The position numbers were made by a program, and so were the translations under genes. 64,000 nucleotides of DNA from Aliterella atlantica CENA595 (GTDB lineage: Bacteria > Cyanobacteriota > Cyanobacteriia > Cyanobacteriales > Chroococcidiopsidaceae). The notes under the pieces are model-generated. The model saw only the letters and a program-made list of their open reading frames with translations, did no database searches and had not been told where the DNA came from. Each line of letters opens with the position of its first letter. Within the stretch, counting starts at the first letter, position 1. The stretch is taken from assembly GCF_000952155.1 (NCBI RefSeq), contig NZ_JYON01000009.1:62001-126000 (forward strand). The letters run 5' to 3'. Shown piece by piece: positions 1 to 64,000 of this stretch.

Positions 1-1179
1 GTTCCAAGCTTGATGAGCGCATGATTGGACTACAGTATAAGCTTTCTCGCGGCTCATACCTTTATCAACTAAAGTTAGCAGTACCCGTTGACTAAAGACT
101 ACACCGCCGTAGCAATTCATGTTCCGCGCCATATTTTCGGGATAGACTAACAGATTTTGCACTAAATCGGTCATTTCTACCAGCATAAAATGGGTAGCAA
201 TACAGCTATCGGGTAAAATTACTCGCTCGACAGCGCTGTGAGAAATATCCCTTTCGTGCCACAAGGCTACATTTTCTAAAGCAGCGATCGCATTTCCGCG
301 CAGTATTCTGGCTATACCTGTCAACCGCTCGCTACGGATAGGATTGCGCTTGTGCGGCATAGCTGAGGAGCCTTTTTGCCCTTTAGCAAAAAATTCCTCT
401 ACTTCTAAAACGTCAGTTCTTTGTAAGTTGCGAATTTCTACTGCAAATCTTTCGATAGAAGCACCTAAAAGAGCTAGTTGTTGCACGAAATCAGCATGAC
501 GATCGCGGGAAATGACTTGAGTTGAGGCTGTATCTGGTTGCAGCCCTAATTTTTGGCAAGCAAGTTCTTCGATGCGCGGTTCGACGTTGGCGTAAGTACC
601 GACTGCACCAGAGATTTTGCCGACAGCAATTGTAGTGCGGAGATTAGTAAGGCGACCCTGCGATCGCAATACTTCTGCTAGCCACCCTGCTAATTTAAAG
701 CCAAAAGTAATCGGTTCGGCATGAATGCCATGCGATCGCCCAATCATGAAGGTATGGCGGTGTTGCCTTGCTTGAACTCGGATCGCAGTAATTAGATCGT
801 CTAGTCGCGCTAATAAAATATCTAAACTAGCTACTAATTGCAGCGCCAAAGCCGTATCTAATACATCTGAACTTGTTAAGCCTAAATGAATATAACGCCC
901 AGCATCGCCTACATATTCATTTACATTAGTCAAAAAGGCGATCATGTCGTGGCGGACTTCTGTCTCAATTTCTAAGACGCGCTTGGGGTCAAAATTCGCC
1001 TTGTCCTTAATTTCTGCAACTGCCTCTTTTGGAATATAACCTAGTTCTGCTTGCGCCTCACAAGCAGCAATTTCTACTTGCAACCAAGTTTTAAGTTTGT
1101 ATGTCTCAGTCCAAAGTTCGCCCATTTCAGGCAAGGTATAACGCTCAATCACTCGTCCGCTACAGAACACAACTGTCAT
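1..1179 (-). CDS. purB: Adenylosuccinate lyase, 3' end cut by window edge
   Basis: Adenylosuccinate lyase catalyses two steps of purine synthesis: fumarate release from SAICAR and from adenylosuccinate. I read 393 codons from an ATG at 1179 down to base 1 with no stop; the C-terminus lies outside the window. The N-terminus (MTVVFCSGRVIERYTLPEM) matches the family start. The fumarase/aspartase superfamily signature GSSAMPHKRNP is at about residues 270-281, with the M codon at 358-360. Upstream family elements such as TSSDVLDTA and the GRSHG histidine loop are also readable. The next gene (SDR) lies on the same strand, 68 bp upstream, and is probably unrelated in function. Partial only because of the window edge; no lesion seen. 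Confidence 0.95.
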   Translation of the reverse strand, partial: MTVVFCSGRVIERYTLPEMGELWTETYKLKTWLQVEIAACEAQAELGYIPKEAVAEIKDKANFDPKRVLEIETEVRHDMIAFLTNVNEYVGDAGRYIHLGLTSSDVLDTALALQLVASLDILLARLDDLITAIRVQARQHRHTFMIGRSHGIHAEPITFGFKLAGWLAEVLRSQGRLTNLRTTIAVGKISGAVGTYANVEPRIEELACQKLGLQPDTASTQVISRDRHADFVQQLALLGASIERFAVEIRNLQRTDVLEVEEFFAKGQKGSSAMPHKRNPIRSERLTGIARILRGNAIAALENVALWHERDISHSAVERVILPDSCIATHFMLVEMTDLVQNLLVYPENMARNMNCYGGVVFSQRVLLTLVDKGMSREKAYTVVQSCAHQAWN

Positions 1180-1247
1180 ATTTTACAGTCTTGTTAGGTG
1201 CGATCGATGGAGGATTGACTTTAAGTTGCAACTAGAATTATGAGTAA

Positions 1248-2048
1248 TTACTTATTCGCCGATCCTGGTTCGCTAAGTTTGCGGTGCGTTTCCGCATTGA
1301 TAGTATCTGATAAAACTTGGCTTACCGTACCTTGAATTTTTGTTTGGAGCGAACCTGCAATAATATGATCTTTGCCTTGCATTAATGCTTCAAAACCCTG
1401 CTTGGCTACCTGCTCTGCGGAGTCTTTTTTATCTGCGCCTACTTTTGTATCGTCCATTCCTGCGCGGTGGAAGAAGTTAGTCTCTGTAGGTCCTGGCATC
1501 AGCGCAGTAACAGTAATACCCGTACCTTTCAATTCATTACGGATTGCTTCTGCAAAAGATTTGACAAATGCTTTTGAGGCTGCATAAACTGCCTCAAATG
1601 GTCCTGGTTGCAAAGCAGCAATTGAGGCTGTAAATAGGACTCGACCGCTACCGCGCTCAACCATGTCTTTTAATACTCGTTTAGCAAGATGAACTGTTGA
1701 TACGACATTAAGGTTAATCAGGTTTAGCTCATCTTTAAGGTCTGTCTGGCGAGCAAAATCACCGCCAACACCAACACCTGCATTAATAGCGATCGCATCT
1801 ACTGGTCTATTAGTGGCTTTAATCCTGCTATATAAGGCTTCTACGCCGTCGTAGGTAGCAAGGTCTGCTTGCACTGTTTCGACCTCTGCACCCAAATCCT
1901 GGAAGTTTTGAGCTACTCGATCGATTTGTTCTCCGGTAGCTGTAACTATAAGGTCGAAACCATTTTGGGCAAACTGTTTGGCAAGTTCGTAGCCGATACC
2001 GCTAGAAGCACCTGTAACAACAGCCAAAGGTCGGGTAGATGAATCCAT
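1248..2048 (-). CDS. Short-chain dehydrogenase/reductase (SDR)
   Basis: A 266-residue classical SDR, the usual length for the family. The N-terminal Rossmann motif TGASSGIG (about residues 13-20) binds NAD(P), NAGVG (about 90-94) is the structural motif, and Y-A-A-S-K (about 156-160) holds the catalytic Tyr and Lys, with the catalytic Ser in FTASIAAL just before. No membrane segment or signal peptide, so cytoplasmic. The substrate cannot be read from sequence. It resembles the bacterial DltE/YqjQ-like group that acts on small ketones or aldehydes. The region upstream of its start at 2048 holds only a purine-rich stretch (about 2090-2110) with a HIP1-like GGCGATCGCG. Family certain, substrate unknown. 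Confidence 0.9.
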   Translation of the reverse strand: MDSSTRPLAVVTGASSGIGYELAKQFAQNGFDLIVTATGEQIDRVAQNFQDLGAEVETVQADLATYDGVEALYSRIKATNRPVDAIAINAGVGVGGDFARQTDLKDELNLINLNVVSTVHLAKRVLKDMVERGSGRVLFTASIAALQPGPFEAVYAASKAFVKSFAEAIRNELKGTGITVTALMPGPTETNFFHRAGMDDTKVGADKKDSAEQVAKQGFEALMQGKDHIIAGSLQTKIQGTVSQVLSDTINAETHRKLSEPGSANK

Positions 2049-2186
2049 AACTTATCTAAACTCCTGACGCATTTGCGCGAACTTTCTCAATGCTAAGGAG
2101 GTAGGAGGGCGATCGCGTCTTTCTTAGGAAGTATGCATTGTGTATCTTTAAGATTACTTTTTTAGTTCTGTTTATACTTCTAAGCT

Positions 2187-2861
2187 TTATTGCTCGATTT
2201 TTTTTCTTACCCAATCACGAAAAGTTCGCTTGCTTTGGCTTTCTCCTTGAGTATTGCATTGAGCTAAAGATTCGTAGATTGCAGCTTTAGTTAATATTGA
2301 AAAAGTAGAGCTATTTGCTGATTCTTGATATTAACCTTCTTTAAGTAGATAAACAGTTAAAGTTTTGCCATTATAACGCCAAAACTCTAATACCCCCATA
2401 TCTTGATATAGTTTATTTTTATCAATATCAGTATGAGTAATATCAACTTCTAAAACTAAATCTGGAGGTGGATCGGCTGCTAAGTTTACCACTTTACCTC
2501 TAACGGCTGGTTCGTTTTGAATGTAATAACACTTATCAGGTTCAGCACCAATTTTTAGAGCGGGGTTATTTAGGGTAGTAGAAGCCATGCTTTTGATATT
2601 TAGGTTTAGTTCCTCCGCCAAAATATGAATTAAGATACCAATGCGAGCGCTAGCACTTTCATGTGCTTCTAACGGAATCACAATTTCTAATATTCCTTGA
2701 TAGTATGTAAGGCGCGATGCGCGTTTATCTCCTAAAGCCGCTATAATTTGCTCGTAGGAACGCCAACTTAGATTGTAGAAAGTAACTCTTTTTTCTGGTA
2801 ATAGTTCTTCTATAGGTATATTGTTTACTTCTGCACTGGTAAAAATCATAAAAACTTCCAT
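2187..2861 (-). pseudogene. Uma2-family (DUF820) gene interrupted by an in-frame TAA
   Basis: The open part (2331-2861, 176 codons) is a Uma2-family PD-(D/E)XK-like protein of unknown function. It shows the family core EPDKCYYIQN, then PPPDLVLEVDITHTD and LEFWRY. It ends abruptly at LLKEG followed by TAA at 2333-2331. Reading on in the same frame gives 47 more sense codons (start YQESANSSTF, end TFRDWVRKKIEQ) to a TAA at 2189-2187. As I recall the family, that stretch is its usual C-terminal tail, so I infer a nonsense mutation near the 3' end. The truncated protein still contains the putative active-site region and may retain function. Translation could start at the ATG at 2861 or at 2849, which has GGAAG just upstream. 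Confidence 0.75.
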
Positions 2862-3052
2862 GTACTGTCACGACTAATTAAGACTTCTAGTTCTTATCCA
2901 TCTCATAAAAATGCTCCTTTGGTCGGTTCATCTATACGGATTAAGCGAACGGATAAATACATCTTTATTACCCAAGAAATAGAATTGAAGTTAATAAATG
3001 TTTGTACTGGGGTGGAAATAATCAAGCCTCCTCATACCTAATCAAATAATAA

Positions 3053-4162
3053 CTAAAATGTTACTACGCTGCGTATAGACTCACCTTTGTGCATCAAATC
3101 GAAAGCATTGTTAATTTGCTCTAATGGCATTGTGTGAGTAATTAAATCGTCAATATTTATTTTACCTTCCATGTACCAATCGACAATTTGCGGTACATCT
3201 GTACGACCTCTTGCACCTCCAAATGCCGAACCTTTCCAAACTCTTCCAGTTACTAATTGAAAAGGACGAGTAGAAATTTCTGCTCCTGCTTCTGCAACGC
3301 CTATAATTACACTAACTCCCCAACCTTTATGACAGCATTCCAAGGCTTGACGCATGATGTTGACATTACCAATACACTCAAAACTGTAATCAGCACCGCC
3401 TTTTGTTAAATCAACTAAATAAGGTACTAAATCGCCTTCAACTTCTTGAGGATTAACAAAATGAGTCATGCCGAATTTTTCAGCTAATTCGCGCTTATTC
3501 GGATTAATATCAACGCCAACAATCATGTTTGCGCCTACCATTCGCGCCCCTTGGATGACGTTTAAACCAATTCCACCCAAACCAAAAACTACAACATTTG
3601 CACCTGGTTCTACTTTGGCTGTATGAATGACTGCACCGATACCTGTAGTTACACCACAACCGATGTAACAAACTTTGTCAAAAGGTGCATCATCGCGGAT
3701 TTTGGCTACAGCTATTTCTGGTAAAACTGTGTAATTAGCAAAGGTAGATGTCCCCATATAATGATGCAGCATTTGCCCATCGATAGAAAATCTACTCGTA
3801 CCATCAGGCATCACACCGCGCCCTTGAGTTGAACGAATAGCTTGACATAAGTTAGTTTTACGGCTGAGACAGTATTCGCATTGACGACATTCGGGAGTGT
3901 ATAGAGGGATGACGCGATCGCCCTTTTTCAAGCTTTTGACCTCTTTACCCACTTCGACAACTACACCTGCCCCCTCATGCCCTAAAATCGCCGGAAATAG
4001 CCCTTCTGGATCTTTACCAGAGAGGGTATAAGCGTCGGTATGACATACACCTGTTGCTTTAATTTCTATTAGCACTTCTTCCGCTTGGGGTGGCTGCAAT
4101 TGCACTGTGGTAACTTCTAATGGTTTTCCTGCAGCGAAGGCTACAGCGGCTTTAACGTCCAT
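3053..4162 (-). CDS. adhC: Class III alcohol dehydrogenase / S-(hydroxymethyl)glutathione dehydrogenase
   Basis: Zinc-dependent medium-chain dehydrogenase of 369 residues that oxidises S-hydroxymethylglutathione (glutathione-trapped formaldehyde) with NAD and can also act as an S-nitrosoglutathione reductase. Visible: GVCHTD with catalytic-zinc ligand Cys40, GHEGAG with His62, the four structural-zinc cysteines Cys92, Cys95, Cys98 and Cys106, the third catalytic-zinc Cys in YIGCGVTTG, and the Rossmann GLGGIG. Length and motif order match the class III family (frmA/adhC). It is transcribed divergently from the ABC-F gene, with 132 bp between starts. I see no formaldehyde-responsive regulator or S-formylglutathione hydrolase next to it, so general detoxification is an inference. 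Confidence 0.93.
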
Positions 4163-4294
4163 AATGCGGTTTTCTCCTGGTAGATGGTGCGGCGAGTTCT
4201 ATTCTCCCTCCCTCACTGATACCCTAAAATTTAAGGAAAGTGCCAAGTTTATGGTTATTTTGCAAGCCTCCCGCCAATTTGACGGTATATATTT

Positions 4295-6205
4295 ATGAGT
4301 ATTTTTACGCTGCAATCAGTTAAAAAAGACTTTGGGATTAAAGAAATCCTCAAAGAGGCAAGTTTTAGTATCGATCCTACTGATAAGGTTGGTTTGATTG
4401 GCACAAATGGTTCGGGTAAGTCTACGCTATTAAAAGCGATCGCAGGTTTGGAACCAATTGATAGCGGGCAAATTTTAGTCAATTCTGGTGCAAGAATTGT
4501 TTACTTACCTCAGCAGCCAGATTTAGATGAAAATAATACAGTTTTAGAACAAGTATTTGCAGATAGTGGCGAACAGATGGCTTTGGTGCGTGAGTACGAA
4601 GAATTATCAGATAAACTCGCTCATCATCCTGAAGATACCGATAAATTAATGTCTCGTTTATCTACTGTGATGCAGCAGATGGAATCTAACGGTGCTTGGG
4701 AATTGGAAACTCAAGCAAAAATTATTCTCACTAAGTTAGGAATTTCTGATTTTGAGGCAAAAATAGGTACTTTATCGGGTGGTTATCGCAAACGCATTGC
4801 ACTTGCTGCGGCTTTACTTTCCGAACCAGATGTATTGTTGATGGATGAACCTACTAACCATTTAGATGCATTATCTGTAGAGTGGTTGCAAAGTTATTTA
4901 AATCGCTATCGCGGTGCAATATTACTAATTACTCACGATCGCTATTTTCTCGATCGCGTTACTAATCGGATTATAGAGATAGATCGGGGTGATATTTATA
5001 CATACAATGGTAATTACTCTTATTACTTAGAGAAGAAAGCTTTAGCTGAGGAATCAGCCGTTAGCAGCCAACGCAAGCATCAAGGAGTATTGCGACGCGA
5101 ATTAGAATGGTTAAAAAGAGGTCCTAAAGCTCGAAGTACCAAACAAAAAGCTAGGATAGATCGCGTTCATGCGATGCAAGAAACTGAGTTTAAACAAGCT
5201 CAAAGTAAAGTTGATATTTCTACTCTTAGTCGTCGGATTGGTAAAAAAGTAATTGAGTTAGACAATGTTTCTAAAAGTTATAATGACCGCACGCTAATTA
5301 AAGATTTTACCTACGAATTTAGCCCTGAAGACAGAATTGGTATTATTGGCGGTAACGGTGCGGGAAAATCAACTTTGATGGATATGATTACTGGTAGAGT
5401 TAAGCCAGATTCCGGTAATGTGGAGATTGGTTCTACTATCCATATTGGTTATTTCGATCAGCATTCGGAAGCATTACTTGCAGCGTTGAACGAGAATCAA
5501 CGAGTAATAGACTATATCAAAGAAGAAGGCGAATTTATCAAGATTGCTGATGGTACTCAAATTAGTGCTTCGCAAATGTTGGAGCGATTTTTGTTTCCTG
5601 GAAATCAGCAATATGCGCCGATTCATAAGTTATCGGGTGGGGAAAAACGGCGCTTATTTTTGCTAAGAATATTGATGGGTGCGCCTAATGTACTGATTTT
5701 GGACGAACCGACAAACGATTTAGACGTACAGACACTTGCTGTATTAGAAGAGTATTTAGAAGATTTTACAGGATGCGCGATCGCAGTATCTCACGATCGC
5801 TACTTTTTAGATCGCGTAGTAGACAAAATCTTTGCTTTAGAACCTGGTGGAAATATCCGTCAGTATCCAGGAAATTATTCAGTGTATTTAGAATATAAGC
5901 AAGCTGAAGAAGAGGAAGCAGTACCAGTAGAAAAAGTAAAAAATCAAAAGCCGAAGTACCAACCACCAAATAACTCCGATAAACCGCGCAAAATGTCATC
6001 CAAAGAAAAGCGCGAGTTTGAAACGCTAGAAACTAAAATTGCTCAATTAGAAGTAGAAAAAGCAGAAGTAGAAAAAGCACTATATTCTGCTCCTCCTGGC
6101 GCTGTTACGCAAGTACGGGAACTTTACGAGAAGGTAGAAAATATAACCCAACAAATTGATACTGCTACCGAACGCTGGCTTGAATTAGCAGAAATAGAAT
6201 CTTGA
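4295..6205 (+). CDS. ABC-F family ATPase, Uup-like
   Basis: A 636-residue soluble protein with two ABC ATPase domains and no membrane part, typical of ABC-F proteins that work on the ribosome or in nucleic-acid processing. Domain 1 has Walker A GTNGSGKS (about residues 35-42), signature LSGGYRKR and Walker B LLMDEPTNHLD. Domain 2 has GGNGAGKS, LSGGEKRR and LILDEPTNDLD. The two are joined by the charged linker with the SRRIGKKVIELD-type segment, and the C-terminal 100 residues are a Lys/Glu-rich coiled coil, which favours the Uup group over EttA. Start ATG at 4295; adhC is divergent. A role in tolerating ribosome stalling or DNA structure is known for relatives, not shown here. Confidence 0.9.
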   Translation: MSIFTLQSVKKDFGIKEILKEASFSIDPTDKVGLIGTNGSGKSTLLKAIAGLEPIDSGQILVNSGARIVYLPQQPDLDENNTVLEQVFADSGEQMALVREYEELSDKLAHHPEDTDKLMSRLSTVMQQMESNGAWELETQAKIILTKLGISDFEAKIGTLSGGYRKRIALAAALLSEPDVLLMDEPTNHLDALSVEWLQSYLNRYRGAILLITHDRYFLDRVTNRIIEIDRGDIYTYNGNYSYYLEKKALAEESAVSSQRKHQGVLRRELEWLKRGPKARSTKQKARIDRVHAMQETEFKQAQSKVDISTLSRRIGKKVIELDNVSKSYNDRTLIKDFTYEFSPEDRIGIIGGNGAGKSTLMDMITGRVKPDSGNVEIGSTIHIGYFDQHSEALLAALNENQRVIDYIKEEGEFIKIADGTQISASQMLERFLFPGNQQYAPIHKLSGGEKRRLFLLRILMGAPNVLILDEPTNDLDVQTLAVLEEYLEDFTGCAIAVSHDRYFLDRVVDKIFALEPGGNIRQYPGNYSVYLEYKQAEEEEAVPVEKVKNQKPKYQPPNNSDKPRKMSSKEKREFETLETKIAQLEVEKAEVEKALYSAPPGAVTQVRELYEKVENITQQIDTATERWLELAEIES

Positions 6206-6225
6206 TTAAATAATGTTAAACTAAC

Positions 6226-6569
6226 ATGACTGCACTTACACTAAATTTACACCCAGTTTTATAATTAACTGACGATCAATTCTACGAATTATGTCAGGCT
6301 AATCGCGATTTAAGATTAGAACGTACAGCTACAGGAGAAATAATTATTATGCTACCAGCAGGAGGAGAAACAGGGCATCGTAATATGAAGTTATCTTACC
6401 AATTAAATGGTGCAAAACTCGGCTGGTTAATAGATCCTAAGACGCGAGAGTAGAAATTTATCGCCTGGGGAGACAATTAGAAATAGTCCAGAATCCTGCA
6501 ACTTTATCAGAAGAAGATATATTGCCAGGTTTTGTGTTAAATCTAAGTTCTATCTTCAACTTAATTTAA
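6226..6569 (+). pseudogene. Decayed Uma2-family gene with three lesions
   Basis: Translating from the ATG at 6226 gives MTALTLNLHPVL, a TAA, then LTDDQFYELCQANRDLRLER and GEIIIMLPAGGETGHRN, the N-terminal half of a cyanobacterial Uma2 protein. After SYQLN the frame jumps straight to GAKLGWLIDPKTR, a segment that normally lies roughly 60-70 residues further on, so the central part with the putative active site has been deleted in frame. A 1-nt frameshift follows near 6449; in the new frame VEIYRLGRQLEIVQNPATL and EEDILPGFVLNL complete the normal C-terminus to a TAA at 6567-6569. Stop, internal deletion and frameshift together make this a clear pseudogene. It sits 20 bp after the ABC-F stop. 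Confidence 0.85.
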
Positions 6570-6570
6570 C

Positions 6571-7128
6571 TTAAATTAGTCCTGCTTCTAAAAAAAATCC
6601 TTGAACAGTTAGTTCTAAACCAGGTAACAAAGCATCAGTAATTGGTAGCTCACCTGTATATAATTGACTGGAACCATCTGCAAAAAATACTTTAATACTT
6701 GTAGATTCAGGATTAACAATCCATACTCTAAATACACCAGCTTCAAAGTAATCTTTAGCTTTGTCTGTAAATTGACGTTCAGTTTGTCCTGGAGAAATAA
6801 TTTCAACTACTAATTCAGGTGCAATAGGACAAGCTTCATTACATTTCCAATTTGCAGGTAGTCTGGCATAAGAAATATAAGTTAAGTCAGGTATTGGAAC
6901 CCAATCTTCACCTTGACGCTTTATAATAATTGCCCATTCTGGAACAACTCTTCCCTTTCCTTTACACCAAGTATGCAATAGCAATAATAATGCCGATTGT
7001 AAAGTTGAATGGAAGAATTTAGGAGGCTCTTTAGGTACTGCATAGCCGTCTACAAACTCATAATATACATCTTCTGCTGGTAAAGCGAGAAACTCTTGTA
7101 GAGTGAGCTTGTCTTCTATTTTTACCAT
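6571..7128 (-). CDS. Uma2-family (DUF820) protein
   Basis: An intact Uma2-family protein, a PD-(D/E)XK-nuclease-like fold of unknown role that is greatly expanded in cyanobacteria. Read from the ATG at 7128 it has 185 residues; an upstream in-frame ATG at 7188 would add 20 residues that look non-conserved and contain a HIP1 site, so I prefer 7128. Visible: LTLQEFLALPAEDVYYEFVDG at the N-terminus, PIPDLTYIS (the D of the fold core), PELVVEIISPGQTERQF and DYFEAGVFRVWIVNPE. It converges on the decayed Uma2 copy at 6226-6569, with the two stops almost touching. The two are only family-level relatives, so this is not a recent tandem duplicate. Confidence 0.85.
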   Translation of the reverse strand: MVKIEDKLTLQEFLALPAEDVYYEFVDGYAVPKEPPKFFHSTLQSALLLLLHTWCKGKGRVVPEWAIIIKRQGEDWVPIPDLTYISYARLPANWKCNEACPIAPELVVEIISPGQTERQFTDKAKDYFEAGVFRVWIVNPESTSIKVFFADGSSQLYTGELPITDALLPGLELTVQGFFLEAGLI

Positions 7129-7275
7129 ATATATCAAAGAGCCAAAGATAACTGAATTATAGGCGATCGCTTTTGATTGCTCTAGCATTAAGTAGCTATA
7201 TGTGGCAAACTATACTATCGAGCTAGCGCTCAAGTAGCAATAGTACAGTAAACCTTCAACACCACGATACAAGCA

Positions 7276-8895
7276 ATGAGCAAAATTTCTTTGCCCCAAA
7301 CTTGCGGAATAACTCTACTTTGCACTATTATCCAAAGTATCTCTGTACTAGCCGAACCAGTACAAAATAATACAGTTAATGTTGAGCCAGCCCAAAGAGA
7401 AACTGAAGAGATTACTTCACCAGTAGCCCAAAATCCAGTAGAAAATCGCGTTACTTCTGTATCTCAACTATCAGATGTGCAGCCTACAGATTGGGCATTT
7501 CAAGCTTTGCAATCATTAGTAGAACGTTACGGAGTAATTGCTGGCTATCCTGACGGCACTTTTCGGGGAAACCGCTCTATCACTCGCTACGAATTTGCAG
7601 CAGGATTGAATGCAGCTTTAGATCGAGTCAATGAATTGATTGCAACTGGAGTAGAAAATAGCGTCTCTCGTGAAGACTTACAGATATTGCAAAGATTAGA
7701 AAGTGAGTTTTCTGCAGAACTAGCAACTTTGCGCGGTAGAGTAGATGGATTAGAAGCCCGCAATGCTGAATTAGAAGCTAATCAATTTTCTACAACTACC
7801 AAACTGACAGGACAAGTAATCTTTGCTGCTAATACTGGCAGTTTTGGCGGCGATCGCATTATCAATGCAGCAGGCGTAGAACTTGCCAACGATAACCCTA
7901 ATGCTACAGTGCTTTACCGCTCTATCATAGATTTTAACACCAGTTTTAGCGGTACAGATTTACTCAAAATTCGTCTAGATACAGGTAGTAATGGCATTAG
8001 AGATAACGCTACAGGAGTATTGGAACCTAACTTTGGTAGCGTTTTAGACTTCTCTGCTAGACCGCCTAGAAACGGCGAGATCGGGCTGGGACGAGCGTAT
8101 TACTCTTTCCAACCTATTGACAACTTCCAAGTGATTCTAGGCTCCGTACTCGTCGCTACAGACTATATAGATCGCAATAGTTATTCTAATGCCAGCTTTC
8201 AAGACTTTTCTAGTCAAACATTTATTAATAACTATCTCCTTTTACCAATTAACGGGCAAAGCGCTGGTGCGATTGTTGATTGGAATCCAGGTGGAGGAGC
8301 ATTTAAGCTGAGAGCATTGTATCAGGCAGCAGCAGCATTTAGTCCCAATGATGAGGGCAATCCTACAGGTTTATCGTTACTAAATAGAGTGCTTTATCCT
8401 AATGCTACAAATGGCGATCGCGGTTTGTTTGGCGATCCCTATCAAGGCGTTGTCGAGTTAGAATACTCACCTTCTAGAGCTTTTGCTTTGCGCTTGCAAT
8501 ACAGTGGTGGCAAGATATTTGACGGGCGATTTGATGTATTTGGCGCAAATGCTGAACTGGCGATATCTAGGCAAGTAGGAATATTTGGGCGTTACGGCTA
8601 CGGTAGCTATAACGATACTGCCTTTGGCGATCTAAATCCTCATTATTGGATGGCTGGCGTTTCTGTGCGCGATCTTTTCTTTCCTGGTGCGGTAGCCGGA
8701 ATTGCTGCAAGTCAGCCTTTTATTGAAAGCGATGTTGGTAATGGTACGCAAACAAACTTTGAAGCTTTTTATAATTTTCCGTTTAACGACAACGTGCGGA
8801 TTACGCCCTTGGTACAGGTAATTACCAATCCTGCTAATCAAGATAGCAATGGCACGATTATCACGGGGACTCTGAGGACTGTATTTACGTTTTAG
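7276..8895 (+). CDS. SLH-domain outer-membrane porin (OprB-like, iron-uptake porin type)
   Basis: A 539-residue outer-membrane protein. Order: a signal-like N-terminus with a hydrophobic stretch (about residues 9-26), a low-complexity linker, one S-layer-homology domain (about 65-125, with TDWAFQALQSLVERYGVI and GYPDGTFRG followed by ITRYEFAAGL), a short coiled coil (about 130-175), then a beta-barrel of alternating residues to the C-terminus, which ends in Phe (RTVFTF) as outer-membrane barrels do. This is the standard layout of the major cyanobacterial porins, in which the SLH domain contacts peptidoglycan-linked polysaccharide. It probably passes small solutes or inorganic ions; the ion cannot be decided here. 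Flanking genes are Uma2 genes, so context adds nothing. Confidence 0.88.
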   Translation: MSKISLPQTCGITLLCTIIQSISVLAEPVQNNTVNVEPAQRETEEITSPVAQNPVENRVTSVSQLSDVQPTDWAFQALQSLVERYGVIAGYPDGTFRGNRSITRYEFAAGLNAALDRVNELIATGVENSVSREDLQILQRLESEFSAELATLRGRVDGLEARNAELEANQFSTTTKLTGQVIFAANTGSFGGDRIINAAGVELANDNPNATVLYRSIIDFNTSFSGTDLLKIRLDTGSNGIRDNATGVLEPNFGSVLDFSARPPRNGEIGLGRAYYSFQPIDNFQVILGSVLVATDYIDRNSYSNASFQDFSSQTFINNYLLLPINGQSAGAIVDWNPGGGAFKLRALYQAAAAFSPNDEGNPTGLSLLNRVLYPNATNGDRGLFGDPYQGVVELEYSPSRAFALRLQYSGGKIFDGRFDVFGANAELAISRQVGIFGRYGYGSYNDTAFGDLNPHYWMAGVSVRDLFFPGAVAGIAASQPFIESDVGNGTQTNFEAFYNFPFNDNVRITPLVQVITNPANQDSNGTIITGTLRTVFTF

Positions 8896-8923
8896 TTACA
8901 TAAAGCACCCTGTACAAAAATAC

Positions 8924-9472
8924 CTAATTCATCAGTCGTTGCAGGTAAATTTGGACATTAGGAAAGGCAAGAGGAGACGCAAAGCCTGTTTTGAATGTTT
9001 GCTCGGTGGTGTATCGCCCGTTGTCTAAATCTCTAAAGATTGTCAGTTGCTTATCTTGAAGATTTACTACCCAATATTCAACAATCCCTGCTTCGCTATA
9101 AACTACTTTTTTCTCATTTAGATCCTTACTGAGGGTGGTGTTAGAAAACTCAATCAGCCAAAAAATATCGTCAGGATAGGGATGGTGTTCGAGATAAACT
9201 GTCCCTAGTGGTTTAACAATTGCTAAATCTGGGATTGGTTCGGAGTCATTAAGCAATGTGATGGGGTGCGCCTCGCGGACTTTGACGCGATCGCCTAAAA
9301 TAGTTCGCAAATAATCCCCAACTTCACTGTTATAGTATGCATGGGTTTCTCGCTCTGGGGGCATAACTATAATGTCTCCGCGCAATAGCTCAACGGTTTC
9401 GTCGTCAAACAACCCCGCATCGATCGCCTGATGGTAGCGTTCAATTGTCCATTTGTAGGTGGCAATAGTCAT
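8924..9472 (-). CDS. Uma2-family (DUF820) protein
   Basis: A 182-residue Uma2-family protein of unknown function. Visible landmarks are the N-terminal YKWTIERYHQAIDAGLFDDE, then VELLRGDIIVMPPE, the fold core PIPDLAIVKP, FWLIEFSNTTLSKDLNEKK and the terminal VEYWVVNLQDKQLTIFRD. Length and motif order are normal and no lesion is seen. It converges on the SLH porin, 28 bp from its stop, and its own start at 9472 is 171 bp from the bciB start in the opposite direction, so the two could share a promoter region. Its sequence is clearly different from the neighbouring Uma2 copies, which argues for separate lineages. Confidence 0.87.
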   Translation of the reverse strand: MTIATYKWTIERYHQAIDAGLFDDETVELLRGDIIVMPPERETHAYYNSEVGDYLRTILGDRVKVREAHPITLLNDSEPIPDLAIVKPLGTVYLEHHPYPDDIFWLIEFSNTTLSKDLNEKKVVYSEAGIVEYWVVNLQDKQLTIFRDLDNGRYTTEQTFKTGFASPLAFPNVQIYLQRLMN

Positions 9473-9643
9473 AACACCGTTTGCGATCGCATACTAAAAA
9501 TAGTATGGCGATTTTTCTATATCTATTTTGCCAAAGCTCGTGTGGCGATCGCAATTGGGAAATGTTAACTTGTCTCAACACAAGCGGAACTAACTGTGCG
9601 GTATGGTTGGAAAATAACATTTTTGCTTTGTATATTTAGCTAA

Positions 9644-10849
9644 ATGACTTTAGTTTCCCCCAACTCTGCCCAACATAAGAAAGCCAAAGCTTTAAAACCT
9701 TCTAGCCGTCGCCCTGCTAAAGAACTTTGTAGCGAATGCGGTTTGTGCGATACATACTATATTCATTATGTCAAGGATGCCTGCGCTTTTATTCATCAAC
9801 ATATAGCCGAGTTAGAAACCCAAAGTCATACTCGCAGCCGCAATTTAGAAGATCCTGACGAGTTGTATTTTGGTGTCAATCAGGGCATGATGGCGGCGCA
9901 AAAAACAGCACCAATTGAGGGAGCGCAGTGGACTGGGATCGTTAGCACGATCGCGATTGAAATGCTAACTAAGGGATTAGTTGAGGGTGTTGTCTGCGTC
10001 CAAAATACCAAAGAAGATCGCTTTGCACCAATGCCGATAATTGCTCGGACTCCTGAAGATATCCTGAAAGCTAGAGTAAATAAACCAACACTTTCGCCTA
10101 ATCTTTCGGTACTCGAACAAATCGAACAATCGGGAATGAAAAGGCTGCTAGTAATTGGTGTAGGCTGCCAAATTCAGGCATTACGGGCAGTAGAAAAGCA
10201 GTTAGGCTTAGAGAAGCTTTATGTATTAGGTACGCCTTGCGTAGATAACGTTAACCGCGCTGGGTTGCAGAAGTTTTTAGAAACAACTAGCAAATCGCCC
10301 GCAACTGTCGTGCATTACGAATTTATGCAAGACTTTCGCGTTCACTTCAAACACGAAGATGGTTCAACCGAAACTGTACCGTTTTTCGGACTGAAGACAA
10401 ATCAATTAAAAGATGTCTTTGCTCCTTCTTGCATGAGTTGTTTTGATTATGTCAACTCGCTTGCAGATTTAGTAGTTGGTTATATGGGCGCACCTTTTGG
10501 CTGGCAATGGATTGTAGTACGAAATAATACTGGGCAAGAAATGCTCGATTTGGTCAAAGAGCAACTGCAAACGCAACCAGTTATGTCTAAAGGCGATCGC
10601 ACATCTGCCGTACAACAAAGCATTCCTGCTTACGACAAAGGCGTGACGCTACCAATGTGGGCAGCAAAATTGATGGGTGTAGTAATTGAGAAAATTGGTC
10701 CTAAAGGCTTGGAATACGCTCGTTTTTCGATTGATTCTCACTTTACGCGCAATTATCTTTACCTCAAACGCAACTACCCAGAAAAATTACAGGCTCACGT
10801 ACCAGAGTTTGCAAAACGAATAGTCAATCAATACCGTTTACCAGAATAA
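9644..10849 (+). CDS. bciB: 3,8-divinyl chlorophyllide 8-vinyl reductase, BciB type (F420 hydrogenase beta-subunit family)
   Basis: A 401-residue iron-sulfur flavoprotein that reduces the C8 vinyl group of divinyl (proto)chlorophyllide in chlorophyll synthesis, using reduced ferredoxin in the characterised relatives. The N-terminus carries the cysteine cluster ELCSECGLC (Cys29, Cys32, Cys35) plus Cys47; further cysteines lie in GVGCQIQALR, GTPCVDN and APSCMSCFDY. It closely follows the cyanobacterial slr1923-type protein over its full length. No signal peptide or membrane segment. The start ATG at 9644 is followed by a basic, poorly conserved leader before the conserved region at about residue 23. 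A HCAR-type 7-hydroxymethyl chlorophyll reductase is the nearest alternative, but the cyanobacterial sequence signature favours BciB. Confidence 0.88.
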   Translation: MTLVSPNSAQHKKAKALKPSSRRPAKELCSECGLCDTYYIHYVKDACAFIHQHIAELETQSHTRSRNLEDPDELYFGVNQGMMAAQKTAPIEGAQWTGIVSTIAIEMLTKGLVEGVVCVQNTKEDRFAPMPIIARTPEDILKARVNKPTLSPNLSVLEQIEQSGMKRLLVIGVGCQIQALRAVEKQLGLEKLYVLGTPCVDNVNRAGLQKFLETTSKSPATVVHYEFMQDFRVHFKHEDGSTETVPFFGLKTNQLKDVFAPSCMSCFDYVNSLADLVVGYMGAPFGWQWIVVRNNTGQEMLDLVKEQLQTQPVMSKGDRTSAVQQSIPAYDKGVTLPMWAAKLMGVVIEKIGPKGLEYARFSIDSHFTRNYLYLKRNYPEKLQAHVPEFAKRIVNQYRLPE

Positions 10850-10882
10850 TAAACTGCAAAGAACTTGGAGTTGGGTGCGAAT

Positions 10883-13072
10883 ATGAGTTACTGTATCAAC
10901 CCCAAGTGTCACATCAGGCACAACCTAGACGGTTTAGGATATTGCCAAAATTGCGGTACTAGCTTGCTGATAGGCGATCGCTATCAGCTAGTTAGACCAT
11001 TGCGCGATCTATACGAGTTGAATAATACAGAAATTTTTGAAATTGACGATCGCGGTACGGCAAAAGTAATGAAGGTGTTAAATAGCGATCGCCCTAAGTT
11101 GGTGAGGCTATTTGAGCAAGAAGCGCAAATATTGCAGCGTGTGCAACATCCAGGGATTCCTCGCGTAGATGCATACTTTGTTTTGTCCTTAAATGACGCG
11201 CAGAAATTGCATTGCTTGGTGATGGAAAAAGTTGAGGGGCAAAATCTCAAGCAGTATTTAGAGGAAAATAACTCGATTTCGGAAACAACTGCAATTGACT
11301 GGTTAAAACAACTTTTAACTATTTTGGCTGGCGTGCATGGCGAGAAACTGCTGCATCGAGATATCAAGCCATCTAATATTATGTTGCGTCCTGATGGGCA
11401 ACTGGTACTAATTGACTTTGGCACAGTTAGAGAACTTACCCGTACTTATATTAGCAAATTGGGCTGGAGCGATGTTACTCAAGTTTACTCCGTAGGATAC
11501 ACGCCCTTAGAACAAATTGAAGGTCAAGCAGTTTTAGAATCTGACTTTTTTGCTTTGGGGCGCACTTTTGTCCATTTACTCACAGGTATTTATCCAGCAG
11601 AATTGCCTAAAAACGCTGATAATCAATTAATTTGGCGAGATCGAGCGCCGCAAATATCAGCCCAACTAGCACATTTAATTGATGAATTAATTGCACCATT
11701 ACCACAACACCGACCTAGCAACGCTCAGATGATTTTAGAGCGTTTAAGCGATCCTGGCTACAGCGATGAGACTAGGCTACCGCTAACCGAACAACTGCCA
11801 ACTACAATTAATCAAAGCGATCGCACTCGGTTGCACTGCTTACCGCCGCAATTCTGGCGCAAGTGTTGTAGTGTATTGCTTGCTAGTATTGCTACTACCA
11901 GCTTAGTTGTAGGTATCCGCCAGCTAGGAATACTAGAAACAGCAGAGTTACAAGCTTTCGACGCGCTAATGCGTCTCAGACAAGTGGAAGGCGCAGATCC
12001 GCGAATTTTGGTAGTCACAATTAGCGAAGCGGAGATTCAAGCACAACAGCAAAGACAAGGATCTTTGAGCGATCGCACTTTGAGTCAATTATTAGCCAAA
12101 CTCGAACAATACAACCCGCGCACTATTGGTTTAGATATTTATCGAGATGTAGCTGTAAGCAAGGCTTATCCAGATTTAGTTAATTATCTGCAAAAAAGCG
12201 ATCGCTTTATTGGTTTGTGCAAAATTAGCGATCCCGATATTAACAATCCTGGGATTCCACCGCCTCCAGAAGTTGCGCCCGAACGTATCGGCTTTAGCGA
12301 CGTGCTAGCTGATGATGACAATACAGTGCGCCGCCAGATTCTTCATCTCAATCCGCCGCCGAATTCTCCTTGTACTACGCAATACGCTTTTAGCTTGCAA
12401 TTAGCACTGCATTATTTGGCTGCTGAAGGTATTGAGGCAAAAGTGACAAGTCAAGGCAATTTGCAGTTGGGAAATGTTGTGTTTGAGCGGCTAGCAGCTA
12501 ATAGCGGAGCCTACAAACAAGCTGATTTGAGAGGTTATCAAGTGTTGCTCAACTACCGCCCATATCGCCATGTTCGGGATATTGCGATGCAAGTTAGTCT
12601 TGACGATATTTTAAAAAATCGGATTAGTCCTCAAACTAGGAACGAGTTGCAAGATCGTCTCGTCCTTATTGGTGTTACTGCGCCCACAAGTGTCAATGAT
12701 TATTGGTTTACACCTTATAGCGCTAATCAACCGCGTTTGGCAAAGCAACTACCAGGAGTGTTTTTACAGGCACAAATGGTCAGTCAAATTCTTAGTACAG
12801 TTTTGGATCGAAGACCTTTGTTATGGGTTTGGTCGGCGTGGGGTGAGATACTTTGGATGGCAAACTGGTCGATAGTTGGAGGTTTGCTGGTATGGTACTG
12901 CAAACAATTTTTCCGCCTGCTACTAGCGATCGCTGTTACACTAATAGCTTTGTATGGTTTGTGTTTGGGAATTTTGCTTTCAGGAGGATGGGTTCCGTTA
13001 GTTCCCTCAGTATTAACTTTAGTATTTTCAGCTACAAGTATAGTAATTTACAGGCACTATAGATTTAAATAA
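10883..13072 (+). CDS. Ser/Thr protein kinase with zinc ribbon and CHASE2 sensor
   Basis: A 729-residue membrane kinase read from the ATG at 10883; a TTG 18 bp upstream is also open, but conservation of this family begins at MSYC. Order: N-terminal four-Cys zinc ribbon (Cys4, Cys9, Cys21, Cys24), kinase domain (about 35-285; putative Lys64 in VMKVL, HRDIKPSN at 158-165, DFG at 178-180), a membrane segment (about 325-345), a CHASE2 extracytoplasmic sensor (about 350-625; FDALMRLRQVE, IGLDIYRD, DRLVLIGVT), then two or three C-terminal membrane helices. The glycine-rich loop is not recognisable. The DUF928 gene follows after 38 bp, so the two are probably co-transcribed. I infer envelope sensing that controls or monitors the secretion cassette converging on it. 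Confidence 0.88.
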   Translation: MSYCINPKCHIRHNLDGLGYCQNCGTSLLIGDRYQLVRPLRDLYELNNTEIFEIDDRGTAKVMKVLNSDRPKLVRLFEQEAQILQRVQHPGIPRVDAYFVLSLNDAQKLHCLVMEKVEGQNLKQYLEENNSISETTAIDWLKQLLTILAGVHGEKLLHRDIKPSNIMLRPDGQLVLIDFGTVRELTRTYISKLGWSDVTQVYSVGYTPLEQIEGQAVLESDFFALGRTFVHLLTGIYPAELPKNADNQLIWRDRAPQISAQLAHLIDELIAPLPQHRPSNAQMILERLSDPGYSDETRLPLTEQLPTTINQSDRTRLHCLPPQFWRKCCSVLLASIATTSLVVGIRQLGILETAELQAFDALMRLRQVEGADPRILVVTISEAEIQAQQQRQGSLSDRTLSQLLAKLEQYNPRTIGLDIYRDVAVSKAYPDLVNYLQKSDRFIGLCKISDPDINNPGIPPPPEVAPERIGFSDVLADDDNTVRRQILHLNPPPNSPCTTQYAFSLQLALHYLAAEGIEAKVTSQGNLQLGNVVFERLAANSGAYKQADLRGYQVLLNYRPYRHVRDIAMQVSLDDILKNRISPQTRNELQDRLVLIGVTAPTSVNDYWFTPYSANQPRLAKQLPGVFLQAQMVSQILSTVLDRRPLLWVWSAWGEILWMANWSIVGGLLVWYCKQFFRLLLAIAVTLIALYGLCLGILLSGGWVPLVPSVLTLVFSATSIVIYRHYRFK

Positions 13073-13110
13073 TATCAGTACCAATTTAAACAAAAAAACT
13101 ATGGACTTGG

Positions 13111-14052
13111 ATGAACTTAGCTATGAACAAGACCGCACCAGCCAGTTTTACCAAGTATAAACTCGGTGCATTTGCATTGGTACTGGCTCAAACAACATGG
13201 ACGAACGCAGCAGATGCACAAACATTTGAATATGTCAATAAATTTGCCGATAGCACTCCCAAGCGATCGCAACCTCAAATACCAGTTTCGTCATCAAAAA
13301 AGCAACCTGGGCGATCGGGCAGAGTAAGTTTTGTTTCGCCAAAGTTACCATTTACAGGCATTCCTAGCGGCAGAGCCAGAGGCGCAGGCAGTCGCAGCAA
13401 TTGCTTGAATGTAGATATACCTTTGACTGCTTTAGTACCAACAGAGCAGAAACTTATGACTAACGAGCAACAAAAAGCTCGGCTAGTAACTAATGTTTGG
13501 GGTTTGACAGCTAAAAGTCATCCTACTTTTTTGTTTTACGTTCCTTACGCACAGGGTTTAACTCAGACGGGCGAGTTTGTACTGCAAGATGCGGAAGATA
13601 ACGATGTTTATCGCACGACGATTAATCTGCCTCAAACTCCTAGTATTGTGAGCTTGAGTCTTGAATCTATGTCCGCACCACTCAAAGTGGGCAAGATGTA
13701 TCATTGGTATTTTAAAGTGCGTTGCCAAGCGCAAACTATGTCTGGTCCGATTTTTGTCGAAGGTTGGGTGCAGCGAGTCAAGCTTGACTCAAATATTGCC
13801 GAACAAATAGCCGTAGCAACGCCCTATCAAAAGATTGCTCTTTATGCTGAAAACGGTATTTGGTATGATACTGTGGCAGATTTAGCAGCAATGCGATCGC
13901 ATTTCCCAGATGAGTCTGTAGAAGTTGATTGGCAAAAGCTTTTACAATCTGTAGGTTTAAGCAACGTTCAATCTGAGTCGGTTGTAGCTGCAACCTCAGC
14001 AAGTGAGAGCAAGGGAGAAAAAACAGCAGGAGGAGAGATCGTTAATTTTTAA
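13111..14052 (+). CDS. DUF928 protein, secreted
   Basis: A 313-residue member of the cyanobacterial DUF928 family, of unknown function. The N-terminus (about residues 1-37, LGAFALVLAQTTWTNAADAQ) reads as a signal peptide, so export to the periplasm is likely. The conserved domain spans about 95-250 (LTALVPTEQ, HPTFLFYVPYA, VGKMYHWYFKVRC), with a Cys in the SNCLN segment and one in KVRC. A second in-frame ATG lies four codons downstream of the chosen start and cannot be excluded. It follows the CHASE2 kinase by 38 bp and stops 7 bp from the stop of the convergent CHAT gene. As I recall, DUF928 genes are often found near CHASE2, CHAT and two-partner-secretion genes in cyanobacteria, which supports a shared envelope role. 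Confidence 0.85.
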   Translation: MNLAMNKTAPASFTKYKLGAFALVLAQTTWTNAADAQTFEYVNKFADSTPKRSQPQIPVSSSKKQPGRSGRVSFVSPKLPFTGIPSGRARGAGSRSNCLNVDIPLTALVPTEQKLMTNEQQKARLVTNVWGLTAKSHPTFLFYVPYAQGLTQTGEFVLQDAEDNDVYRTTINLPQTPSIVSLSLESMSAPLKVGKMYHWYFKVRCQAQTMSGPIFVEGWVQRVKLDSNIAEQIAVATPYQKIALYAENGIWYDTVADLAAMRSHFPDESVEVDWQKLLQSVGLSNVQSESVVAATSASESKGEKTAGGEIVNF

Positions 14053-14059
14053 CTCCCGT

Positions 14060-16765
14060 TTACAGCCAATTGCCAATTAAAACATAAGCAGCCCAATAAT
14101 TAGGGCGGTTGTAATTAGGATACTGTTTTAAAAAAGCTACTTGAGCGCGGCGGAGGGCTTCGGCTTTGGTAACACCTGGTTTTGCTAACTCTCGATAAAA
14201 TTCGCCGATAAATATAGCAGTAGCTTCATCGTCAATTCGCCACAAAGAAGCCAGGGTACTACGCGCCCCCGCTTGAATAGCTACTCCTGCAAGTCCCAAA
14301 GCAGCACGTTTGTCTCCTGCTGCTGTCTCGCAAGCACTTAGGACTAATAAAGCGATCGCATCTTGGCTCTTTTGAGGGCGAGTGCGTAAGATATTGTCTA
14401 GTTGATTGACATTAATTGGTCCGTCCGCAGCCAAAATAAAGGTATCTTTCGCTTGGGAACTAAATTGTCCGTGAGTAGCTAAATGAACTACGTTAAAAGC
14501 TGATGAATCGATCTTTGTTGCTAAAGCTTTGCTGGTAAATTTTTGGTCGAGTAACTGATTTGTCGATACTCCAGCTTGTTTGATTAGCTCGAATTCCTCT
14601 CTGACAGCAGGTAATGATGGATAAGGCGAACCAATCAGTGCGGTACTAAGCCCTGCTGTTAATGCTGTTAACTTTTTCTTGGCTAACGGTTGGGGATCGA
14701 GTAGTTGTAAGCCAGGACTCAAGGCGACTGCGTACTTCTCAATTAAGTATTGTTTGCCGTCATATAGCACAGACATGGGAATATTTCTTAGCGAGCCATC
14801 AAGCACGAATACTAAAGTATTAACTTTGGTTTTGGCTAAATCTGCTTCTACAGGTTGAACTAACCAACTGTATACTTGTTCGGACAAGGCTTTGACATCT
14901 TTAACTCGATCTGGCTCGATTAGCTTGTAGCGCAGCATCTCTATAGTTTGTTCGACTTGGTTTTGAGATTGAGCGATTGTGTAGTGGCGTAAAGGTTGCT
15001 GAGGCAATTTAACGATGACTTCTAAGCGATCGCGTAAAATAATTGGGTAGATTATTGCGGCGTTGGCATTTGCTTTATCGGCGATGCTGTCAAGTAAGAC
15101 TGAATTAGCTTCAATACAAGCTTCCCGAAAGAAGTTATCTAACTCAGCTAGTTGCAATGATTCGATTACATTACGAGCTTGTAGTAAATTTTGCTGACTT
15201 ACAGTTGAGGATACTGGCACGTTGAGGCGACCTTTATTTAACAATGTGTCTGGCGGATTGTCGCTTAACAATAAATCTACTAGCTCTCGATAGATTGGTT
15301 CTACCTCTTCACGAAAAGAAAATTGCACATCGGGGTTAATCGCTACTAAATCGTTGCGTAAGGATTTGAGCGTATTGACAGATTCAGTATATGTAGCGAT
15401 CGCACTTGCCGTATTTCCTTGGGCTTTAAGTATTCGCCCTAGCTGCCAAGAGGAGCGGTAGGCTATATCTGGGGCATTAATTGCTTGAGCTATAAGTAGC
15501 GATTTTTCTGTTAGTTGTCGAGCATTTTTCCACTGCTTTGTTTGCTCGTACAATCCGCCTAAGTTGTTTAGTGCGTAAGCTTCTGCACGTTTATCTCCTA
15601 AAATTTGCGATCGCTTTACAGCTATAGCTGATAACTGAGCAATGGCTGGCAAAGAGGCAGTAATCTTGCCTTTTTTGCTCATTTCTTGCCAACTTTGAGC
15701 AAAATCGATCTGTGCGTATATTGCTTTACTGCTGAGAGGTAGACTAGCAATTTCTGCTTGAATTTGCGGCAACAACTCTTGTGCAGCACTCAATTGATTT
15801 GTTTCTACTAACACACTAAGCTGATTTAGCTGGGCTTGAGTTTGAGTAATTCCTGTAGATGCTGTTGTAGCTTGCCTATAGTAACCCAATGCTGCTTTAA
15901 TATCTTGCTGCGCTCTAGCGGTATTACCTAGACTAAATAAAGCTGCACCAATATCTGAATTTGAATTGAGCTTCTGAGCTAAAGCTAAACTTTGCTGCAA
16001 TACCAGTTGCGATTGTTCCAAGTCGCCGACTACGCGCAAGGTATTACCCAAACTACGCAAGCTTGCTATTTTAAGTTGAGAGTCTGGTTGTTTTTGTAGC
16101 TTTTGATTGACAGTTGTTAAAGTTACTAAAGCGCGGCGATAAAGTCCTAAAGCTTGTAGTGCTTGAGATTGATTGATTAAACTGCGAACAATACCAATTT
16201 CGTCTTTAGCTTGGGTATAACTAGCTGTTGCTTGCTGCCAAGTATTTAAAGCTTGCTGAGGTTGTCCGAGAGCTAGTTGCAGGCTACCTTGAGTATTGAG
16301 TGCTTGAGCTAAGATGGGTAGATTTTTAGCTTTGTCTGTTTGGAGCAGTTTGAGACTATTTGCGATCGCCTTTTTTGCTTCATCCCACTGTCCGAGTTGT
16401 TGGTAAGCCAAAGATAAGTTACTTAACACCATCGCTTGATTGGCGATATCATTTTGTGCTTGATAGGCTTGTAGGGCTTGCTGCCAAACTTTTATCGCTC
16501 GTGCAAACTGTTCTGTTTGGTATAGTTCTTTGCCTGTTTGGAATAACTGCAAACTATCTGTACCTTGAATCTGGGATACGGATACAGAAGCAGCGATAGG
16601 TTGCCTAACAGTAGCAGCTAGTAGTTGTTCTGGAGCTAAATACGCGATCGCTACAGCTAGAGTTAGTTTGACGAGCAAGTTCCAGCTAGCAAAATCCTTT
16701 TGGCAGGAGTAATTCGTCAAAATGGATTGTAGATTACGGAAAAATATAAGCCATTTTCTTGCCAT
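14060..16765 (-). CDS. TPR-CHAT protein, probable caspase-like cysteine protease
   Basis: A 901-residue protein. A hydrophobic N-terminal region (about residues 28-52) looks like a signal peptide or anchor. About 70-480 is a run of tetratricopeptide repeats (QAMVLSNLSLAYQQLGQWDEA type), followed by a helical linker and a C-terminal CHAT domain (about 590-901), a clan CD peptidase fold related to separase and caspase. The catalytic dyad is visible: His765 in HLATHGQF and Cys812 in LSACETA, 47 residues apart. The start ATG at 16765 lies inside tpsB, a 49-bp overlap, with GGGGA 7-8 nt before it, so translation is probably coupled. Substrate unknown; the exported TpsA or the secretion machinery are candidates from context only. 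Confidence 0.88.
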   Translation of the reverse strand: MARKWLIFFRNLQSILTNYSCQKDFASWNLLVKLTLAVAIAYLAPEQLLAATVRQPIAASVSVSQIQGTDSLQLFQTGKELYQTEQFARAIKVWQQALQAYQAQNDIANQAMVLSNLSLAYQQLGQWDEAKKAIANSLKLLQTDKAKNLPILAQALNTQGSLQLALGQPQQALNTWQQATASYTQAKDEIGIVRSLINQSQALQALGLYRRALVTLTTVNQKLQKQPDSQLKIASLRSLGNTLRVVGDLEQSQLVLQQSLALAQKLNSNSDIGAALFSLGNTARAQQDIKAALGYYRQATTASTGITQTQAQLNQLSVLVETNQLSAAQELLPQIQAEIASLPLSSKAIYAQIDFAQSWQEMSKKGKITASLPAIAQLSAIAVKRSQILGDKRAEAYALNNLGGLYEQTKQWKNARQLTEKSLLIAQAINAPDIAYRSSWQLGRILKAQGNTASAIATYTESVNTLKSLRNDLVAINPDVQFSFREEVEPIYRELVDLLLSDNPPDTLLNKGRLNVPVSSTVSQQNLLQARNVIESLQLAELDNFFREACIEANSVLLDSIADKANANAAIIYPIILRDRLEVIVKLPQQPLRHYTIAQSQNQVEQTIEMLRYKLIEPDRVKDVKALSEQVYSWLVQPVEADLAKTKVNTLVFVLDGSLRNIPMSVLYDGKQYLIEKYAVALSPGLQLLDPQPLAKKKLTALTAGLSTALIGSPYPSLPAVREEFELIKQAGVSTNQLLDQKFTSKALATKIDSSAFNVVHLATHGQFSSQAKDTFILAADGPINVNQLDNILRTRPQKSQDAIALLVLSACETAAGDKRAALGLAGVAIQAGARSTLASLWRIDDEATAIFIGEFYRELAKPGVTKAEALRRAQVAFLKQYPNYNRPNYWAAYVLIGNWL

Positions 16766-18432
16766 GTTCTATCCCCTGAAGAAATATCAACCAAAGGAAT
16801 ACCCCAGTCCAATCGAGCAGTAAAGCGATCGCCCAATTGACAGCGTAAGCCAAGACCTAAAGATGCTAAAGTATTCGATTCGGAAGTATTGCCGTCAACG
16901 CTGCTAGAGTTGTCCCAGGTAGTACCAAGATCGACAAATGGTGCTAACTGTACGACTAATCGTTGTTGAGGTTGGCGGTAAATTGGTAGACGCAATTCAA
17001 CTGACGCAAAAGCGCCATTATCAGTCAGTAAAGCGTCCTGACGATAACCCCTAACACTATTAATACCACCAAGTCCAAATTGTTCCAACGGTACGAGCGC
17101 TCTATCTGCCAATTGCACGTCAGCGCGGACTAACAGCAAAGTATCAGCAGCCAAAAGACGCACCCATTGCGCTTGTCCCCGCCAAGAAAAAAAGCGGCTA
17201 TCTGGCGCAGTAGCATTGATTGTCGAACCTAAAGCGCCAATGCCAAAGTTAAATTGAGAACGAGCGGCGATGACTTCGTTGCTGTTACGAGCAGTCCACT
17301 CTTGAAAAAATTGTAAGGCTGATATGCGGGTACGTCCTCGTTCGTCTGCACCTGGGGAGGGAAAAGGTACTCCCCCAAAAAATAAAGCATCGCTTTCTCT
17401 ACGTGCTGCTGTTAAACCCAGAGCAAATTCTTGGCTGGGAGTTTGAATAATTGGTTGACGTAAAGTTAATTCGTAGTAGCGAGAGCTAGCGTTAATATCG
17501 AGTTCATTAAAGGGAGGCTCAATCACTTCGCTAGCTGAGGTTCCGTAGCTAAAGCTAAGAGTACCATCGCGAGCATTGAGCGGTAATGTATAGTTAGTGT
17601 CTAAACTATTGCTGCCATCGGTGTTGCTGTAAGCTACGCTCAGGCTGTCTCCCAATCCGAGTAAGTTGGCTTCATTTGCCTGTACTTGGCGGCGAAAACT
17701 ACCGACACTAGGCGATCGCCCATTATCTGCCAGAATTTGAATATGGGATGTTTGTGCTTCTGTAATATTGACATCTAATATATTCGTACCAGGGCGAGAA
17801 CCAGTTGCAAGCTCGGCAGAAAGGTTCTCTATTAGCGGGTTAAGTTGTAGTAGTTGCAGGGCGGATAGTAGTTGCTGTTGGTTGAGGGGCTTGCCTGTAC
17901 GGATGGCAATGCGATCGCGGATATAATTTGGATTTAGCCTTTTAGTGCCAGTAATATTAATCGCTTCTAAGCTACCTTCGACTACTTGAATTCTTACTAC
18001 ACCACCTCTGAGTGTTTGCGGTGGGATCAAAGCGCCAGAAGTAATATAGCCTTTATCTACATACAACTGAGTAACAGCAGAACGGGCTTGAAAAAGCTCG
18101 GCAAAGGAAATTGGTCTTTTTGTATAAGGGGCAAGAACTCGTGCAAATTCTTCTGGGCTAAATACAGTGCTTCCTTCTACCTCAAATCTTTCTACTGTAA
18201 TTGTTGCTGGTACTTCGCCAGGGATGGGTTCTGGAGGCGTGGGTGTAGAGGGGGCAGGTTGAAGTAAATCTTCAGGAGGAGGTAGCGGCGCGGGCGTGGG
18301 AGATGGTGCGGGGGTTTGCTCGGTGGGCGGTAGCACATCTTGAGGTGGCGGTAGTTGTGCTTTTAGGGGTGTTGCGATCGCGCTAGCTAGTAAAATTAAG
18401 CCTATTGACGACCAAAAAGGGTAATTACCCAT
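16717..18432 (-). CDS. TpsB outer-membrane transporter (ShlB/FhaC/HecB family)
   Basis: A 571-residue two-partner-secretion transporter that should export the TpsA protein encoded just upstream. Order: signal peptide (about residues 1-25), proline-rich segment (about 26-75), two POTRA domains (about 75-235; ITVERFEVEGSTVFSPEEF starts the first) and a 16-strand-type beta-barrel to the C-terminus. The family loop-6 motif appears as VRGYRQ, and the last residue is Phe (YNPF) as expected for outer-membrane insertion. Length is normal. Its ATG overlaps the tpsA stop by 8 nt (ATGGGTAA), and its own 3' end overlaps the CHAT gene by 49 nt, so three consecutive genes are translationally linked. Confidence 0.93.
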   Translation of the reverse strand: MGNYPFWSSIGLILLASAIATPLKAQLPPPQDVLPPTEQTPAPSPTPAPLPPPEDLLQPAPSTPTPPEPIPGEVPATITVERFEVEGSTVFSPEEFARVLAPYTKRPISFAELFQARSAVTQLYVDKGYITSGALIPPQTLRGGVVRIQVVEGSLEAINITGTKRLNPNYIRDRIAIRTGKPLNQQQLLSALQLLQLNPLIENLSAELATGSRPGTNILDVNITEAQTSHIQILADNGRSPSVGSFRRQVQANEANLLGLGDSLSVAYSNTDGSNSLDTNYTLPLNARDGTLSFSYGTSASEVIEPPFNELDINASSRYYELTLRQPIIQTPSQEFALGLTAARRESDALFFGGVPFPSPGADERGRTRISALQFFQEWTARNSNEVIAARSQFNFGIGALGSTINATAPDSRFFSWRGQAQWVRLLAADTLLLVRADVQLADRALVPLEQFGLGGINSVRGYRQDALLTDNGAFASVELRLPIYRQPQQRLVVQLAPFVDLGTTWDNSSSVDGNTSESNTLASLGLGLRCQLGDRFTARLDWGIPLVDISSGDRTWQENGLYFSVIYNPF

Positions 18433-20836
18433 GACAGCTATTAGATTGCATCCAAGGAATAGAGGGCGTAACGTTAGATGCAGAAGCAGTAAGCATTACC
18501 TCACCCTCAGAGCCTATTACCCATCCTTGAGCTTCTACAAGTGGTGTTGATTCTAGTGGTTTTTGATTAGTAGGTGCAACTACCTGTGCTTGAGTTGTTT
18601 CAGTTTGAATTGGTTTGCCCAAATCTACCAAAGCAACATCACCTCTAAAAGCTTCTTTAGGAGTAGGCGGCAATCCGCCGCGCCCAGTGACTACAAATTC
18701 GCTACCTCTTCTTGCTATACTACCTGCCCCTGACGAACAGCCTTGAGCAATTAATCCAGAGATATTTACTGGTTCTGCTGGTAAAGTTAGCAATGCATTT
18801 TCAGGGTTGTTTTCTAGCCTATCTATTTCTACTACACCATCTATACCCTGCTCGGAAGCGGCATCAATTAGGCTATCAGGGGAAATAAATATACCTTGAG
18901 TTGTGATAGTAATTTTTCCTCCTCTACCCCTTTCAGCAGTTGTTTTGATATTGCTATTTTCTAAGGCAGTTAATAAATTAGTAGAGATAGTAATATCACC
19001 TCCATTTCCCTCACCCTGAGCGCTGGTAGATATTTCACTTCCACGCCTTAGTGTTAGTGAGTTTAAACGCTGTAAAGATATATTCCCACCACCTGTGACT
19101 GATGGACTTGTAGCTGTAAGTTTTCCCTCATTATCCAAACTAACAGTACGAGCAACTATCTCCAAGTTTCCTGCATTTCCAATATTTGTACTGCTGACGC
19201 TAACTTCAGCACCATCTTGAACGAGCAATTGATCGGTAGTTATTGTTAAATTTCCCGCAGGTTTTGGACTATTACTACTCGCTCGCAAACTACTACCTCT
19301 GCCACTTACTTCTACAGAATTTACAGCATTAATATCCAAGGTTCCTGCCTGACCTGTACTATTATCAGTAGCCTCCACTGATACAGTTCCCCCATTTTGG
19401 ATTGTCAAGCGCCCTGTATCAATTTTTATGATGCCGCCGTTTCCTGTTGCAAGTTCCCTGGTTCCAGCCAACAATCCAGTGAGGGGTTGTTCGGCTTGCC
19501 CGCTAATTTCTACAAGTTGATTGGCATTTACAATTACACTTCCACCATCACCCGCACTGAAAGTAGAACTTGCTATTTGTCCTCCATCGCTAATAATTAA
19601 CTTACCTGTTGTTACTTTCACTTCTCCTGCATTACCCTCACCCAATGCTTGAGTAGCTATTTGAGTTAATAACCCGCCACCTCTTAATTCAACTGATTCA
19701 GGGGCATTTATAGTTACGTTTCCACCTCGTCCTGCACTGAAGCTAGATGCATCAATAAAAGCACCATTGCTAATAAGTAAACGCTGTGTTTCAAGTTTGA
19801 TATCACCAGAACTTCCTGTTAATTCTGGGCTGTTCAAGTTAGCATTACTAAACAATTGACTGCTCTTGCTCACCTCCAAAAACTCAGAAGCCTGTATATC
19901 AATAATTCCACGCTGTGCTGTTCCCAGGCTCAAGCTTGAGACTATTGAAGTATCTGTAATGGTAATGTTTTTACCCCGAAAGTAAATTTGCCCAAAAGTT
20001 TTGTTAGTATCTGTATCTGTAGTAACAATCGAAGGTAGAAAATAACTTTCCGTAGGAGCTTTAGACAAAAGAATATCTCGAAACTCCTGTACATTTTCAT
20101 ATCCTAAACGCCAGCCTATACTAGCATCTCCAACTGGAGTTAGACTTATGAAACTATTATCATCAACACTTCCTAGCTCAATCCTTCCACCTGGTGCATA
20201 CATTGCTCCATTCTCCAGAGTTATATCACCTCCTACCAAAGCTAAAGTCCGGTTAGGTTTCACTTGGAGACCAAAACCATTGCCTCCTACTTGAGCTTGG
20301 TTAACAATGGGTTTTACATTCGCTCCAAATTGCAAACCCGTAGGGGTATTGATGTTTAATAATGGCTGACTTTGAGTTTCATTAGCACTAAATGAGGGAC
20401 CCTCTGCAAACTTGATACTATTTGCTGTAGTTGCTAGAAACGATCCTTGTATATTTAATTGAGCATTAGGACCAAAAACAATACCGTTGGGATTGAGTAG
20501 GAAGAAGTTTGCATTACCTTGTGCTTGAATTGAACCTTGAATATTAGATATAGAGCCACCTGTTACTCGGTTAATTATGTTGTTAATACCCTGTAGGTTA
20601 TCAAAGCTAGCCGACCCGCCTGTAGGTACAGAAAACTCTTTAAAGCTATGAAAAAGATTATTTCCAACTTTGCTGCCACCAGTAATTGTAAAATTACTGT
20701 TGTCTAATGTATTAACTTTTGTAGATAAGCTTGTATCGCTGCGAACTTGCGAGTAAATTGGCTGCGATATAATTGCATTACAGATAGAAACAGTAGTAAT
20801 GAAACAGAATTGATAGAGGTACTTATTGGCTGACAT
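18425..20836 (-). CDS. TpsA two-partner-secretion exoprotein (filamentous haemagglutinin-like)
   Basis: An exported beta-helix protein of 803 residues from the ATG at 20836, which has AGGA six bases upstream and starts a good signal peptide (MSANKYLYQFCFITTVSICN). A longer reading from 20917 would place 27 extra residues before it and is less likely. The TPS recognition domain follows (about 30-280; NNLFHSFKEFSVP, FFLLNPNGIVFGPNAQL with the NPNG motif). The middle is degenerate, about 20-residue beta-helix repeats of the GGxVxIxA type. The C-terminal region has a GCSSG segment, GRGGLPPTP and EAQGWVIGSEGEV, conserved in cyanobacterial TpsA proteins as I recall. Probably surface-bound or released; an adhesin or biofilm role is inference. 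Confidence 0.9.
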   Translation of the reverse strand: MSANKYLYQFCFITTVSICNAIISQPIYSQVRSDTSLSTKVNTLDNSNFTITGGSKVGNNLFHSFKEFSVPTGGSASFDNLQGINNIINRVTGGSISNIQGSIQAQGNANFFLLNPNGIVFGPNAQLNIQGSFLATTANSIKFAEGPSFSANETQSQPLLNINTPTGLQFGANVKPIVNQAQVGGNGFGLQVKPNRTLALVGGDITLENGAMYAPGGRIELGSVDDNSFISLTPVGDASIGWRLGYENVQEFRDILLSKAPTESYFLPSIVTTDTDTNKTFGQIYFRGKNITITDTSIVSSLSLGTAQRGIIDIQASEFLEVSKSSQLFSNANLNSPELTGSSGDIKLETQRLLISNGAFIDASSFSAGRGGNVTINAPESVELRGGGLLTQIATQALGEGNAGEVKVTTGKLIISDGGQIASSTFSAGDGGSVIVNANQLVEISGQAEQPLTGLLAGTRELATGNGGIIKIDTGRLTIQNGGTVSVEATDNSTGQAGTLDINAVNSVEVSGRGSSLRASSNSPKPAGNLTITTDQLLVQDGAEVSVSSTNIGNAGNLEIVARTVSLDNEGKLTATSPSVTGGGNISLQRLNSLTLRRGSEISTSAQGEGNGGDITISTNLLTALENSNIKTTAERGRGGKITITTQGIFISPDSLIDAASEQGIDGVVEIDRLENNPENALLTLPAEPVNISGLIAQGCSSGAGSIARRGSEFVVTGRGGLPPTPKEAFRGDVALVDLGKPIQTETTQAQVVAPTNQKPLESTPLVEAQGWVIGSEGEVMLTASASNVTPSIPWMQSNSCHG

Positions 20837-20931
20837 AGAATTCCTGAAGCATCTACATACACAAATGAGCGTTGCTTTTCTATTCAATTTATTTTTGTCT
20901 TTATAGAAAAGCAACAATTATAGTCAACCTA

Positions 20932-21762
20932 TTAACCTTGTATGTGACAGTAGCAGCCAAGAATTGGTGATAAAGACCATACTCCTTGTTTTCCTCCAGA
21001 TGAGCAACGTTGTCCTACGGCACAGAATAAAAATTCCCGACTTTCTACTAAAACTTCTTTATTGATGCCTTGTTGCTCTGAAATATTAGCCTCTTGTTCT
21101 GTAATAATATTACTATCAAATTGCTGTTCTAACACTTTTGTTACCTCTTGTTCTAAGATTTTGAGTTCCGTAGCATCGATAGCAGGTTCAAGTTCAAGTG
21201 CTGTTTTAGAGCGCTCTTCACTAAGCAAGTTCAAACCTATGTGTCGATAAAGTTTGCTTAAGGTGCGATAAACTGCGAAGCTTTGAGTACCAGCAGATAT
21301 TAATTTTTCTAAAGTCTCAATTGCCTCAGCATTTAAGCCATATTCTAAGTACAAATTAGTCAAAACAAATGCTTCTACTTCTGGCGCTAATTTTAGTTCT
21401 TTAGTTTGCTTAGTTCTAGTTTCTACTTTCTGCACAGATGTTGAGTCTAAAAGCTTAAATTTCAATTCTGTATCTAGAACACTTGCTGACTCAAAATTAT
21501 TATCAGATTCAATAGCTAGTGAATAAATGACTCCTGGTTCTAAAGGTGGATTGCTAGGATAAACTATTTCTGTTTCGCTTACTTGTTGTTGCCAGTAAAT
21601 TTCTGAACCCTTGAGTAACCTTACTATATAGTAATTTGCCTCCGGCACTTCATTCCAACGTATTGTTGGTTCGCTTAACAGCAAAGTTCTGCGCGGACAA
21701 AGCGCCTCTATATTCTTTGAGCTACTCCCCTCGACTGTATTAGACTCAATTTGATTGGGCAT
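20932..21762 (-). CDS. Fn3-like plus TPR protein of the TPS/CHAT cassette, unknown function
   Basis: A 276-residue protein I cannot assign to a named family. Residues about 22-105 look like an Ig/fibronectin-III-type strand pattern (TIRWNEVPEANYYIVRLL, then PSNPPLEPGVIYSLAIE). About 125-215 is helical with TPR-like spacing (NLYLEYGLNAEAIETLEKLI, LYRHIGLNLLSEE). A Glu/Gln-rich linker leads to a tail of about 30 residues with four cysteines (Cys247, Cys253, Cys270, Cys272). There is no signal peptide, although related proteins are, as I recall, often exported. It starts with a good Shine-Dalgarno sequence (GAGGGGA) and ends 95 bp before tpsA on the same strand, so it is the probable first gene of the operon. 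Confidence 0.7.
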   Translation of the reverse strand: MPNQIESNTVEGSSSKNIEALCPRRTLLLSEPTIRWNEVPEANYYIVRLLKGSEIYWQQQVSETEIVYPSNPPLEPGVIYSLAIESDNNFESASVLDTELKFKLLDSTSVQKVETRTKQTKELKLAPEVEAFVLTNLYLEYGLNAEAIETLEKLISAGTQSFAVYRTLSKLYRHIGLNLLSEERSKTALELEPAIDATELKILEQEVTKVLEQQFDSNIITEQEANISEQQGINKEVLVESREFLFCAVGQRCSSGGKQGVWSLSPILGCYCHIQG

Positions 21763-22104
21763 GACAATATTCCCCTCAATTTGGAATTTGTATTAGTGAA
21801 TAACCGTTTTGCGCTCACATCATTTTCCTTGCAAACTCATGTTTAGATTGCTAGTAAATGAAGAATCCACCTATTACACACTAATGAATTAGATAATTTC
21901 GGAAAATTTTGCCGTAATTTTTTATAGAATTAAGTTTGGTAGCGATCGCGCCAATTAGCCATAGAACGCTTGACATTTGATAATTACTTTAACTTAGACT
22001 GCTTGTACAGCTTCAATGGCAGTTAACTGAGCGATCGCTCAATTCACTACCTGCCGTAAGCCACAATAAAAGATAATACTCTTGCTATCTAGGAAGCGAT
22101 CGCG
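21763..22104. other. Intergenic region, divergent promoters of the TPS operon and a Uma2 gene
   Basis: 342 bp without a credible gene between two divergent starts. On the plus strand GATAATACT at about 22072-22080 could be a -10 region for the Uma2 gene, and TTGACA at about 21972-21977 could be a -35 element, but the two are too far apart to belong together. A 14-bp palindrome with the HIP1 octamer at its centre lies at 22028-22041. An AT-rich near-palindrome (CGGAAAATTTTGCCG) is at about 21899-21913. No tRNA or small ORF is supported. Confidence 0.5.
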
Positions 22105-22698
22105 ATGATTCAAGCACCAACAGGACGCTTAACGTTTGAGGAATACTGTAACTTAGATAACGGCGATCGCTATGAGTTGGTCAATGGGGAGTTAGTAGAG
22201 ATGCCGCTAGCTAGAGGCAAACACGCTTTAATCGTTGATGCTCTCAATGATATTTTCAAAGCTCAAATCAAGCAAATGGGTAAAGACTGGATATCTTTAC
22301 ATAGCTCGATTGGCGTGCGGATTCCTCAAGTAGGCAGAAGAGATACATCAAGAATTCCCGATATTTGCGTAGTGACGAACGCTCAATGGCACGGATTGCT
22401 AGATAAGTCAGCGGTTTTAGAAGATTCACCTCCACTTCTGGTTGTAGAGGTAGTTAGTGAGGGAACTCAAATTATTGACCATCGCCGCAAACGGGCTGAG
22501 TATAATATTGTCGAAATTCCTGAATACTGGGTTATAGACTTTATTGCCAACAGTTCCACGTATCCACCTGGTGTAAAGGTACTTACCTTGATAGAAGGCT
22601 TTTATGAGGAAGCTGTATTTAGAGGTGACGAGCAGATTGTGTCTCCAACCTTTCCAGAACTCGCTTTAACGGCTAAACAAATTTTATTAGAAGTTTAG
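22105..22698 (+). CDS. Uma2-family (DUF820) protein
   Basis: A 197-residue intact Uma2-family protein. It begins MIQAPTGRLTFEEYCNLDNG, followed by RYELVNGELVEMP, the strand with RIPDICVVTNAQW (fold-core Asp), PPLLVVEVVSEGTQIIDHRRK and EIPEYWVIDFIAN. This is the cyanobacterial subgroup with a long loop before the conserved VVEVVS strand. Function unknown; the fold is PD-(D/E)XK-like and a DNA-related role has been suggested for the family without firm evidence. Its stop codon overlaps by 4 bp the stop of the convergent PLP-enzyme gene. There is a HIP1 octamer directly before the start codon, so the ribosome-binding site may be weak. Confidence 0.87.
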   Translation: MIQAPTGRLTFEEYCNLDNGDRYELVNGELVEMPLARGKHALIVDALNDIFKAQIKQMGKDWISLHSSIGVRIPQVGRRDTSRIPDICVVTNAQWHGLLDKSAVLEDSPPLLVVEVVSEGTQIIDHRRKRAEYNIVEIPEYWVIDFIANSSTYPPGVKVLTLIEGFYEEAVFRGDEQIVSPTFPELALTAKQILLEV

Positions 22699-23942
22699 GC
22701 TGCTTCTACAGCCTCAATCGCAGCTTCTAAAGCGATCGCTACATGAGTCCAATGCGTTCCTCCTTGGCAAAATACAACATAAGGTTCGCGCAAAGGACCA
22801 TCAGCAGAAAACTCTGAGGTGCTGCCATCGATAAATGTGCCGCCAGCCATGACTAACAAGCTCTCGTACCCTGGCATTTCCCCAGGAACGGGGTCTAGGT
22901 AAGAACCAATCGGGGAATGCTGTTGAATCGCCTTGCAGAAGGCAATTAATTTCTGCATTGAACCTAGTTTAATTGCTTGAATTACATCACGTCTAGGAGC
23001 CATTGGCAGCGGATTAACTGGATAACCAAGCTTGTCAAATACGTAAGCTGTGAGGTGATTGCCTTTGGTTGCTTCGCCAACCATTTGCGGAGCGAGGAAT
23101 AAGCCTTGATATAGCAAGCGATTTTGGTCAAAGGTCGCACCACCAGAACTACCGATCCCTGGTGCTGTCAGACGGCAAGCAGCAGCTTCTACTAAGTCAG
23201 CACGTCCAGCGACATAGCCGCCTGCTGTGACAATTGTGCCACCAGGATTTTTAATTAGCGATCCTGCCATCAAATCCGCGCCTACAGCCGTTGGTTCTCG
23301 ATCTTCAATAAATTCTCCATAGCAGTTATCGACAAAGCAAATAGTGTTAGGGTTTTGCTGCTTGACGATCGCGATAATTTTTTCAATATCAGCAATAGAT
23401 AAGCTAGAGCGCCAAGAGTAACCGCAGGAGCGTTGAATTAATACTAAAGACGTGCGATCGCTTACAGATTGGCTCAAACCCTGCCAATCAATCGTTCCTT
23501 CCTTGGTTAGATTCAACTGGCGGTAATCAATGCCAAACTCTAGTAGTGAACCTTGAGCGTTACCCCTAATGCCAATTACTTCTTCTAATGTGTCATAAGG
23601 AGGACCTGCAACTGACAACATTTCATCTCCAGGGCGGAGAACCCCAAATAAAGCACAAGCGATCGCGTGAGTGCCAGATACAAACTGCACTCTGACTATC
23701 GCTGCCTCAGCTTGCATTACCTGAGCAAATACTAAATCTAAAGTCTGTCTGCCTAAATCATCGTGACCGTAACCGCTAACTCCAGCAAAATGATGCCCTC
23801 CTACGCGGTGGTGACGAAAAGCCGTTAAGACTTTTTTCAGGTTATGCTTGACCTGGGAGTCAATTCCAGAAAAAATTGGAAATAGTGCTTGTTCTGCTGC
23901 GTGCAGGATATTAAAGCTGTTACTCATTTCTATTTTCGCCAT
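22695..23942 (-). CDS. PLP-dependent methionine gamma-lyase-like / aluminium-resistance family protein
   Basis: A 415-residue fold-type I PLP enzyme of the family annotated as aluminium resistance protein or methionine gamma-lyase-like (YnbB group), full length. Visible: the N-terminal HHRVGGHHFAGVSGYGHDD, the cofactor-binding FVSGTHAIA, ICFVDNCYGEF with the pyridine-nitrogen Asp, and the probable Schiff-base Lys231 in GSLIKNPGG. C-terminal family motifs (CQGGTHWTHV) are present. The reaction is not established; carbon-sulfur lyase activity is an inference from relatives. Cytoplasmic. The start could also be Met6, but the annotated one is kept since both lie in a non-conserved leader. It is divergent from desC (64 bp between starts). 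Confidence 0.85.
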   Translation of the reverse strand: MAKIEMSNSFNILHAAEQALFPIFSGIDSQVKHNLKKVLTAFRHHRVGGHHFAGVSGYGHDDLGRQTLDLVFAQVMQAEAAIVRVQFVSGTHAIACALFGVLRPGDEMLSVAGPPYDTLEEVIGIRGNAQGSLLEFGIDYRQLNLTKEGTIDWQGLSQSVSDRTSLVLIQRSCGYSWRSSLSIADIEKIIAIVKQQNPNTICFVDNCYGEFIEDREPTAVGADLMAGSLIKNPGGTIVTAGGYVAGRADLVEAAACRLTAPGIGSSGGATFDQNRLLYQGLFLAPQMVGEATKGNHLTAYVFDKLGYPVNPLPMAPRRDVIQAIKLGSMQKLIAFCKAIQQHSPIGSYLDPVPGEMPGYESLLVMAGGTFIDGSTSEFSADGPLREPYVVFCQGGTHWTHVAIALEAAIEAVEAA

Positions 23943-24006
23943 CGAGATGCGTGAATCTTAAGGCTTCGCGTAGATCGGACTAGACCATTCGTACTAAGGT
24001 TACTGC

Positions 24007-24825
24007 ATGACGATTGCCACCTCAACCAAAACCCCTATTAATTGGGTTAACATCGCTTTTTTTGCTGCTTTGCATATTGGCGCTTTGTTTGCGCTTCTAC
24101 CTAGCAACTTTAGCTGGGCAGCAGTAGGTGTTGGTCTGTTTCTCTACTGGGTGACTGGAGGCTTGGGTATTACTCTGGGATTCCATCGCCTTGTTACCCA
24201 TCGTAGCTTCCAAACTCCCAAGTGGCTAGAGTATTTTCTAGTATTTTGCGGAACGCTTGCTTGCCAAGGAGGTCCCTTTGAGTGGATTGGGATGCACCGC
24301 ATTCACCATTTGTACTCAGATCAAGATTTAGATCCCCATGATTCTAAAAAAGGTTTTTGGTGGAGTCACTTAGGTTGGATGCTACACGAAGCACCTGCTC
24401 AAGAGATGGTTCCCCGCTTTATTAAAGATATTGCTGATGACCCCGTTTATCAGTTTTTTCAAAACAACATGATTTGGATTCAAGTTGCTTTGGGAGTTGT
24501 GCTGTTGTTGCTTGGCGGCTGGCCCTTTGTAATTTGGGGAATTTTTGTGCGTGTAGTAGCAGTTTATCACTGCACTTGGCTAGTAAATAGTGCTACACAT
24601 AAGTTTGGCTATCGCAGCCACGAATCAGGTGATGATTCTACTAATTGCTGGTGGGTAGCTTTACTCGTTTTTGGTGAAGGCTGGCACAACAACCACCACG
24701 CTTATCAATACTCGGCTCGTCATGGCTTGCAGTGGTGGGAATTTGACCTAACTTGGCTAACTATTCGCTTCTTGCAAATGCTAGGCTTGGCAACGAACGT
24801 AAAGTTAGCCACAAAAGAGCAATAA
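24007..24825 (+). CDS. desC: Delta-9 acyl-lipid fatty acid desaturase
   Basis: A 272-residue membrane di-iron desaturase that puts the first double bond into stearoyl or palmitoyl chains of membrane lipids, using ferredoxin in cyanobacteria. The three histidine boxes are visible: HRLVTH (residues 60-65), HRIHH (97-101) and HNNHH near residue 230. Four hydrophobic helices flank them (about 15-55, 75-90, 155-175 and 175-195). Length matches DesC. A clear rho-independent terminator follows 26 bp after the stop. Cyanobacterial desaturase genes are often cold-induced, but I see no recognisable element in the 64-bp upstream gap that would show it. Confidence 0.92.
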   Translation: MTIATSTKTPINWVNIAFFAALHIGALFALLPSNFSWAAVGVGLFLYWVTGGLGITLGFHRLVTHRSFQTPKWLEYFLVFCGTLACQGGPFEWIGMHRIHHLYSDQDLDPHDSKKGFWWSHLGWMLHEAPAQEMVPRFIKDIADDPVYQFFQNNMIWIQVALGVVLLLLGGWPFVIWGIFVRVVAVYHCTWLVNSATHKFGYRSHESGDDSTNCWWVALLVFGEGWHNNHHAYQYSARHGLQWWEFDLTWLTIRFLQMLGLATNVKLATKEQ

Positions 24826-24851
24826 TTTATTAAAATTGCTTAAATAATAAG

Positions 24852-24884
24852 AAATCGCGTCAGTCTTGTGATGCGATTTTTTTT
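24852..24884 (+). terminator. Rho-independent terminator of desC
   Basis: An 11-bp stem (AAATCGCGTCA with TGATGCGATTT, one G-T wobble), a 6-nt loop (GTCTTG) and a run of eight T. It starts 26 bp after the desC stop. Read on the minus strand the A-run precedes the stem, so it could also help stop transcription arriving from the cpc operon. Confidence 0.9.
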
Positions 24885-24895
24885 GTAAAAAATTA

Positions 24896-24978
24896 CTGGG
24901 CTTAGTTGCCCTTTAAAATTGACAAAATCTAACTTGTATGCTAGGTAATTGCCATATTTAAATAGAAACTAAGCCCAG
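24896..24978 (-). terminator. Long-loop inverted repeat after the cpc operon
   Basis: Two perfect 12-bp arms, CTGGGCTTAGTT at 24896-24907 and AACTAAGCCCAG at 24967-24978, separated by 59 nt. They lie 30-113 bp beyond the last cpcG stop. On the minus strand the second arm is followed by TAATTTTTT, which is compatible with transcription termination, but the loop is unusually long. It may instead stabilise the 3' end of the cpc mRNA. Confidence 0.55.
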
Positions 24979-25008
24979 AAAGTGCGATCGAGCAATTCTA
25001 AAATGAAT

Positions 25009-25773
25009 TTAGCGTTTGACTGTGCGAGTAGGTACTAAGCTCAAGTAGTCGAGGTCAAAAGCAGAGACTCTTTGCGCGTAGTTGTTTTGCTTGTTAATTG
25101 ATGCTGCCATTTCGCGGTACTTGCCAGGATCTCCTTCTGGCAGGCGGCGATTTTTGCTCTTGCTGCTATAGTATTGCTCCAAAGTAAAGCGCCAGTCATT
25201 TTTCACTGTACCAGCAGTTTCGCGGAAGTCTTCGCCGTAACGAGGAGTAACTAAGTTAAAAGGACGACCTTCCATCCGCTTGCGCTGGTATGGTACGGTA
25301 TTGTCGCCAAAAGCTTCTGTGTACTCTTCGCTATCCATCAAAGCATCTACAAAGCCGTAGAAGCCTAGAGTAGCAATTTTAATTGACCAAGCGATTTCTT
25401 CTTGCTGATTGTAAGCTGCACGACCGAGCAAACGCTTGAGGCAAATATCTACGAGGCGATAGTTATTGTTAACCGAAACAACTACATCATAGAACCGCGC
25501 TGACTTAGCAAGTCCTCGGATAAAGTCGCGGACTGTAATGCTGCGATTTTTGACTTGAGACTCTAGTTGCAACTGACGGTTTGCTCTTAAAATCTCGTGT
25601 TCGCTGAATACTTGGCGGTAGGCTGCCCAAATAATGTCTTGAATTGCAGTTACAGAATCCGCATCTTCAATGCGATAGATGTATGGAGTTTCTTCGTTTA
25701 AATCTGCCTTGCCAAAGCTGCGGACGCGATGATTTTGGGTTGTGGGTTTGTATTCAAGCAACGGCAGTGCCAT
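25009..25773 (-). CDS. cpcG: Phycobilisome rod-core linker CpcG (third copy, CpcG4-like)
   Basis: A 254-residue rod-core linker that attaches phycocyanin rods to the allophycocyanin core. The N-terminus [20 protein letters not shown] and the Pfam00427 linker domain (about residues 30-160; [39 protein letters not shown]) are typical. The C-terminal core-attachment part ends [15 protein letters not shown], without the hydrophobic tail of the membrane-type CpcL. Length and position at the operon end fit CpcG4 of Nostoc-type operons, but the number is assigned only by resemblance. The gap of 62 bp to the previous cpcG is the longest between the three copies. Confidence 0.9.
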
Positions 25774-25835
25774 GCTGCTTATCTCCGTTTAGTAAGGTTA
25801 ATAAATTAAATGGTTAAAAGTCAAAAATTTGACTG

Positions 25836-26576
25836 TTATAACCGTACTGGAAAACTAGCCGAAGGATTGACTGAAACGGCTGCTTCCTTATTATCCCGCG
25901 TCATGTCAGGAATTTGAATGTTAGCTGTTTGAACTGGTTGGGGTGTAACTACTCTGATATTTAGGCTGCGTGCCATATCCATATAGTTATTGATATCGCC
26001 CCACTTGTAGCGCTCAGTTTCGAGTTTGTCGCGCCAGTAGTTGCCATAACGCGGTGTAACTAAGTTGATCGGGCGATCTTTATAGCGACGGCGCTGATAT
26101 GGTACGGTATTATCGCCAAAACTGCTGCGGTACTCTTCGCTATCGATTAAAGCATCAACAAAGCTGCCCCATCCTAGGGTAGCAATTTTGATCGACCAAG
26201 CAATTTCTTCGTCTTTGCTATATGGGGATCTGCCTAGCAATCTTTTGAGGCAAAGTTCCACTACGCGGTAGTTAGAGTTAGTTTCTACAACTAAATTACG
26301 GAAAGCGTCGGATTTAGCTAATCCTCGAATAAAGTCGCGCACGGTAATCGAGCGGTTTTTGAGTTGCGATTCAAGTTGAACTTGACGGTTGAACTGCAAA
26401 ATTTGGTGTTCGCTCAACACCTGGCGATAAGCTGCGTTAATTAACTCCAGCACATCGTTAGGATTGCTACAGTCTTCAATGCGATAAATCCAAGGAGTAT
26501 CTTCGCCTGGGACTTCATAGCCTTCTACTCGCTGGTTTTGCGAGGAGGGTTTGTAGTCAAGTAAGGGAATAGACAT
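25836..26576 (-). CDS. cpcG: Phycobilisome rod-core linker CpcG (second copy, CpcG2-like)
   Basis: A 246-residue rod-core linker. It begins MSIPLLDYKPSSQNQRVEGY and has the Pfam00427 domain at about residues 28-160 ([53 protein letters not shown]). The C-terminal portion carries IQIPDMTRD, a motif shared with the first copy and seen in cyanobacterial CpcG proteins that dock on the core. There is no C-terminal membrane helix. It follows the first cpcG after a 20-bp gap. The copies differ enough to be old paralogues and not a recent duplication, so they probably occupy different rod positions. Confidence 0.92.
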   Translation of the reverse strand: MSIPLLDYKPSSQNQRVEGYEVPGEDTPWIYRIEDCSNPNDVLELINAAYRQVLSEHQILQFNRQVQLESQLKNRSITVRDFIRGLAKSDAFRNLVVETNSNYRVVELCLKRLLGRSPYSKDEEIAWSIKIATLGWGSFVDALIDSEEYRSSFGDNTVPYQRRRYKDRPINLVTPRYGNYWRDKLETERYKWGDINNYMDMARSLNIRVVTPQPVQTANIQIPDMTRDNKEAAVSVNPSASFPVRL

Positions 26577-26596
26577 AGTTTTAGCTAGGTGTTGGT

Positions 26597-27439
26597 TTAA
26601 ACTTTGGGGTTAGCTTTGGGGATGTAGCGGTAGGGTAAAGCAGCTTCTTTGGGTTTAACAGTGCGTTCGATGGAGTTTTCCCCGCGAGTCATGTCAGGAA
26701 TTTCTATATTCTTGACTTGGGAGGTTGCGGTTGCGATCGCACGTTGATAGTTGACTTCCGGTGAGAGAATACTACCAGCCATGTTGAGGAAGTTGAAAGG
26801 AATTGCTTTACGAACTACTTCTTTAGTTACTTCGCCAGTTTGACGAGTTTGATAGTAAGAACGCCCAGCCAAAGCGCGTAAATTTTGGCGATCGCGGAAG
26901 TCATCGCCATAGCGGGGATTAACCAAATTAAACGGGCGGTCTTTAAAGCGGCGGCGTTGGTAAGGAATTACATCATTACCAAAGCTTTGGCGGTACTCTT
27001 CGCCATCGACGATCGCATCTATAAAGCCATTTAAACCGCGCGTAGCAATGACAATCGACCAAGCAATTTGTTCGTCTTTGTCATAAGTAGCGCGTCCCAA
27101 AAACCGCTTAAACGTAATATCAACCAAGCGATAATTAGAATTTGTCTCGCCTACTAGCTGACGATAAACTTCAGACTTACCTAAGCCGCGAATAAAATCG
27201 CGCACTGTAATCGCCCGGTTACGCAACTGAGACTCTAGATATTGCTGGCGATAGCTTTCCAAAATCAAGTGTTCGCTATAAATTTGGCGATAGCCAGCCC
27301 AAATTAAATCGTTAATATCCGTATCGGAGCTAACATCTGTAGCGCGATAAATTCTCGGTCTATCTTCGTCAGGAACTTCGTAACCTTCAACGCGCTGATT
27401 TTGCGTTTTGGGCGTAACTTCAAGTAAAGGAATTGACAT
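26597..27439 (-). CDS. cpcG1: Phycobilisome rod-core linker CpcG1
   Basis: A 280-residue rod-core linker, the longest of the three and in the usual first position after cpcF. It begins MSIPLLEVTPKTQNQRVEGY, followed by the Pfam00427 domain (about residues 30-160; [52 protein letters not shown]) and a long basic C-terminal region that contains IEIPDMTRG and ends LPYRYIPKANPKV. This C-terminal part binds the allophycocyanin core in CpcG1. It starts 17 bp after the cpcF stop. Confidence 0.93.
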   Translation of the reverse strand: MSIPLLEVTPKTQNQRVEGYEVPDEDRPRIYRATDVSSDTDINDLIWAGYRQIYSEHLILESYRQQYLESQLRNRAITVRDFIRGLGKSEVYRQLVGETNSNYRLVDITFKRFLGRATYDKDEQIAWSIVIATRGLNGFIDAIVDGEEYRQSFGNDVIPYQRRRFKDRPFNLVNPRYGDDFRDRQNLRALAGRSYYQTRQTGEVTKEVVRKAIPFNFLNMAGSILSPEVNYQRAIATATSQVKNIEIPDMTRGENSIERTVKPKEAALPYRYIPKANPKV

Positions 27440-27456
27440 AAATATTGACCTTGTTC

Positions 27457-28077
27457 TTATACGTCAGATAAAACTTTTTGTGCCAATAGCAAGCGCGATC
27501 GCACAGCCACATCAGCATCCCCAATTTGTTTGAGATGCACTTGAATTTGCGCTCTTAAATCGGGACTATGAGCCAAAGCTGACAAGCCAACTACAGCCGC
27601 ATAACGAATCGACCAATCTGGGTCATCTAAAATAGACAGCAGAGTTTGCAGCGCCAAAGCTTGAGAGTGCGATCGCGCCTTCCCACTTAGCAGATTCCAG
27701 TCCAAACTCCCCAACCCTTTAGCTGCAGCCCGACGAACGCTAGGGGCAAAATCAGTAGCAGCCGCAGGAATTAATACATCCATAGCACGAGGGTCAGCGA
27801 TCGCCGCCAAAGCGCGAATCGAGTAAGCCCTAGCCCCATAGTTATACTCATCCAACTGCTCCATCAAAGGTTGCACAGCCACCGCCCCAAAACTCACCAA
27901 TCCATCAACAGCAGCTACAGCCGCCACAGGATTGTTATATCCCAACACAGCAATCAAAGTTGGAATAGCCGCAGCCTCACCACTTGCAACCAAAGCCTGC
28001 ACCGCCGAAACCAACTGAGCCGGAGAACTCGCACGTTCTACAGCTTGAATTAAATCTCGGCAGGCTAGATCGTTCAT
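27457..28077 (-). CDS. cpcF: Phycocyanobilin lyase subunit CpcF
   Basis: A 206-residue HEAT-repeat protein. With CpcE it forms the heterodimeric E/F-type lyase that attaches phycocyanobilin to Cys84 of the phycocyanin alpha subunit. Five or six HEAT-like repeats cover the protein (ALVASGEAAAIPTLIAVLGY, LVSFGAVAVQPLMEQL, IRALAAIADPRAMDVLIPAA, DDPDWSIRYAAVVGLSALA). Length matches CpcF (about 200-215 residues). It lies 46 bp after cpcE and 17 bp before cpcG1, inside the operon. No signal peptide or membrane segment. The corresponding E/F lyase of phycoerythrocyanin (PecE/F) is an alternative, but no pec genes are present. Confidence 0.92.
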   Translation of the reverse strand: MNDLACRDLIQAVERASSPAQLVSAVQALVASGEAAAIPTLIAVLGYNNPVAAVAAVDGLVSFGAVAVQPLMEQLDEYNYGARAYSIRALAAIADPRAMDVLIPAAATDFAPSVRRAAAKGLGSLDWNLLSGKARSHSQALALQTLLSILDDPDWSIRYAAVVGLSALAHSPDLRAQIQVHLKQIGDADVAVRSRLLLAQKVLSDV

Positions 28078-28123
28078 TTCTTCGCGCTCTAAACGCTTCG
28101 CTACACTACGTAAATGCGGTTCG

Positions 28124-28945
28124 TTACAACAGAGAATCCATCAATCCCATCACCTCAAGTGCCCCATCAGACAATCCAGTACCAGAATTAGATTGATGTT
28201 CCAATAGTCCCTTGAGGGCAAATAGTTTGAAACTATTTTCTACCGCACAACTGGCGATCGCCCCAGCAGCAGGCAAATAGCCAACAGCACCTAAATCCGC
28301 TAAAACCACCCGCCTCAACTTCAGGTCGTCACCAGCCAAAGCTTGCACTAAGCGCTGACCGTAACTATCATCCCCTGTAAGCTGATACAAAGCCCGCATT
28401 GCGGCATATTGCACCTTAGCTACAGGTTGATTGAGAAAAGGCTGAATCAGCTGTACTGCTTGAGTTGCGCCCAAACTCCCCAAAGCTTCAATTGCTGCTT
28501 CACAAGGTTCAACTGCATGAGGTCGTCCTGACACTTGCGCCGTAGCATCCACCCCTAAAGATAGTAATTGCATTAAAGGAGGAACTGCGGTAAAATCGCC
28601 TAGCATTCCCAAAGATTGGGCTGCTGCCTCGCGCACGTAATAGTCCGAGCAATCTAGGCAGCGGATCAATCCTGGTACAGCTTGTTTATCCCCAATTTTG
28701 CCTAAAGCTCTAGCAGCATTGCGACGCAGGGGATAGTCTCCCATTTCGGTGCGGTGGTCTTCATCTGCCAAGGCAAGGATTAATCCTTCTACAGCAGCAG
28801 ATTCGCGCACGCGAAATCTGCCCAACCACCAGGCAGCGTAGTAGCGCAAGCTCAGATCGAGAGAGCGCAAATTAGCGATCGCTTGCTCTACCGTTAATGG
28901 TTGTGCTATTGCTTCAGGCTGTTCTTGGGCGCTTGACTCCAGCAT
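28124..28945 (-). CDS. cpcE: Phycocyanobilin lyase subunit CpcE
   Basis: A 273-residue HEAT-repeat protein, partner of CpcF in attaching phycocyanobilin to Cys84 of CpcA. The conserved LSLRYYAAWWLGRFRV near residue 33, then RRNAARALGKIGDKQAV and DYYVREAAAQSLGMLGDFTA, are typical CpcE/HEAT repeats; C-terminal repeats run to about residue 250. Length agrees with the family. Its ATG lies only 3 bp after the stop of the shorter cpcD gene, so translation is probably coupled to linker synthesis. The 46-bp gap to cpcF contains no obvious hairpin. Confidence 0.93.
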   Translation of the reverse strand: MLESSAQEQPEAIAQPLTVEQAIANLRSLDLSLRYYAAWWLGRFRVRESAAVEGLILALADEDHRTEMGDYPLRRNAARALGKIGDKQAVPGLIRCLDCSDYYVREAAAQSLGMLGDFTAVPPLMQLLSLGVDATAQVSGRPHAVEPCEAAIEALGSLGATQAVQLIQPFLNQPVAKVQYAAMRALYQLTGDDSYGQRLVQALAGDDLKLRRVVLADLGAVGYLPAAGAIASCAVENSFKLFALKGLLEHQSNSGTGLSDGALEVMGLMDSLL

Positions 28946-28948
28946 TGT

Positions 28949-29188
28949 TTAGCTTTGGGCAGTGAGCGGTTCGATGTTGACAATTTTGCCGCCCATACGG
29001 GTGATGCGCTGCATTTCTTCATTCATGCGATCGTAGGGAACAGTAACAAATACGCTGCCACTACGACGAATCGCGTAATCATTTTTGTCGTTTTCTTCGT
29101 TTTGGCGTAAGCCAACAACTTCGTAGCGAAAAACGCGGCTAGCAGATGAAGAAATTCCGCCAGTCCCGACTGTTGTTTGACCAAACAT
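28949..29188 (-). CDS. cpcD: Rod-capping linker CpcD (short copy)
   Basis: A 79-residue CpcD-domain linker that caps the distal end of phycocyanin rods and limits their length. It begins MFGQTTVGTGGISSSASRVF; the core FRYEVVGLRQ, SGSVFVTVPYDRMNEEMQRI and GGKIVNIEPL is the standard CpcD fold. Length is normal (about 80 residues). It lies 21 bp after a longer CpcD paralogue and 3 bp before cpcE. Of the two cpcD genes this one is closest to the canonical protein in length and position, next to cpcE. Confidence 0.95.
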   Translation of the reverse strand: MFGQTTVGTGGISSSASRVFRYEVVGLRQNEENDKNDYAIRRSGSVFVTVPYDRMNEEMQRITRMGGKIVNIEPLTAQS

Positions 29189-29209
29189 TAGTTATTATCT
29201 CCTGTAAAG

Positions 29210-29548
29210 TTAGCTATGACCTTCGCTCTCCTGGGCTGCTGTAGCTTTACTTTTGCCTTTTGCTTCCAGATTTTGGTTGGCTGTTGCAGCTTGAGTTTTA
29301 GCGTTGCTATCAGCGTCCAATTTTAAAGGCTGAATGCTAACAATTCTGCCACCCATACGATTGATCCGCTGCATTTCCTCATTCATGCGGTTATATGGCA
29401 CTGTAATAAAGAAACTGCCACTAGCGCGAATTGGATAGCTGAGTTGATCGTTTTCGTAAGTCTGACGCATACCCTCAACTTCGTAGCGAAACATTCGATT
29501 TTCCGCGCCGCTGAGTCTGCTACTGCCAAGTGCAGTTTGACCAAACAT
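29210..29548 (-). CDS. CpcD-like rod linker with extended C-terminal tail (extra copy)
   Basis: A 112-residue paralogue of CpcD. Residues 1-79 carry the CpcD domain (MFGQTALGSSRLSGAENRMF, FRYEVEGMRQ, SGSFFITVPYNRMNEEMQRI, GGRIVSIQPL). Residues about 80-112 add an Ala/Gln/Lys/Glu-rich, low-complexity tail that canonical CpcD lacks. It sits between cpcC and the normal cpcD, so the operon encodes three CpcD domains counting the C-terminus of CpcC. I infer an alternative rod cap, perhaps with the tail exposed at the rod end; whether it is made under special light or nutrient conditions cannot be seen. The intact frame and good Shine-Dalgarno (GGAGAT) argue against decay. Confidence 0.9.
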   Translation of the reverse strand: MFGQTALGSSRLSGAENRMFRYEVEGMRQTYENDQLSYPIRASGSFFITVPYNRMNEEMQRINRMGGRIVSIQPLKLDADSNAKTQAATANQNLEAKGKSKATAAQESEGHS

Positions 29549-29657
29549 GATTTATGTATCTCCTGCAATTGATTAATTTGGATACGGGCGAATTTTTTAA
29601 CCTGCCTGTATAGACATGATGCATTACACCCCTATTCCCTGACAAAATTACGGTGAC

Positions 29658-29686
29658 GTAGAGACGTAGCACTGCTACGTCTCTAC
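29658..29686. repeat. 29-bp palindrome between cpcC and the first cpcD
   Basis: Perfect 14-bp arms GTAGAGACGTAGCA and TGCTACGTCTCTAC around one central base, 8 bp beyond the cpcC stop. Similar ACGTCTCTAC palindromes are, as I recall, dispersed in cyanobacterial genomes. Within the cpc transcript it would form a stable hairpin that could lower expression of the genes downstream or protect the upstream mRNA. Confidence 0.85.
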
Positions 29687-29694
29687 AATTGGGA

Positions 29695-30576
29695 CTAGGC
29701 GGGCGTAACGCTGACGATTCTGCCGCCTTTTCTGACAATTTCCTGATATTTCTGCGATAACCGCTCGTAGGGAACCATAATTGCTGTGGCACTACGACGC
29801 ACAGAAGGATAGCCTGGTTGTAAAATTCCAGTTACTTCAATTCGATACATCCGTCCGCTTTCTTGGGGCGTACCGCCTAAAGCTTTGGTCGAAGCAGCGT
29901 CTTTAGGAATAGCTGCGCCGTGTCTCCAACTCGAACCACCACCAGAGGGCTTAACAATTGTTCCTGCTTGGTTTTGACCGAGTTCGCGCATCAAACGCGG
30001 AGACTTACCGCCAACAGAACCGCGATCGCTACTAGCATAACCCCGATACAGGCGGAACATCCGGTTAAAGCCTACTGTCCTAACTCCAGCATCAACCATA
30101 AATCCGGTATAGTAAGGAACTACACTGTTACCGAATTTTTGTTCGTACTCAATACTATCGATGTAGGAATCAATTTCGACATCGTAGCCTTGGTCTTCAC
30201 ACATCCCTGTATGATCGCTAAGTTCCCTTTCATCGTAGGGAGGACGACCTAACAAGTGCTTGAAGTTGAGTTCTACAAAGCGTTGATTGGAATTGGGATA
30301 GAAAAACTTATTTTTGTATAAATCTGATTTAGCTACAGCACGGACAAATTCGCGCACTGTAATGCTACCTTGCCGTAGCAGCGATTCAGCCGAGGTGAGG
30401 CGCTCCGATTTCATAATGTAGTCGTTGCCCAACACCTGACGGTAAACGGCTTTAATTACCGTTTGCAAATCGCTTTCTGTCCAGTCTGGTCGCAGTTCGA
30501 TTCTCGATGATGCATCGAACGCTGATAGACCTAGCGATCCTGCTGCTGCCAAATTGTTCACCATTAATGCGCTCAT
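29695..30576 (-). CDS. cpcC: Phycocyanin rod linker CpcC
   Basis: A 293-residue rod linker that joins phycocyanin hexamers within a rod. Order: Pfam00427 linker domain (about residues 18-150; [54 protein letters not shown]), a connecting region ([13 protein letters not shown], then [14 protein letters not shown]) and a C-terminal CpcD domain (about 238-293; [38 protein letters not shown]). Length and layout are standard for the 33-35 kDa rod linker. It lies 127 bp after cpcA behind a stem-loop that probably reduces its expression relative to cpcBA, matching the lower amount of linker needed. Confidence 0.95.
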
Positions 30577-30630
30577 GAACAGCTTACCCCACGCAATTTT
30601 TAAATTTTGTTACTCAAATGCGAAAAACAA

Positions 30631-30690
30631 TGCCCGGAAAAATTAGTAACTGCTAGCGGTTGTGCCAACACTCACTGATTCTTCCGGGCA
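30631..30690 (-). promoter_or_regulatory. Stem-loop after cpcA, probable transcript attenuator or mRNA stabiliser
   Basis: Inverted arms TGCCCGGAA (30631-30639) and TTCCGGGCA (30682-30690), 9 bp perfect, with a 42-nt loop that contains a smaller GTTG-CAAC hairpin, all in the 127-bp cpcA-cpcC gap. Cyanobacterial cpc operons commonly have such a structure here, giving abundant short cpcBA mRNA and less linker mRNA. After the stem on the minus strand comes TTGTTTTTCG, a modest T-rich tract compatible with partial termination. Confidence 0.75.
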
Positions 30691-30703
30691 AACTAGCTAG
30701 TTT

Positions 30704-31192
30704 CTAGCTTAGAGCGCTAATTGCGTAGTCGATGTAGGTGTTGGTTTGGTTTGCTTCTTGACCGCTCAAGCCATGATTTGCTTTGATGTGGTTTAAAGCT
30801 TCGATGTACCAGCTACCAGATAGCTCGAAGGAACGGTTGATTTCATCCAATCCAGCAATTAGGTACTCGTCCATTGGACCTGTACCACCAGCAATTAGAC
30901 AGTATGTAACCATGCGGAGGTAGTGACCGATGTCGCGAGCGCACTTAGACTTACCGCGAGAATCAGCAGCGTACTGAGGTCCTTGCATTTGAGTTGTGTA
31001 AGGAAACTTCTGGTAAACTGCGTTAGCTGCACCGTCGATTAGCTTTTGCGAGTTTTGAGTCAAAGAACGAGCAGCGTTTAGACCTGCATTTGCTTGTGCA
31101 AATCTACCGTTAGCTGATTGTAGTTCTGTATTGCCCAAAAAACGTCCTTGGGTATCAGCAGAGGCGATCGCTTCGGTGATTGGTGTTTTCAT
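30704..31192 (-). CDS. cpcA: C-phycocyanin alpha subunit
   Basis: A 162-residue phycobiliprotein alpha subunit, the exact usual length. The chromophore cysteine is Cys84 in [11 protein letters not shown]; phycocyanobilin is attached there by CpcE/Cpc[17 protein letters not shown] and [19 protein letters not shown] are conserved. CARDIG and [17 protein letters not shown] mark it as CpcA, not as the phycoerythrocyanin alpha subunit, which as I recall has CVRDID. It lies 68 bp after cpcB, the common spacing, with its own GGGAGAAA ribosome-binding site. Assembles with CpcB into the trimers and hexamers of the phycobilisome rod on the thylakoid surface. Confidence 0.97.
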
Positions 31193-31260
31193 TTTCTAGA
31201 TTTCTCCCTTAAACTTGTTTTGCAATGTATTTTTTCAAGCGATAAATTAACTTGAATTAA

Positions 31261-31785
31261 TTAAGCAACAGCAGATGCAGCGCGGTCGAAGTAGCTTGCT
31301 AGTTCAGACATGATGGCACTGCAATCACCTTGAACAATTCCAGGAGCTTTAGGATCGTTAGCGATATTGATCGCGATGTCCTTCATCTTTTGCACGCCAG
31401 AAGCGGTAGAACCACCAGGTACGCCAAGTGCTTGATATGTTTCACGCAAACCATTCAAGCAGCGATCGTCAAGAACGCTAGCATCACCAGCCATTAATGC
31501 GTATGTAACGTAACGCAAGATGATTTCCATATCGCGCAGACAAGCAGCCATCCGACGGTTTGTATAAGCATTTCCGCCTGGTTGGATTAGTTGAGGCTGA
31601 TCTTCAAACAATGCGCGAGCAGCATCAGAAACAATGCTAGAAGCATTTGTGCTGATTCGGTTTACTGCGTCGATCCGCTTGTTACCTTCTTTGACCATAT
31701 TCGACAGTGCATCAAACTGATTGCCGCTCAAAAATTCACCTTTTGAATCAGCTTGAGAAACTACCTTGGCGAATGCGTCTAACAT
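31261..31785 (-). CDS. cpcB: C-phycocyanin beta subunit
   Basis: A 174-residue phycobiliprotein beta subunit, first gene of the cpc operon. Chromophore cysteines are Cys82 ([12 protein letters not shown]) and Cys155 ([11 protein letters not shown]); Asn72 in GGNAYTNRR is the residue methylated in the family. It is two residues longer than the usual 172 because of a small insertion in the [13 protein letters not shown] loop just before the second bilin site. AGGAG at 31796-31800 lies 10 nt before the ATG. The sequence fits CpcB generally; PecB is similar, but the neighbouring alpha subunit and the absence of pecE/F make CpcB the better call. Confidence 0.96.
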
Positions 31786-32278
31786 GAACTCAATTCTCCT
31801 ACTTGCTTTAGTTGAGTGCAGTTTTGATTAAAAATGCAAATGTTAATCAGATAAGACAGGTTAAGCAGAAATACTCTATTTTCAAGTTGCAGTTGATGGT
31901 TACTCACAATGTTAAGAAATCTGAGAAGTTTCTTTTTTATATGAGAATTTAGCAAACTCGATTACTTCATGGCTTTCCCTGTGATTTATCCTCTCTAGGT
32001 TATGTTTATACAATGCTGCCGTTCCATTGTTTATTACGAATTATTAATGATAACTTTACAAAGCTTATAGAGGCTGCAATTGATGCCCAGTAAGTCTTTC
32101 ATCTCTTTGAAGCCTCCAATTTTCGCAACACAACTTTGTAGTATTTATACTTAATTCAGGTTTTAGTAGAAAGTTAATATTGTTTTAATATTTATAAAAG
32201 TATTATCTAGCAACGGTTTTGGCTAAAACCTTAATACTCAATTAAGTAGTTTTGTAAATTTATATAACGAATATATGT
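31786..32278 (-). promoter_or_regulatory. Long upstream/leader region of the cpc operon
   Basis: 493 bp, AT-rich, with no credible ORF, between the pseudouridine synthase stop and cpcB. It must contain the cpc promoter(s). On the minus strand GTATAAAC at about 32003-32010 could be a -10 region. Short TTAAC repeats recur in the 100 bp before the start. Near the upstream end is a small GGTTTT-GGCT-AAAACC hairpin (32215-32230) that has no T-run. A long untranslated leader is usual for cpc operons. No NtcA-type GTA-N8-TAC site was found. Confidence 0.6.
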
Positions 32279-33226
32279 CTAAATATTACTGCTAATTGCA
32301 GCAATTCTCCGCCGTAAAACCTCTAAAAGCGTCATCAAAGCTGAGGGAAGAGGAGCGGTAACAGAGATTGACTGCTCAGTTATCGGGTGTTGCAATTGAA
32401 GTCGCCAAGCATGGAGGGCTTGACCAGGTAGATTGACACCGATATCTTTACCCGAACTGTAAAGCGGATCGCTGACAATAGGATGACCAATGTAGGCGCT
32501 ATGGACGCGAATCTGATGGGTGCGCCCAGTTTCTAGCTGGAAATGAATAAGAGTATAGTTACCCAATCGTTCTTGAATTTGCCAATGAGTGATAGCAGTG
32601 CGTCCGCCTTTTTCTAAAGGGACAACAGCCATTTTTTTACGCTCTACTAGATGACGACCGATAGGTAAGTCAATTGTCCCGCTAGCAGTCGATGGGACAC
32701 CGTAAACCACGCCTAAATATTCCCGCCTTGCTGTTTTTGCTTTAAGTTGTGCTTGCAGGTTTTGCTGGGCAAAATCGGTTTTAGCGATCGCGATCGCTCC
32801 TGTAGTATCTTTATCCAAACGATGCACGATTCCAGGACGCTGCACGCCGCCAATACCTGGTAAATTTGGGCAATGAGCTAGCAAGGCATTAACTAAAGTA
32901 CCATCTGGATGACCGGGCGCAGGATGCACGACTAAACCTGCTGGCTTGTTAATAATCAGCAAGCAATCATCTTCATAGAGGATATCTAAAGGGATATCTT
33001 CAGCTTTCAGTTCTAAAGGCTGGACAGCAGGAATTTCTACAGCTAGCAAATCGCCTACTTGGACGACAACTTTTTTGGAAGTGCAAACTTTACCATTAAC
33101 TTGCACGTTTCCTTGCTCGATTAACTGTTGCAGGCGAGAACGAGATAAATCGGATAAATTTGCAGCTAAATAACGGTCTAAGCGATCGCCTTTTTCTTGA
33201 ACTTGGAGAGTTTTTACAGCAGTCAT
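32279..33226 (-). CDS. RluA/RluD-family 23S rRNA pseudouridine synthase
   Basis: A 315-residue pseudouridine synthase. Order: N-terminal S4 RNA-binding domain (about residues 15-75; DRLDRYLAANLSDLSRSRLQ) and catalytic domain (about 85-300) with the active-site Asp138 in GIVHRLDKDTTG, then LETGRTHQIRVH and GDPLYSS-like GHPIVSDPLYSS. S4 plus this motif favours RluD, which modifies helix 69 of 23S rRNA, over RluA/RluC, but the target base cannot be proved from sequence. Cytoplasmic. It ends next to the long cpc leader and is divergent from a Uma2 gene, with 44 bp between starts. Confidence 0.92.
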   Translation of the reverse strand: MTAVKTLQVQEKGDRLDRYLAANLSDLSRSRLQQLIEQGNVQVNGKVCTSKKVVVQVGDLLAVEIPAVQPLELKAEDIPLDILYEDDCLLIINKPAGLVVHPAPGHPDGTLVNALLAHCPNLPGIGGVQRPGIVHRLDKDTTGAIAIAKTDFAQQNLQAQLKAKTARREYLGVVYGVPSTASGTIDLPIGRHLVERKKMAVVPLEKGGRTAITHWQIQERLGNYTLIHFQLETGRTHQIRVHSAYIGHPIVSDPLYSSGKDIGVNLPGQALHAWRLQLQHPITEQSISVTAPLPSALMTLLEVLRRRIAAISSNI

Positions 33227-33270
33227 TACAATTAGGATGTGCAGCAGTAATTAAGTTTATATGTAGTTAT

Positions 33271-33912
33271 ATGGAAGCACCGACACAATTAGCTACAGAT
33301 ATTTGGACTGTAGCAACCTGGGACGAGTATATCCAAACAATTGAAAATCCAGCTTACGAGCAAGCAAAAGGTTTCTATCATAATGGCAGGATGTTGATTG
33401 ATATGGCTCCTATAGGCTTTGCTCATTCCTGTGACCATACAATAATTCTTTTTGCAGTTAGCTTATTTTGTACTCTAAAAGGTATCCCCTTAAAAGGGCA
33501 GATTGGCTGTAGTTTCCGTAAATTAGGACTGCAAGAGTGTCAGCCAGATTGTTCGTATTATGTAGGTGAAAGGGCAAATTTAATTCCTCAGCTAACTAAA
33601 ATTGTGGACTTAAATACATACCCTGCACCCGATTTAGTCATTGAGATTTCTGATAGCACCCTTTCTAGCGACCTAGGTAATAAACGGCTCATGTATGAAG
33701 AATTAGTAGTAAAAGAGTATTGGATAGTAGATGTGCAAAAAGCCCAGTTGAAAGCTTTTACTATTGCTAATGGTGGCAGTCAAGCGATCGCAAAATCAAC
33801 GTTATTGCCTGGATTATCCTTTAGTTTGTTAGAGGAAGCTTTGCAGCGTACTAGAGTAGCAGACCAAAGTACGGTAGGCGCTTGGTTAATGCAGCAATTT
33901 CAAGCAATTTAA
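33271..33912 (+). CDS. Uma2-family (DUF820) protein
   Basis: A 213-residue Uma2-family protein read from the ATG at 33271. The frame is open back to 33160, but those 37 codons overlap the pseudouridine synthase start region and look unlike the family, so the internal start is preferred. Visible: ATWDEYIQTIENPAYEQAKG near the N-terminus, YHNGRMLIDMAPIGFAHS, then QPDCSYYVGE, APDLVIEISDSTLSSDLGNKR and VKEYWIVDVQKAQLKAF. It belongs to the subgroup with a GxxHS segment and an unusually Cys-containing core (GCSFRKLGLQECQPDCSYY). Function unknown. Confidence 0.85.
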   Translation: MEAPTQLATDIWTVATWDEYIQTIENPAYEQAKGFYHNGRMLIDMAPIGFAHSCDHTIILFAVSLFCTLKGIPLKGQIGCSFRKLGLQECQPDCSYYVGERANLIPQLTKIVDLNTYPAPDLVIEISDSTLSSDLGNKRLMYEELVVKEYWIVDVQKAQLKAFTIANGGSQAIAKSTLLPGLSFSLLEEALQRTRVADQSTVGAWLMQQFQAI

Positions 33913-33945
33913 ACTGTAATTGATTAGCAACCAAATAAAAGTATT

Positions 33946-34716
33946 CTAACTGGTCACTGATGATAAGATATCGTGTAAATTTACTACTTGACCGATAACA
34001 GCGATCGCTGGTGCGCTAAATTGGACGGCTTCTACTTGCGCTACAATCGTTGCCAAAGTTCCAATTAATTCTTCTTGTTCTGGTCGCGTACCCCAACGAA
34101 CTAAAGCAATCGGCGTATCTAAGCTTAAGCCTGCTGCGTGTAGTTGCTCGATAATATAGGGCAAGTTATGAATGCCCATATAAACTACGATAGTTTCTGA
34201 GCCTTGAGCGATCGCACTCCATTTGACCACAGGACGATACTTACCAGCTTTTTCATGACCTGTAACGAAGGTTACTGAAGAACTGTAATCTCTGTGAGTG
34301 AGGGGAATACCTGCGTAAGCTGGTGCGGCGATTCCTGAAGTTACGCCAGGGACTACTTCTACTGATACCCCTGCTTTGACTAAATCTTCCATTTCTTCGC
34401 CACCGCGACCAAATACAAACGGATCGCCGCCTTTGAGGCGAACTACTATGGCGTTACCTTCAGCTTTGGCTATTAATATTTGATTGATTTCCTCTTGGCT
34501 TAGAGAATGACGACCTCGACGTTTTCCCGCGTCGATTTTTTCAGCTTGAGGGTTGATGCTAGCTAAAATTGCTGGACTGACTAAAGCATCGTAAACTACC
34601 ACATCTGCACACTCTAACAAAGCCTTGCCTTTGAGAGTAAAAAGTCCTGGATCTCCTGGTCCTGCACCTACTAGATAGACTTTACCTACATATTTTCTTG
34701 TCGTATTGTGGTTCAT
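33946..34716 (-). CDS. cobA: Uroporphyrinogen-III C-methyltransferase
   Basis: A 256-residue SAM-dependent enzyme that methylates uroporphyrinogen III at C2 and C7 to precorrin-2, the entry step to sirohaem and cobalamin. The motifs [18 protein letters not shown] (about residues 12-29), [38 protein letters not shown] and FVTGHE are all present. It is the single-domain form without CysG fusion. Its start overlaps the stop of the upstream chelatase gene by 4 bp, so the pair forms an operon that supplies ferrochelation for sirohaem, needed by nitrite and sulfite reductases. The last codons are part of a CTGGTCA heptamer element. Confidence 0.95.
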
Positions 34717-35489
34717 TCCTCAAATAAATCCATAATTAAATTAGCTAATTCTGCACTAGCACCAATTGGTTCTAGGAGTTGGAGATGAGCAGATGGAAAT
34801 CGGTGGCTTAGTTCTGTGACGTGAGAGGCGATCGCATCTGTTATCCCGCCAGCAAATAGAAAGTATGGCACAATTGCGATCCGCTGACGACCAATATCTA
34901 CTAATTCTTGTACCCTTGTGGCTAATTTTGGCGGTATTGCCCAGTATGCTACTGATGCACCTAGCTCTTTGGCAATTCTTTCTACCGCTACTTTAGCACC
35001 AGGGCGGCGGCTACCATGAGCGAGTAGGATGCTTGCATCTGCTGTATTAGTTGCCCTTTGGCTTGCTAACAGGCGCATTAAATTAGGGTGAGTACCTAAA
35101 TGCGATCGCAAATCTATAGATAATTTTTGCCCAACTATTGCTGTTGCTCGATCTACTTCTTGGGGAATGTCTTCTGTAACGTGAACTCCAGCTAAAAGAA
35201 ATAATGGTACTACTTGAAGGCGATCGTAACCTTCGACTAAAGCGCGATCGCTAAATTCGACGATTTGCTGGTGCAATGGTAGCGAACTTAGTTCTAAGCA
35301 AGCTGTTTCTACTAGGGGTTTTGCTAAATAAGCTAGAGAACTACGAGATTTTAGCCGATTGCTATTATAAAAATTGTTTGCTGCGATCCGCTCTTGATGC
35401 TGGTAAATCAGTTTAGCTAATTCCTCCATTGCAATTTGAGGGCGCGGGTCGCGGCTACCGTGAGACACCAACAGATAAGCAGATGGCAT
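34713..35489 (-). CDS. Sirohydrochlorin chelatase, two-domain CbiX/SirB type
   Basis: A 258-residue class II chelatase that inserts iron (sirohaem) or cobalt (cobalamin) into sirohydrochlorin. Two related halves are visible: LLVSHGSRDPRPQ at about residues 6-18 (metal-binding His10) and ILLAHGSRRPGAKVAVERI at about residues 153-171, each followed by a LQVVPLFLLAGVHVTEDIP-type strand (VPYFLFAGG in the second half). The fused two-domain layout is the long CbiX form. Overlap with cobA by ATGA implies coupled translation. Metal choice cannot be read from sequence; the cobA neighbour fits either pathway. Confidence 0.9.
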   Translation of the reverse strand: MPSAYLLVSHGSRDPRPQIAMEELAKLIYQHQERIAANNFYNSNRLKSRSSLAYLAKPLVETACLELSSLPLHQQIVEFSDRALVEGYDRLQVVPLFLLAGVHVTEDIPQEVDRATAIVGQKLSIDLRSHLGTHPNLMRLLASQRATNTADASILLAHGSRRPGAKVAVERIAKELGASVAYWAIPPKLATRVQELVDIGRQRIAIVPYFLFAGGITDAIASHVTELSHRFPSAHLQLLEPIGASAELANLIMDLFEE

Positions 35490-35653
35490 TTTGTAAGTGT
35501 ATGGCTGTAAGTTTCAACTCAAATATAGTATTTATTATGCGATCGCGTTTTGGCTAACTTTCTGTATATTTTGTATCTATATTTTAGATATTAAAAAGTC
35601 AGCAGGTATTTACCTACTGACTTATGCAATTTTTCGCTAATTAAGTTAGATTA

Positions 35654-35685
35654 ACTGGTCACTGGTCACTGGTCACTGGTCACTG
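35654..35685. repeat. Heptanucleotide tandem repeat (STRR type), ACTGGTC x 4.5
   Basis: Four complete copies of ACTGGTC plus ACTG, ending directly at the Mn-catalase stop codon. A single related copy (AACTGGTCACTGA) lies at 33949-33961 in the last codons of cobA. Seven-base tandem repeats like this are known as STRR elements in filamentous cyanobacteria and vary in copy number between strains. Confidence 0.9.
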
Positions 35686-36378
35686 TTAGTTAGGTTGAGC
35701 TTCACCTACAGGGTCAGCAACGTAGCGGAAAGTGGGTTCGGAGTTCCAAGGACCGCGTTCGTCTTTGCCATTGGATGATAGGTTGTAGTAAATATCAACG
35801 GTTTCATCTGGCTGAATATTGCCAAACATTGGATCTGTTAATTTACCCATTGCATCCAAAGCTTTCATAAACATTTGGGTATGGGAAATCTCTCTTGTTA
35901 ACAAGTGTACGAGCGTCTTTTTTGTACCTTCGTCGGTAGCTAACTTAATTAAAGATTCGTAAGTTTGACGCGCTCCAGCTTCAGCAGCAATATTTGCTCT
36001 TAGATCTCGTACTACATCGCCACCTTCATTTAAATAACTTGCTGTCCAAGTATTACCTTGACTGTCTAGAAAATGCGGACCCATACCGCGTACAGCAAAT
36101 AACGTGCTTTTATAAGCTTCTGTTTGATCGACGTTTTTTGTATGGGATTCAATCATTTTTCCTACCATCTCCAAGTGTCCAAACTCTTCAATGGCAATAT
36201 CTTGGAGCATATCTTTGATGCCTGGATCTTCAACATGAAAAGATTGTACCCAATATTGCAATGCAGCAGAAAGTTCGCCTGTAGCTCCACCGAATTGCTC
36301 TAAAAGTAGTTGAGCAAAACGAGGATCTGCTTCTTTGATATCTACTGTATGGATAGTTTCTTTCTTGTGAAAAAACAT
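35686..36378 (-). CDS. Manganese catalase
   Basis: A 230-residue non-haem catalase that splits hydrogen peroxide at a di-manganese site. Ligand positions are visible in the four-helix bundle: Glu35 (ATGELSAAL), Glu65 and His68 (IAIEEFGHLE), a later Glu in ANIAAEAGARQTYE, and His in LTREISHTQMF. The C-terminal tail after DETVDIYYNLS is of the cyanobacterial type. Length is normal for the short form. The gene is monocistronic by spacing. A 282-bp upstream region precedes it; no clear OxyR or PerR box was recognised. Probable role in desiccation or light-driven peroxide stress, by inference. Confidence 0.92.
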   Translation of the reverse strand: MFFHKKETIHTVDIKEADPRFAQLLLEQFGGATGELSAALQYWVQSFHVEDPGIKDMLQDIAIEEFGHLEMVGKMIESHTKNVDQTEAYKSTLFAVRGMGPHFLDSQGNTWTASYLNEGGDVVRDLRANIAAEAGARQTYESLIKLATDEGTKKTLVHLLTREISHTQMFMKALDAMGKLTDPMFGNIQPDETVDIYYNLSSNGKDERGPWNSEPTFRYVADPVGEAQPN

Positions 36379-36660
36379 AATTCAATTCTCTCTTGTAATG
36401 GATATTAAGTCGGCAGAGGATGAAGTCTATGAGCAATAAATTAAAGCATCACCGAGTGTTCAACAGTAATGCTTGACTTCATTTATGCTAATTGTTGCGC
36501 TCTACACAATCCTATTCCTTAAGAAAGAATTATTTTTTAACTGGATCTATCTAAAGTTTGGGTGGTTTTTGATAATCTTTAATGAAGATAGTTTAAAAAT
36601 ATTTATTTGTACTTTTTGCTAAGTAAAAACTTTTACACCGAATCAGAAAAACTACTTAGA

Positions 36661-37041
36661 TTATTGCTTTTCAGCAGAATATGTATAAAAGTTTTGCAGA
36701 ATACCTACTGTTTGAAAACGATAAAAAGGAACTGCAGGACTAATTGATAAATCAGTACGATAAATACTAAACAGGATAAAGTTTTGTCTTTGGGTAGTTC
36801 TAGCGATAATCTGCTGAATGTGTGGGCGGCTAGAATCAACTATTGCAGCACAGGAGTTACTGACTATACTTGCAAAAGCTTTAGGTACTTGAGGGCAAAC
36901 ATCATCGGTAAGATAAGTTGTTAGTTGTTCGACTGCATACTCCTCATAAGTAGATTTATCGGGGTTAGTTATTGCCATAACTGCACCTAGAACAGCTAAA
37001 ACTAATATACCAATATAACTAAGGGATTTTAAGTCTTTCAT
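36661..37041 (-). CDS. DUF4359 protein, exported or membrane-anchored
   Basis: A 126-residue member of DUF4359, unknown function. One hydrophobic helix lies at about residues 8-24 (YIGILVLAVLGAVMAITNP), a signal peptide or anchor. The rest is soluble: YEEYAVEQLTTYL, DDVCPQ, SNSCAAIVDSSRP and RQNFILFSIYRTDLSIS. Two cysteines (in DDVCPQ and NSCAAI) could form a disulfide outside the cytoplasm. It lies 40 bp after the glycosyltransferase-like gene on the same strand and may share its transcript. The ALGAVMAITNP pattern just before the soluble part is typical of the family as I recall. Confidence 0.8.
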   Translation of the reverse strand: MKDLKSLSYIGILVLAVLGAVMAITNPDKSTYEEYAVEQLTTYLTDDVCPQVPKAFASIVSNSCAAIVDSSRPHIQQIIARTTQRQNFILFSIYRTDLSISPAVPFYRFQTVGILQNFYTYSAEKQ

Positions 37042-37081
37042 ACGATTGAGGATAGCGATCGCTTACACGCCATAAACGCTT

Positions 37082-37705
37082 CTACGGCTTGGTAATAATA
37101 TTTTGCCAGATATGTAAGTCTTCAGGGCGATCTACATCCGCTAAGGTAGGTAAATAGGCAATTTCTAAGTTGAGAGTTTTAGCAATATTAACTGTTTGTT
37201 GCAACACTCGCTCAGTTCCCCAGTCAATGCCAGTAAATAGTTCTGGAATTAAACGTCTTAACCCAATCAAATAATAACCGCCGTCTAAAGCAGGACCGAG
37301 AACTAAATCTCGATCGTGGTTTAATAGCTGAAATGCTTGGTAGATTAACTCAGCTTGCAACTGGGGACAATCGCTACCAATAATTGCTACTAATTCTATC
37401 TTGTTTTGAAAAGCTTCAGCAAGCGCTGTTGCCATCCGACAACCCAAATCGCCTGTACCTTGCGCCACGTACTGCAAATGTTCTCCTAGCCAATTTTGCA
37501 TTAATTGCTGTTCGCCACCAACGAAACGCACTTCTATGGAAATAGGATGAATGCCTTGTAATGCTTTTGCTTGCGACAGCACGTACTCTGTCATTTGCTG
37601 CTGGAGTGTTGCTGCTCCTAGCGCACCTAAAGTTGGTATTAAACGAGTTTTTGTTTTTCCTGGTTCTGGGTAGCGCGTGAAAACAATTAAACGTTGTTGT
37701 GTCAT
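37082..37705 (-). CDS. DUF2064 / TIGR04282-type glycosyltransferase
   Basis: A 207-residue protein with a nucleotide-diphospho-sugar transferase fold. The motifs LIVFTRYPEPGKTKTRLIP (about residues 5-23), GSDCPQL (about 117-123) and LGPALDGGYYLIGL (about 138-151) are those of the family called arsenosugar-biosynthesis glycosyltransferase in TIGRFAM, many members of which have other or unknown roles. No methyltransferase or arsenic gene lies next to it, so the arsenosugar role is not supported by context. Cytoplasmic. Probably co-transcribed with the DUF4359 gene 40 bp downstream. Confidence 0.85.
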   Translation of the reverse strand: MTQQRLIVFTRYPEPGKTKTRLIPTLGALGAATLQQQMTEYVLSQAKALQGIHPISIEVRFVGGEQQLMQNWLGEHLQYVAQGTGDLGCRMATALAEAFQNKIELVAIIGSDCPQLQAELIYQAFQLLNHDRDLVLGPALDGGYYLIGLRRLIPELFTGIDWGTERVLQQTVNIAKTLNLEIAYLPTLADVDRPEDLHIWQNIITKP

Positions 37706-38077
37706 TATTATGGAGTTTGTTATACAGATCGTATCTACAGCATCATATATAAAATCGATTTATATTAATATTTATTTATTAACTGGCACTAAAATACAAG
37801 TTTATGCTGGCAATTTATATTGCCATGTATGCATCTTATTGTTAAAGCTTTTTGACTATTTCACCGGGCAAAAGTATAGCAAGATGGATGTAAAAATAGA
37901 GCAAGCTATTATTGGGAAAAGCTAATAAGCACGTAGAACTAGATAGTCTTGTTCAGTTTAATAAAATATTTATTAACAGTAATATTAAATGCGTACTTGT
38001 TTAAATGATAGGGTGATTTGGGACACTGAGAACGTAAAATGTAGTAGCTTTGATAAGGTCTTAGCGAAAAACAAAGC
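37706..38077. other. Intergenic region without recognised features
   Basis: 372 bp between the divergent DUF2064 and pgl genes. It is AT-rich. One short ORF (37677-37925, plus strand, 82 codons) overlaps the DUF2064 start on the other strand and has no family resemblance or protein-like composition, so it is not called. I see no tRNA, hairpin terminator or repeat here. It probably holds the two divergent promoters. Confidence 0.5.
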
Positions 38078-38812
38078 ATGAAAAAAATAGTAGAAGTTTT
38101 ACCGGATGTAGAGGCACTGATCGAACGAGCGCGCGTCGTTACCTTAGAAAAAATTAATACAGCGATTGCCGAAAGAGGAGTATGTACAATTGCTTTATCA
38201 GGTGGTGGTACGCCAAAACCATTGTATGAAGCGATCGCCCAGCAAAAATTGCCTTGGGATAAGATCCATATATTCTGGGGAGACGAACGCTACGTACCAG
38301 CAGATGACCCCGAAAGCAATCAACTCATGGCGCGTACAGCTTGGCTCGATCGAGTCGATATTCCTGCTAGCAACATTCATCCTATGCCTACAGATAAAGC
38401 AGATCCAGCAGTAGCAGCTAGCAAGCACGAACGGGAGTTGCAAGAATTTTTTCAAGTAGCACCAGGAGAATTTCCGCTCTTCGATATAATTTTGCTGGGG
38501 ATAGGAGATGACGGACACACAGCATCTTTATTTCCGCATACAGAAGCGTTAAAAGTAAGCGATCGCTTAGTTACAGTCGGCAATAAAGACGGACAACCCC
38601 GCATTACCTTTACCTATCCATTAATCAATCAAGCTCGTTATGTAATGTTTGTAGTTGCAGGTGCAAGCAAAAAGCCAGCACTAGCAGAGATTTTTGCCCC
38701 CAATGGAGATGCATCTACTTACCCCAGTAGATTGATTCAACCGCAAGGCGAACTGTGGTGGCTGTTAGATCGAGCGGCGGGTGAAGATTTGCGATCGGAG
38801 AATTTGCCTTAA
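38078..38812 (+). CDS. pgl: 6-phosphogluconolactonase
   Basis: A 244-residue enzyme of the DevB/Pgl type that hydrolyses 6-phosphogluconolactone, the second step of the oxidative pentose phosphate pathway. Visible motifs: TIALSGGGTPKPLYEAI (about residues 37-53), IFWGDERYVPADDPESN (about 65-81), FDIILLGIGDDGHTASLFPHT (around residue 140), and ARYVMFVVAGASK near the C-terminus. Length matches the family. Cytoplasmic. It stands alone with no zwf or opcA neighbour in the window. Confidence 0.95.
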   Translation: MKKIVEVLPDVEALIERARVVTLEKINTAIAERGVCTIALSGGGTPKPLYEAIAQQKLPWDKIHIFWGDERYVPADDPESNQLMARTAWLDRVDIPASNIHPMPTDKADPAVAASKHERELQEFFQVAPGEFPLFDIILLGIGDDGHTASLFPHTEALKVSDRLVTVGNKDGQPRITFTYPLINQARYVMFVVAGASKKPALAEIFAPNGDASTYPSRLIQPQGELWWLLDRAAGEDLRSENLP

Positions 38813-38922
38813 AATAGTTATTTCTCTTTGCTTTTGATTGGCTCAGGTTAAAACTGAGATGGGTAAAAGTATCTTTTTCTACCCCAAACTTGTAAAGTAA
38901 TCCTTTTATTCCTATCTGATAT

Positions 38923-39786
38923 ATGATCGTCTGCCCTAACTGCAATCACTCCAACCCCGAAGGCGCACAATCTTGCGAAGCTTGTTATACGCCTTTGCCA
39001 AGTACGACAAATTGCCCTAATTGCGGGGCAGAAGTTCAATCAGATGCTACATTCTGCGGTCAATGTGGCTCTAATCTTACAGAAGCAACAGAAGTAGGAC
39101 ATAGTGGTGTAAATATTATGAGTACAACCGAAGAGACAGAAGTCGGTTTAGGTGGCGCTAATTTTGCTAACGAGCCGGGAGCGACAGAAGTAGAACCAAG
39201 TCTTGCTACTGATGTTTCCTCTCCAACGCCCGATCTGATGGCTCCAGAGCCACTCGTTAAGCCCGACCCTTTAGTTTCTATCATTAATAGAACAGAAGCA
39301 ATGCCCGTCCCTGAGACAGAAGTATCAGCGCCAAACCCAACAATGTCTCAACAACCAAGTTCGCCGCCACCTCCTGAACCTACTATGGCTGCAGAACCGC
39401 CAGCAGCGCCAACACCAGTTGCATCGCCCGCTCCTAGTTCTAAAACGCAACTACAATTACAAATAGCTAGGCTTTTGCACGTCCAGACAGATACATTAAT
39501 TGAATTACCGCCCAATTTATCAGTAATTCATATCGGCAAGCCCAACGATCGCATACCGCCAGATGTTGATGTAGCAGGTTTTCCCAATTCCGAAATCGTC
39601 TCGCGGGTTCATGCTGACATTCGCGTAGAAAGCGATGCCTATTATATTGAAGATGTAGGCAGTGCTAATGGCACGTACATAAATAACTTACCTTTATCAT
39701 TAGGCAACCGCCATCGCTTACGCGCAGGCGATCGCATTGCTCTTGGTAAGGGAGATTTAGTCACCTTCATATTCCAAGTTTCTTAG
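38923..39786 (+). CDS. Double zinc-ribbon and FHA-domain protein
   Basis: A 287-residue signalling protein. Order: two zinc ribbons (Cys4, Cys7, Cys18, Cys21 and Cys31, Cys34, Cys45, Cys48), a 16-residue repeat region (about 55-102) with the motif A/E-T-E-V-G repeated three times plus a fourth ETEV at 131-134, a Pro/Ala-rich linker (about 100-180), and a C-terminal FHA domain (about 200-285; SEIVSRVHADI, DVGSANGTYINNLPL). FHA domains bind phosphothreonine, so the Thr-Glu-Val repeats are candidate kinase targets and internal ligands. A second FHA gene follows after 27 bp in the same direction. No membrane segment. Function otherwise unknown. Confidence 0.88.
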   Translation: MIVCPNCNHSNPEGAQSCEACYTPLPSTTNCPNCGAEVQSDATFCGQCGSNLTEATEVGHSGVNIMSTTEETEVGLGGANFANEPGATEVEPSLATDVSSPTPDLMAPEPLVKPDPLVSIINRTEAMPVPETEVSAPNPTMSQQPSSPPPPEPTMAAEPPAAPTPVASPAPSSKTQLQLQIARLLHVQTDTLIELPPNLSVIHIGKPNDRIPPDVDVAGFPNSEIVSRVHADIRVESDAYYIEDVGSANGTYINNLPLSLGNRHRLRAGDRIALGKGDLVTFIFQVS

Positions 39787-39813
39787 CCCTTTCGCGCGAT
39801 AACATACTGGCAA

Positions 39814-40158
39814 GTGATTACATTAATGCTTTTGCATCCGCAGAATTCTACGCCAATGCAGAGTTGGAAATTTGAGGACAAATCTCTGATTCGCATTGGC
39901 AGGGCAACAGATAATGAAGTTGTCCTATATAGTTCTGTAGTTTCGCGCCTGCACTTAGAACTGCGGGAAAGTAACGGAAAATGGGAACTTATTAGTCGGG
40001 GTGCAAATGGAACTTTTGTCGGTGATGAGCGAATTTCTCAAGTGCCAGTTGTAGACGGTACAATCGTGCGAATTGCACCTACAGGACCGAAAATTCAGAT
40101 TCGATTGGGGGATGTAGCGAGCGCTGAAGAAAAGGCAGCGACGAAAGAGAGCAATTAG
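39814..40158 (+). CDS. Small FHA-domain protein, GTG start
   Basis: A 114-residue protein that is essentially one FHA phosphothreonine-binding domain: WKFEDKSLIRIGRATDNEVV (about residues 18-37), SSVVSRLHLELRE with the SxxH-type binding loop, and GANGTFVGDERI. It starts at GTG 39814; the ATG at 39826 would cut into the first beta strand (ITLMLLHP), so GTG is preferred. It lies 27 bp after the zinc-ribbon FHA gene, so the two are probably made together. A strong hairpin terminator follows at 40180. Confidence 0.87.
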   Translation: MITLMLLHPQNSTPMQSWKFEDKSLIRIGRATDNEVVLYSSVVSRLHLELRESNGKWELISRGANGTFVGDERISQVPVVDGTIVRIAPTGPKIQIRLGDVASAEEKAATKESN

Positions 40159-40179
40159 GCTAAAAGCAAGAATGTTCCC

Positions 40180-40215
40180 AGCGGTAGATGCGATCGCGTC
40201 TACCGCTTATTTTAT
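40180..40215 (+). terminator. Terminator of the FHA gene pair, with HIP1 in the stem
   Basis: AGCGGTAGA at 40180-40188 pairs with TCTACCGCT at 40199-40207. The interior is GCGATCGC (a HIP1 octamer), itself self-complementary, so the whole forms one long hairpin, followed by TATTTTAT. It begins 21 bp after the stop of the small FHA gene. Confidence 0.8.
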
Positions 40216-40272
40216 CTAGGAACCATAACAAATCCCTAGCTGTCTCACTTATCAGTCAATGTCCGTGAAGTT

Positions 40273-40665
40273 ATGAACGTGCAGAAATTAGGTAAAGTAT
40301 TTGGGTTGGGAATTGGTTTTACTTTGGCGTTAGGTTCGGCAGCATTTGCAGATCAATGTGCGTACATTACAAAGCAGCAAGCGATCGCGGCTGTATCGCG
40401 CCTAGAAAAAGGTCAAACTATGTATAAATTGTGCGAACCTTGTGGAGATAAAGTACCCCAAGCAGTGAAAATAAATTCTGTCAGTGCTGGTACTGTCGGC
40501 TATGAAAATTTTTGGGGAGTATATGTCAACGAGCAAAATATCGACCTTGCCTACACTTATGTCGATACAACTAGCAATAAAGATAGAAAAGTAAACTTGG
40601 CAACTCTGGCTCGGTGTCCGGCACAGGATGTTAGCCGTTTTATATTCTTATCTAAGCGCAGATAA
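40273..40665 (+). CDS. Small secreted four-cysteine protein, unknown function
   Basis: A 130-residue protein with a clear signal peptide (about residues 1-27, GLGIGFTLALGSAAFA before DQCAY). The mature part has four cysteines: Cys29, Cys54 and Cys57 in KLCEPCGD, and Cys114 in LARCPAQ. The pattern suggests two disulfides or a metal-binding CxxC in the periplasm. I recall the CEPCGD motif in other uncharacterised bacterial proteins but know no function. The C-terminus is a beta-rich stretch with VDTTSNKDRKVNLATLARC. It stands alone, 114 bp after the FHA gene and its terminator, and converges on the HAD gene. Confidence 0.75.
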   Translation: MNVQKLGKVFGLGIGFTLALGSAAFADQCAYITKQQAIAAVSRLEKGQTMYKLCEPCGDKVPQAVKINSVSAGTVGYENFWGVYVNEQNIDLAYTYVDTTSNKDRKVNLATLARCPAQDVSRFIFLSKRR

Positions 40666-40693
40666 CGTTAGAGCTTACGCCCCTAATTAAGAT

Positions 40694-41461
40694 TTAAGTT
40701 TTAATACAAGCTCTTACGTCTTCCAGGGTGATGTAGTCACCAGGTTTAGCGCGGCTGCGGTTAGCAATTATCCGCATTGGTGAGTTCGGTTCGCCTAAAT
40801 CCGATACCACAAGTAAGGCTTCGCTCAAATCTTCGTGTTTGCTGTAGGTGCTAACAGTGACTAGGCAGCGAAATCCTGCGCCGACTGCTGCCATAAGTCC
40901 ATTGTGGGAATCTTCAATTGCTAGCGTGTCTTGGGGCGATAAATTCAATCGCTCTTTAGCTAGCAAATAAATATCCGGTGCGGGCTTTTTTTTCGGTACC
41001 ATATCGCCTGCAAATACATGAAAATGTGCCGCTTGTTCTTTGCCTACAACGAACTCTAATACAGTGCGTACTGATTCTTCAGCCGAAGTTGAAGCTACAA
41101 CCAACGTCCATCCGGCGGCGATCGCTTCCTTGGTCAATCTAGCAATTCCAGGTCGTCCTGGTAAGCGTCCGCCCTTGACCATTTCTTTATAAATATCAGT
41201 TTTACGTAGATGCCACTCGACTAGCATTTTGCTTTGTTTTTCAGCATCGCTAGGCAATCCTGCTTTCTGCACGAAGTTAGGAGTCAATATACTTGCCATC
41301 CGCTCTTTACCACCGCCGATTTGAACTTTTTCGTTGTAATCAGCCTCCGACCACTGTACGGGAAGATTAAATTCTTTAAAAGTCTGGTTAAAAGCTGGTA
41401 GATGTCCGTCGTGTTCTGTATCTGCTAGTACGCCGTCGCAATCAAAAATAATTGCACTCAT
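40694..41461 (-). CDS. HAD-superfamily hydrolase, CbbY/phosphoglucomutase-like
   Basis: A 255-residue HAD hydrolase read from ATG 41461, which has GGAG nine bases upstream; an in-frame ATG six codons earlier (41479) is less likely. Motif 1 is IIFDCDGVLADTE (about residues 4-16), motif 2 is the VVASTS segment, motif 3 the Lys in KKKPAPDIYL, and motif 4 AIEDSHNGLMAAVGAG. The large alpha-helical cap between motifs 1 and 2 is of the CbbY/beta-phosphoglucomutase type. Substrate is probably a sugar phosphate. In rubisco organisms CbbY relatives remove xylulose-1,5-bisphosphate, a possible role here but not shown. The Old Yellow Enzyme gene is next on the same strand, 50 bp upstream. Confidence 0.88.
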   Translation of the reverse strand: MSAIIFDCDGVLADTEHDGHLPAFNQTFKEFNLPVQWSEADYNEKVQIGGGKERMASILTPNFVQKAGLPSDAEKQSKMLVEWHLRKTDIYKEMVKGGRLPGRPGIARLTKEAIAAGWTLVVASTSAEESVRTVLEFVVGKEQAAHFHVFAGDMVPKKKPAPDIYLLAKERLNLSPQDTLAIEDSHNGLMAAVGAGFRCLVTVSTYSKHEDLSEALLVVSDLGEPNSPMRIIANRSRAKPGDYITLEDVRACIKT

Positions 41462-41511
41462 GCTCTTGTCTCCACCCAATTTTTTATTTTTCTCGGTAAC
41501 TAAAATTCAGT

Positions 41512-42591
41512 TTAGACTCGACCGCCGTACTGAACGGGTAATAACTCTTTGGCTGCATCTTTAGTTTGCAATTCTAGCGCAGCATGATAAGACCAGTAAG
41601 GATCGCGTAGCATTTCTCTAGCTAATAGGACTATATCTGCTCTACCGTTGCGAATTATTTCATCGGCTTGCATGGCTTGGGTGATAGAACCAACGGCGGC
41701 TGTTGCTATTTGCGCTTCTTTGCGGATCTTTTCGGCAAATGGTACTTGCCACCCCGCACCAAATGGATAGTTTTTATAGTCACTAGAGTTAAAGCCAGAA
41801 CTGCAATCAATTAGATCTACGCCTTCGGCTTTGAGCTTTTTCGATAGTTCTACTGAGTCGTCAATTGTCCAACCGCCTTCTACCCAGTCATAACAAGATA
41901 AACGAGCAGTTAAAGGTAAGCGATCGCTCCATACTTCTCTAACGGCGCGAGTTGTCTCTACTACAAAGCGGATTCTATTTTCAAAACTACCGCCATATTC
42001 ATCTGTGCGTTTGTTAGATAACGGCGAATAAAAACTATGTGCTAAATATCCGTGAGCAAAGTGCAATTCTAACCACTCATATCCAGCTTCTAAGGCGCGG
42101 AGGGCTGCGGAACGAAAAGCAGTTTGCACTTCCTGAATATCTTGATGCGTCATTTCTTTAGGAACGCGCCAAAGTTCGCCGCCAAATGCGATCGCGCTTG
42201 GTGCTACTGTTTCCCATCCACCTTCTTCATCTTTGAGGGAATTATCGCCCTCCCAAGGACGGGCGGCGCTACCTTTTCTCCCTGCATGAGCAATTTGAAT
42301 TGCTGGTACTGCTCCATGCTCTTTGATAAATTTGGTCATGCGGTAATGGGGTTCGATATGTTTGTCTGCCCAAATACCCAAGTCTCCAGGAGAAATTCGC
42401 CCTCTTGCTTCTACCGCAGTAGCTTCAGCTATAACTAACCCTGCTCCGCCAACAGCGCGAGAACCGAGATTAACTAAATGCCAATCGTTAGGTACGCCGT
42501 CTTCGGCGCTGTATTGGCACATGGGAGAAACACCGATGCGGTTGCGGAGAGTAATGTCTTTGAGTTGATAAGGGTCAAATAATTGTGGCAT
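41512..42591 (-). CDS. Old Yellow Enzyme family NADH:flavin oxidoreductase (YqjM-like)
   Basis: A 359-residue FMN enzyme that reduces activated C=C bonds of enals, enones and similar electrophiles. The start is ATG 42591, with AAGGA 7-8 nt upstream, giving MPQLFDPYQLKDITLRNRIG; nine upstream in-frame codons are unlikely. Visible: MCQYSAEDGVPNDWHLVNLG (FMN site, YqjM Cys/Tyr region), IQIAHAGRKGSAARPWEGD, the substrate-binding His/His in WLELHFAHGYLAHSFYSPLSN-like sequence, and ARLSCYDWVEGG. It starts 11 bp after the MDR gene stop and is downstream of it in a MerR-linked operon, fitting detoxification of reactive carbonyls. Confidence 0.93.
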   Translation of the reverse strand: MPQLFDPYQLKDITLRNRIGVSPMCQYSAEDGVPNDWHLVNLGSRAVGGAGLVIAEATAVEARGRISPGDLGIWADKHIEPHYRMTKFIKEHGAVPAIQIAHAGRKGSAARPWEGDNSLKDEEGGWETVAPSAIAFGGELWRVPKEMTHQDIQEVQTAFRSAALRALEAGYEWLELHFAHGYLAHSFYSPLSNKRTDEYGGSFENRIRFVVETTRAVREVWSDRLPLTARLSCYDWVEGGWTIDDSVELSKKLKAEGVDLIDCSSGFNSSDYKNYPFGAGWQVPFAEKIRKEAQIATAAVGSITQAMQADEIIRNGRADIVLLAREMLRDPYWSYHAALELQTKDAAKELLPVQYGGRV

Positions 42592-42602
42592 CTGCTTTTT
42601 CC

Positions 42603-43616
42603 TTAAAAATGAATACAAATTTTGCCGAAGTGCGAACCACTTTCCATATATTTCAAGGCTGCTACTGTGTCTGAAAAGTCAAATACGCGATCGCATACTG
42701 GTTGGATTTTGTTAAATGCGATCGCTCGATTCATGTCCTCAAACATCTGCCCTGAACCTACATAAATGCCTTGCACGCGCACGTTTTTGATCAATATTGA
42801 TGCTGTAGTTATCTCGCCACTACCGCCTGTAAGAACGCCAATTAAACTAATTTGTCCGCCATGACGTACAGCCCGCAGCGAGTTATTTAAAGTCCCAGCG
42901 CCACCGACTTCCACAACCTGGTCAACGCCTACGCCATCTGTAAGTTCTAGTACCCGTTTGCCCCAATCTGGCGTTTGTTTGTAGTTAATCGTATCTGATG
43001 CGCCTAATTGCTTTACTCGCTCTAATTTTTCATCGCTGCTAGATGTAGCAATTACTCTTGCGCCTAAAGTTTTGGCAAATTGCAGGGCGAATATAGATAC
43101 TCCGCCTGTACCTTGCACTAATACTGTATCGCCAGCTTTTACGCCGCCAGATGTAACTAAGGCATTCCAAGCTGTAACTGCGGCGCATGGTAAAGTTGCT
43201 CCTTCCTCGTCGCTGAGGTGTTCGGGTACGAGGACGACACCATTTTCTTGCAGTACGACATACTCTGCTAGTACGCCATCTATTGCTCCGCCTAGTGCTG
43301 ATTTTGATCCAGCTTCAGTAAGCCCACCGCACGACCAATTTTGGAAAAATGTCCCCGCAACGCGATCGCCTACTTTTACGCGCTTTACTCCTGCGCCAGT
43401 TGCAACTACTTCCCCTACTCCGTCAGATAGAGGAATTAAAGGTAAAGGTATGTTGGGATTATACAAACCCTTTACTACCATCAAGTCGCGGTAATTGAGC
43501 GAAAAAGCCCGCATTTTAACTAACACTTGTCCGTAACTAGGGCTAGGTTCGGGGCGTTCTGTTAAGGTGAGGGACTCTAAGCCAAACTTGTTTTGAATCT
43601 CGAATACCTTCATCAT
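42603..43616 (-). CDS. Medium-chain zinc-independent alcohol/quinone oxidoreductase (MDR family)
   Basis: A 337-residue NAD(P)-dependent MDR enzyme. It lacks the structural four-cysteine zinc lobe of alcohol dehydrogenases. Visible: SLNYRDLMVVKGLYN (about residues 39-53), GVGEVVATG, the cofactor motif VLVQGTGGVSIFALQFAK (about 166-183), then GARVIATSSSDEKLERVKQLGA and VDQVVEVGG. These are the hallmarks of the YogA/quinone-oxidoreductase-like group acting on enones. The start is ATG 43616 or the adjacent ATG 43613. A MerR-type motif lies directly upstream (43622-43640). The Old Yellow Enzyme gene follows after 11 bp. Confidence 0.9.
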   Translation of the reverse strand: MMKVFEIQNKFGLESLTLTERPEPSPSYGQVLVKMRAFSLNYRDLMVVKGLYNPNIPLPLIPLSDGVGEVVATGAGVKRVKVGDRVAGTFFQNWSCGGLTEAGSKSALGGAIDGVLAEYVVLQENGVVLVPEHLSDEEGATLPCAAVTAWNALVTSGGVKAGDTVLVQGTGGVSIFALQFAKTLGARVIATSSSDEKLERVKQLGASDTINYKQTPDWGKRVLELTDGVGVDQVVEVGGAGTLNNSLRAVRHGGQISLIGVLTGGSGEITTASILIKNVRVQGIYVGSGQMFEDMNRAIAFNKIQPVCDRVFDFSDTVAALKYMESGSHFGKICIHF

Positions 43617-43621
43617 GCTTT

Positions 43622-43640
43622 AACCTTTACGTTTACGTTA
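43622..43640. promoter_or_regulatory. MerR-operator-like motif before the MDR gene
   Basis: AACCTTTACGTTTACGTTA at 43622-43640, 5 bp upstream of the MDR ATG. It matches the sequence before merR (44096-44114) in 16 of 19 positions, giving AACNTTNACGTTNACGTTA. The spaced ACGTT repeats resemble operators of MerR-family regulators such as NmlR/LiuR types. It overlaps the position expected for a ribosome-binding site, so the exact start or promoter geometry is uncertain. Confidence 0.65.
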
Positions 43641-43697
43641 GTTTGCTGTTAAAAAATAACTAGGTTTAGCGATCGCGATTAGCTTCAAGCATAAATA

Positions 43698-44081
43698 CTA
43701 ACTGCTTCCTGTCTCAATGCACTGCTGAATTTTATGGATACTTGCTTGCAATTCACTGCGGAACTGAGCTAAAGCTTCAATTTTGTCGTCAGTCTCGTGC
43801 AGATGGCGGTGTAAAATTTCCAGCACTTTTTGCTTACCTTTAATCCCTGTAGAGTCTTCAAAATACAGATCGATCACGCTAGCAACTTCCTCCAAAGTCA
43901 ATCCTAGCGACTTGAGACAATCAATCTTCTGGAGTCTAGCTAATTCTGTATCTGTATAGTAGCGAAAGCCTGCCCCTTCGCGTTCGCTAGGGCTAATTAA
44001 GCCTAAGTTTTCGTAGTAGCGGATTGTTCTGGGAGTTACACCAGCTTTTTGAGCTAAGTCTCCTATCCGCATTTTTGCCAT
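43698..44081 (-). CDS. MerR-family transcriptional regulator
   Basis: A 127-residue MerR-family protein read from ATG 44081 (GTG 44084 is directly before it). The N-terminal winged helix is complete: MRIGDLAQKAGVTPRTIRYYENLGLISPSERE (read as residues about 4-35), then FRYYTDTELARLQKI, followed by the dimerisation helix (LHETDDKIEALAQFRSELQ). The cysteines that bind Hg, Zn or Cu are not evident in the short C-terminus; there is a single Cys in HKIQQCIETG, which suggests sensing of electrophiles or another small ligand. It is the first gene of the MerR-MDR-OYE set and has the motif AACNTTNACGTTNACGTTA in its own promoter. Confidence 0.92.
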   Translation of the reverse strand: MAKMRIGDLAQKAGVTPRTIRYYENLGLISPSEREGAGFRYYTDTELARLQKIDCLKSLGLTLEEVASVIDLYFEDSTGIKGKQKVLEILHRHLHETDDKIEALAQFRSELQASIHKIQQCIETGSS

Positions 44082-44095
44082 CACAGTTGCATCTC

Positions 44096-44114
44096 AACAT
44101 TGACGTTAACGTTA
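44096..44114. promoter_or_regulatory. MerR-operator-like motif before merR
   Basis: AACATTGACGTTAACGTTA at 44096-44114, with the nested 12-bp palindrome GTTAACGTTAAC at 44105-44116. It lies 14 bp upstream of the merR ATG at 44081. Agreement with the MDR promoter motif at 43622-43640 suggests that MerR controls both its own gene and the downstream pair. Confidence 0.7.
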
Positions 44115-44256
44115 ACCTAGCAAATTAATAGCAGAAGTGTCAACAGCGATCGCCAATTTAAAAAGGGAAAGTCGAACAACCGTAATTAGCAGACTTTTCA
44201 GGTTGTCCAACAGTTTGATGTATTAAATCTTGCTAGTGCAATGTCACCTCGATTGC

Positions 44257-44287
44257 ATCTGCGTCTATCTGCGTTCATCTGCGTTCG
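44257..44287. repeat. Dispersed ACGCAGAT repeat, three 10-bp units
   Basis: Three 10-bp units on the plus strand: ATCTGCGTCT, ATCTGCGTTC and ATCTGCGTTC, then G. Related AACGCAGATAAA sequences occur at 48928-48946 and 51568-51588 in the opposite orientation. These are a dispersed repeat family; this copy lies 13 bp beyond the stop of the multicopper oxidase gene. Confidence 0.8.
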
Positions 44288-44299
44288 TACTCTCTAAGT

Positions 44300-47200
44300 T
44301 CAACAGGTATTTCTCACCCGCATAATCCCCCACAATCCTTGTTCCACATCATACTTAAGCACACCACTACGATACATATAATCTCCAGGTGTTTTATTGG
44401 CAGTGAAATGATAAGTTTGAGCAAAGCCAGAAGTAACCCCAGAAGTAGAAGACGTTTCTGGACTTTTTTCACCCAAATATTCCCACTCCTTCCAGGAATG
44501 ACCGTGTAAAGTAAAACTATGGTTGCGGGGCTTATCGCAAGCGCCAACTAAATGTAGTTTGACGTTAGCTTCAGGCTTGACTTTGAATACAGGCGTAGAG
44601 GGCGTAAATGCATAACCCCGTGCATGGCTACTAGGTTCGCTTCTGTAGTTAAATCCCTTTAACCCTTGATCTTCAGTATCAGGTCCATCTTCGCCAACAT
44701 CGCCAGGAATATCCCCAATTGGTAGCGCTGGATTACCGTGTAGAAAGTATCGCAATCCATTTTGCACGAGCAAGACCATTTCTTCAGTCTTATTGTGAGT
44801 ATATTTGTGATAGATTGTGGCTCTAGCTCCATGCCAACACACAGCGTTAGGCACAAGTGCAGCAGTTGTTGTATTATCAGCAACCGCGTAGGGGATGGTA
44901 TTGGGATCTTCTATGACTAAAGCACCAATTAGACCGTGATGGCGATGATTGCGAAAATCTGCCATATCTTGGAGTAAAACAGCCCCAACATCGCGATCGG
45001 CTAACCAGTAGTATGTTCGAGATTTTTCGCCTTTTGGCTCTGCCTCTGAATTATCGACAGTAGAATTTTGATTGATGCCTACATTAGCACCATCATGTGC
45101 AATTACATCATAGGTCAGTAGGTCGGCATGAATAGAAACCTTATTAGATATCCTTCTCTCAGCATCATCGTGAGGTAATTCAGGCGCTAAAGGTTCTACT
45201 TCTAGTTCGTCAGGAATTTGATTTACTAATTCAATAGCTACCCATTCGCCTTGACGACAGCGCAGAACTAGCGGCTCATCGTCAGGAGTTGTAACTGGAT
45301 GACAACTAATTTCACCTGGCTCTGCCCATGCTACTAAATTAAAAACTAAGCCAAATGGGTCTTTAAGGACAGGGCTATAGGGAATGGTTTTCGCTTTTGC
45401 TACTACTTTAAAACGACGACATTGCTCTAACGGTGGGGGACAAAGTGGTTGGGGCGGTGTATAGTCTGCCATCAACGGTGATGGTTTATGACTTGCGTAT
45501 GAATTAGGATCGTGGGCGCGAATAATTCCCCAACAACCCAGCCATAAATCTTCAGCACTTGAGTATTTCCATAGATAATCGCCAGCGCCATAATTGCGAT
45601 CGAGGTTGAAGGAAAAAGCCTCAGATATTCCTAATGTCTGTTGATTGCGTAGGGGAGAATTTTTATCTTGCCAAAACCTCTGCCAGCGCAAACCATGCAA
45701 TTGAAAACTATGTTGCTCTTCATGAGAACCCTGTACTAGACGCAAGCGTACGGGTTCGCCTGGTAAGGTATGGAAAACAGCCGTATTGGGATCGCCATAT
45801 TGGAAAGGTTTTGAAGCTTCGCTACCATGCTCGTCAGCGTTGATAAAAAATTTCTTTGAGTTAAACCACTCGCTAGGATCGTTTGGGCGCTCGCTTAGAG
45901 GTTCGCAACGATAGTTTACTCCAAACACACCATTATCATCGTGAGAATCCTGCATATTTGGCGGTTCCAAGGGCATTCCATAGGTAATGTTGATTTTTTG
46001 GAGGATTTTTTTGGGGTTATCTTTTACTTCATAGAACGCTTGAGCGACAAAGTTCTGTGTTATTTGGGCGTTACCATGCGCGATCGCCCCCATATTATGC
46101 CCTGAATGTGGATTTGTAGTCGCAGCTTGCTTAAATAGAGGAACCCAATCAGCATTACCAAAACAGAATTCTCGATAGGCTTTTTCTTGCCCCTGCTCTC
46201 GATAGCGAATTACCGCACTTTGACCAACTAAGATTTCTTGAGATGGATTTTTAGGATCGTGAAAAGTTGCGCCTTCAGGTTCTACCAACAAAGCACCAAA
46301 TAAACCATGTTTCTGCCGATAGTTAGCAAACAGGTGATCGTGAGTAAAAATTGTGCCAAATTCTTCATCAGCCCACCAACGATAAACTAACTTTTTACCA
46401 AAGCGCGGCGCACTCATGTAGTTCCAACCAGTGCTAGCTCCGTCTGAACAAATTGGGTCAAATTTGACAATGTGAACGTGCAAACCGCACTCACCTCGAT
46501 AGCTAGCGAATTCTAGACAATTGCTCTCAATGCCTTTAGGAAAAGCACTATCGAAGGGCGTTTCGGCAATATACCTTTCCAGACGATTGTGCAGAGTCAA
46601 TTGCATTACTTCAGTCTTACGACAGCGTAAAAATAAAGGCTGTTGCTTAGTTGGCTCAATAGTTACTCCCCGACTTGCCACTACTTGTCTGGCTCGTTCT
46701 GGAGTTATATGCGGATCTTCAGCTTGCAGGCGATGAGTAGCGTGGTGAACCGCTTCGTCGAGAAGTTCGGAAAAAGTTTGGATGCCAGGATCTTCATCGG
46801 CTAATACATACAAATGTCCGTGAGGGTCCCACCACCCATAGTCGTTATATTTAATCGGTGTCATCAGGACATCGATATTGTGTTTGACTGTCTGAGATTT
46901 AGCAATTTTATGCAAGCTTTTATCCCTGTCTGGATAGGCAAAAGTTGTAAATAATTCACCAGGTCGAGGATCGTGATTGAAGGCGTTAAGTTCTAATTGC
47001 GTAGGCTGACGATAGTCGTAATCTGTTACTGGCAAACCTTCAAAGGTATCTTGTTTGTTTTGCCGCTTATGCCAAGGTGGTATATATGACTTTTGCCCAA
47101 CTTCTCCAGCAATAAATAAAGGATAACCAGGATGCGAAGGAGTTGGTTCGGGTGGAGCTTCGCGATCTGGTAGCGGCACTAATTTATGTATAGGCGTAAG

Positions 47201-48682
47201 GTCAGGATAACGCCCTAACTGACGGATGATTTGATTTTTTGCTCTAGTTTTTCTAATGCGATCGCCAATTGCATTAATTGCCGCTAATTCTGCTGGCGTT
47301 AATTCCTTCCCTGTTCTACTGTGAAACAATGCTCCATCTATACCTGCTTGCAGCTTGTCAAAAGTCCTAAATATTCCCCACATCCCATGATGAAAATGCG
47401 GATACAGATGGCAGTGCCAAATTACATCGCCTGGAACCATTTGCCGATTCCCCGCTCCGTAAAAAGGCACAATTGTATAACCTACTTGGGGACTGATTGT
47501 AATTGCATCGATGATGTTGGAGTCGCGATGGAAGGGAATCGCGTTCCATTCATATACGTGGAGGTGGAAAACGTGAGTTTCTTTCACGCCAGCATGAACT
47601 AAGCGAATCCGCACAGGATCGCCTAAATAAGCTTTGAAAACTGGCGTGCAGGGGTCGCCAAATAACCAGCTTGAGTGATGTTGTTCTTCATTGACTACGA
47701 TATTATGGGGATCGATTTCCCCATCCTTCATCTTTTTCCAAAGCTCTCGTTCTCTAGAGATCATTGGTTCTGCTCGATAGCTAACAGGCATCAAAGAGCC
47801 TTCTGTATGCTCGTGCATTAATTCTGCTTGCGAAGCGTTCGGGTCATCGCAAGGATTAGTTTCTAATGGTGTGTGGGGAGGAACCCATTCTGGCTCGTCG
47901 TGAAAAAAGATGACAAATTCTCGAAAAGATGCTTTCGGTTCGGGATATTCGCTAGTTAGCGATTCAGGATTGTTGGCGTTGGGATAGGGTGCTAGTTTAC
48001 CTTCTTGCTTGAGTGTTTCTAATTCCGCCTGCGATCGCTGATGCACGTCTGCATATAAACCACTACTTAGCAATCTTCCTGTTTCTGGATCTGTCCAACG
48101 CGCACCACTAGGTTCGACAACTAAAGCGCCAAAAAGTCCATGTACATTGGTTCCTCGTTCGTCGCCACGAAAATCGCCAGCATCGTGAAAGACAAATACT
48201 CCTTCGCGATCGCACTGCCAAACAAAAGACTTTTCTTTTCCACAATCTACCAGGCTAGATTGATTTTTGCCGATGTGGCTGCCATCATTGTTTGCGTCAG
48301 TACCAGGACCAACTAAATGAATTCCAACTGGACGATTTTTTATTTCGTTTTTTAAATTTATAGTAATAGTATCCCCTACACTTGCGCGTAGCACCAAAGG
48401 AACAATTAAAGGGTGAGGTTGCCTAGCTTTTTCTTGAGTGTCGGGAAGCCATTCTTCAATCCGACGAGTATCTCCAGTTAGATCGTAAGTAAGAATTAGC
48501 TCCTGTTTTTTCCTCGCTAATTCTTCCTCATCCAGCTTGCCCGATTGAACGTCTTTAATATAGTTAATAATATCTTGATGTTCTTGCAATACGTACATCA
48601 AACCATTATGGTCGTGGTCGCCGTATCTGTTGAACCATAGAGTTACTGATAAAGCTACTACATCGTATTTGATGTTTTTCAT
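44300..48682 (-). CDS. Giant six-domain multicopper oxidase (ceruloplasmin/MnxG-like layout)
   Basis: A 1460-residue multicopper oxidase made of three tandem modules of about 480 residues (R1 1-520, R2 560-1060, R3 1075-1460), each two cupredoxin domains. Marks repeated three times: HGLFGALVVEP-like (181, 792, 1249), YRxEP (302, 924, 1346), SFxLHGxxW-like (about 371, 992, 1389) and GxWGIxR (433, 1049, 1449). Copper motifs: L3 at His370/His373/His375 and L4 HCHLYPHFHHGM at 423-434 (T1 Cys424, axial Met434) in domain 2; L1 His735/His737 and L2 His781/His783 in domain 3. R2 and R3 have lost the T1 site. No signal peptide is seen. Start ATG 48682 has GAGGTGA upstream. It could oxidise Mn(II), Fe(II) or organics; substrate unknown. 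Confidence 0.85.
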   Translation of the reverse strand: MKNIKYDVVALSVTLWFNRYGDHDHNGLMYVLQEHQDIINYIKDVQSGKLDEEELARKKQELILTYDLTGDTRRIEEWLPDTQEKARQPHPLIVPLVLRASVGDTITINLKNEIKNRPVGIHLVGPGTDANNDGSHIGKNQSSLVDCGKEKSFVWQCDREGVFVFHDAGDFRGDERGTNVHGLFGALVVEPSGARWTDPETGRLLSSGLYADVHQRSQAELETLKQEGKLAPYPNANNPESLTSEYPEPKASFREFVIFFHDEPEWVPPHTPLETNPCDDPNASQAELMHEHTEGSLMPVSYRAEPMISRERELWKKMKDGEIDPHNIVVNEEQHHSSWLFGDPCTPVFKAYLGDPVRIRLVHAGVKETHVFHLHVYEWNAIPFHRDSNIIDAITISPQVGYTIVPFYGAGNRQMVPGDVIWHCHLYPHFHHGMWGIFRTFDKLQAGIDGALFHSRTGKELTPAELAAINAIGDRIRKTRAKNQIIRQLGRYPDLTPIHKLVPLPDREAPPEPTPSHPGYPLFIAGEVGQKSYIPPWHKRQNKQDTFEGLPVTDYDYRQPTQLELNAFNHDPRPGELFTTFAYPDRDKSLHKIAKSQTVKHNIDVLMTPIKYNDYGWWDPHGHLYVLADEDPGIQTFSELLDEAVHHATHRLQAEDPHITPERARQVVASRGVTIEPTKQQPLFLRCRKTEVMQLTLHNRLERYIAETPFDSAFPKGIESNCLEFASYRGECGLHVHIVKFDPICSDGASTGWNYMSAPRFGKKLVYRWWADEEFGTIFTHDHLFANYRQKHGLFGALLVEPEGATFHDPKNPSQEILVGQSAVIRYREQGQEKAYREFCFGNADWVPLFKQAATTNPHSGHNMGAIAHGNAQITQNFVAQAFYEVKDNPKKILQKINITYGMPLEPPNMQDSHDDNGVFGVNYRCEPLSERPNDPSEWFNSKKFFINADEHGSEASKPFQYGDPNTAVFHTLPGEPVRLRLVQGSHEEQHSFQLHGLRWQRFWQDKNSPLRNQQTLGISEAFSFNLDRNYGAGDYLWKYSSAEDLWLGCWGIIRAHDPNSYASHKPSPLMADYTPPQPLCPPPLEQCRRFKVVAKAKTIPYSPVLKDPFGLVFNLVAWAEPGEISCHPVTTPDDEPLVLRCRQGEWVAIELVNQIPDELEVEPLAPELPHDDAERRISNKVSIHADLLTYDVIAHDGANVGINQNSTVDNSEAEPKGEKSRTYYWLADRDVGAVLLQDMADFRNHRHHGLIGALVIEDPNTIPYAVADNTTTAALVPNAVCWHGARATIYHKYTHNKTEEMVLLVQNGLRYFLHGNPALPIGDIPGDVGEDGPDTEDQGLKGFNYRSEPSSHARGYAFTPSTPVFKVKPEANVKLHLVGACDKPRNHSFTLHGHSWKEWEYLGEKSPETSSTSGVTSGFAQTYHFTANKTPGDYMYRSGVLKYDVEQGLWGIMRVRNTC

Positions 48683-48927
48683 GGTTTATCACCTCAAAAT
48701 ATTAAGCTCGTTCTTTGCACAACAATTGTTGATGCATTAAAGTACGCAGCTAATGCACTCAAACAATGTATGAGTAGGGTCGAGCCAACTACAAAGTAAC
48801 GATCTTGAGTTTGTGACTATTACCTCAAGGCTACATCTTTTCTTTCCAGCAAAATGTTAGGTTTCGTTAAAAACATTCACAAAATTTACTTTCTGCCTGC
48901 AATGAGTAAAATGAACTTCTCGCATAA

Positions 48928-48946
48928 AACGCAGATAAATGCAGAT
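48928..48946. repeat. Dispersed ACGCAGAT repeat, two units
   Basis: AACGCAGATAAATGCAGAT on the plus strand, two imperfect units of the repeat found also at 44257-44287 (inverted) and 51568-51588. The first two copies bracket the multicopper oxidase gene. Confidence 0.7.
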
Positions 48947-49061
48947 TGAAATCTATGTGATGCTGTATTAGCGAAGTTAAGTAAAGCACTCTTATTATTT
49001 ATGCAAGAGGTCTAACATATAAAAATAGAAGCAAAAAGATATTTTGCTCCTACTCTTAGGA

Positions 49062-49094
49062 AAAGGTCAAATAATCGTAAAACTTCTGACCTTT
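49062..49094 (-). terminator. Possible terminator of the phosphoglucomutase gene
   Basis: Arms AAAGGTCA (49062-49069) and TGACCTTT (49087-49094), 8 bp perfect, with a 17-nt loop. On the minus strand the stem ends in TTTT and starts 31 bp after the stop. The T-run is short, so termination may be weak. A second AT-rich hairpin lies at 49030-49048. Confidence 0.5.
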
Positions 49095-49125
49095 GTATTT
49101 ACTTCTGCTATGGAGTTAGCGTTAC

Positions 49126-50565
49126 TCAAACTGCTACTGGCTTTAACTTTTCGATTGATTGTTCCATTTGCGTAGCAATTTGTTTTTGCTTATCTGTAGA
49201 GTTAGTTTCTAAGTAAACGCGCATCAATGGTTCGGTTCCCGAAGGACGTAACAATACCCAGCTACCATCTTCTAGGTAAAGCTTGATGCCATCTTTACGT
49301 CCAACCTCTTTAACTTTAATCCCTGCAACGTCTGCGGGAGGATTGTTAGTAAAAGATTCGATTGTCGCGGCTTTATGGGCATCATCTAGGTGTAAGTCTA
49401 GACGCTGGTTGTACAAAGGTCCATCAGCTTCAGCAATGGCTTCTGCTACTAGCTGACTTAATGGCTTACCTTCATAGGCGATCGCTTCTGCTACGAGCAT
49501 ATCTGCTAAAATGCCATCTTTTTCAGGAATATGCCCGATTACGCTTAAACCGCCGGATTCTTCACCGCCGATAAGTACCTCAGTTTCGCGCATTTTCTCG
49601 CCGATGTACTTAAAGCCTACGGCTGTTTCGTAAATCTTTAGCCCGTATTTAGCCGCTAAGTTGTCGAGTAAATGGGTTGTCGCCACAGTACGAACAATTG
49701 CTCCTGTTTTGCCTCTATTTTTGCTCAAATGACGTGCCAACAGTAGCAAAACGGTGTTTGGCGATAGCATATTACCTTGTTCGTCGATGATACCAAAGCG
49801 ATCGCTATCTCCATCTGTTGCTAGTCCAATATCGGCATTATCTTTCTTGACTGCCTCAGCTAGTTCGACTAATTGTTCGCCCTTGGGTTCTGGCATTCCA
49901 CCGCCAAATAGTACGTCGCGGTAGGTGTGGAAACTTTCTACGTCACAACCGCAATGCTGCAAAACTTCATCTAAGTAGCCGCGAGACGTTGAATATAGCG
50001 CGTCATACTTTACCTTCAAACGAGCGCTACGAATTCGCTCGACATCAAGGATCGTGTAGATAAATTTGAGATACTCTGGTTTGGGGTCGAAAGTTGAGAT
50101 TTTATCTGCTACTTTGTTCGTAACTGGCGTATCTGCTGCGCCTTCAAGATTTGCCACAATTGTATCTGTAATCTCTGGTGTGGCAGGTCCCGCATAATCG
50201 GGAATATACTTAATTCCACAGTAGGGCGCGGGATTGTGGCTAGCAGTAAACATTAACGCCCCAGCCGAATTGAGATGACGGGCATTGTAGGCAATTACAG
50301 GTGTAGGACAATCGCGATCGCAAATCTTAACAGTCCAACCTAAATCTGCTAGAACCTCGGCTGCGCTATAGGCAAACTTCTCCGCTTGGAAGCGAGTATC
50401 GTAAGCGATAAGAACCGGACGGTCTTTAGAGTAAGCGGTTTCGAGGTAACTTGCGATCGCTCTAGTTACTTTTCGTACATTGGGAAAAGTAAAGTCATCG
50501 GCAATAATTCCTCGCCAACCATCAGTGCCGAATTTAATTTTTTGAGAATTGCTAATACTGCTCAT
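49126..50565 (-). CDS. Phosphoglucomutase/phosphomannomutase family protein
   Basis: A 479-residue alpha-D-phosphohexomutase. Four domains are visible by motif: the N-terminal IKFGTDGWRGIIADDFT (about residues 9-25), the phosphoserine loop MFTASHNPAPYCGIKY (Ser in ASHNP, about residue 108), the metal-binding LATDGDSDRFGIID (about 243-256), the sugar-binding LIGGEESGGLSVIGH (about 336-350), and the C-terminal phosphate-binding RPSGTEPLMRVYLE (about 438-451). This form interconverts hexose 1- and 6-phosphates, feeding glycogen or polysaccharide synthesis; glucose versus mannose specificity cannot be settled. Cytoplasmic. Monocistronic by spacing, and divergent from the nuclease gene. Confidence 0.93.
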   Translation of the reverse strand: MSSISNSQKIKFGTDGWRGIIADDFTFPNVRKVTRAIASYLETAYSKDRPVLIAYDTRFQAEKFAYSAAEVLADLGWTVKICDRDCPTPVIAYNARHLNSAGALMFTASHNPAPYCGIKYIPDYAGPATPEITDTIVANLEGAADTPVTNKVADKISTFDPKPEYLKFIYTILDVERIRSARLKVKYDALYSTSRGYLDEVLQHCGCDVESFHTYRDVLFGGGMPEPKGEQLVELAEAVKKDNADIGLATDGDSDRFGIIDEQGNMLSPNTVLLLLARHLSKNRGKTGAIVRTVATTHLLDNLAAKYGLKIYETAVGFKYIGEKMRETEVLIGGEESGGLSVIGHIPEKDGILADMLVAEAIAYEGKPLSQLVAEAIAEADGPLYNQRLDLHLDDAHKAATIESFTNNPPADVAGIKVKEVGRKDGIKLYLEDGSWVLLRPSGTEPLMRVYLETNSTDKQKQIATQMEQSIEKLKPVAV

Positions 50566-50710
50566 CCTTTGCCACTCAAGGAAGTGTTTATCATTAATAG
50601 TACAGGAAGCTTCTCCCTTTGCGATGTGTTAAGAGCGATCGCCTTGAGTTGGGACGCACCTGTAACCCTAAATTTCTTTTATAGGGCAATGTAGTTACTG
50701 AAACTGAGTG

Positions 50711-51559
50711 ATGTTTGTTCTTGGGCGACCGTTTGCCAGCTATCATCTTTGGTCATTAGTTGCGCCAGCAGTGGGGCAAGAACGCTGGCATTGCCAAATG
50801 AAGCGAGGATTTATTAAAGCGCGGCAAAAAGAACCAATAGTTCAAGAACTCCTTGCCCAAGCTACACCACCGCAGCGGATTGGCATCCTTGCCCAAAAAG
50901 GCGTGTATGAATTTCACCACCATAGGGAATTACTAAGTCAAGCTGACGGTGTAGAAAAAGTTGCCCAGTTATTAAAATTGAGCAAAACAAGCGAGGAAGT
51001 CCAGCAGCGAGTAATTCAAATTTTAAAGAACTATCACGGCGATCCTGTATTGGCAGGCAAGCAGATCGTGCAATTAACGCGCGGTGATGAGGGCTTCCCC
51101 AGACCAATTTTCATTAAACAAGTTGAGTATCCATTTCGCTTGTATGCGGCTATGGACTGCGTTTTTAGCGAAGCTGGAAGCAGGTTGCATATTCTGGATT
51201 TTAAGACTGGTAAGTCAGCGTTTGACCAAAGGCAAGCTTTAGTATATTTAGTAGCTGCGCGTTACTTGTATCCGCACCACAAAGCGGTTGCCTCTTTCTA
51301 CAATTTGGAAAGGTGCAAGAAGTCAGCCTTAATTACTGTTAGTTCTAGCCAGCTAGATACGATTGAAAATCAACTGGCAGTAGTAGCGCAAAAACACCAG
51401 CAAGATTTGCGGAGATACGAACAAAAGCCAGTTAATTTTAGTAAGATTTTTCCGCCTAATCCTGGTTCTCACTGTCGTTACTGTTCTTTTAGTTCTATTT
51501 GTGAATTTTCTACTGCTAAGTCAGATTGTGGAGAAGCTGAGATAAAGCCTATGGGATAA
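50711..51559 (+). CDS. PD-(D/E)XK nuclease with probable Fe-S cluster (Cas4/RecB-like)
   Basis: A 282-residue nuclease-like protein; the GTG at 50708 is directly before the preferred ATG at 50711. The active-site pattern is seen as Asp149 in AAMDCVF and ILDFKTGK with Asp163 and Lys165. The C-terminus has CRYCSFSSIC (Cys255, Cys258, Cys264), and a single Cys28 upstream, the one-plus-three arrangement of Cas4, AddB and related [4Fe-4S] nucleases. No CRISPR array or cas gene is in the window, so it is not part of a visible CRISPR system. Probable DNA exonuclease or repair role. Divergent from the phosphoglucomutase gene, 145 bp between starts. Confidence 0.8.
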   Translation: MFVLGRPFASYHLWSLVAPAVGQERWHCQMKRGFIKARQKEPIVQELLAQATPPQRIGILAQKGVYEFHHHRELLSQADGVEKVAQLLKLSKTSEEVQQRVIQILKNYHGDPVLAGKQIVQLTRGDEGFPRPIFIKQVEYPFRLYAAMDCVFSEAGSRLHILDFKTGKSAFDQRQALVYLVAARYLYPHHKAVASFYNLERCKKSALITVSSSQLDTIENQLAVVAQKHQQDLRRYEQKPVNFSKIFPPNPGSHCRYCSFSSICEFSTAKSDCGEAEIKPMG

Positions 51560-51567
51560 ATACATAT

Positions 51568-51588
51568 CGAACGCAGATAAACGCAGAT
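51568..51588. repeat. Dispersed ACGCAGAT repeat, two units
   Basis: CGAACGCAGATAAACGCAG continues to AT at 51588: two units in the gap between the convergent nuclease and rsmI genes. The same family is at 44257-44287 (inverted) and 48928-48946. Confidence 0.75.
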
Positions 51589-51602
51589 GGCAAGTAATGA
51601 GG

Positions 51603-52475
51603 CTACGAATTTTCTGTTTCTGCGGTAGGCATAACGATCGCTAAGGCTAATTTATATAGTTCGCTGCGGGAATGAGCGGTAACTTTTGCTAGCTGGCGGC
51701 TAGCTTGCGATCGCGATACCCCTCCTTGCATGATTTTGAGCAACTCGGCGTTGAGTTCTACTTCCGAAAGGTAAGGTAATGCTGGTGGAGTGCCTGCTAC
51801 AACTAAAGTGTATTCGCCTTGGGGTTCGCGCTGCTTGCAACGAGCGATCGCTTCTTGCAATGTTCCTCGCCAAAATTCCTCATGCAATTTAGTTAGTTCT
51901 CGCGCTAGTACGATTTGTCTTTCGATTCCCAAAGCTGCGGCTAAGTCTTTTAGTGTTTGTTGCAAGCGGTGGGGAGATTCGTACAATACTATTGTTCTGG
52001 CTTCTGTTTGCAGAGATTCTAAGCGGTTTTTTCGCTCTTGTCCTTTGACGGGTAAAAATCCCTCAAAGATAAATCTATCTGATGGCAATCCACAGGCGCT
52101 AATAGCCGTAGTTACGGCGCTGACACCAGGAATAGGGACTACTGCAATACCAGCATCAACGCAGGCTTTGACTAATTCGTACCCAGGATCGGATATACCT
52201 GGCATTCCGGCATCTGTTACTAGAGCGATCGCTTTTTTACTGGCTAAATGTTCTAATATCTCTGGAGTACGGCTGCTATGGTTGTGGTCGTGATAACTAA
52301 TTTGCGGTGCTTTTACTTGAAAATGCTGTAATAATCTGCCTGTATGGCGCGTGTCTTCAGCGGCGATTAAGTCTACATTTTGTAAAATTCGTACTGCTCG
52401 ATAAGTTATATCTTCTAGGTTACCTATGGGCGTACCAACTATGTAAAGCGTTCCTGGTTGTGGTTCAGAGGTCAT
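51603..52475 (-). CDS. rsmI: 16S rRNA (cytidine-1402-2'-O)-methyltransferase
   Basis: A 290-residue SAM-dependent methyltransferase of the tetrapyrrole-methylase fold that 2'-O-methylates C1402 in the ribosomal decoding centre. The N-terminus GTLYIVGTPIGNLEDITYRA (about residues 8-27) fixes the start at 52475. DLIAAEDTRHTGRLL, ALVTDAGMPGISDPG, PGVSAVTTAISACGLPSDRF and VLYESPHRL are all present. Length normal. Its start codon is only 7 bp from that of the divergent sugar-kinase gene, so their promoters must overlap coding sequence. Confidence 0.95.
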   Translation of the reverse strand: MTSEPQPGTLYIVGTPIGNLEDITYRAVRILQNVDLIAAEDTRHTGRLLQHFQVKAPQISYHDHNHSSRTPEILEHLASKKAIALVTDAGMPGISDPGYELVKACVDAGIAVVPIPGVSAVTTAISACGLPSDRFIFEGFLPVKGQERKNRLESLQTEARTIVLYESPHRLQQTLKDLAAALGIERQIVLARELTKLHEEFWRGTLQEAIARCKQREPQGEYTLVVAGTPPALPYLSEVELNAELLKIMQGGVSRSQASRQLAKVTAHSRSELYKLALAIVMPTAETENS

Positions 52476-52482
52476 TTATGTT

Positions 52483-53361
52483 ATGGGATTTGAGCGAACT
52501 TATAACGGGTTATTTGTTGGCTTGACAACTTTGGACACTATATATCTAGCTAGTAATGTACCTACTAACAATCAAAAGATTGTTGCTTCAGATTTTACAA
52601 TCGCCGCAGGTGGTCCGGCGACAAATGCAGCAGCAACTTTTAGTTATTTAGGCAACCAAGCAACACTTTTGGCAGCTTTAGGAACTCACGCAATTGCCGA
52701 AGTAATTAAGTCAGATTTAGCAAAATGCCAAGTTGCAATCGCTGACCTTGCACCTAATAATTCTCAAGTACCACCTGTTTCCTCTATTATTGTTACTCAA
52801 AGTACCGGAGAAAGGGCTGTAGTTTCTCTCAATGCTGTTAAAACTCAAGTAGATAGTAGTGATATTCCTGCTGATATTTTGACAAATACTGATATTGTTT
52901 TGATTGACGGTCATCAAATGGCAGTAGGACAAGCGATCGCTCGGTTAGCCAAATCTAAAAATATTCCTGTTGTAATTGACGGTGGCAGTTGGAAATCGGG
53001 ATTTGAGCATATTTTACCTTTTGTAAACTACGCTATTTGTTCTAATAACTTTTATCCTCCCAACTGCAACAGTGTCACAGAGGTATTTGCTTTTTTAGAT
53101 AGATTTGGTATTAATAATATTGCCATTACTCGTGGTGGGGATTCGATTCAATACTTAGAAAATAGCGAAATTAAATATACAGATGTTCCTCAAATAAAAG
53201 TTGTAGATACTCTAGGTGCTGGCGATATTTTTCATGGAGCTTTTTGTTATTACATAATGCGTAAAAGTTTTGCTAATGCTTTGATTGCGTCTGCAAAAGT
53301 TGCAGCTAATTCCTGTAAATTTTTTGGGACGCGAATGTGGATGAACCAGGGTCAACTATAG
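52483..53361 (+). CDS. PfkB-family sugar kinase
   Basis: A 292-residue ribokinase-like kinase. Family signatures: FVGLTTLDTIY near the N-terminus, the substrate-binding GGPATNAAATFSYLG (about residues 42-56) and the C-terminal VVDTLGAGDIFHGAFCYY (about 248-265), where the Asp of GAGD is the catalytic base. It phosphorylates a sugar or nucleoside that cannot be read from sequence. Conservation starts at about residue 8, so the start at 52483 cannot be moved far. An IMPase-family gene follows after 10 bp and probably belongs to the same operon, suggesting a kinase and phosphatase acting on related compounds. Confidence 0.92.
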   Translation: MGFERTYNGLFVGLTTLDTIYLASNVPTNNQKIVASDFTIAAGGPATNAAATFSYLGNQATLLAALGTHAIAEVIKSDLAKCQVAIADLAPNNSQVPPVSSIIVTQSTGERAVVSLNAVKTQVDSSDIPADILTNTDIVLIDGHQMAVGQAIARLAKSKNIPVVIDGGSWKSGFEHILPFVNYAICSNNFYPPNCNSVTEVFAFLDRFGINNIAITRGGDSIQYLENSEIKYTDVPQIKVVDTLGAGDIFHGAFCYYIMRKSFANALIASAKVAANSCKFFGTRMWMNQGQL

Positions 53362-53371
53362 GTATAAATTG

Positions 53372-54244
53372 ATGCCAGAATTACAAGAAATATTAGCGAT
53401 CGCTCGTTCTATTGGTTGGGGTGCATCCTACCTTTTACGTTCTTACTATCATGGAGCAATTAATGAGGGAAAATTAGATATTCAAAACAAAAAAGATGGT
53501 CCGGTAACTGCTGCTGATATTGCTATAGATCGATATATTTTAGATAGATTAAAAAGTAATTTAGGCGAACAAGATTTTGGTTATATTAGCGAAGAAACTT
53601 ACAAAGAGCAATCTCAGCAATTAACTCAAGAATTGGTATGGATTATCGATCCTTTAGATGGTACGCGAGATTTTATCGATCGGACAGACGAATACGCAAT
53701 TCATATTGCTTTAGTCAAAAATCACCGTCCAATTCTTGCAATAGTTGCATATCCTGAAATAGAAAAGTTATATTATGCAACGCTTGGCGAGGGTACTTTT
53801 GTAGAAACTCGCAGCGGACAAATTACGCGCTTATCAGTATCAGAACATAGCCAATTATCAGATTTAACTGTAGTTGTTAGCCGTACTCATAGAGATGAAA
53901 GGTTTAACTATCTTCTGCAAAAGTTAGATTTCAAAAATCAACAATGTGTTGGTAGTGTGGGTTGTAAAATTGCCACAATTGTCGAGCAAAAAGCAGATGT
54001 ATATATTTCCCTTTCTGGTAAATCTGCTCCTAAAGATTGGGACTTTGCTGCACCAGAACTAATATTGACTGAAGCTGGCGGACAATTTACTCATCTTGAT
54101 GGTAGTCCTTTGCAATACAACCAAGGTGATGTAAATCAATGGGGTGGAATAGTTGCAAGTAATGGAAATTGTCACGCTCTAATTTGTAGCGAGGCGGAAA
54201 TAATTTTAAGTGAGTTAGAGTCTGCGGAAAAATCCAATAAATAG
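53372..54244 (+). CDS. Inositol monophosphatase-family phosphatase, CysQ-like
   Basis: A 290-residue Mg-dependent phosphatase (ATG 53372; a TTG one codon earlier is possible). Metal-site motifs: DGPVTAADIAIDRYI (about residues 41-55), YISEETYKEQ with Glu ligands, and WIIDPLDGTRDFIDRTDEYA (about 91-110). The C-terminal GSVGCKIATI and SAPKDWDFAAPELILTEAGG complete the fold. It resembles 3'(2'),5'-bisphosphate nucleotidases of the CysQ group, which clear PAP from sulfate assimilation. Lies 10 bp downstream of the sugar-kinase gene. Inositol phosphatase activity is the alternative. Confidence 0.88.
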   Translation: MPELQEILAIARSIGWGASYLLRSYYHGAINEGKLDIQNKKDGPVTAADIAIDRYILDRLKSNLGEQDFGYISEETYKEQSQQLTQELVWIIDPLDGTRDFIDRTDEYAIHIALVKNHRPILAIVAYPEIEKLYYATLGEGTFVETRSGQITRLSVSEHSQLSDLTVVVSRTHRDERFNYLLQKLDFKNQQCVGSVGCKIATIVEQKADVYISLSGKSAPKDWDFAAPELILTEAGGQFTHLDGSPLQYNQGDVNQWGGIVASNGNCHALICSEAEIILSELESAEKSNK

Positions 54245-54251
54245 TGCTAGT

Positions 54252-54287
54252 AAAAACCCTACTAAGACTTATAAGCTTAAGTAGGGC
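54252..54287 (-). terminator. Terminator shared by two convergent genes
   Basis: Arms CCCTACT (54257-54263) and AGTAGGG (54280-54286), extended by AAG/CTT with one bulge. On the minus strand it is followed by TTTTTA, so it should terminate the 54300-55199 gene; it may also act weakly on the plus strand after the phosphatase. Confidence 0.75.
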
Positions 54288-54299
54288 AATTTACATTAT

Positions 54300-55199
54300 T
54301 TAGATTTCAGCTACGGCTCTTTCTATTAAACGTCGCGCCAAAGTTTGCGTACCAGTATGTTCGTAATAGTTGGTACTGACATCAATAAAGGCAGCTAAAT
54401 AATCTAACTTATCGTCAGCAATTTGTACGACTCTTTGCAAATTACTGACAACTTTTTCGGGTGTTAAATTCCGCGAAGTTACTAAGTTACTCATCCAGCC
54501 TTTAACAGAATCGAAACTTTGATTAATAAAGCCAAGTTTGCCCGCAGAACTACCGCCAGGAATCTCGTTATTGATGTTTTGGAAGGTAGAATTACGTTCC
54601 AAATCTTGCGGCGTAGTTTGACTTAAATTCGATTGCACTTTCATAATAAAGTCAGGTCCTAACGGAATTAATCCGTCAACGCAAACTAAAGCAACCATCC
54701 GCATCAAAGATTCGCCACTATACTCACCTAAAGAAGCAACAAAATCGCCAATACTGTCGCCAGGAATACCGTTGATTTGACAAAAAGCTACTAATTCAGC
54801 GACTAACTTCAAACTTAAGTCAATAGTTTGCGCTTTATCGGCTTTGGGAGTAACTTTGTTTAAAAAACCTAAAAGCGGGATCGATTCGCCTACTTTACTA
54901 GCTAAAGCTGCTGCGCCAAGTGCTTTATCTGTAGTATCTACAGTTTGATAAAGCCACATTGCTCTTTGATAACCTTGCGAACGGTCGTTATAAAGGTAAA
55001 TTGCTCTTTCGCCAATTTGTTGAATTAAACTTTCGTCAGTTTCACCTGTAACGGTGCGAATTGTATTTTCAAAGCCGACTAAATTGTTCCACTCGCCAGG
55101 AGCAACAAAATCTAGCGATCGCAACATGGAAACAGTCAAGTTATTAGTTGGCAATTCATTCACCAACTCAAAGATAGGTTTGCTCACATCAGCCTCCAA
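54300..55199 (-). CDS. Conserved hypothetical protein, helical
   Basis: A 299-residue protein I do not recognise beyond a vague memory of cyanobacterial hypothetical proteins. It is mostly alpha-helical, acidic to neutral, with no signal peptide and no clear membrane helix; the most hydrophobic segments are LGAAALASKVGESIPLLGFL (about residues 93-112) and MRMVALVCVDGLIPLGP (about 166-182). Conserved-looking stretches include LRSLDFVAPGEWNNLVGFEN and ERAIYLYNDRSQGYQRAMWL. A GTG at codon 5 (before SKPIFELV) could be the true start. It lies 30 bp downstream of a lipoprotein gene on the same strand, probably in one transcript, and is followed by a shared terminator. Confidence 0.75.
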   Translation of the reverse strand: MEADVSKPIFELVNELPTNNLTVSMLRSLDFVAPGEWNNLVGFENTIRTVTGETDESLIQQIGERAIYLYNDRSQGYQRAMWLYQTVDTTDKALGAAALASKVGESIPLLGFLNKVTPKADKAQTIDLSLKLVAELVAFCQINGIPGDSIGDFVASLGEYSGESLMRMVALVCVDGLIPLGPDFIMKVQSNLSQTTPQDLERNSTFQNINNEIPGGSSAGKLGFINQSFDSVKGWMSNLVTSRNLTPEKVVSNLQRVVQIADDKLDYLAAFIDVSTNYYEHTGTQTLARRLIERAVAEI

Positions 55200-55229
55200 A
55201 TCAAGTACAAAAACCGCTTACCCTAACTG

Positions 55230-55751
55230 CTATTGCAGCCTAGAAAGTCCTTTGAGGTTGAACTTTTGCAACCAAGCTTCGCGATCGCTTTGAGTAAACG
55301 ACGCATCGCGCGAAGATATTTTTACTTGGTAGCGATCGCCAACTAAAATAGCTGTATTATTTCTCCCCTGATTTACTGCGGGAAATCCGGCGATCGTCAG
55401 CTTGCTGTTTTGGAATTTAGCTGCTGGGTTAGCGCCACCTGTTACACCTTGGGTATCGGAAATAGATAAAACAGCTACATCTTTACCTGCTTTCTTTAAC
55501 TTCGCTTCAGCAAAGCCTTTTTTCTCTTGGGTGTAAACTCGCTCAAACCCTGCTTGAGTAGGAGGAAAATATCTATTGAAACTACTACCTTGAGTTGCAT
55601 CTTTAGCAACTGCTTGACCGCTTCTTTGTTGGCTGCTTTCTTGCTGCGCTTGGTCAAAACGCGAGGGTGCTTGTGTAGCGCAGGCTGTAACTAGCAGCAT
55701 CACTGAGAGTAATAAAGCCGCTACAACCCTGCGCGCATTACGAAATGTCAT
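55230..55751 (-). CDS. Putative lipoprotein, unknown function
   Basis: A 173-residue exported protein. The N-terminus has a basic start, a hydrophobic core (about residues 9-21) and a lipobox VTAC with Cys24, so it should be anchored to a membrane as a lipoprotein. A Ser/Gln-rich linker (about 27-55) precedes a folded domain (about 60-173) with FNRYFPPTQAGFERVYTQE, KKAGKDVAVLSISDTQG, KLTIAGFPAVNQG and NTAILVGDRYQVKI. I know no function. It is encoded 30 bp upstream of the 299-residue conserved protein, so the two are likely partners. Confidence 0.82.
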   Translation of the reverse strand: MTFRNARRVVAALLLSVMLLVTACATQAPSRFDQAQQESSQQRSGQAVAKDATQGSSFNRYFPPTQAGFERVYTQEKKGFAEAKLKKAGKDVAVLSISDTQGVTGGANPAAKFQNSKLTIAGFPAVNQGRNNTAILVGDRYQVKISSRDASFTQSDREAWLQKFNLKGLSRLQ

Positions 55752-55836
55752 AACCGCCTCCTGATATTTATTAGCCGATTATTGCCTCGATTTAGGCAAA
55801 TATGTTTTTTTCTTCCACTTTCCGCAACAACTAGCA

Positions 55837-56484
55837 TTAAGCTGCATTGCGGCGAGCAATTACAGCATAGAAAGGATCGCTACCACCCGCACCTAACCAC
55901 TGGAGTAAATTGGTGGGAGACTTGCGTTCGATAACTTGAGGTGCGCTAAATCCTGGTACTGACTGAAAGTAGCTTTTGACTAATTCCACCCGACTAGCTT
56001 CCGATCCTTCTCGCCAAGCTTGAATCGCTTTTTCATAAAACATCCGGTTAGAAAAGCTAATGATTGCGATTCCCCCAGGTTTGAGGATGCGGTGAATCTC
56101 TGTAAATATTGCTTCTGGATACTGTAAATACTGCACCGAAACGCAATTTAATACTGCGTCAAAGTCTCTATCTGGCAAGGGTAACTTGGGGTTGGCGTTC
56201 AAATCTTGAACGAAGTAATGGTTCAACCGAGGGTTGCTAGCAAGTTCCTCGCCGTTGAGTCCGTGTCCTTCTACATGAGCAAATTGCATCTCATCGGGTA
56301 AATGTGATACCCAACTGCTCATCATATCTAATATCCGCGTATTAGGTTGCAATGACTGGCGATACAAGTCCGTCAGCTGTTGAATAAAGCCTTCATCAAC
56401 ATGGGTCACAAATCGCGGATAGGCATAAAACTGTTTGTCGTCTGTAGCGTCTAATTTGGTGCGCTGTTGCGGTCCAAGTGGCAT
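55837..56484 (-). CDS. Class I SAM-dependent methyltransferase
   Basis: A 215-residue protein with a class I methyltransferase core. The SAM-binding Rossmann part is divergent: LQPNTRILDMMSSWVSHLP (motif I region, about residues 41-59) lacks the typical GxGxG. It continues with VEGHGLNGEELASNP, DRDFDAVLNCVSVQYLQYPE (motif IV, about 105-124) and EIHRILKPGGIAIISFSNRM (about 128-147). A substrate cannot be inferred. No membrane segment. It is divergent from the MarR efflux operon, with 137 bp between starts, but no functional link is shown. Confidence 0.85.
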   Translation of the reverse strand: MPLGPQQRTKLDATDDKQFYAYPRFVTHVDEGFIQQLTDLYRQSLQPNTRILDMMSSWVSHLPDEMQFAHVEGHGLNGEELASNPRLNHYFVQDLNANPKLPLPDRDFDAVLNCVSVQYLQYPEAIFTEIHRILKPGGIAIISFSNRMFYEKAIQAWREGSEASRVELVKSYFQSVPGFSAPQVIERKSPTNLLQWLGAGGSDPFYAVIARRNAA

Positions 56485-56595
56485 TATTGTGTAATAAGTC
56501 TAGCTGTACTCTTTCCAGTCTAGAAAAACTTACCCGTTGTAAGCGCAAGACTGTACTTAAAATACAGCTATTTTCTCCAAATCAAGTTAAAATAA

Positions 56596-56613
56596 TAGTA
56601 CGCACACTAAGTA
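56596..56613. promoter_or_regulatory. Possible MarR-type operator before the marR gene
   Basis: TAGTACGCACACTAAGTA at 56596-56613, 8 bp before the marR ATG. TACG and CTAAGTA recur before the hlyD gene at 57201-57211, but there they are contiguous and here they are separated by CACA, so the match is imperfect. A self-regulated operator is plausible, not shown. Confidence 0.4.
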
Positions 56614-56621
56614 TTTTGCAA

Positions 56622-57089
56622 ATGCCTTCTACACCTGTCGAGCAAACACCTGTATATCAGTGGCAGCAAGTTTTAGCACCGTATAACATGGGTTATCGAA
56701 TTAAGCTGCTATCGCAACTGCTGACACGCGCTTTTTCCGATCGCTTAGAACCATTTGGCTTAACTCCTTTTCACTGGTTGGTACTGTGCTGTTTGTGGAT
56801 CGAAGACGGTTTACCAACTTCCAGTATTGGGGAAAAGTTGCAACAAGTAGGTGGAACTTTGACAGGCGTACTCGATCGCATGGAAGAAAGACAGTTGATC
56901 CGCCGCGAAAGAGATCCTAGAGATCGCCGGATCTGGCGCATTTGGCTAACTGATGCGGGAAAAGAACTAGAAACTGTTTTACCCCCAATAGCGGCGGAAC
57001 TTAGGGAAAAAGTATTGCATGGTATTTCCGAGCAAGATCGCGAGAAAATGTCGCAGCTTATAGATTTGGCGATCGCGAATATGTCTTAG
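56622..57089 (+). CDS. MarR-family transcriptional regulator
   Basis: A 155-residue MarR-family protein read from ATG 56622; the longer reading from 56478 crosses the neighbour's start and looks unconserved. The winged-helix DNA-binding domain is readable: LTPFHWLVLCCLWIEDGLPT, SSIGEKLQQVGGTLTGVLDRMEERQLIRRERDPRDRRIW (written here in parts, about residues 47-106), followed by the dimerisation helices (GISEQDREKMSQLIDLAIANM). The wing motif RDPRDRR is typical. It heads the HlyD-MFS-EmrB set 143 bp upstream and probably represses it until a toxic ligand binds. Confidence 0.92.
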   Translation: MPSTPVEQTPVYQWQQVLAPYNMGYRIKLLSQLLTRAFSDRLEPFGLTPFHWLVLCCLWIEDGLPTSSIGEKLQQVGGTLTGVLDRMEERQLIRRERDPRDRRIWRIWLTDAGKELETVLPPIAAELREKVLHGISEQDREKMSQLIDLAIANMS

Positions 57090-57195
57090 GTGTAGCGAAC
57101 ATTAGCCAAACGGTAGGCGAAGATTCGTAACTTTTCAGTTTTAATTAATATTACGCATAAGAGATAATTACGTACAGATAACATTTACATAAATA

Positions 57196-57211
57196 TTACG
57201 TACGCTAAGTA
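57196..57211. promoter_or_regulatory. Possible MarR-type operator before hlyD
   Basis: TTACGTACGCTAAGTA at 57196-57211, 21 bp before the hlyD ATG, with short inverted TTAC/GTAA ends. The TACG and CTAAGTA parts are shared with the marR promoter, with different spacing. Confidence 0.4.
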
Positions 57212-57232
57212 AATTATTAAAACTCGCACATT

Positions 57233-58621
57233 ATGGAGATGACAATCATGGGTACATCTTTGAACGGTAAGCAAGCAGTAGTAGAGCCAGAAGCAATTAA
57301 AGAATTAGCTGCAGAGGTAGTAGTAGTTAAAGCGCCAGAAATTCAAATAGCACCTCCAGAAAAGCAAGAGGAGGCAGCACCGCCACCAGAGAAACCAAAA
57401 GCAAAGCGCAAGCCAAAGGGGTTAATTTTAGCTGTATTAGGCGTAGGCGCGCTCGCATCTGGGGTATTTGGCTATAGATATTGGCAGTATGCATCGAGCC
57501 ACCAAACTACTGATAACGCTACGGTGGCGGGACATATTTACCAAGTAAGTGCCAAAGTTCCTGGTACAGTAGACGCGGTTTTGGTTGACGATAACCAGTT
57601 GGTGCAAAAAGGACAGCTATTAGTCAAGCTCGATCCGCAAGACTATCAAAATAAAGTGCAGCAAGTGCAAGCATCGATTCAAGCTGCTAAAAGTCAAGCA
57701 GATGCAGCACAAGAGAACATTAACTTAGCCGCGCAAAATAGCCAAGCGCAGAATACCCAAGCACAAGGAAGCGTTAATAGCGCGATCGCAGCGATCGCTT
57801 CCGCACAAGCAGCAGTAAATGAAGCCCAAGCTGGGATTCCCGCCGCGCAAGCAGAAGTAGCACAAGCACAAGCAAACTTGCAAAAAGCGCAAGTAGATTA
57901 CAACCGCTATCAATCGTTATTTAACCAAGGAGCGATCGCGCGTCAGCAGTTAGATACAGCAAAAGCAGCTTATGAAGTAGCAAGAGCGCAAACTAAAGCA
58001 GCACAGCAAGGAGTAGCACAAGCGCAAGCTAAACTAGCGCAAGCCAGAGAAGGCGTAACCACAGCGCAAGCGAATTTAGCCGAATCGAGAGGTAAATTGC
58101 AGCAAGCAACAGCTACAGGCGTGCAGACTAATGTAAATAGAAGTCAGTACCAAGCAGCCAAAGCAGCGATCGCCCAATCAGAAGCTAGTCTTAAAGATGC
58201 TCAGTTGCAGCTATCTTATATCAAGATTACCGCGCCTAGTAGCGGACGAATTGGACGTAAATCTGTGGAAGTTGGGCAAAGAGTGCAATCAGGAACGCCG
58301 TTAATGGCGGTTGTGGGTAATGAATATTGGGTAGTTGCCAACTTTAAAGAGACACAGCTAGAAAATATGCAGCCTAACGAGGAAGCAGAAGTTAAACTTG
58401 ATGCTTTTCCCCACCACACTTTTACAGGGCGAGTAGAGAGTATATCGCCAGCTTCAGGCGCTCAATTTGCCTTGCTACCCCCAGATAATGCTACGGGTAA
58501 CTTTACTAAAATTGTTCAGCGTGTTCCCGTCAAGATTGTTTTAGATGCCCAAAGTATCAAGGGATACGAATCGCGGATTACTCCAGGAATGTCGGCAGAA
58601 GTAGAAGTGACTATTAAGTAG
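57233..58621 (+). CDS. HlyD/EmrA-family membrane fusion protein
   Basis: A 462-residue periplasmic adaptor for efflux. Order: short cytoplasmic N-terminus rich in Glu and Pro, one membrane helix (about residues 62-82, LILAVLGVGALASGVFGYRY), a biotinyl-lipoyl-like first half (about 90-140, GTVDAVLVDDNQLVQKGQLL), a very long Ala/Gln-rich coiled coil (about 140-320), second lipoyl half (about 325-360, ITAPSSGRIG) and a beta-barrel domain. The extended hairpin is long enough to reach the outer membrane, as in EmrA. Start ATG 57233 has no strong Shine-Dalgarno; GTG/ATG alternatives downstream (57248) exist. First structural gene of the efflux set. Confidence 0.93.
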   Translation: MEMTIMGTSLNGKQAVVEPEAIKELAAEVVVVKAPEIQIAPPEKQEEAAPPPEKPKAKRKPKGLILAVLGVGALASGVFGYRYWQYASSHQTTDNATVAGHIYQVSAKVPGTVDAVLVDDNQLVQKGQLLVKLDPQDYQNKVQQVQASIQAAKSQADAAQENINLAAQNSQAQNTQAQGSVNSAIAAIASAQAAVNEAQAGIPAAQAEVAQAQANLQKAQVDYNRYQSLFNQGAIARQQLDTAKAAYEVARAQTKAAQQGVAQAQAKLAQAREGVTTAQANLAESRGKLQQATATGVQTNVNRSQYQAAKAAIAQSEASLKDAQLQLSYIKITAPSSGRIGRKSVEVGQRVQSGTPLMAVVGNEYWVVANFKETQLENMQPNEEAEVKLDAFPHHTFTGRVESISPASGAQFALLPPDNATGNFTKIVQRVPVKIVLDAQSIKGYESRITPGMSAEVEVTIK

Positions 58622-58720
58622 AGTTTTAATGCTTTTAGATGTTGCAATTCTAAACATTCCAGCAGATAGAGGCGTTCATCAGCCGCGATCGGCAAACTCT
58701 AGGTGTACGGAGTAGCAAGC

Positions 58721-60001
58721 ATGACTAAAATATTAACTAATTTTTGGACGGGCATACCTGCCTTGCGATCGCGAAATTACCGACTATTTTTTGCGGGGCA
58801 AGGTATTTCTTTAATTGGTAGTTGGATGACTCAAGTTGCTACAGTGTGGCTCGTCTACCAGCTAACCAATTCACCTTTAATGCTAGGGGTAGTAGGTTTT
58901 ACCAGCCAAATACCTAGCTTTTTTCTTGCTCCTTTTGGCGGCGTATTAGTAGATCGTTGGAATACTCGAAAAATATTAATTATTACGCAAGTATTGGCAA
59001 TGATGCAGTCTTTAGCACTAGCCGTACTAGCACTAACAGGCACGATCGATATTTGGCATATTATCTTTTTGAGTTTATTTCAAGGTGTAATTAATGCTTT
59101 AGATGCTCCAGCTAGGCAAACTTTTGTTCCCGAAATGGTAGAAAAAAGAGCAGATTTAGCAAGTGCGATCGCGCTTAATTCTTCGCTAGTAAATGGGGGG
59201 AGGTTAATTGGTCCGGCGATCGCAGGTATTGTAATTGCTAGAGTTGGGGCAAGTTATTGTTTTTTGATTGATGGCATCAGTTATATAGCAGTAATTGCAG
59301 CGTTCGTGGCAATGAGGGTTAAACCCAAACAAATAACTGCTAGAACAGGTAATGTACTACAAAGATTAAAGGAAGGCTATATATACGCTTTTAATTCGCC
59401 TTTAATTCGCTCGGTATTATTGCTATTAGCATTATTTAGCTTAATGGCGACACCTTATATTACGCTTATTCCTATTTTTGCAACTAAAGTTTTAGGCGGC
59501 GATGCTCATACTTTAGGGTTTTTGACTTCAGCATCAGGAGTTGGCGCATTAATAGGCGGCATTTATTTAAGTACCCGTAAAAGCGTACTTGGTTTAGGAA
59601 AAATCATTGCTTTTGCGCCCGCGCTGTGTGGAACTGGCATTATTGTCTTTGCTTTATCGCGCACTTTATGGCTATCGATATTGATGCTTTTGCTAGTTGG
59701 TTTAGGTTCAATATTGCAAATTTCATCGAGCAATACAGTTATTCAAACAATTGTTGAAGATGACAAACGCGGTCGAGTAATGAGCTTATTTACCATGTCA
59801 TTTCTAGGAATGTTCCCATTTGGCAATTTAATTGCAGGCATTCTTGCCGAACGCATCGGCGCACCATATACGTTAATAATCGGCGGAGTTTTTTGTATTT
59901 TAGGCTCTCTGCTGTTTGCTAAATACTTACCGAAAATCAGACAAGCAACTCGTTCAATTTATCAACAAAAAGGCATTATCCCAGCTTCGCATAGCACATA
60001 G
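58721..60001 (+). CDS. MFS transporter, DHA3-like
   Basis: A 426-residue major facilitator with about 12 membrane segments, read from ATG 58721 (GGAG 11 nt upstream; a GTG at 58703 is the longer alternative). Visible MFS motif A-like GGVLVDRWNTRKI (about residues 68-80) and DAPARQTFVPEMVEK in the DHA3/enterobactin-exporter group (EntS-like). The substrate is unknown. It lies between the HlyD gene and the EmrB-type gene, with gaps of 99 and 26 bp, an unusual insertion of a second transporter of a different family into an EmrAB-like set. Confidence 0.88.
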   Translation: MTKILTNFWTGIPALRSRNYRLFFAGQGISLIGSWMTQVATVWLVYQLTNSPLMLGVVGFTSQIPSFFLAPFGGVLVDRWNTRKILIITQVLAMMQSLALAVLALTGTIDIWHIIFLSLFQGVINALDAPARQTFVPEMVEKRADLASAIALNSSLVNGGRLIGPAIAGIVIARVGASYCFLIDGISYIAVIAAFVAMRVKPKQITARTGNVLQRLKEGYIYAFNSPLIRSVLLLLALFSLMATPYITLIPIFATKVLGGDAHTLGFLTSASGVGALIGGIYLSTRKSVLGLGKIIAFAPALCGTGIIVFALSRTLWLSILMLLLVGLGSILQISSSNTVIQTIVEDDKRGRVMSLFTMSFLGMFPFGNLIAGILAERIGAPYTLIIGGVFCILGSLLFAKYLPKIRQATRSIYQQKGIIPASHST

Positions 60002-60027
60002 CTCGATCTACCCAAGGAAGTACGGCA

Positions 60028-61617
60028 ATGGCTGATACAGGAGCAGTTAGACAACCAAATAATACTATGCGATCGCCCCAAGTTCCCCTCAAAAGCTGGA
60101 TTGCTGTTGGCGGAGCGATGCTAGGCGCGTTTATGGCGGTGCTAGATATTCAGATTACCAATGCTTCACTTGAAGAAATTCAAGCCGCTTTAGGAGCAAC
60201 ATTAGAAGAAGGTTCTTGGATTTCTACCGCCTACTTGGTTGCAGAAATTGTAGTAATTCCTTTAACGGGGTGGTTGTCGCGGGTATTTTCTACTCGGTTG
60301 TATTTGTTGGGAAATGCGATCGCATTTATCTTCTTTTCTGTCTGCTGTGCGTGGGCGTGGAATCTGCCCTCAATGATTGTTTTTCGCGCCTTGCAAGGCT
60401 TTACGGGCGGAGTTTTGATCCCGATGGCTTTGACAATTTTGCTGACCACCTTACCGCCTGCCAAGCAGCCAATTGGTATGGCAATGTTTGCGATTACAGC
60501 GGTATTTGCTCCAGCTATTGGTCCTACAGTAGGAGGATGGTTGACAGAAAACTTTAGCTGGCACTATATCTTTTATCTCAACGTGATTCCAGGATTAGTG
60601 CTTGTAGGGGCAATTTGGTATGCACTCGCACCTCAACCAAAGCAACTGCATTTACTCAAACAAGGAGACTGGTTGGGGATTATTTCGATGGCGATTGGGT
60701 TGGGTTCTTTGCAAGTAGTTTTGGAAGAAGGAAGTCGCAAAGATTGGTTTGGTTCGCCTTTAATTGTCCGGTTATCGATAATTGCGGCTATTTTCTTGAC
60801 AGCGTTCTTCTGGATTGAACTTACCCGCAAGCAACCTTTTATTAATCTGCGTTTATTGGCAAGGCGGAATTTTGGTTTAGCTAGTATCGTTAATGTTTCT
60901 TTGGGTATTGGGCTGTATGGATCGGTGTATGTTTTGCCGTTGTACTTAGCTCAGATTCAAGGCTATAATCCGTTGCAAATTGGCGAAGTAATTGCCTGGC
61001 TAGGATTACCTCAATTGCTCGTTGTTCCCTTAGTACCAAAATTGATGCAGCGCATTGATAGTCGCTTGTTGATTGCATTTGGTATCAGTATGTTTGCAGT
61101 TAGCTGTTTTATGAATTCAACGCTAACCCACGACACGGGTATTGATGAATTAAAATGGTCGCAATTGGTACGGGCGATTGGACAGCCGATGATTTTTGTA
61201 CCGCTAACAACGATCGCTACAGCAGGAATTGAAAAAGAGCAAGCGGGTTCTGCTTCTGGTTTATTTAATATGATGCGTAATTTAGGCGGTTCTATGGGGA
61301 TTGCGGCGCTAGCAACGCTATTAACTAGGCGAGAGCAATTTCACTCCAATCGTTTAGGGGATTCAATTTCGTTGTATGACTTTAATACTCAACAGCGCAT
61401 CGACCAGTTGACTCAGTATTTTGTTAGTCGCGGCGCAGATATGAATACAGCGCACGATCGCGCGATCGCTTCTCTAGGTAATATTGTCCGTCGAGAAGCT
61501 TATGTAATGGCGTTCAATGATTGTTTTTACTTTATTGGCATTGCTTTATTGTTAAGCGGCGTAGCGATTATCTTCTTTAAGAAAACTAAGGCAACTGGCG
61601 GCGCTGTCGCTCATTAA
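60028..61617 (+). CDS. EmrB-type MFS drug transporter (DHA2, 14 helices)
   Basis: A 529-residue DHA2-family transporter. Characteristic motifs are [26 protein letters not shown] near the N-terminus (split here as about residues 26-51), [39 protein letters not shown] and [19 protein letters not shown] (about 160-178); around 14 membrane helices. EmrB works with an EmrA-type adaptor and an outer-membrane channel; the adaptor is encoded two genes upstream, while a TolC-like channel gene is not in the window. It overlaps the stop of the convergent pterin dehydratase by 4 bp. Confidence 0.93.
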
Positions 61618-61952
61618 GTTGCAGCTATTTGGTCTGTTTTTGCTGCCATGATAAAGTCGTTGCGGTGCAGTCCAGAAATGGCGTGAGTCCACCAAGTAAC
61701 TGTTACTTTTCCCCATTCTGTAAGTAAGGCGGGGTGATGTCCTTCTGCTTCTGCAGCTTCGCCTACTTTGTTAGTAAAAGCGATCGCACTGACAAAATCA
61801 GGAAACTTGTAAATACGTTCTAGGCGCGATTGTCCGTCTACATCAATAATTTGCCAATCGGGAACTTGGGGATGGAGTTCGGCGATATCTTCTTTGGTGA
61901 CGCGGGGTGCATCTTTATGACAGGCGGTACATTTTTGCTCTGTTAATTGCAT
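61614..61952 (-). CDS. 4a-hydroxytetrahydrobiopterin dehydratase
   Basis: A 112-residue pterin-4a-carbinolamine dehydratase, normal length. Core motif [21 protein letters not shown] (read as about residues 69-89, the catalytic His-His-Pro), [19 protein letters not shown] before it, and [12 protein letters not shown] at the end. The N-terminus has two Cys (KCTACHKD). It recycles oxidised pterin cofactor; in cyanobacteria without a clear aromatic hydroxylase its role may lie elsewhere (for example in molybdopterin or carboxysome-related functions), which I cannot decide. It ends within the emrB gene's last codons on the opposite strand. Confidence 0.93.
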
Positions 61953-61955
61953 AAG

Positions 61956-62639
61956 TTAATTTGTAATTGAAAGAACTTGCTTAGTTAAGACAATTTGCTC
62001 TTGAGTAAATGCTGCTTGTTGGAGATGCGCCAGGAAAGAAGAATCGCTATATAGAGGATCTAAGTTCAATGCTTTACGGTAAGCCAGTTTTGCAGCAGTG
62101 CGATCGCCCATACTCCAATAATTCATTGCTTCAGCTACCAAAGGATGAGGATTGCTAGGTTCTAAAATAGCAGCTTTTTTTGCCGATGCGATCGCAAGTC
62201 CATATAATTGCAGGCGGTGCAAGGATAAGCTTAAGTTGTAATAAGGGATTTCGTTTTTTGGCTCTAATATTGCTGCCCAAGTGTGAACCGTAACTGATTC
62301 AGGCAGATATCCGCTGACTAAATAAACAATTCCTAATGCATTTAAAGCAAGTACAGACTGCGGATCGCGGTAAATTACTTGTAGTAGAGATTGGGCGGCG
62401 GCTTCTTCTTGCCCTGCTAAATGCTGCGTCCAACCTAATAATACTCGCCCAGAGGAGTTTTGCGGTTCGAGTTGAACGGATTTTTTTAAAGCTGCGATCG
62501 CTTCGTCATACCTTCCCGCAGCGCGATGAGATAATCCCAAGGAACGGTAATCGCTAGCTGAAGTTGCTGCAAACGCTGGTTTTAAGCTAATTGAGACTAT
62601 TGCAGCAATCAGAATGTTAATAATGGCAACTTGCATCAA
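61956..62639 (-). CDS. TPR-repeat protein, probably exported
   Basis: A 227-residue protein with an N-terminal signal-like segment (about residues 5-25, IINILIAAIVSISLKPAFAATSA) and five or six tetratricopeptide repeats (ASDYRSLGLSHRAAGRYDEA, GRVLLGWTQHLAGQEEAA, ALNALGIVYLVSGYLPES, IPYYNLSLSLHRLQLYGLA). Repeat consensus (W/L-x-LG-Y-A-P) is clear. A scaffold role is all that can be said. Its stop is 3 bp from the ATG of the pterin dehydratase downstream and 11 bp from the metallophosphoesterase upstream, so the three minus-strand genes are likely one transcript. Confidence 0.85.
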   Translation of the reverse strand: MMQVAIINILIAAIVSISLKPAFAATSASDYRSLGLSHRAAGRYDEAIAALKKSVQLEPQNSSGRVLLGWTQHLAGQEEAAAQSLLQVIYRDPQSVLALNALGIVYLVSGYLPESVTVHTWAAILEPKNEIPYYNLSLSLHRLQLYGLAIASAKKAAILEPSNPHPLVAEAMNYWSMGDRTAAKLAYRKALNLDPLYSDSSFLAHLQQAAFTQEQIVLTKQVLSITN

Positions 62640-62650
62640 ATTTGCCCTAA

Positions 62651-63496
62651 CTAATTACTAACTTCAACTATTGTCCCATCTGGGGCGAGTTTGAAAATAG
62701 CGATCGCATCTTTTCCTTGTTGCACGTTAGCCAGACAGCAAATATCTGTGACTGTACCAGGTGAAAACGATACTTGATTGCGATAGCTTTTGTGCATATG
62801 TCCGCACAGTACCAATTTAGGTTGGAGAAATTCAATCAACATCCGGGCGTACTCATTGCCTAAAACCTCGTATTTGAGACTGGGAAGCCACTGCTGAAAA
62901 CTTTCTATATCGTCTGCTGCTATCGTGTCTGTTGACCATTCATGTAGCATTAGGATGTCTGCTGACTGAAAATCTAATGCGCGATCGATATCAGATTGGA
63001 TGAAACCAATGTAGTCTTTATTTGAACGGCTGCCAATTTGAGCGATATCAGGTCTTGCTGTATGCAAAAATAGATTTTCTCGATAGATACCAGAAAGTCC
63101 AACTATTTTTAGTCCTGCTAGTTCGCAAAACCCAACTCTACCCAAGTAATAGCAGTTTTTAGTTACTTCCCCACCTGCTGGCATTAAGTCTAAAAATCCG
63201 TAAGGTTCGTGATTGCCACCAATAAAGTAGATTTGCCAAGGAAATTCTGCCTTTTTGCTGTAAAAATCACTAAATTCTCCTAATTTACGGTAACGATTAG
63301 GTGCATCCATTGTGGCTAAATCGGCTTGTTGGCGATGCGGTTCAAAATCACCTACTTGAAGAACAAACGCTAGTTTTTGCCGATCGCGTGATTCCCAAGC
63401 TTGGAGTAAGCCTAACATGGCGTACATATGCCCGTGAACATCGCCGACAGCAGCAAAATAAATGTCTTGTTGATGGCTGGGTATATTTTTATTCAT
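62651..63496 (-). CDS. Metallophosphoesterase
   Basis: A 281-residue calcineurin-like phosphoesterase. Metal-binding motifs are visible: AVGDVHGHMYAML (D-x-H, about residues 16-28), VLQVGDFEPHR (GD, about 46-56), IYFIGGNHEPYG (GNHE, about 89-100), MLHEWSTD and VLCGHMHKSYR (GHxH, about 228-238). Di-metal phosphatase or nuclease; the substrate is not evident. No signal peptide. It starts upstream of the TPR gene (11 bp gap) and lies 16 bp downstream of acs on the same strand, so it may be co-transcribed with acs. Confidence 0.9.
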   Translation of the reverse strand: MNKNIPSHQQDIYFAAVGDVHGHMYAMLGLLQAWESRDRQKLAFVLQVGDFEPHRQQADLATMDAPNRYRKLGEFSDFYSKKAEFPWQIYFIGGNHEPYGFLDLMPAGGEVTKNCYYLGRVGFCELAGLKIVGLSGIYRENLFLHTARPDIAQIGSRSNKDYIGFIQSDIDRALDFQSADILMLHEWSTDTIAADDIESFQQWLPSLKYEVLGNEYARMLIEFLQPKLVLCGHMHKSYRNQVSFSPGTVTDICCLANVQQGKDAIAIFKLAPDGTIVEVSN

Positions 63497-63512
63497 ACAC
63501 CCAGCCTAACGT

Positions 63513-64000
63513 TTAACCTTCACTACGCAGTTTATCTAGTACGCCGCGATCTTCAAGAGTAGAAGTATCGCCAGAGACTTCTTGCCCTGCTGCTAAGTTT
63601 CGCAATAAGCGCCGCATAATCTTACCAGAACGGGTTTTGGGCAAAGCATCGGTAAAACGGATTTCTCCAGGGCGGGCGATCGCTCCTATTTCTTTAACTA
63701 CGTGCTGTTTGAGTTCTTTACTTAGTTCGTCGCTAGGGCTATAAGTGCCTTCTAAAGTGACAAAAGCAACTATGTCTTCGCCTTTGATTTCATCTGGCTT
63801 GCTAACCACCGCAGCCTCGGCTACCGATGGGTGAGACACTAAGGCTGATTCAACTTCCATCGTGCCTAATCTGTGTCCTGAGACGTTGATTACATCGTCA
63901 ACGCGCCCCATTACCCAAAAATATCCGTCTTCATCTTTTCTTGCTCCATCGCCAGCAAAATAGACATATTTCCCATCTTTAGGTGGTATATGCTCCCAAT
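63513..64000 (-). CDS. acs: Acetyl-CoA synthetase, C-terminal part (5' end beyond window)
   Basis: The last 162 codons of acetyl-CoA synthetase, continuing past the window edge. Visible: [20 protein letters not shown] (about 18-37 of the fragment), [20 protein letters not shown] with the hinge and adenylate motif (split in reading), [20 protein letters not shown], and the acetylation-type lysine region [17 protein letters not shown] near the end. The enzyme makes acetyl-CoA from acetate, ATP and CoA. The reading frame is open to base 63998 with no start, so the gene is cut by the edge. A following metallophosphoesterase lies 16 bp downstream. Confidence 0.95.

Follow-up and report, generated by a model that had tools for sequence, protein, structure and literature searches.

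The window, by which we mean the whole 64,000-nucleotide stretch of Aliterella atlantica DNA that was analysed, encodes on its reverse strand a large multicopper oxidase with Pfam segments Cu-oxidase, Cu-oxidase_2 and Cu-oxidase_3. Its gene, modules and copper motifs are arranged as follows:

44300..48682 (-): MnxG-like six-domain multicopper oxidase gene, an open reading frame of 1460 aa with an ATG start
47303..48682 (-): module 1 (domains 1-2, residues 1-460), from inter-module HHalign, E about 1e-55
45473..46900 (-): module 2 (domains 3-4, residues 595-1070), from inter-module HHalign
44303..45430 (-): module 3 (domains 5-6, residues 1085-1460), from inter-module HHalign
47558..47575 (-): L3 motif HVFHLH, with H370 (T1), H373 and H375, from motif scan and family alignment
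47381..47416 (-): L4 motif HCHLYPHFHHGM, with H423, C424, H425, H429 and M434 (T1 and T3), from motif scan and family alignment
46472..46480 (-): L1 motif HVH (in HVHIV), with H735 and H737, from motif scan and family alignment
46334..46342 (-): L2 motif HDH, with H781 and H783, from motif scan and family alignment
45536..45568 (-): lost-T1 position of domain 4, KYSSAEDLWLG, residues 1039-1049, from HHalign to the HCH...M region of domain 2
44345..44377 (-): lost-T1 position of domain 6, MYRSGVLKYDV, residues 1436-1446, from HHalign to the HCH...M region of domain 2
48688..48695 (-): ribosome-binding-site-like GAGGTGAT, shortly 5' of the oxidase ATG, read from the sequence

Because the three modules align pairwise (HHalign of module profiles; every pair at probability 100 and E about 1e-55), the oxidase is a true triplication, which bears out the three tandem cupredoxin-pair modules proposed in a first-pass annotation. 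The residue numbers given there for the copper ligands proved exact when the protein was scanned for motifs (H370/H373/H375, H423/C424/H425/H429/M434, H735/H737 and H781/H783), and the set of twelve (ten His, one Cys and one Met) is intact. Likewise, the reported order of L3/L4 before L1/L2 is real: L3 and L4, together with the sole T1 motif, lie in domain 2, and L1 and L2 follow in domain 3. Modules 2 and 3 have lost the T1 motif, as claimed, with KYSSAEDLWLG and MYRSGVLKYDV aligning to the HCH...M region of domain 2, and in every homologue aligned the HCH motif is absent at both of these positions. Single His remnants persist at the matching L1/L2/L3 positions of domains 1, 4 and 6, where domain 1 retains only GIHLV and FHDA, and domain 6 retains HSFTLHGH without HCH. 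A signal peptide is not evident, as residues from 3 onwards already match the starts of modules 2 and 3 (HHalign). We regard this anatomy as close to certain.

The active site is conserved well beyond this protein: all 12 ligands are kept in 14 of 16 aligned family members (the window protein included), and they are strictly conserved in seven of the eight members of the clade to which it belongs (support 100/100). As judged from the alignment, this ligand pattern is far beyond chance. Two homologues depart from it, one from Rubrobacter, in which Phe replaces the axial Met and the ligand order is otherwise kept, and one from Pseudonocardia, in which several ligands are lost. The former (L024) is encoded on a plasmid of Rubrobacter marinus, and a Phe at the axial Met position usually raises the potential of T1 copper. 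The latter, on Pseudonocardia plasmid pBCI1-2 (L016:5986-9756), lacks the HCH motif as well as the axial Met and one of the L2 His residues; this multicopper protein is probably inactive and is comparable to coagulation factor V. Over 15 homologues, the share of invariant columns is highest in domain 2 (13%) and lowest in domain 6 (0%), and three acidic residues close to the copper motifs (E368, D392 and D419) are invariant. Unexpectedly, domain 4 (45473-46225, residues 820-1070), from which the T1 motif is gone, has a set of residues, D845, R932, E988, H991 and E1021 among them, that is invariant in all 15 homologues whose active site is intact, and H991 occupies the old position of the T1 His in the alignment; this set may bind a metal other than copper or form a structural network.

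Among solved structures, the oxidase best matches MnxG, the manganese-oxidizing protein of Bacillus spores (9BXA chain A; 560 bits, E 1e-166 with the single sequence), and a family profile of nine sequences lifts the match to 1361 bits. A comparison with MnxG had been offered in the first-pass annotation, and it was right: the motifs of 9BXA run in the same order, HVFHYH (L3) and HCHLYPAFGIGM (L4), then HIH (L1) and HDH (L2). The next-best solved matches are two-domain laccases, which cover only the L3/L4 stretch and score 26 bits. On the broad definition of an MnxG-like six-domain protein, the oxidase has the triplicated modules, the ligand placement and the whole-length homology. Against the NCBIfam MnxG equivalog NF041487, it reaches 262 bits and not the cut-off of 3100, with a model that spans 1894 positions and thus describes a longer type. 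At the position of H429, residue 340 of 9BXA is Ala and Priestia MnxG has His; this Ala probably marks an engineered T1 mutant of the construct and not a natural difference, matching what is presumably an existing H340A variant of MnxG. MnxE and MnxF are part of 9BXA and adjoin MnxG in Priestia, and searches of the Aliterella genome with the Priestia MnxE and MnxF sequences, the identity of which was confirmed, returned no convincing match, although distant partners could escape such queries.

Based on homology to 9BXA, one T1 and one trinuclear site at the joint of domains 2 and 3 are supported for the oxidase. The three cupredoxin-pair modules would close into a ceruloplasmin-type ring in which, once loaded with copper, only one catalytic unit appears to survive. 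The T1 copper in domain 2 (H370, C424, H429, M434) would accept electrons singly from a metal ion, and the Cys424 / His423-His425 bridge would relay them to a trinuclear cluster with ligands from domain 2 (H373, H375, H423, H425) and domain 3 (H735, H737, H781, H783), where O2 would be reduced to water. AlphaFold models built on shallow, five-sequence alignments reached an unusably low pLDDT, 35 for residues 1-1060 and 32 for domains 2-3 (245-825).

Among the homologues aligned, the closest are those of FACHB-502 (57% identity) and Oculatella (56%), followed by those of a Cytophagales MAG (52%), a Microvirga plasmid (51%), a Propionibacteriales MAG (48%) and Pseudonocardia (42%); Priestia MnxG is 41% identical, and distant homologues from haloarchaea, Sphingobium and Nonomuraea are at 30-33%. 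The first-pass annotation had suggested looking for its motif order in other genomes, and alignment recovers the same order in homologues from several phyla. In a tree of 16 sequences, the window protein falls into a clade of eight that is sister to Priestia MnxG with support of only 80/85, Priestia being the single Bacillus-branch sequence in the tree. Members of the MnxG-like clade are scattered over Cyanobacteria, Bacteroidota, Alphaproteobacteria and Actinobacteria, and are often plasmid-borne or near mobile genes, with a transposase (L010) and FtsK-like and Toprim-domain genes typical of mobile elements (L012, L015) among their neighbours; no relative was found in the viral contigs searched. 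The homologue on a Hymenobacter qilianensis plasmid (L015:5953-10154), near P-type ATPase and RND metal-efflux genes, is split across reading frames (about 325 + 1192 codons), reflecting a frameshift or sequencing error. Another, on a Microvirga ossetica plasmid (L014:6007-10251), has a cytochrome c gene and a CusA/CzcA heavy-metal efflux system as neighbours.

Within its own phylum, the oxidase was seldom found: it was matched in one of 386 sampled genomes, a search of close relatives gave no match in the 59 other genomes covered (five congeners included), and long matches occurred in three genomes among 195 relatives of Oculatella, where the recovery of FACHB-502 and Oculatella indicates that the search works. 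Phycobilisome searches of the Aliterella genome gave ten matches, of which two fall on the oxidase contig, which shows that the host is cyanobacterial and that the gene does not lie on a stray contaminant contig; two phycobiliprotein genes occur at 30710-31767 of the window. The phosphoglucomutase gene and the genes to its right are conserved in congeners, and the left block (OYE, ADH, MerR) is found elsewhere in congener G308, far from the right block, such that the oxidase alone occupies the synteny junction (44117-49121). With the phosphoglucomutase gene 443 bp upstream and a MerR regulator about 215 bp downstream, the gene does not seem to belong to an operon, and no Mn, Fe or Cu transport genes neighbour it. 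A foreign base composition was also considered, but the gene is already native in this respect (43.8% G+C vs 42.6% for the window). The sparse distribution, the synteny junction and the homologues on plasmids or near mobile genes together argue that the oxidase was probably acquired horizontally, although it may instead have been lost in the congeners.

On sequence evidence, we consider it fairly probable that the gene encodes an MnxG-like six-domain multicopper oxidase, probably horizontally acquired, with a single T1/trinuclear unit and with Mn(II) as its most likely substrate. Because of the kinship to MnxG, Mn(II) ranks first among the candidate substrates, with Fe(II), the main alternative, or Cu(I) second, and we lean towards Mn(II) as the main one, which would yield Mn(III) or Mn oxides. 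Counted in favour, beside the match to MnxG, the conserved active site and the geometry of two-domain laccases, are two plasmid-borne relatives near heavy-metal efflux genes and the record of a Mn-oxide-forming cyanobacterium, whose enzyme was not identified (PMC6890756). Counted against are the missing MnxE/MnxF match in the genome, the low NF041487 score (262 vs 3100 bits), the lack of Mn, Fe or Cu transport genes nearby, the low AlphaFold confidence, and no evident signal peptide that would bring the protein to extracellular Mn.

The same enzyme might instead oxidize Fe(II) or Cu(I), serving to detoxify metals or in their homeostasis, and act on Mn hardly or not at all: Fox1, a six-domain protein of Chlamydomonas that also has its trinuclear site between domains 2 and 3, is a ferroxidase (PMC3600357), plasmid homologues have genes for RND heavy-metal efflux and P-type ATPases nearby, and MnxE/F partners were not found. 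However, MnxG is the closest of the solved-structure proteins and no iron-uptake gene was found next door, so that we judge this alternative unlikely. An oxidase of organic substrates would account for the local matches to two-domain laccases over L3/L4, but these are weak beside the 560 bits for MnxG and reflect a shared copper motif only, and the six-domain enzymes so far characterised are mostly metal oxidases, which makes a laccase-like role improbable. That the protein is degenerate and inactive has a precedent within the clade, in the Pseudonocardia plasmid homologue, but is very improbable given its full complement of ligands, full-length reading frame and ribosome-binding-site-like sequence; as far as the sequence can tell, it is very probably a working oxidase. 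Least credible is a newly rearranged ceruloplasmin-type enzyme with a relocated site, as the first-pass annotation had it, because the motif order, although unlike that of ceruloplasmin as stated, is common to the homologues found, to 9BXA and to all bacterial six-domain proteins of one survey (Vasin et al., 2013; PMC3600357), is not specific to the window protein, and already contradicts such a relocation.

One T1 site and one trinuclear site at the joint of domains 2 and 3, as the first-pass annotation placed them, are supported, but reading them as a novel relocation is not right. All bacterial six-domain proteins analysed by Vasin et al. (2013; PMC3600357) have the trinuclear site between domains 2 and 3 and a mononuclear T1 site in domain 2 only, and a 2/3 trinuclear site is likewise reported for the Chlamydomonas and Dunaliella ferroxidases. 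Because this order is shared by 9BXA and the proteins of that survey, what had been called permuted is a known family character, and the motif order of the oxidase is itself normal and previously described for bacterial enzymes of its type. The scheme proposed there (PMC3600357) starts from an ancestor in which three interfaces, 6/1, 2/3 and 4/5, were equivalent; ceruloplasmin retained the first of these and MnxG-like proteins the second. The His remnants of domains 1, 4 and 6 in the oxidase agree with such an ancestor, and retention of a different interface of the three-fold ring is a likelier origin of the domain 2/3 site than a move.

Of use here is the presence of an intact MnxG-like oxidase, apparently acquired horizontally, in a few cyanobacteria, and so in a host that makes oxygen and has a large Mn requirement. 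The gene is a concrete candidate for Mn oxide formation by cyanobacteria (cf. PMC6890756), and the clade offers a natural test of the need for MnxE/MnxF in Mn oxidation. Tentatively, this mobile MnxG-like clade may supply scattered cyanobacteria with a stand-alone Mn(II) oxidase that does without MnxE/MnxF, possibly with the old T1 pocket of domain 4 (D845, E988, H991, E1021) as a non-copper metal site.

Of the known systems, Bacillus MnxG (solved with three MnxE and three MnxF chains) resembles the oxidase most: the two are homologous over nearly their full length, have the same motif order and a lone T1 site in domain 2, draw the ligands of the trinuclear cluster from domains 2 and 3, and show no obvious signal peptide. 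However, the oxidase has 1460 residues to about 1220 in MnxG, has eleven insertions of at least 8 residues relative to Priestia MnxG (identity about 41%), falls into a clade apart from the single Priestia sequence in the tree and, unlike the Mnx complex, comes from a genome without an MnxE/F match. The MnxG-like six-domain proteins of haloarchaea and of Proteobacteria and Actinobacteria share its order and ligand set, but at about 30-33% identity and on separate branches. Ceruloplasmin and hephaestin likewise have six cupredoxin domains as three pairs, but in them domains 1 and 6 share the trinuclear site and the T1 sites are in domains 2, 4 and 6 (PMC3600357), whereas in the oxidase the trinuclear ligands are not split between domains 1 and 6 and lie at 2/3, with T1 in domain 2 only. 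Chlamydomonas Fox1, compared by description, shares the 2/3 trinuclear site but is eukaryotic and has kept more T1 sites (PMC3600357). Two-domain (small) laccases also carry L3/L4 in domain 2, but form a trimer of separate chains, whereas the modules of the oxidase are fused and two of the three sites have been lost. In these laccases, domain 2 of each subunit builds a trinuclear site together with domain 1 of the following one, which is the same geometry as the 2/3 joint in a three-module chain.
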